Below, one piece after another: positions 1-13,211 of a DNA stretch of 13,211 nucleotides. The DNA is from Ignavibacteriaceae bacterium (GTDB lineage Bacteria > Bacteroidota > Ignavibacteria > Ignavibacteriales > Ignavibacteriaceae), in NCBI GenBank assembly GCA_026193755.1, contig JAPHUI010000318.1, forward strand, positions 1 through 13,211, given 5' to 3'. Positions within the stretch are counted from its first letter, which is position 1, and each line of letters opens with the position of its first letter. Under the pieces are notes generated by a model. That model did no database searches, was not told the DNA's origin, and saw nothing but the letters and a program-made list of their open reading frames with translations. Made by a program: the position numbers and the translations under genes.

Positions 1-53
1 CTGTAAACAAAAAAAGCAACTACTGCAGCAATAAGAGCTATTATAAATAGCAT
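1..53 (-). CDS. Start of a small membrane-anchored protein (partial)
   Basis: Only the first 17 codons are inside the window, running off the left edge. They read MLFIIALIAAVVAFFVY, a single hydrophobic stretch without early charged residues. That fits an N-terminal membrane anchor or an uncleaved signal. The start is supported by a strong GGAGGA ribosome binding site (61-66 on the plus strand, read in reverse) seven bases before the ATG. Another ATG at 56-58 lies too close to that site to be used. The gene lies 47 bases downstream of the phosphorylase gene on the same strand, so the two probably share a transcript. The product cannot be named from this piece. An N-terminally anchored enzyme such as an RNase Y-like protein is one possibility, but that is a guess. 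Confidence 0.6.
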   Translation of the reverse strand, partial: MLFIIALIAAVVAFFVY

Positions 54-100
54 AACATTTTCCTCCTTTAATCAATTAAGTTATAATGTAAATTTTATAT

Positions 101-1405
101 TCATAGAATTACTTTTTTAATAAGCTTTGGTATTGATGGTTTTGTCCTTGAAAATTTTATTGAATTAATAATCATTTGTTCAGCAGTGTTTATTTTAGTT
201 TTGGAATCCGAGAAAATTTCACAAATTAATTCGTCCTTCTTTATATAATCACCTATCTTCTTGTTAATAATGATTCCAGCTTTAAAATCTATTTTATTTT
301 CTTTTGTTCTTCTTCCGGCACCAAGTTCCAACGAAGCCATTCCGAATTGGTAAGTGTTAATTTCTTTAACGAAGCTACTTTTAATAGAAAGAACTCTTCT
401 AGAATATTTTGCCTTTGGATATTTATCGGGATTATTAATATAATTGATATTCCCGCCCTGAAGTTCGACAATTTCTATAAACTTTCTAAAAGCCTCACCA
501 TTTTCAATTTTATCTTTGGCAATTTGTTCACCAGCCTGCAATGACTTTGCTTTCTTTCCGAGAAAGATCATCGCACCGGCAAGTTTTACAGAAAGAGTGT
601 AAAGATCATTTTTAACTATCCCTTTGAGCACCTGAATCGATTCGTAAACTTCCAGCCAATTGCCAACGTAATTTCCAAGCGGTTGATTCATATCAGTAAT
701 AAATGCGATAACCTTTTTATCAAAAGATTTAGCCGCATTAATCAATGAATTGGCAAGCTCTATAGAATCACTATGATTTTTCATAAAAGCACCATTACCG
801 GTTTTGATATCTAGCACGAGTCCGTCAATTCCCTCAGCAAGCTTTTTGCTCATTATGCTGGCAGTTATTAGCGGAATAGATTCAACAGTAGCGGTTACAT
901 CTCTGAGTGCATAAATCATTTTATCTGCTGGTGCAATTTCTTTCGTCTGTCCGATTAAAACAGCCCCACATTTTTTTAAGACTTTCATTGATTCAGATAA
1001 ACTCAAATCCGTTCTGAATCCAGGAATTGATTCAAGTTTATCAAGGGTCCCGCCGGTATGTCCAAGACCTCGTCCAGAAATCATCGGGACATAAATTCCG
1101 GTAGAAGCTACAATTGGTGCAATAATCAAAGATGTTTTATCTCCAACTCCGCCAGTTGAATGTTTATCAACTTTTTTTCCTTTCAATGAAGAAAGATCAA
1201 TGATTTTTCCACTATTCAGCATTGAATTAGTGAGTGCGGAAGTTTCAGAATCATTCATCCCCTTCAGAAGGATTGACATCAGCAGGGCGGAGAACTGGTA
1301 ATCAGGAATAATACCTTTGGTAAATTGATCAATCAGAAAACTTATTTCATCGGCAGTAAAAGACTTTCCGTCTCTTTTCTTTTTTATCAATTCTACAATG
1401 TTCAT
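101..1405 (-). CDS. deoA: Pyrimidine-nucleoside / thymidine phosphorylase
   Basis: This cytosolic salvage enzyme splits thymidine or uridine with phosphate into free base and (deoxy)ribose 1-phosphate. The protein of about 434 residues has the normal family length. It shows the family order: an N-terminal helical domain (about 1-65), the phosphate- and nucleoside-binding domain (about 75-335) and the C-terminal PYNP domain (about 345-430). The phosphate-binding stretch KHSTGGVGDKTSL lies near residue 81. The signature SGRGLGHTGGTLDKLESIPG follows near 110. The substrate-binding stretch ALRDVTATVESIPLITAS, then IMSKK, lies near 167-190. The longest open frame begins with a GTG at 1408, but the ATG at 1405 is the likelier start. 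No good ribosome binding site precedes either. Whether it prefers thymidine alone or both pyrimidine nucleosides cannot be told from sequence; the length is closest to the Bacillus-type enzyme (Pdp). It is divergent from aspS with about 157 bases between the starts. Confidence 0.95.
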   Translation of the reverse strand: MNIVELIKKKRDGKSFTADEISFLIDQFTKGIIPDYQFSALLMSILLKGMNDSETSALTNSMLNSGKIIDLSSLKGKKVDKHSTGGVGDKTSLIIAPIVASTGIYVPMISGRGLGHTGGTLDKLESIPGFRTDLSLSESMKVLKKCGAVLIGQTKEIAPADKMIYALRDVTATVESIPLITASIMSKKLAEGIDGLVLDIKTGNGAFMKNHSDSIELANSLINAAKSFDKKVIAFITDMNQPLGNYVGNWLEVYESIQVLKGIVKNDLYTLSVKLAGAMIFLGKKAKSLQAGEQIAKDKIENGEAFRKFIEIVELQGGNINYINNPDKYPKAKYSRRVLSIKSSFVKEINTYQFGMASLELGAGRRTKENKIDFKAGIIINKKIGDYIKKDELICEIFSDSKTKINTAEQMIINSIKFSRTKPSIPKLIKKVIL

Positions 1406-1562
1406 CACTTAAAATTACGAAGAAATGAAGTGTTTGTGAAGGCGGCCCCAGCAATAATAACTTTCTGTTCACACACTGTGCAGATAGTTACATTATTTGT
1501 GTACACCTCAATGAATGATTAATTTTCGTCCTCAACAATCGATTATTGGAGAAAAAGTAATT

Positions 1563-3335
1563 ATGAACTTTAATATTCGCACACACAATTGCGGAGAGCT
1601 TATAGAGGAAAATGTTGGTGAAAAAGTTGTCCTAAATGGCTGGGTAGACAGGCGAAGGGACCTTGGCGGTTTGATATTTATATGGTTAAGAGATCGTTAT
1701 GGTATAACGCAGATTGTATTTGAACCGGATTCCGATCAGGTGGCATATGAACTTGCTAAAAAATTAAGAAGCGAATTTGTAATCTCTGTTGAAGGAAAAG
1801 TAAGAAAAAGACCCGACGATGCAGTTAATAAGGATATGAAGACAGGTCTGATAGACGTGCTTGCAGATAAACTGATTATACTTAATGAATCTGAAACACC
1901 TCCATTTGCAATTAAGGATGAAACTGAAACATTTGAAGACCTTAGATTGAAATACAGATATCTAGACTTGAGAAGACCAGCACTCCAAAAAGTTTTACTT
2001 CTTCGACACAGAATGTATCAGCTCGTAAGAAAGTATTTTGATGAAAATGGTTTTGTGGAAATTGAAACTCCTGTTTTGATGAAAAGCACCCCAGAAGGTG
2101 CACGCGATTATCTTGTCCCGAGCAGAATTCATAAAGGAAAATTTTATGCGCTACCACAATCACCGCAGCAATATAAGCAGTTATTAATGGTCTCAGGTTT
2201 TGATCGCTATTTTCAAATAGTAAAATGTTTCAGAGATGAAGATTTAAGAGCTGATCGTCAACCAGAATTTACACAGATAGATGTTGAAATGTCATTCATC
2301 GACAGGGAACAGGTTTTTAACGTTGTAGAAGGCTTGATGAAATTACTCTTTAAACAGCTGTGGGGAATTGAACTTCTTTTACCGATACAGAGACTTGCTT
2401 ATGACGAAGCATTAATTAAATATGGGAGCGATAAACCGGACCTAAGATTTGGAATGGAACTTCATAAATTAAATGAAGTTTTTACTAAGTCTGAATTTAA
2501 AGTCTTTAGCGATGTTGTGAATTCTAAAGGAATTATTGCGGGTTTAGTAGCGAAAGAGTGTGCATCATTCAGCAGAAGTCAATTAGATGGATTAGCTAAT
2601 TTCGTAAAGAATCTTGGAGCAAAAGGATTAGTTTGGTTCAAAGTAACTGAAGATGGTGTAGATTCGCCGACCGCAAAATTTTTGAATGAGAATGAAATTA
2701 AAAATCTTAAAACTAATCTTAAGGCCGAACCAAACGATCTGATTCTTGTATTGGCTGGTGAAAATAACTCCACTCTTAACCAAATGGGCTCTTTAAGATT
2801 GGAAATGGCTAAACGGTTAGAACTTATTAAACCCGAAACTCCTCCTTCACTTTTATGGGTTACAGATTTTCCGCTATTTGAATGGGATGATGAGACGAAA
2901 CGATTTTATGCAATGCATCATCCCTTTACTTCTCCAAGATCGGAAGACATTGGTTTATTAGAAAAAGATCCAGGTAAAATAAAAGCTCAGGCTTATGATC
3001 TTGTTTTAAATGGAAATGAAATTGCTGGTGGCAGTATCAGAATACATAACTCTGAACTTCAGTCAAGAATGTTTAAAGCTCTTGGAATTAGTGAAGAAGA
3101 AGCTCAGCAGAAGTTTGGATTTTTAATGAACGCATTTAAATATGGTGCCCCACCTCATGGTGGGATTGCTTTCGGGTTCGACAGAATGGTAATGTTATTT
3201 GCTGGAGTAGATTCGATAAGAGACACTATTGCTTTTCCTAAAACCGCTAGTGCAATGTCTTTAATGGATGAATGTCCTTCTGAAGTAAGTGAAGAACAGA
3301 TAGAGGAATTACATATAAGATTAATTAAGGACTAA
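1563..3335 (+). CDS. aspS: Aspartyl-tRNA synthetase
   Basis: This class II aminoacyl-tRNA synthetase charges tRNA-Asp in the cytosol. The 590-residue length is typical of the bacterial type, which carries a GAD insertion domain (about 290-400 here). The order is an OB-fold anticodon-binding domain (about 1-105, with GWVDRRRDLGGLIFI), motif 1 (FVEIETPVL near 164), motif 2 (residues about 215-245, including CFRDEDLRADRQPEFTQ) and motif 3 (HGGIAFGFDRMVML near 532-545). Motif 3 has GFDR where most relatives have GLDR. The longest frame opens at 1515, but the ATG at 1563 is chosen because the protein aligns from MNFNIRTHNCGEL and GGAG lies at 1548-1551. Leu34 matches the discriminating E. coli-type enzyme at the position of Pseudomonas His31, while Asp86 at the Gly82/Lys82 position is neither form. 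Strict Asp specificity is therefore likely but not certain. A GTGTACAC palindrome sits upstream at 1499-1506. A diverged second aspS tail lies at 9289-9414. Confidence 0.98.
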   Translation: MNFNIRTHNCGELIEENVGEKVVLNGWVDRRRDLGGLIFIWLRDRYGITQIVFEPDSDQVAYELAKKLRSEFVISVEGKVRKRPDDAVNKDMKTGLIDVLADKLIILNESETPPFAIKDETETFEDLRLKYRYLDLRRPALQKVLLLRHRMYQLVRKYFDENGFVEIETPVLMKSTPEGARDYLVPSRIHKGKFYALPQSPQQYKQLLMVSGFDRYFQIVKCFRDEDLRADRQPEFTQIDVEMSFIDREQVFNVVEGLMKLLFKQLWGIELLLPIQRLAYDEALIKYGSDKPDLRFGMELHKLNEVFTKSEFKVFSDVVNSKGIIAGLVAKECASFSRSQLDGLANFVKNLGAKGLVWFKVTEDGVDSPTAKFLNENEIKNLKTNLKAEPNDLILVLAGENNSTLNQMGSLRLEMAKRLELIKPETPPSLLWVTDFPLFEWDDETKRFYAMHHPFTSPRSEDIGLLEKDPGKIKAQAYDLVLNGNEIAGGSIRIHNSELQSRMFKALGISEEEAQQKFGFLMNAFKYGAPPHGGIAFGFDRMVMLFAGVDSIRDTIAFPKTASAMSLMDECPSEVSEEQIEELHIRLIKD

Positions 3336-3367
3336 ATATAAATACCGAATAATTATTTACATAAAAT

Positions 3368-4924
3368 TTAAGATTCTGAATGTCTGTCAATTGCCGAGAC
3401 ATATGTGAAAGCAACAATGAAAGAAAAACTTACTGTAAATAGTATCACCATAAGAGCCCATAAGAAATAATTGTTGATTGAAAGAAATTTTAGTAAGAAT
3501 GGACCTGTTCTATATTCTAAAAGATATAATGCGGGTGAGTATTTCCAGTTCAAATACAGTGCGTTATTTGCTAGCGTTTCAATCCCCAAGCTTTTTTGAT
3601 GTCTATAAATAATATGCAGATATGAAAATATTTCACCCAGTGAAAAAAATATTTGCTGGACAATGCAGAGGAAACTGAAAAGACTAATAACTAAAAATTG
3701 CTTAAGATTTCCATTTTCAAGAATGTTTTTTATTCCTATTGCTATTGGAACAAACAAAAATGGTATTATGATTACAAAATAACGTGGCCCCAAACAAAAA
3801 CCTCCATGCCAATCACTCCGGCTTGCAATAAAAAGTAATCTTATAAAAAACATTCCTAAAATAGCAATTGATAAATGAGGGAAACCCCTATGGAATGACT
3901 TCCAAAATATGACGGCTAACAATACAATTGGGGAGTAAATAAACAACCCCTTACCAGAACCAAACAAAAGTCCATAAAAAGCGGGTAGCGGATTTGAGTA
4001 AATTGCATAATGAATAAGTTGGTCGGCAGATCTTCCAGTCTCAAAAACATTCCCAAATCTTGTGTAGTTGTAATAAAAAAGTAGAATACAAAAAATTGTT
4101 AAGCCTGATGTAAAATATAAGCTCGAAACAGCAAAATCTTTCAATTCATTTTTATTCTTAAATTTTTGACCCAACATAAACATATAATAGAAAGGTACTG
4201 AGAGGACTGCAGATATATGGCTTGTGATAGCTAATCCTAAAAAAAGGCCTGAGTAAAGATAATTCTGATTTTTAATTTTTGATATTTGTTGGACTTTTTC
4301 ATTCTTGATAATGAATAAAAATGAAAGAATTATAAATAAGGTACACAATGGCTCGCTAAAAAAGGTTCCTGTGTAAGAAAATATCAGTGAACCAAACGAA
4401 TACACCAAAGTAGTATAAAAGCTAATTGTTTTAGATTCAGTTATTCTTAAAAGTATAAAGTAAAGGAATAGTGCTGAGAAGGCGCCAACTATAACGTTGA
4501 AAAAGGAAACTATAAATCTTTCAAATTGTCCGCTCAGATTTGGAGGTCTCTTGTCTTCAAGTACGTATAAACCGGCATCTCTATTATCACTCAGAACATG
4601 ATAGCTTATCGGGATATAATTACTATCTATGATTTGAAATGAGTTTTTCTTTAGGTAATAAGCGAATTCTAATAATGGAATTGCTAAAATGGATTGTGCT
4701 GGGCCAAAGATCGAATAACGATTATTATCTATTCCTTTTGCTAATCCAAAGTTTTGCCAGTTTATTGCCTTTGGAACGGCAAACTCATTTCGATTCAACA
4801 ATGATTCCGTTGTCCGAAATACTGTCTCGCTGTCAGGAGATCTGATACCACCATAATTAAATATTGTATAGTAAATTAAGGTTACAGAAAAAATAATGAG
4901 AGGTAAACTTCTATAATATTTCAT
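3368..4924 (-). CDS. GT-C-like polytopic membrane protein (glycosyltransferase family 39/PMT-like)
   Basis: This 518-residue protein has about ten to twelve hydrophobic segments and probably acts in the inner membrane. After the first segment (about 7-24) comes RSPDSETVFRTTESLL (about 29-43). It places an acidic residue in the first outer loop, as in GT-C enzymes that take sugar from a polyprenyl-phosphate carrier. Further family-like stretches are YSIFGPAQSILAIPL (about 70-84), GSGKGLFIYSPIVLL (about 322-335) and SDWHGGFCLGPRYF (about 370-383). The substrate sugar and acceptor cannot be told. It is the last gene of a leftward series, 23 bases after the stop of the TMTC-like gene, and its ribosome binding site is weak (AAAGA). 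It converges with aspS across only 32 bases, where I see no clear terminator hairpin. It could instead be a family member without shown activity; the membrane GT-C fold is the safer part of the call. Confidence 0.7.
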   Translation of the reverse strand: MKYYRSLPLIIFSVTLIYYTIFNYGGIRSPDSETVFRTTESLLNRNEFAVPKAINWQNFGLAKGIDNNRYSIFGPAQSILAIPLLEFAYYLKKNSFQIIDSNYIPISYHVLSDNRDAGLYVLEDKRPPNLSGQFERFIVSFFNVIVGAFSALFLYFILLRITESKTISFYTTLVYSFGSLIFSYTGTFFSEPLCTLFIILSFLFIIKNEKVQQISKIKNQNYLYSGLFLGLAITSHISAVLSVPFYYMFMLGQKFKNKNELKDFAVSSLYFTSGLTIFCILLFYYNYTRFGNVFETGRSADQLIHYAIYSNPLPAFYGLLFGSGKGLFIYSPIVLLAVIFWKSFHRGFPHLSIAILGMFFIRLLFIASRSDWHGGFCLGPRYFVIIIPFLFVPIAIGIKNILENGNLKQFLVISLFSFLCIVQQIFFSLGEIFSYLHIIYRHQKSLGIETLANNALYLNWKYSPALYLLEYRTGPFLLKFLSINNYFLWALMVILFTVSFSFIVAFTYVSAIDRHSES

Positions 4925-4947
4925 TAATCTTTGGTTCGTATTTCTTA

Positions 4948-6570
4948 TTATTTAATTTCTTCAATTTTCCCAGTTAACTCCTGAATTCTTTTCGTATCAT
5001 TAGCATCTTCTGACTTTTGTTTTTCATCCATAATTAATTTTTTGATTTTTTCAATTATTTTATTTTCATTCGAATATTTTTTTATGAGTTGATCAATTAC
5101 AGCAATCTGATTGGTTTCAATACTTAGCGAAATCAGTTTTTCCAAATAAAAATCAGAATTAAAAGAATCTTCCAGAACTGTCTCTTTGACAAAATTGAAT
5201 GCTTTATACTTTTCATCGTTTTCCAAGTAAAAGTTAATTAGTAATTGTCTCACGCTTGATTCCTTGGGTCTTAATGTTACCGCATTAACGAGTTGTGATT
5301 CTGCTTGTGTTAAATTTTCGGAGTGATTATAGTAATTGAATAAACCTACATAAGGCAGAAAACTTTCAGGATAGTCATCTTTTACAGAGCTCCAATATGA
5401 TGGAGAATTTTTGTAGATTTTAAGCATAAAGAATGTTGAAACAGCAATAGCTAGTATATAGAGAAATGCTAAATAATGGAATAGCTTTTTATATCTGTTG
5501 AATTCGATAGACCTAAATACTTCTGCTATCATTAAGGTTAATCCAAACAAGGGTAAATACGATCTGCAATCCCAATAGAAGAAACCGTCTTGTCCCATCG
5601 TACTGATCACCATCCCGGGAAGCATCAATATAATAAACCAGATCATTCCCCAATAGTATCTGGACTTATTTATGTTTCTAAGTTTAATTGGTAGGCTAAC
5701 AAGTATGAGTAGAATTACTAAACCTGAAACGGAAGTAAATAACTCTATTCTCGGCAAAGCTTTAATACCAATTGGAATGAAGAATTTTGATATTGTTTCT
5801 GGCAGTACCAGGAAATTACTGTAGTAGGTAGTAAATGAAAATTTATCGATGTGTACCTCTGAAAGGAGCAGACCTCGCAGGATATAGTACGAACCCAATG
5901 AAATAATTATTAAAATAAATAAACCCATACTTTTTCTATTAAAATCAAACTCTTTTTGTTCTACAAATAAAAATGCTGCAAATAAAAATGGAATAAGTAG
6001 TGAGGCCTCCTTTGATAAAAACGCAAGAAATACAAATACCAATACTATTAACAACTGAAGTGGATTATTATGTTCTATAAAATTCTGAAGAAAGTATAAT
6101 GCTAATAGTGTAAAGAGTGCTGCAAGCAAATCACCTCGTCCCGCTATCCATCCAACTGTGTTAATATGTATAGGATCCAAAGCAAAGAATAATGAAGCAA
6201 TAGATGAAATAGCTAATGAATACCTCAAGTTTTTTAAAATTAAAAATAACAGGAGGCTCGTGAGCAAGTGAATTATGAAGTTAGATAAATGATAAAGGGA
6301 TAGTGAATTATGGCCTATTGCAGAATCAACTACAAAAGAAAGAAGTGTTATCGGACGATAATAGTGACCACCCAGGTAGTTTGATGTGAATGCAGTTGAA
6401 ATTTTATTACCTAAATTGGTCTCTTCTAAACGTTCGTAAACCAGTATATCATCATCAAGATAAATCAGGTCATAAAAAAAAGATTGAGAATATATTAACA
6501 GCGTGGTGATAATTAATATAGACACTAAAAATTTTGTTGACCTAAATAAATCTGTTTTATAAATTTTCAT
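4948..6570 (-). CDS. TMTC-like GT-C membrane protein with TPR-like tail
   Basis: This 540-residue protein has about ten membrane segments, followed from about residue 395 by a soluble tail with weak tetratricopeptide-like helices. The layout matches bacterial relatives of the animal TMTC O-mannosyltransferases. Matching landmarks are LDDDILVYE in the first outer loop (38-46), HYYRPITLLSFVVDS (69-83), YHLSNFIIHLLTSLLLF (93-109), LDPIHINTVGWIAGRGDLLAALF (131-153, in pieces), LSKEASLLIP near 187, and DCRSYLPLFGLTL near 342. The usual HPxHxE element reads DPIHIN, so its first His and its acidic residue are replaced. The last 30 residues are highly charged (KIIEKIKKLIMDEKQ, then SEDANDTKR). The ATG directly follows the TGA of the broken upstream gene (TGAATG), a sign of former translational coupling. 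It is a clear paralogue of the rightward protein at 7477-9255. The likely role is transfer of a sugar from a lipid carrier to protein or lipid outside the cell; the target is unknown. Confidence 0.75.
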   Translation of the reverse strand: MKIYKTDLFRSTKFLVSILIITTLLIYSQSFFYDLIYLDDDILVYERLEETNLGNKISTAFTSNYLGGHYYRPITLLSFVVDSAIGHNSLSLYHLSNFIIHLLTSLLLFLILKNLRYSLAISSIASLFFALDPIHINTVGWIAGRGDLLAALFTLLALYFLQNFIEHNNPLQLLIVLVFVFLAFLSKEASLLIPFLFAAFLFVEQKEFDFNRKSMGLFILIIISLGSYYILRGLLLSEVHIDKFSFTTYYSNFLVLPETISKFFIPIGIKALPRIELFTSVSGLVILLILVSLPIKLRNINKSRYYWGMIWFIILMLPGMVISTMGQDGFFYWDCRSYLPLFGLTLMIAEVFRSIEFNRYKKLFHYLAFLYILAIAVSTFFMLKIYKNSPSYWSSVKDDYPESFLPYVGLFNYYNHSENLTQAESQLVNAVTLRPKESSVRQLLINFYLENDEKYKAFNFVKETVLEDSFNSDFYLEKLISLSIETNQIAVIDQLIKKYSNENKIIEKIKKLIMDEKQKSEDANDTKRIQELTGKIEEIK

Positions 6571-7154
6571 TCAATTTGTACTCAAACTATCTTGAAGTCT
6601 ATTCTTATTTCTTTCGTAGTTTGCAAGTAAGTAATTGTATTTGCCCAGATTAAAATTCCATATTTCTTTCAGTCGATTCATATCCCAAAGCTTACCTTTG
6701 ATAACGAGAGAAAGTTTATCATAATATTTATGAAGATCCGGATCTTTAATTTGATTAGCTCCCGAACTAATTGTTTCTATATAACCATTGGGGATTTTGC
6801 GTTCAAAATGTCCAATTCTCCAGAAATTTGAATTGTTTTTTTTAAACTCATTCATAGAATGATCCCCTTCACATGGTAGTTTGGATAATAATGGTTCAGA
6901 TAAAGCTAAGGGGTCTACAATATGAATTTTTCTTCCGCTAAAATATCCCCAAAAACCAATTACACCTTTTACAATTATATCTTGATCAAATTTTTTTGAG
7001 ATAAGAGCCTCCTTTACCCAGGGAAAGTTATGTAAGCATCATCTGCCAGCCACGCATTTATGAAAACAATTAATAGAAAAAGAACACTTATAAGGAGAGT
7101 TGTTGAGTGATTTTTAAACCAAAGTGTAATTTTTTCTTCTTTCATTTTATCCAT
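6571..7154 (-). pseudogene. Broken GT-C glycosyltransferase gene (DDAYITF type) with internal deletion
   Basis: The two ends of one membrane glycosyltransferase remain, but the middle is gone. From the ATG at 7154 a 46-codon frame contains one hydrophobic segment and then NAWLADDAYITF, the N-terminal hallmark of a GT-C family whose members are, as I recall, 500-600 residues long. It stops at 7016-7014. A different frame, open from about 7038 to the TGA at 6571, reads LHNFPWVKEALISKKF, then IVKGVIGFWGYFSGRKIHIVD, PLALSEPLLSKLP, NFWRIGHFERKIPNGYIET, and KDPDLHKYYDKLSLVIKG. This is the C-terminal end of the same family. The join lies near 7020-7040, and I infer about 1-1.2 kb was lost out of frame. 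A 94-codon frame starting at ATG 6855 lies inside the C-terminal piece. It has no good ribosome binding site and begins in mid-domain, so it is unlikely to be a gene of its own. The TGA adjoins the start of the next gene. Confidence 0.85.
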
Positions 7155-7476
7155 TTAAAGATTTTTTTTACTATTTGGACAAAGATTAAGCCAAAAAAGC
7201 TAAGTTTACCATGGTCAAAATCATATTAAGCAATTCATTGATAAGTTATTAAAGCTGAGAATATTTGATGTGGTATAATAAATGTTAACCTTTTTTGCAG
7301 TCAATACATTTTGGCAGGAGGTATTCTCCTAAAGAAATTTTTACATGAATAAATTTATAAATGCCAGATTATACTATTCAGTGATTATTTTTTATCAAAA
7401 GTAAATAGAAAAAAAAGAATGATTTCTAATTATTACGTGGTTGAAAGAATAAAAATCTATTATAAGGACAGATAAT
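7155..7476. other. Intergenic region between divergent glycosyltransferase genes
   Basis: These 322 bases separate the broken leftward gene from the rightward TMTC-like gene and are very AT-rich. They hold an extended -10 promoter element for the rightward gene (7271-7279). There is also a small hairpin AGGAG-GTATT-CTCCT (7316-7330) that would pair a Shine-Dalgarno-like AGGAGG with its complement in the leader RNA. A 19-codon frame (7345-7404, MNKFINARLYYSVIIFYQK) has no suitably spaced ribosome binding site. I see no RNA gene and no clear promoter for the leftward series. Confidence 0.6.
7271..7279 (+). promoter_or_regulatory. Extended -10 promoter element for the rightward TMTC-like gene
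   Basis: TGGTATAAT is a perfect extended -10 element (TGnTATAAT). There is no recognisable -35 hexamer at the usual distance, which extended -10 promoters can do without. Transcription would start near 7286 and leave a leader of about 190 bases, including the AGGAG/CTCCT hairpin. The call rests on motif match alone. Confidence 0.45.
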
Positions 7477-9255
7477 ATGAACGCAAATGAGTCTCTAAAG
7501 AAATATTCCTTTAAATATCTCCCACAATTATTAATTATCGGATTAATTATATTTTCTTACAGTCACAATCTGTGGTTTGATTTTACTTATGTAGATGATA
7601 ATCTGATTGTATTTGATGAATACGATAATATTAATAGTCTCGACAAAATCCCATCTACTTTTGTTAATGGATATCTCTTTGATAATTATTACAGGCCGAT
7701 GGTGATGATTAGCTTTATTATAGACACTGCAATTGCAGGTCAGTCTTCGTTGATGTATCATTTAACAAATATAATTTTACACATTATTGTAACCCTTCTT
7801 CTATTCAAAATATTATTGACTATTGGAATTAAGAAGAATATATCTCTTTTAGCCGCCTGTTTTTATGCTGTTCATCCTTTAAACGTCAGCGCAGTTTCCT
7901 GGATTGTTGGAAGGAATGATCTTCTATTAGCAGTTTTTAGTGTTAGTAGCCTATTCCTTTACATGAGGTTCAGGGAGAATAATAAAAAAATATATTTGGT
8001 GTTTAGCTTAATAACATATCTTTTCGCAATGTTATCTAAAGAGGCGGGAGTTTTAATCCCTGCGCTGATTATCTTTTACGAGTTACTTCTTCGTGCAAAG
8101 AATAAATTTAAACTTAACCAATTTTATTCATTATTTTATTTTATTCTTCCAGCCTTAATCTATTTTGTCTTAAGAAAATTTGTCGCCCACGTTATTGTAA
8201 GAGAGGAAATTGGAATCACATCATTTTTTCAAAACATTTACATACTGTTTGAATATATCGCAAAGACCGTCTATTTCTTTTACATAGATCCGCTTCCAGT
8301 TAAAAATTATCTATTGATTTGGGTTGGAATAGTTACTTTTGCTTTACTGATTTTATTCTTAGTTGTTAATTGGAAAAGCAGTTTAACCAAGTATTTCTTA
8401 TTCGGATTTCTGATTTTTTTAACCATTGTTTTGCCAACACTTTTCGTTAGGGTTAATGCTGATGACGGTATATTTAATTATATAGATTGTAGAATGTACC
8501 TTCCTCTACTCGGATTAACAATGTCCTATGCAGTTATTTTTGAGAAGCTGTCAGGGTTTTTAAAGAAGTCAGCAAAATTAATTACCACAGGATCATTATT
8601 TATTTACTTAATCGTATTTACATTTTTAACTAGTTCAGTTTATAAAAATGGGATTGCATTCTGGGGAACAGCTCTTAAAAAGAATCCTGATAGAGCAACA
8701 TACTGGATGGGATTAGGATATTATTATCTTGATAATAAAATGTATTCGGATGCCGTCAAGTGTGCTACAAATGCTATTAATCTTAAACCGGATATTGGTG
8801 AATACTATCTTAAAGCAGCATTTGCCTGCGAAGCAGCAGGAGATTTTAAAAAAGCAATAGAGTTTTTGGAAAAAGGATTAGATGCAAAAACAGATAGTTC
8901 TATAAACCTATCTAATCTAATAAAAAATTATCTTAGGTTAGGTGATAAAGTAAAAGCAGATGAACTTAAAAATCAGCTTGAGCAACTTGATATTTCAGAC
9001 CTAAATAAGAAGGCAAATTTATATTCCTCCGTGTCTTATTATTATAGTTATTCGAATTATCTTGAAGATTCAATTATTTTAATGCGTAAAGCAATCTATT
9101 TTATTCCGGATAATCCAGTTTTTTTGAATGATTTAGGAGTATTTTATTATAAAGTTGGAGAAATCGATTCGGCAAAAAATTATATTAGCCAGGCAATCCA
9201 GCTAGATCCCAATAATCTTAATTATCAGAGAAATCTAAACGCTATAAAAAGATAG
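7477..9255 (+). CDS. TMTC-like GT-C membrane protein with C-terminal TPR repeats
   Basis: This 592-residue protein is a paralogue of the leftward protein at 4948-6570. The first ~390 residues hold about ten membrane segments with the shared landmarks YVDDNLIVFDE (38-48), NYYRPMVMISFIIDT (70-84), YHLTNIILHI (94-103), AVHPLNVSAVSWIVGRNDLL (131-150), LSKEAGVLIPAL (186-197) and DCRMYLPLLGLTM (337-349). The HPxHxE element reads HPLNVS, so its second His and the acidic residue differ. The soluble tail has good tetratricopeptide repeats at about 406-439, 440-473, 515-548 and 549-582, with a weaker one near 475-505. The last contains LNDLGVFYYKVGEIDSAKNY. A ribosome binding site (AAGGA, 7464-7468) precedes the ATG by eight bases. 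The likely role is a membrane glycosyltransferase using a lipid-linked sugar, with the TPR tail binding partner proteins. Sugar and acceptor are unknown. It ends 34 bases before the fragmentary aspS tail. Confidence 0.78.
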   Translation: MNANESLKKYSFKYLPQLLIIGLIIFSYSHNLWFDFTYVDDNLIVFDEYDNINSLDKIPSTFVNGYLFDNYYRPMVMISFIIDTAIAGQSSLMYHLTNIILHIIVTLLLFKILLTIGIKKNISLLAACFYAVHPLNVSAVSWIVGRNDLLLAVFSVSSLFLYMRFRENNKKIYLVFSLITYLFAMLSKEAGVLIPALIIFYELLLRAKNKFKLNQFYSLFYFILPALIYFVLRKFVAHVIVREEIGITSFFQNIYILFEYIAKTVYFFYIDPLPVKNYLLIWVGIVTFALLILFLVVNWKSSLTKYFLFGFLIFLTIVLPTLFVRVNADDGIFNYIDCRMYLPLLGLTMSYAVIFEKLSGFLKKSAKLITTGSLFIYLIVFTFLTSSVYKNGIAFWGTALKKNPDRATYWMGLGYYYLDNKMYSDAVKCATNAINLKPDIGEYYLKAAFACEAAGDFKKAIEFLEKGLDAKTDSSINLSNLIKNYLRLGDKVKADELKNQLEQLDISDLNKKANLYSSVSYYYSYSNYLEDSIILMRKAIYFIPDNPVFLNDLGVFYYKVGEIDSAKNYISQAIQLDPNNLNYQRNLNAIKR

Positions 9256-9288
9256 AAAATTATAATATTATTCAATCTCATTCTAAAA

Positions 9289-9414
9289 GTTGATCTGAAA
9301 AGAGATAATACCGTATTCACCAAAACCGCAAATGCACTCTCACTTTTGGACGATTCACCAACTGTCGTAAGTGATGAGCAGCTCAAAGAGTCACATATAA
9401 AATTACTGGATTGA
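9289..9414 (+). pseudogene. Diverged fragment of the 3' end of an aspartyl-tRNA synthetase gene
   Basis: The frame ending at TGA 9412-9414 reads VDLKRDNTVFTKTANALSLL, then DDSPTVVSDEQLKESHIKLLD. It aligns without gaps to the end of the intact aspS in this window (VDSIRDTIAFPKTASAMSLM, then DECPSEVSEEQIEELHIRLI). From RD onward 19 of 37 residues are identical by my hand count, and the order of the shared D, P, VS, EQ, E and HI residues is kept. Resemblance fades before about 9283, so only about 42 codons remain, without a start. The DNA differs at most third positions, so this is no recent copy. It has the same orientation as the intact gene and lies about 6 kb downstream of it, on the far side of the glycosyltransferase block. 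It is either the displaced tail of an older aspS or the remains of a second aspS. Confidence 0.85.
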
Positions 9415-9606
9415 GTAATTTCCCCCGGTTAAAATTCTTTCTTTAAAATTTATTTCACAATTTATTTTAAATCGCAAATTTGAATTTGAGATAGTTCCTT
9501 CCTGATTTAATAAGCAGAATTTATCCAAATTATAAACTTCAAGTCACATATTTACTGACAAATTGGATTTAATTACATGGTCAGAAATGTCGTCAAACAA
9601 GCTGTC

Positions 9607-9786
9607 GTAAAAATTACGGGGTAAACATCTGATTGCTGAATAATTTTTTTAATTTAAACTAAAACTTCAGTCTGAAGAATCGAAGCTTGTAAGTAGACCG
9701 ACATATTTAGTTTGTAATATTTACGGAATGATTTTATTAGCTTCCTACTATGTATCTATCGAAACTCTTACTTGTAATATTTACCG
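9607..9786. repeat. Three GTAA-N3-TTAC interrupted palindromes upstream of the pilins
   Basis: The sites are GTAAAAATTACGG (9607-9619), GTAATATTTACGG (9714-9726) and GTAATATTTACCG (9774-9786). The last two share TTGTAATATTTAC and are 60 bases apart. All have 4-base arms, a 3-base centre and a trailing G-rich or CG end. Symmetric half-sites with fixed spacing are typical of binding sites for dimeric regulators; that role is inferred. Confidence 0.5.
9665..9677. repeat. CTTCAG-T-CTGAAG inverted repeat
   Basis: This perfect 6-base inverted repeat around a single central T lies between the first and second GTAA-N3-TTAC sites. A one-base centre is too tight for an RNA hairpin, so a protein-binding site is the likelier reading. 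It may also be chance. Confidence 0.3.
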
Positions 9787-9907
9787 CGTCAATAATTTCG
9801 GCTTCTCTGATTAAAAAATTATCAATTAATTAAAGTTTTAAACTCTTGGCATATTTTTTTGTGCACTATATGCAATGTTTCAAAATTTAAAAATTAGTTA
9901 GGATACA

Positions 9908-10291
9908 ATGGGTCAACAACAGCTTTTATTGATTGTACTGGCACTTATTATAATAGCCATAGCTGTAGCTATTTCTATTAGTTTATTCAGATCGAATGCA
10001 ATAGAACAGAAGCGTGATATACTTATTGAAGAAACAACCAGTTTAGGTACAATGGCGCTTCATTACTTTAAGAAACCTCAGGAATTAGGTGGTGGTGGAA
10101 ACTCTTTTCTGGGCTGGACAATCCCCTCGCAAATGGTACAGACAATTAATGGAAATTTTATGACTGCTTCAATTGTTGCCGACCAGATCGTAATAACTGG
10201 CACGGGAAGTGAAGTAATAACAGGGAATGATTCTATAAAAGTGACAACAACAGTAAAACCAGACGAAATGTTTACAGAAGTAATAAACTAA
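9908..10291 (+). CDS. Type IV pilin-like protein with minimal leader (copy 1)
   Basis: This 127-residue protein begins MGQQQLLLIVLALIIIAIAV. Gly2 is followed at once by a long hydrophobic helix (about 6-27), then by a soluble domain. This is the layout of type IV pilin-like subunits with an extremely short leader, cleaved after Gly2 if processed. The usual Glu at mature position 5 is absent (Leu). The soluble part has LGTMALHYFKKPQELGGGGNSFLGW (46-70, in pieces), shared with the next protein, then a beta-rich end with VADQIVITGTGSE and KVTTTVKPDE. The start is set by TTAGGA at 9898-9903, only four bases before the ATG, a weaker site than that of copy 2. The stop is followed after 59 bases by copy 2, so they are probably co-transcribed. 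Its likely role is a structural or minor subunit of a surface filament or pseudopilus. No cysteine is present. Confidence 0.75.
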   Translation: MGQQQLLLIVLALIIIAIAVAISISLFRSNAIEQKRDILIEETTSLGTMALHYFKKPQELGGGGNSFLGWTIPSQMVQTINGNFMTASIVADQIVITGTGSEVITGNDSIKVTTTVKPDEMFTEVIN

Positions 10292-10350
10292 CTCATAGTT
10301 AACAATAACACTTAATTAACTAAACAATAACAAACACAAGGAGTAATTAA

Positions 10351-10755
10351 ATGGGTCAGCAACAGCTTCTCTTAATCGTACTTGGTGTTATCATAGTAGG
10401 TATCGCAGTTGTAGTTGGTATCAACTTATTTAACGCTAATGCGGAAGAATCAGCTAAAGATGGTATCGTTTCTGATTGTACTAACCTAGGTGCTATGGCA
10501 CAGCAATATTATAAGAAACCTACTTCAATGGGTGGTGGTGGAAACACATTTGATGGTACTGGTGGCACACCAGCCTCACCACCATGGGATGTTCCTATAA
10601 ACTTAGCAACGACCGCTAATGGTACGTATACTGCTGGTGTAACAGCACAGCAGGTTGTAATAACAGGTGTGCCTATTGCAAGTAACGGTTATCTTTGGAC
10701 AGTAATAACAACCGTTACGCCGACTTCAATCGGTACTATAGTAAACACTCCTTAA
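10351..10755 (+). CDS. Type IV pilin-like protein with minimal leader (copy 2, probably the major subunit)
   Basis: This 134-residue paralogue of the preceding protein begins MGQQQLLLIVLGVIIVGIAV, with the same Gly2 cleavage context, the same missing Glu5 and a helix over about 6-27. The shared motif is LGAMAQQYYKKPTSMGGGGNTFDG (47-69, in pieces). The later part is rich in Gly, Thr, Pro and Ala (GTGGTPASPPWD near 69-80) and has many Thr and Ser residues that could carry O-linked sugars. A single cysteine (Cys43) is present. A strong AAGGAG ribosome binding site (10338-10343) lies seven bases before the ATG, and an intrinsic terminator follows 41 bases after the stop. Together these suggest high expression and a main-subunit role; that is inference. 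The start is unambiguous because the MGQQQLLLIVL end is conserved between the copies. Confidence 0.78.
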   Translation: MGQQQLLLIVLGVIIVGIAVVVGINLFNANAEESAKDGIVSDCTNLGAMAQQYYKKPTSMGGGGNTFDGTGGTPASPPWDVPINLATTANGTYTAGVTAQQVVITGVPIASNGYLWTVITTVTPTSIGTIVNTP

Positions 10756-10796
10756 ACTTCTTAAAATCTATCGACAGATAGGTTTCTGATTTAACA

Positions 10797-10832
10797 GGCT
10801 GCAATAGTAAATATTGCAGCCTTTTCTTTTTT
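10797..10832 (+). terminator. Intrinsic terminator after the pilin genes
   Basis: GGCTGCAATA (10797-10806) and TATTGCAGCC (10812-10821) form a perfect 10-bp stem with a 5-base GTAAA loop, followed at once by TTTTCTTTTTT. This is a textbook Rho-independent terminator and would separate the pilin transcript from the downstream machinery genes. Confidence 0.93.
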
Positions 10833-10865
10833 AAGCAACTTTTTACATACGATACTTTTTTTTAA

Positions 10866-10874
10866 TGTTATAAT
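10866..10874 (+). promoter_or_regulatory. Extended -10 promoter for the platform-protein/ATPase unit
   Basis: TGTTATAAT is a perfect extended -10 element (TGnTATAAT) behind a T-rich stretch and lies 33 bases after the pilin terminator. No good -35 hexamer is visible at 17 bases (CATACG). Transcription would begin near 10881 and give a leader of about 75 bases that includes the inverted repeat at 10907-10938. Confidence 0.55.
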
Positions 10875-10906
10875 AATGGTAAAAATAAAACAAAAATTTC
10901 GGAATC

Positions 10907-10938
10907 AAATTTGACGGAAACTTAGCAACGTCAAATTT
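10907..10938 (+). promoter_or_regulatory. Perfect 10-bp inverted repeat in the leader before the platform gene
   Basis: AAATTTGACG (10907-10916) and CGTCAAATTT (10929-10938) are exact reverse complements around a 12-base centre. The second arm ends three bases before the AGGAAAG ribosome binding site (10942-10948). There is no T-run, so it is not a terminator. It could be an operator for a dimeric repressor just downstream of the inferred start site, or an RNA hairpin that tunes translation or stability. Confidence 0.55.
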
Positions 10939-10955
10939 AACAGGAAAGAATAAAA

Positions 10956-12299
10956 ATGGTTGAACTAAAATTTACTGCGCTTAAATCCAATGGGCAAGCC
11001 ATCACGGGAACTGTTACAGCAAACTCCTCTGTTGAAGGGAAAAAGAAGATTCAGAGACTTGCAGAAAAAAACAGGCTAAAGCTAAGTAATGTTGAAAAAA
11101 AATCTACCTATATATACCGTGTACGAAAAGGAAAAGAGAAACCAATTAGAGGTGAGCAAAAAGCTTTCAGCAAAAAAGAAGTTGAAGATGCTTTAGCAAG
11201 ATTGGGTTATAGTGTCTTATCAGTTAACAAAAAGCTCTTAGACTTTCAAAAAAAACCACCAGCTAATGAAATAGTAACTTTTGTAAAAATCAGTGCTGAG
11301 CTACTGAACCAAAAACTTGGTTACGGGGAAATACTTACTCTTCTTACGAATGACACCCAGAATGCTACATTAAGAAGCACTTTAAAAGAAATAAGTAATG
11401 ATCTTAGAAAAGGGGCAGACTCAGAAGCGACTTTTCTAAAATACCAAAATATCTTTGGAAAATTTACAGCTTATATGCTGGGTCTTGCGTCAAAAAGTGG
11501 TAACATGGCAGAGATATACAACGCTACAGCAAAATTCCTTGAAAGAAAGCAAGAATTTAATAAAAGTTTAAGAAGTGCACTTATTACTCCTATGGTAACA
11601 TTGTTTGTTCTTTTCCTGGCTGTGTTATTTTATGTGGGCTATATCTTTCCTGAAACCGCAAAACTATTCGTTCGCTTTGGAATAGAACTACCACCTATGA
11701 CAGCTTTTACACTAAAAATAAGTGATTTTGTAATTGCACATCCTATTCTAATTGCAGCAGTTGTTTTCATTCCTCCAATAGCATTATTTCAGTTCAGCAG
11801 AACAAGCAAGGGAAGGCTTCTCTTTGATGAGTATATACTGAAATTACCTGTTATTGGTACTCTAATTCATAAAACAGTAATCGAAGTATTTTGCCGGGTG
11901 TTTTATACACTATATCATGGTTCTGCGGAAAGTATTGAACCTATAAGGATCGCGGCGGAGGCAACCGGTAACAGATACTTTGAAGAAAGAATTAAAAATA
12001 TTGCGATTCCTCTTATGCTTAAAAAGGGAGCGGGTGTTACAGATGCTTTTGAAGCGGCGGGCGTATTTACTGAAACTGCAATATCAAGAATACATTCTGG
12101 TGAAGAATCTGGTACTATAAAAAATACAGCTCTTCAGTTGGCAAACTATTATGAAAGTGAAACAGTATTTAGACTTAAAAACCTAATTGAAATTATTCAG
12201 GTTACTATTGCAATGATAATAATGGTGATAATGATTGCATTAACGTTGGTCTCTGCAGAAACTGCTACTGTAAGACCCAAGACACCGGGCGTAAGTTAA
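10956..12299 (+). CDS. gspF: Inner-membrane platform protein of a type IV pilus/type II secretion-like system (GspF/PilC family)
   Basis: This 447-residue protein is the membrane platform on which the assembly ATPase drives subunits into a filament. It has the two repeated T2SSF domains: about 105-230 (MLGLASKSGNMAEIYNATAKFLERKQEF, in pieces, then a membrane helix at 209-230) and about 310-433 (ISRIHSGEESGTIKNTALQLANYYE, in pieces, then a helix at 412-433). A further helix lies at 261-280. The GLASKSGNM and IHSGEESGT stretches are the matching positions of the two halves. The N-terminal ~100 residues are longer than usual and look like two copies of the short module found once in most GspF/PilC proteins: GQAITGTVTANSSVEGKKKI and KPIRGEQKAFSKKEVEDAL. 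The ATG follows AGGAAAG by seven bases. The assembly ATPase gene begins 19 bases after the stop, so the two form one unit. Confidence 0.92.
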   Translation: MVELKFTALKSNGQAITGTVTANSSVEGKKKIQRLAEKNRLKLSNVEKKSTYIYRVRKGKEKPIRGEQKAFSKKEVEDALARLGYSVLSVNKKLLDFQKKPPANEIVTFVKISAELLNQKLGYGEILTLLTNDTQNATLRSTLKEISNDLRKGADSEATFLKYQNIFGKFTAYMLGLASKSGNMAEIYNATAKFLERKQEFNKSLRSALITPMVTLFVLFLAVLFYVGYIFPETAKLFVRFGIELPPMTAFTLKISDFVIAHPILIAAVVFIPPIALFQFSRTSKGRLLFDEYILKLPVIGTLIHKTVIEVFCRVFYTLYHGSAESIEPIRIAAEATGNRYFEERIKNIAIPLMLKKGAGVTDAFEAAGVFTETAISRIHSGEESGTIKNTALQLANYYESETVFRLKNLIEIIQVTIAMIIMVIMIALTLVSAETATVRPKTPGVS

Positions 12300-12318
12300 T
12301 TAAGGAAAAGACTTAAGA

Positions 12319-13211
12319 ATGTTAGATACGAAATTGGAAATAAATGATAAAATAGGTTACTTTCTCTTTAAGAAAGGGATAATAGATACACCTTTACTTG
12401 AAAAAGCATTGAATGCAAAATTAAACGACCGCAATAAGTTAAGGCGAAATCTGGCCCAGATACTTGTTGAAGATTTTGATTATGATCACGATGTTATTTT
12501 CAGGGAAGTTGCAATACTATATGCTTTTCGTGAGCTTGATATTGATTTGGATGCGATACAAAATAACCACCTCGAAGAAGTTCGAAAAATGATAGAAGAG
12601 GGTGGAGATGAGCTAAGGGAATTAATGCTTAGAGATAAGATTATTCCTTTTATATACGATGAGCAAGCGAAAGAAAAATTAATTATTGCAGCGATAGATC
12701 CCACCAATCGAAACATTCCAAAAGTTGCTTTTGGTCTTAATGCAAAAAAGTATGAAGTGATTTTTATACGAAAAAAAGATTATGAGCAGCTTATAGAAAA
12801 AATATTTCCTCCAGAGAATCAATTTTTAAAGAATTTATCCGATGAGGACCTCGATAATTTCATTCCTGATGAGGACAGGGAAGACCTGGACGAAGAAGAA
12901 CTTGACGCTGAAATTAATAAAAGCGCTCTTATAAATCTTGTTGAAGGAGCGCTTCTAGAAGCAGTTCGTAAAGGTGCGAGTGATGTTCACTTCATACCTT
13001 GTAGCGGTCATCGCACTGAAATTTACATGCGAGTAGATGGCACTTTGCGTTTATGGCATGTTCAGGAAAATACTCTACCTGAGGCAGTAATAGCAGTTGT
13101 TAAAGACCGTGGAAAAGGAATGGATAGGTTTGAACGTGAAATGGCGCAGGATGGTTTCATACAGAGAGAGATCGATGGCTACATTATCAGATTCAGAGTT
13201 TCTGTTTTGCC
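12319..13211 (+). CDS. gspE: Assembly ATPase of a type IV pilus/type II secretion-like system (GspE/PilB family, partial)
   Basis: The first 297 codons are present and the frame runs off the right edge, so the Walker A and B motifs lie outside the window. The cytosolic hexameric ATPase powers subunit insertion through the platform protein encoded just upstream. Residues about 10-165 resemble the N-terminal MshEN/GspE_N region, with GYFLFKKGIIDTPLLEKAL near 13-31. A strongly acidic linker follows (173-198, with DEDREDLDEEELDAE). The core ATPase fold then begins with LVEGALLEAVRKGASDVHF (207-225), where ASDVHF is the family ASDxHxE-like element, and YMRVDGTLR (236-244). MAQDGF near 275-280 matches the PQDG element. 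AAGGAAAAG (12302-12310) precedes the ATG by eight bases. Naming as GspE or PilB cannot be settled without the rest of the locus. Confidence 0.93.
   Translation, partial: MLDTKLEINDKIGYFLFKKGIIDTPLLEKALNAKLNDRNKLRRNLAQILVEDFDYDHDVIFREVAILYAFRELDIDLDAIQNNHLEEVRKMIEEGGDELRELMLRDKIIPFIYDEQAKEKLIIAAIDPTNRNIPKVAFGLNAKKYEVIFIRKKDYEQLIEKIFPPENQFLKNLSDEDLDNFIPDEDREDLDEEELDAEINKSALINLVEGALLEAVRKGASDVHFIPCSGHRTEIYMRVDGTLRLWHVQENTLPEAVIAVVKDRGKGMDRFEREMAQDGFIQREIDGYIIRFRVSVL

Follow-up and report, generated by a model that had tools for sequence, protein, structure and literature searches.

The window analysed here, a stretch of 13,211 nucleotides from an uncultured Ignavibacteriaceae bacterium, carries an intact aspS gene on the plus strand (1515-3335; 606 aa) whose product matches PF00152 with 409 bits and contains GAD and OB-fold domains. 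A block of glycosyltransferase-like genes follows. Two GT-C glycosyltransferase-like genes lie on the minus strand, namely GTa (3368-4924; 518 aa; PF02366, PMT, E 4e-7) and GTb (4948-6570; 540 aa; PF13231, PMT_2, E 1e-8), and homologues of both were located between aspS and the pilins in genomes G042 and G043. GTc, also on the minus strand (6571-7150), is a decayed gene in a three-frame reading, comprising an open C-terminal piece (6571-6855), further same-frame remains upstream, and part of the N-terminus in a different frame, reaching to about 7150, with the middle judged by eye to be lost. The open piece had no Pfam match and resembled the C-termini of longer proteins (519-543 aa) from G039, G043, G066, G078 and G079. 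The last gene of the block, GTd (plus strand, 7477-9255; 592 aa), encodes a membrane glycosyltransferase-like protein with PF13231 and TPR matches. Of the four glycosyltransferase-like genes counted by a first-pass annotation of this DNA, three thus had PMT-type Pfam matches (two on the minus strand, one on the plus); the fourth was no more than the C-terminal part of a broken gene. No mobility-family or recombinase match was obtained when the block genes were compared with Pfam. The right border of the site is formed by a plus-strand pair of pilin-like genes (9908-10755; MGQQQLL...), which were named by eye and had no Pfam match.

A displaced and decayed aspS 3′ end that carries a stop of its own was identified at 9289-9414, in the same orientation as the intact aspS, 6 kb behind it and 33 nt behind GTd. 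The frame ends in ...RDNTVFTKTANALSLLDDSPTVVSDEQLKESHIKLLD followed by the stop at 9414. With the intact AspRS as the query, tblastn matched 9277-9408 (50% over 44 residues, E 8.9e-7), and the similarity extended back to 9256-9277; with the intact aspS tail as the query, blastn matched 9288-9405 (68%, E 4e-7). The first-pass annotation had proposed this identity from the letters and staked it on a profile search. Family AspRS tail profiles, run against 588,150 bases of sequence that follows aspS genes, matched the frame as an AspRS C-terminus (protein i-E 5e-9, DNA E 2.6e-14), with E 2.9 for the best reverse-strand match in the same search. Its count of 19 identical residues out of 37 compares with 19 of 36 compared codons giving the same residue here, and the string ACATATAA followed, after one base, by ATTA was present near the stop in both tails. 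The geometry of gene, insert and displaced tail is present in the window.

The block was absent from G001, G003, G004 and a same-type contig (C114) binned in G067 (hereafter G067a). In these loci the pilin pair directly follows aspS, which answers the synteny comparison recommended in the annotation. The distance from the aspS stop to the pilin was 484 nt in G001, 481 nt in G003, 468 nt in G004 and 507 nt in G067a. The displaced tail is separated from the pilin by 494 nt in the window (intergenic stretch 9415-9907) and by 469 nt in G002. Because the tail-to-pilin distance fits the aspS-to-pilin distance of the empty sites, the remnant is most likely the place where aspS once ended. The flank after the window remnant gave no alignment to sister flanks, so its native place rests on this spacing.

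Displaced forward aspS tails or pieces were found at 5 of 59 loci (G000, G002, G007, G039 and G043). G002 contained a tail of 178 nt at 87% identity plus a 39-nt piece (blastn), G039 a tail with 75% identity over 115 nt, and G007 a piece that starts from about residue 370 and runs off the contig. The 85-nt tail of G043 begins abruptly and is almost unchanged, differing from the intact end at 3 of 85 nt, and a ParE/antitoxin-like pair (named by eye) lies between the two tails. The flank after the displaced G043 tail aligned to the flank after the intact aspS of G042 with a score of 448, compared with at most 24 for shuffled sequences (n=20). The comparison of G043 with G042 shows a clean insertion, whose cargo is apparently a toxin-antitoxin-like pair; a Mutator-type transposase gene in the G043 interval lies outside the aspS-to-tail insert. 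The same scar was seen behind other G002 genes, one of which (gene 1107350) has relatives with the empty site (G000, G004 and G001). An unduplicated site is accordingly known for this gene, for the G043 locus (G042), and for the window locus (G001, G003, G004 and G067a). Entry of DNA at a gene 3′ end, as the first-pass annotation had envisaged, with the gene retaining a complete end, is borne out by the comparisons of G043 with G042 and of the G002 gene with its three relatives; replacement of the window's own aspS end is probable rather than demonstrated.

The inserts differ in content, including glycosyltransferase-type genes and several toxin-antitoxin-like families. Direct repeats around them measured 118 nt at 68% identity in the window, 178 nt in G002, 85 nt in G043 and about 180 nt at a convergent gene pair in G002; at aspS, the repeat length varied from 39 to 178 nt, the G007 piece being cut by the contig end. 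A 57% homologue of GTd stands directly before the displaced aspS tail in G002. The window and G002 tails start at similar points after GTd and differ in age, so that simple independent events do not explain the shared start. No tail was recognisable after GTd in G042 or G043; as these genomes carry homologous glycosyltransferase genes at the same place, the genes need not have caused the displacement in the window. No second displaced tail was found between the minus-strand glycosyltransferase genes of the window and GTd. An IMG/VR search with the aspS tail returned three contigs, each with a near-full aspS at 40-54% identity.

Phylogenetic analysis placed the intact aspS inside its own genus, g1, with support of 100/100, and no clear breakpoint was found in it. 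A wholly foreign aspS, as suggested in the first-pass annotation, is therefore not supported. The AspRS tree proposed there thus located the intact protein; the remnant was too decayed to be placed (end branch 2.1; placement tests p 0.07 and 0.14). Across displaced and intact tails, 102 of 179 differences fell at third codon positions, compared with an estimate of 0.473 for duplication followed by decay (p 0.006), an expectation that was revised after the first count and applied to tails that are not all independent. Ends that were already divergent when they met would be expected to give such an excess. The result is weak and fragile: it is sensitive to one tail, with p 0.07 once tail c3, G039 and two related tails were left out, and the window alone gave 18 of 35 (p 0.37). 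The displaced tail of G039 grouped with G002, which belongs to a different genus (96/90, from a bootstrap that had not settled), that is, a g1-type tail in a g10 genome; its placement with its own genus was rejected (AU p 0.044) in a test picked after an earlier comparison had been seen.

Taken together, the window is probably the scar of at least one insertion at the aspS 3′ end, in which a homology-anchored incoming end displaced the old tail. Donor DNA from a relative would have carried an aspS end with accessory genes behind it, and would have joined the resident aspS through common sequence, presumably by RecA-type homologous recombination. The incoming end would restore the reading frame, while the other end of the donor would join at no fixed position within the tail of the resident aspS, pushing the old tail downstream with its native flank, where it would then decay. 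In homology-facilitated illegitimate recombination, the second junction is non-homologous, typically with microhomology. From this arrangement we infer how the DNA entered, which enzymes took part and that, in the window, the intact end is the incoming one.

A rather unlikely alternative is target duplication without foreign ends, whereby a staggered break or template switching copied the local end during DNA capture. The convergent-pair junction of G002, where a direct repeat of about 180 nt spanning both gene ends stands on either side of the insert, and the near identity of the two G043 tails agree with it, whereas the third-position excess, albeit weak, and the g1-type tail in the g10 genome point to ends that diverged before meeting. 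Site-specific integration is improbable; in that case an element with its own integrase would have attached at the aspS 3′ end, supplied a replacement end and later lost the integrase. Such elements restore a gene end with this same geometry, and the clear displaced aspS tails all point forward; however, no PF00589 tyrosine integrase was detected on the aspS contigs of G000, G039 and G007, or within about 90 kb of aspS in G002 and G043, three of these five genomes being fragmented assemblies. With the Pfam result for the window block, this agrees with the annotation's remark that no integrase is visible. The displaced pieces start at about 51, 97, 130 to 150, 177, 186 and 700 nt before the stop, decay blurring the older positions, and their junctions shared no common motif and no constant core, while the varied inserts also speak against a single element. 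A constant attachment site was rejected on these variable breakpoints, and an ACGTCGC motif near two tails occurred at none of the other inserts. A whole tandem second aspS decayed to its end, the main alternative of the first-pass annotation, is very unlikely, since despite the far-upstream start of the G007 piece none of the loci compared contains a second complete aspS gene (the G067 pair lies on different contigs), the window remnant begins directly behind a glycosyltransferase gene and the G043 tail starts abruptly.

ORFs of four 400-kb Ignavibacteria-type stretches and of an E. coli K-12 control were scanned for copies of their own ends. Looser settings returned many paralogues and short repeats and were replaced by a strict scan. 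Same-strand tails downstream gave 8 matches from 6 of 299 ORFs in the first 400 kb of G002, aspS among them, none of 300 in its second 400 kb, none of 300 in a G043 stretch without aspS, 2 matches in 272 ORFs of G037 (repetitive DNA by eye) and 3 in 327 ORFs of the E. coli K-12 control. In the same order of stretches, displaced heads upstream numbered 0, 0, 0, 2 and 3, and the wrong-direction controls gave 0, 2, 0, 1 and 0 for tails upstream and 1, 1, 2, 2 and 2 for heads downstream. As one stretch alone stands out and the rate is uneven, the scan does not demonstrate a special mechanism common to the lineage. Under strict settings, displaced tails occurred at 3 of 55 aspS genes and 3 of 432 other ORFs of the same loci (p 0.02); with the window below threshold and the three other matches at paralogues or directly beside their own gene, a hot spot at aspS is suggestive only.

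The presence of the same scar in some relatives suggests a mode of entry in which small pieces of DNA carry a spare gene end with them and so settle behind essential genes. More speculatively, the unit of gene end, cargo and gene end might, once formed, be a recombinase-free mobile cassette, a tentative reading of low probability. Because both of its ends would be homologous to the same short stretch in every relative, ordinary recombination could bring it into any empty aspS end or excise it exactly. Its gain or loss would then always leave a working essential gene, and it would explain the common tail start behind GTd in the window and G002 despite their different age, the presence of a g1-type tail in a genome of g10, and the recurrent toxin-antitoxin-like cargo, which resists loss. 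Conserved ends of housekeeping genes would in that case serve as attachment sites for RecA alone. More broadly, accessory genes can arrive beside an essential gene with no mobile element in evidence, and decayed tails are fossils of such insertions that mark the cargo, the place and sometimes the source genus.

Several known systems resemble this arrangement. The element e14 in icd is an integrative element that restores a gene 3′ end, and it shares the order of intact gene, insert and displaced gene tail; unlike e14, the loci described here showed variable cut points, no attachment core and no integrase in the searches above. In E. coli K-12, a fragment of the kdpE end lies at the pseudogene ybfI, in the same stretch as rhsC. 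It likewise represents a gene-end fragment downstream of its gene, but near an Rhs element, whereas here one and the same housekeeping gene is hit in several of the genomes. The Vibrio cholerae study cited next (PMC5361080) also refers to "orphaned" 3′ regions at Rhs loci. For V. cholerae T6SS effector genes, that report proposes sequential displacement by homology-facilitated illegitimate recombination, and describes modules anchored by homology upstream, old 3′ ends shifted downstream and stacked arrays (PMC5361080). There, a variable effector or effector domain is replaced; here, it is the end of an essential enzyme whose function is kept, with unrelated cargo. A further resemblance is to insertion with long target duplication, described for restriction-modification genes in H. 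pylori (Nobusato et al. 2000, as cited in PMC1643837, PMC3874152, PMC3031569), where genes, with addiction-type genes among the cargo, are reported to lie between long variable direct repeats of the target, of the order of 100 bp, without a known mobile element. Direct repeats of that order, empty-site relatives, variable repeat length and a window block with no mobility-family match in Pfam were all found here. The present loci differ from the H. pylori cases in carrying toxin-antitoxin-like pairs and glycosyltransferase-like genes rather than restriction-modification genes, and in involving gene 3′ ends in an Ignavibacteria-type lineage.

The window is contig C249 of G000, a genome of 2.5 Mb assembled into 476 contigs. 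Within the window, G+C content was 0.30 in the glycosyltransferase (GT) block vs 0.36 in aspS and 0.36 on the pilin side. A minus-strand thymidine-phosphorylase-like gene ("deoA", by eye) comes first, followed by an intact aspS (1515-3335). Next come a pair of GT-C type genes on the minus strand, a third GT-like gene of which the C-terminal piece stays open, and a plus-strand PMT_2/TPR gene (GTd, 7477-9255). A decayed aspS end then terminates at 9414, and beyond it lie a pilin-like gene pair and a gene of the type II secretion F type. At 6571-7150, by eye, a GT-like gene consisted of N- and C-terminal pieces in different frames with its middle mostly gone. The nearest named records (Ignavibacterium and Ignavibacteriales MAGs) shared 70-71% identity in AspRS. 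The AspRS-like end reported in the first-pass annotation was matched by tblastn, by blastn with the intact tail and by profile HMMs, which were built from the group's own tails and gave a protein i-E of 5e-9 and a DNA E of 2.6e-14. In the downstream regions of aspS genes (588,150 bases), clear profile matches were found in the window genome and three relatives (G002, G039 and G043), all in the forward orientation. Residues invariant in all 16 intact tails compared with it, such as the proline of FPKT, were altered in the remnant, which therefore probably does not function as a gene end.

Loci of aspS were sampled from 62 of 80 family genomes; several of the other 18 had no listed aspS locus or downstream DNA. 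Loci with 1 kb or more of downstream DNA numbered 59, of which 55 came from the family search (one genome, G067, twice) and 4 from further named MAGs. Displaced aspS tails or pieces occurred in five of them: the window, G002, G039, G043 and G007. Two such tails, one of 39 nt, were present in G002, and the G007 piece ran from about residue 370 until cut by the contig end. Over 85 nt, the G043 tail shared 96% identity with its intact counterpart. It lay behind a 651-nt insert with a ParE/antitoxin-like pair, a by-eye name based on likeness to G039 proteins matching PF05016 and PF09720; the toxin-like gene of the pair has an inner stop. This pair directly preceded the tail, as did a GT-type gene in the window and G002, a membrane-glycosyltransferase-like gene (by eye) in G007, a DUF5615/DUF433 pair at the short G002 tail, and a HicB-like gene, then a HicA-like end (named by eye), in G039. 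A Mutator-family (PF00872) transposase gene was located between the displaced tail and GT-like genes in G043 (L123:8290-9522).

Loci lacking the GT block suggest where the old aspS end had stood. In three genomes of the window's genus (G001, G003 and G004) and on contig C114 of G067, whose aspS was of the window's genus type despite the label of another genus, aspS directly preceded the pilin pair, which answered the synteny question of the first-pass annotation in the affirmative. The aspS stop lay 484, 481, 468 and 507 nt from the pilins, respectively, and the displaced tail 494 nt from them in the window and 469 nt in G002. Since the window and G002 flanks were too diverged to be aligned with the empty-site flanks, the placement of these two tails in the old position rests on spacing. 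For G043 the evidence was direct: the flank after its displaced tail aligned with that after the intact aspS of G042 (score 448 vs at most 24 in 20 shuffles). The aspS-pilin interval ranged from ~150 nt to >12 kb among loci (L028-L031, L113-L172), and many intervals held minus-strand pseudopilin-like genes (by eye), not inserts with a tail. G067 contained two AspRS genes on separate contigs, one resembling the window's genus (83%; C114, L113) and the other at 70% (C111, L127), and is perhaps a mixed bin. In the single-contig genome G047, the AspRS match (C1:3067884-3069661, L172) came in three pieces, the middle one just 53% identical.

The idea that the intact aspS is foreign did not hold for the gene as a whole, since it fell inside its own genus with 100/100 support (tree of 17 rows) and no clear shift was found along it. 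Among 11 pooled tails, 102 of 179 differences between displaced and intact ends were at third codon positions, exceeding the 0.473 expected under duplication and decay (estimated from working-tail ratios of 0.81 and 0.87; p 0.006). Cumulative removal of related tails, G039 and one further tail (c3) gave p values of 0.009, 0.014 and 0.07. An initial expectation of 0.435, chosen ahead of the working-tail ratios, had given 0.0002. The window taken singly had 18 of 35 differences at third positions, no decisive excess. Working genes show a far higher third-position fraction than the displaced tails, which must therefore have decayed as well. The G039 tail grouped with G002, a member of a different genus (96/90, with the bootstrap unsettled); a position within the genus of G039 was rejected (p 0.044) by a test picked after the sequences were inspected.

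The scar was not confined to aspS. An own-tail scan covered 800 kb of G002, where an RNA (uracil-5-)methyltransferase-type gene (1043849-1047983, L175) was followed by two displaced tails that enclose a DUF5615/DUF433 pair; these tails were 92% alike but only 83% like the intact end. Behind gene 1107350, a displaced tail followed an insert with a UPF0175 gene, and three relatives had the empty site: the displaced tail plus its flank aligned to the native gene end and flank in one piece in G000 and G004, and in two neighbouring pieces in G001. Gene 1285851 bore the same scar. At a convergent pair (1328761-1334431, L189), the junction of ~180 nt, including both gene ends, was directly repeated around a 3-kb insert, whose flank was not found in the relatives fetched for comparison. 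Under strict settings, one G002 stretch yielded 8 tails from 6 genes among 299 ORFs and another 0/300; G043 gave 0/300, G037 2 doubtful matches among 272 and E. coli 3 tails among 327, with 0-2 hits per class and stretch in wrong-direction controls. Of displaced heads upstream, G002 had none, G037 had 2 and E. coli had 3. As rates were uneven and E. coli also has displaced tails, a general process is favoured over a special system. In the E. coli K-12 control, a 144-nt kdpE-end fragment (90%; 716721-716864, L257) lay 4 kb downstream of kdpE at the pseudogene ybfI.

These observations fit insertion with a long target duplication, via homology-facilitated illegitimate recombination or single-crossover insertion. 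Homology would restore aspS at the left join, and the right join would fall at variable positions within the old tail. If selection keeps the essential gene intact, this would account both for the survival of gene-restoring events and for the displacement of tails, not heads. Some observations fit less well. Homologous GT genes (45-62% identical) occupied the same place in G042 and G043, with no recognisable aspS tail behind GTd in either. The tail began at about equal distances behind GTd in the window (33 nt) and G002 (44 nt), and the G002 tail was 86% identical to its own aspS, compared with ~77% between working tails of the window species and G002. Spreading of a ready-made end-GTd-end unit, or gene conversion, is a candidate that would explain both misfits. 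Site-specific integration at the aspS end fails, as breakpoints vary and the integrase is missing: no tyrosine integrase was found on the aspS contigs of G000, G039 and G007, and the nearest lay ~165 kb from aspS in G002 and ~90 kb in G043. A decayed tandem second aspS, the main alternative at first, fails because no fetched locus held a full second copy.

Insertion with long target duplication has been described for restriction-modification genes in Helicobacter (PMC1643837, PMC3874152, PMC3031569). In Vibrio, a homology-facilitated displacement has been proposed for effector ends (PMC5361080), and homology-facilitated illegitimate recombination in E. coli is the subject of PMC3240628. Our literature search returned nothing linking aspartyl-tRNA synthetase to a genomic-island integration site, and none of the titles it returned on horizontal gene transfer and natural transformation in Ignavibacteria concerned displaced gene ends. 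The kind of event is therefore already known; its setting, an essential gene whose end is used again and again, is unusual.
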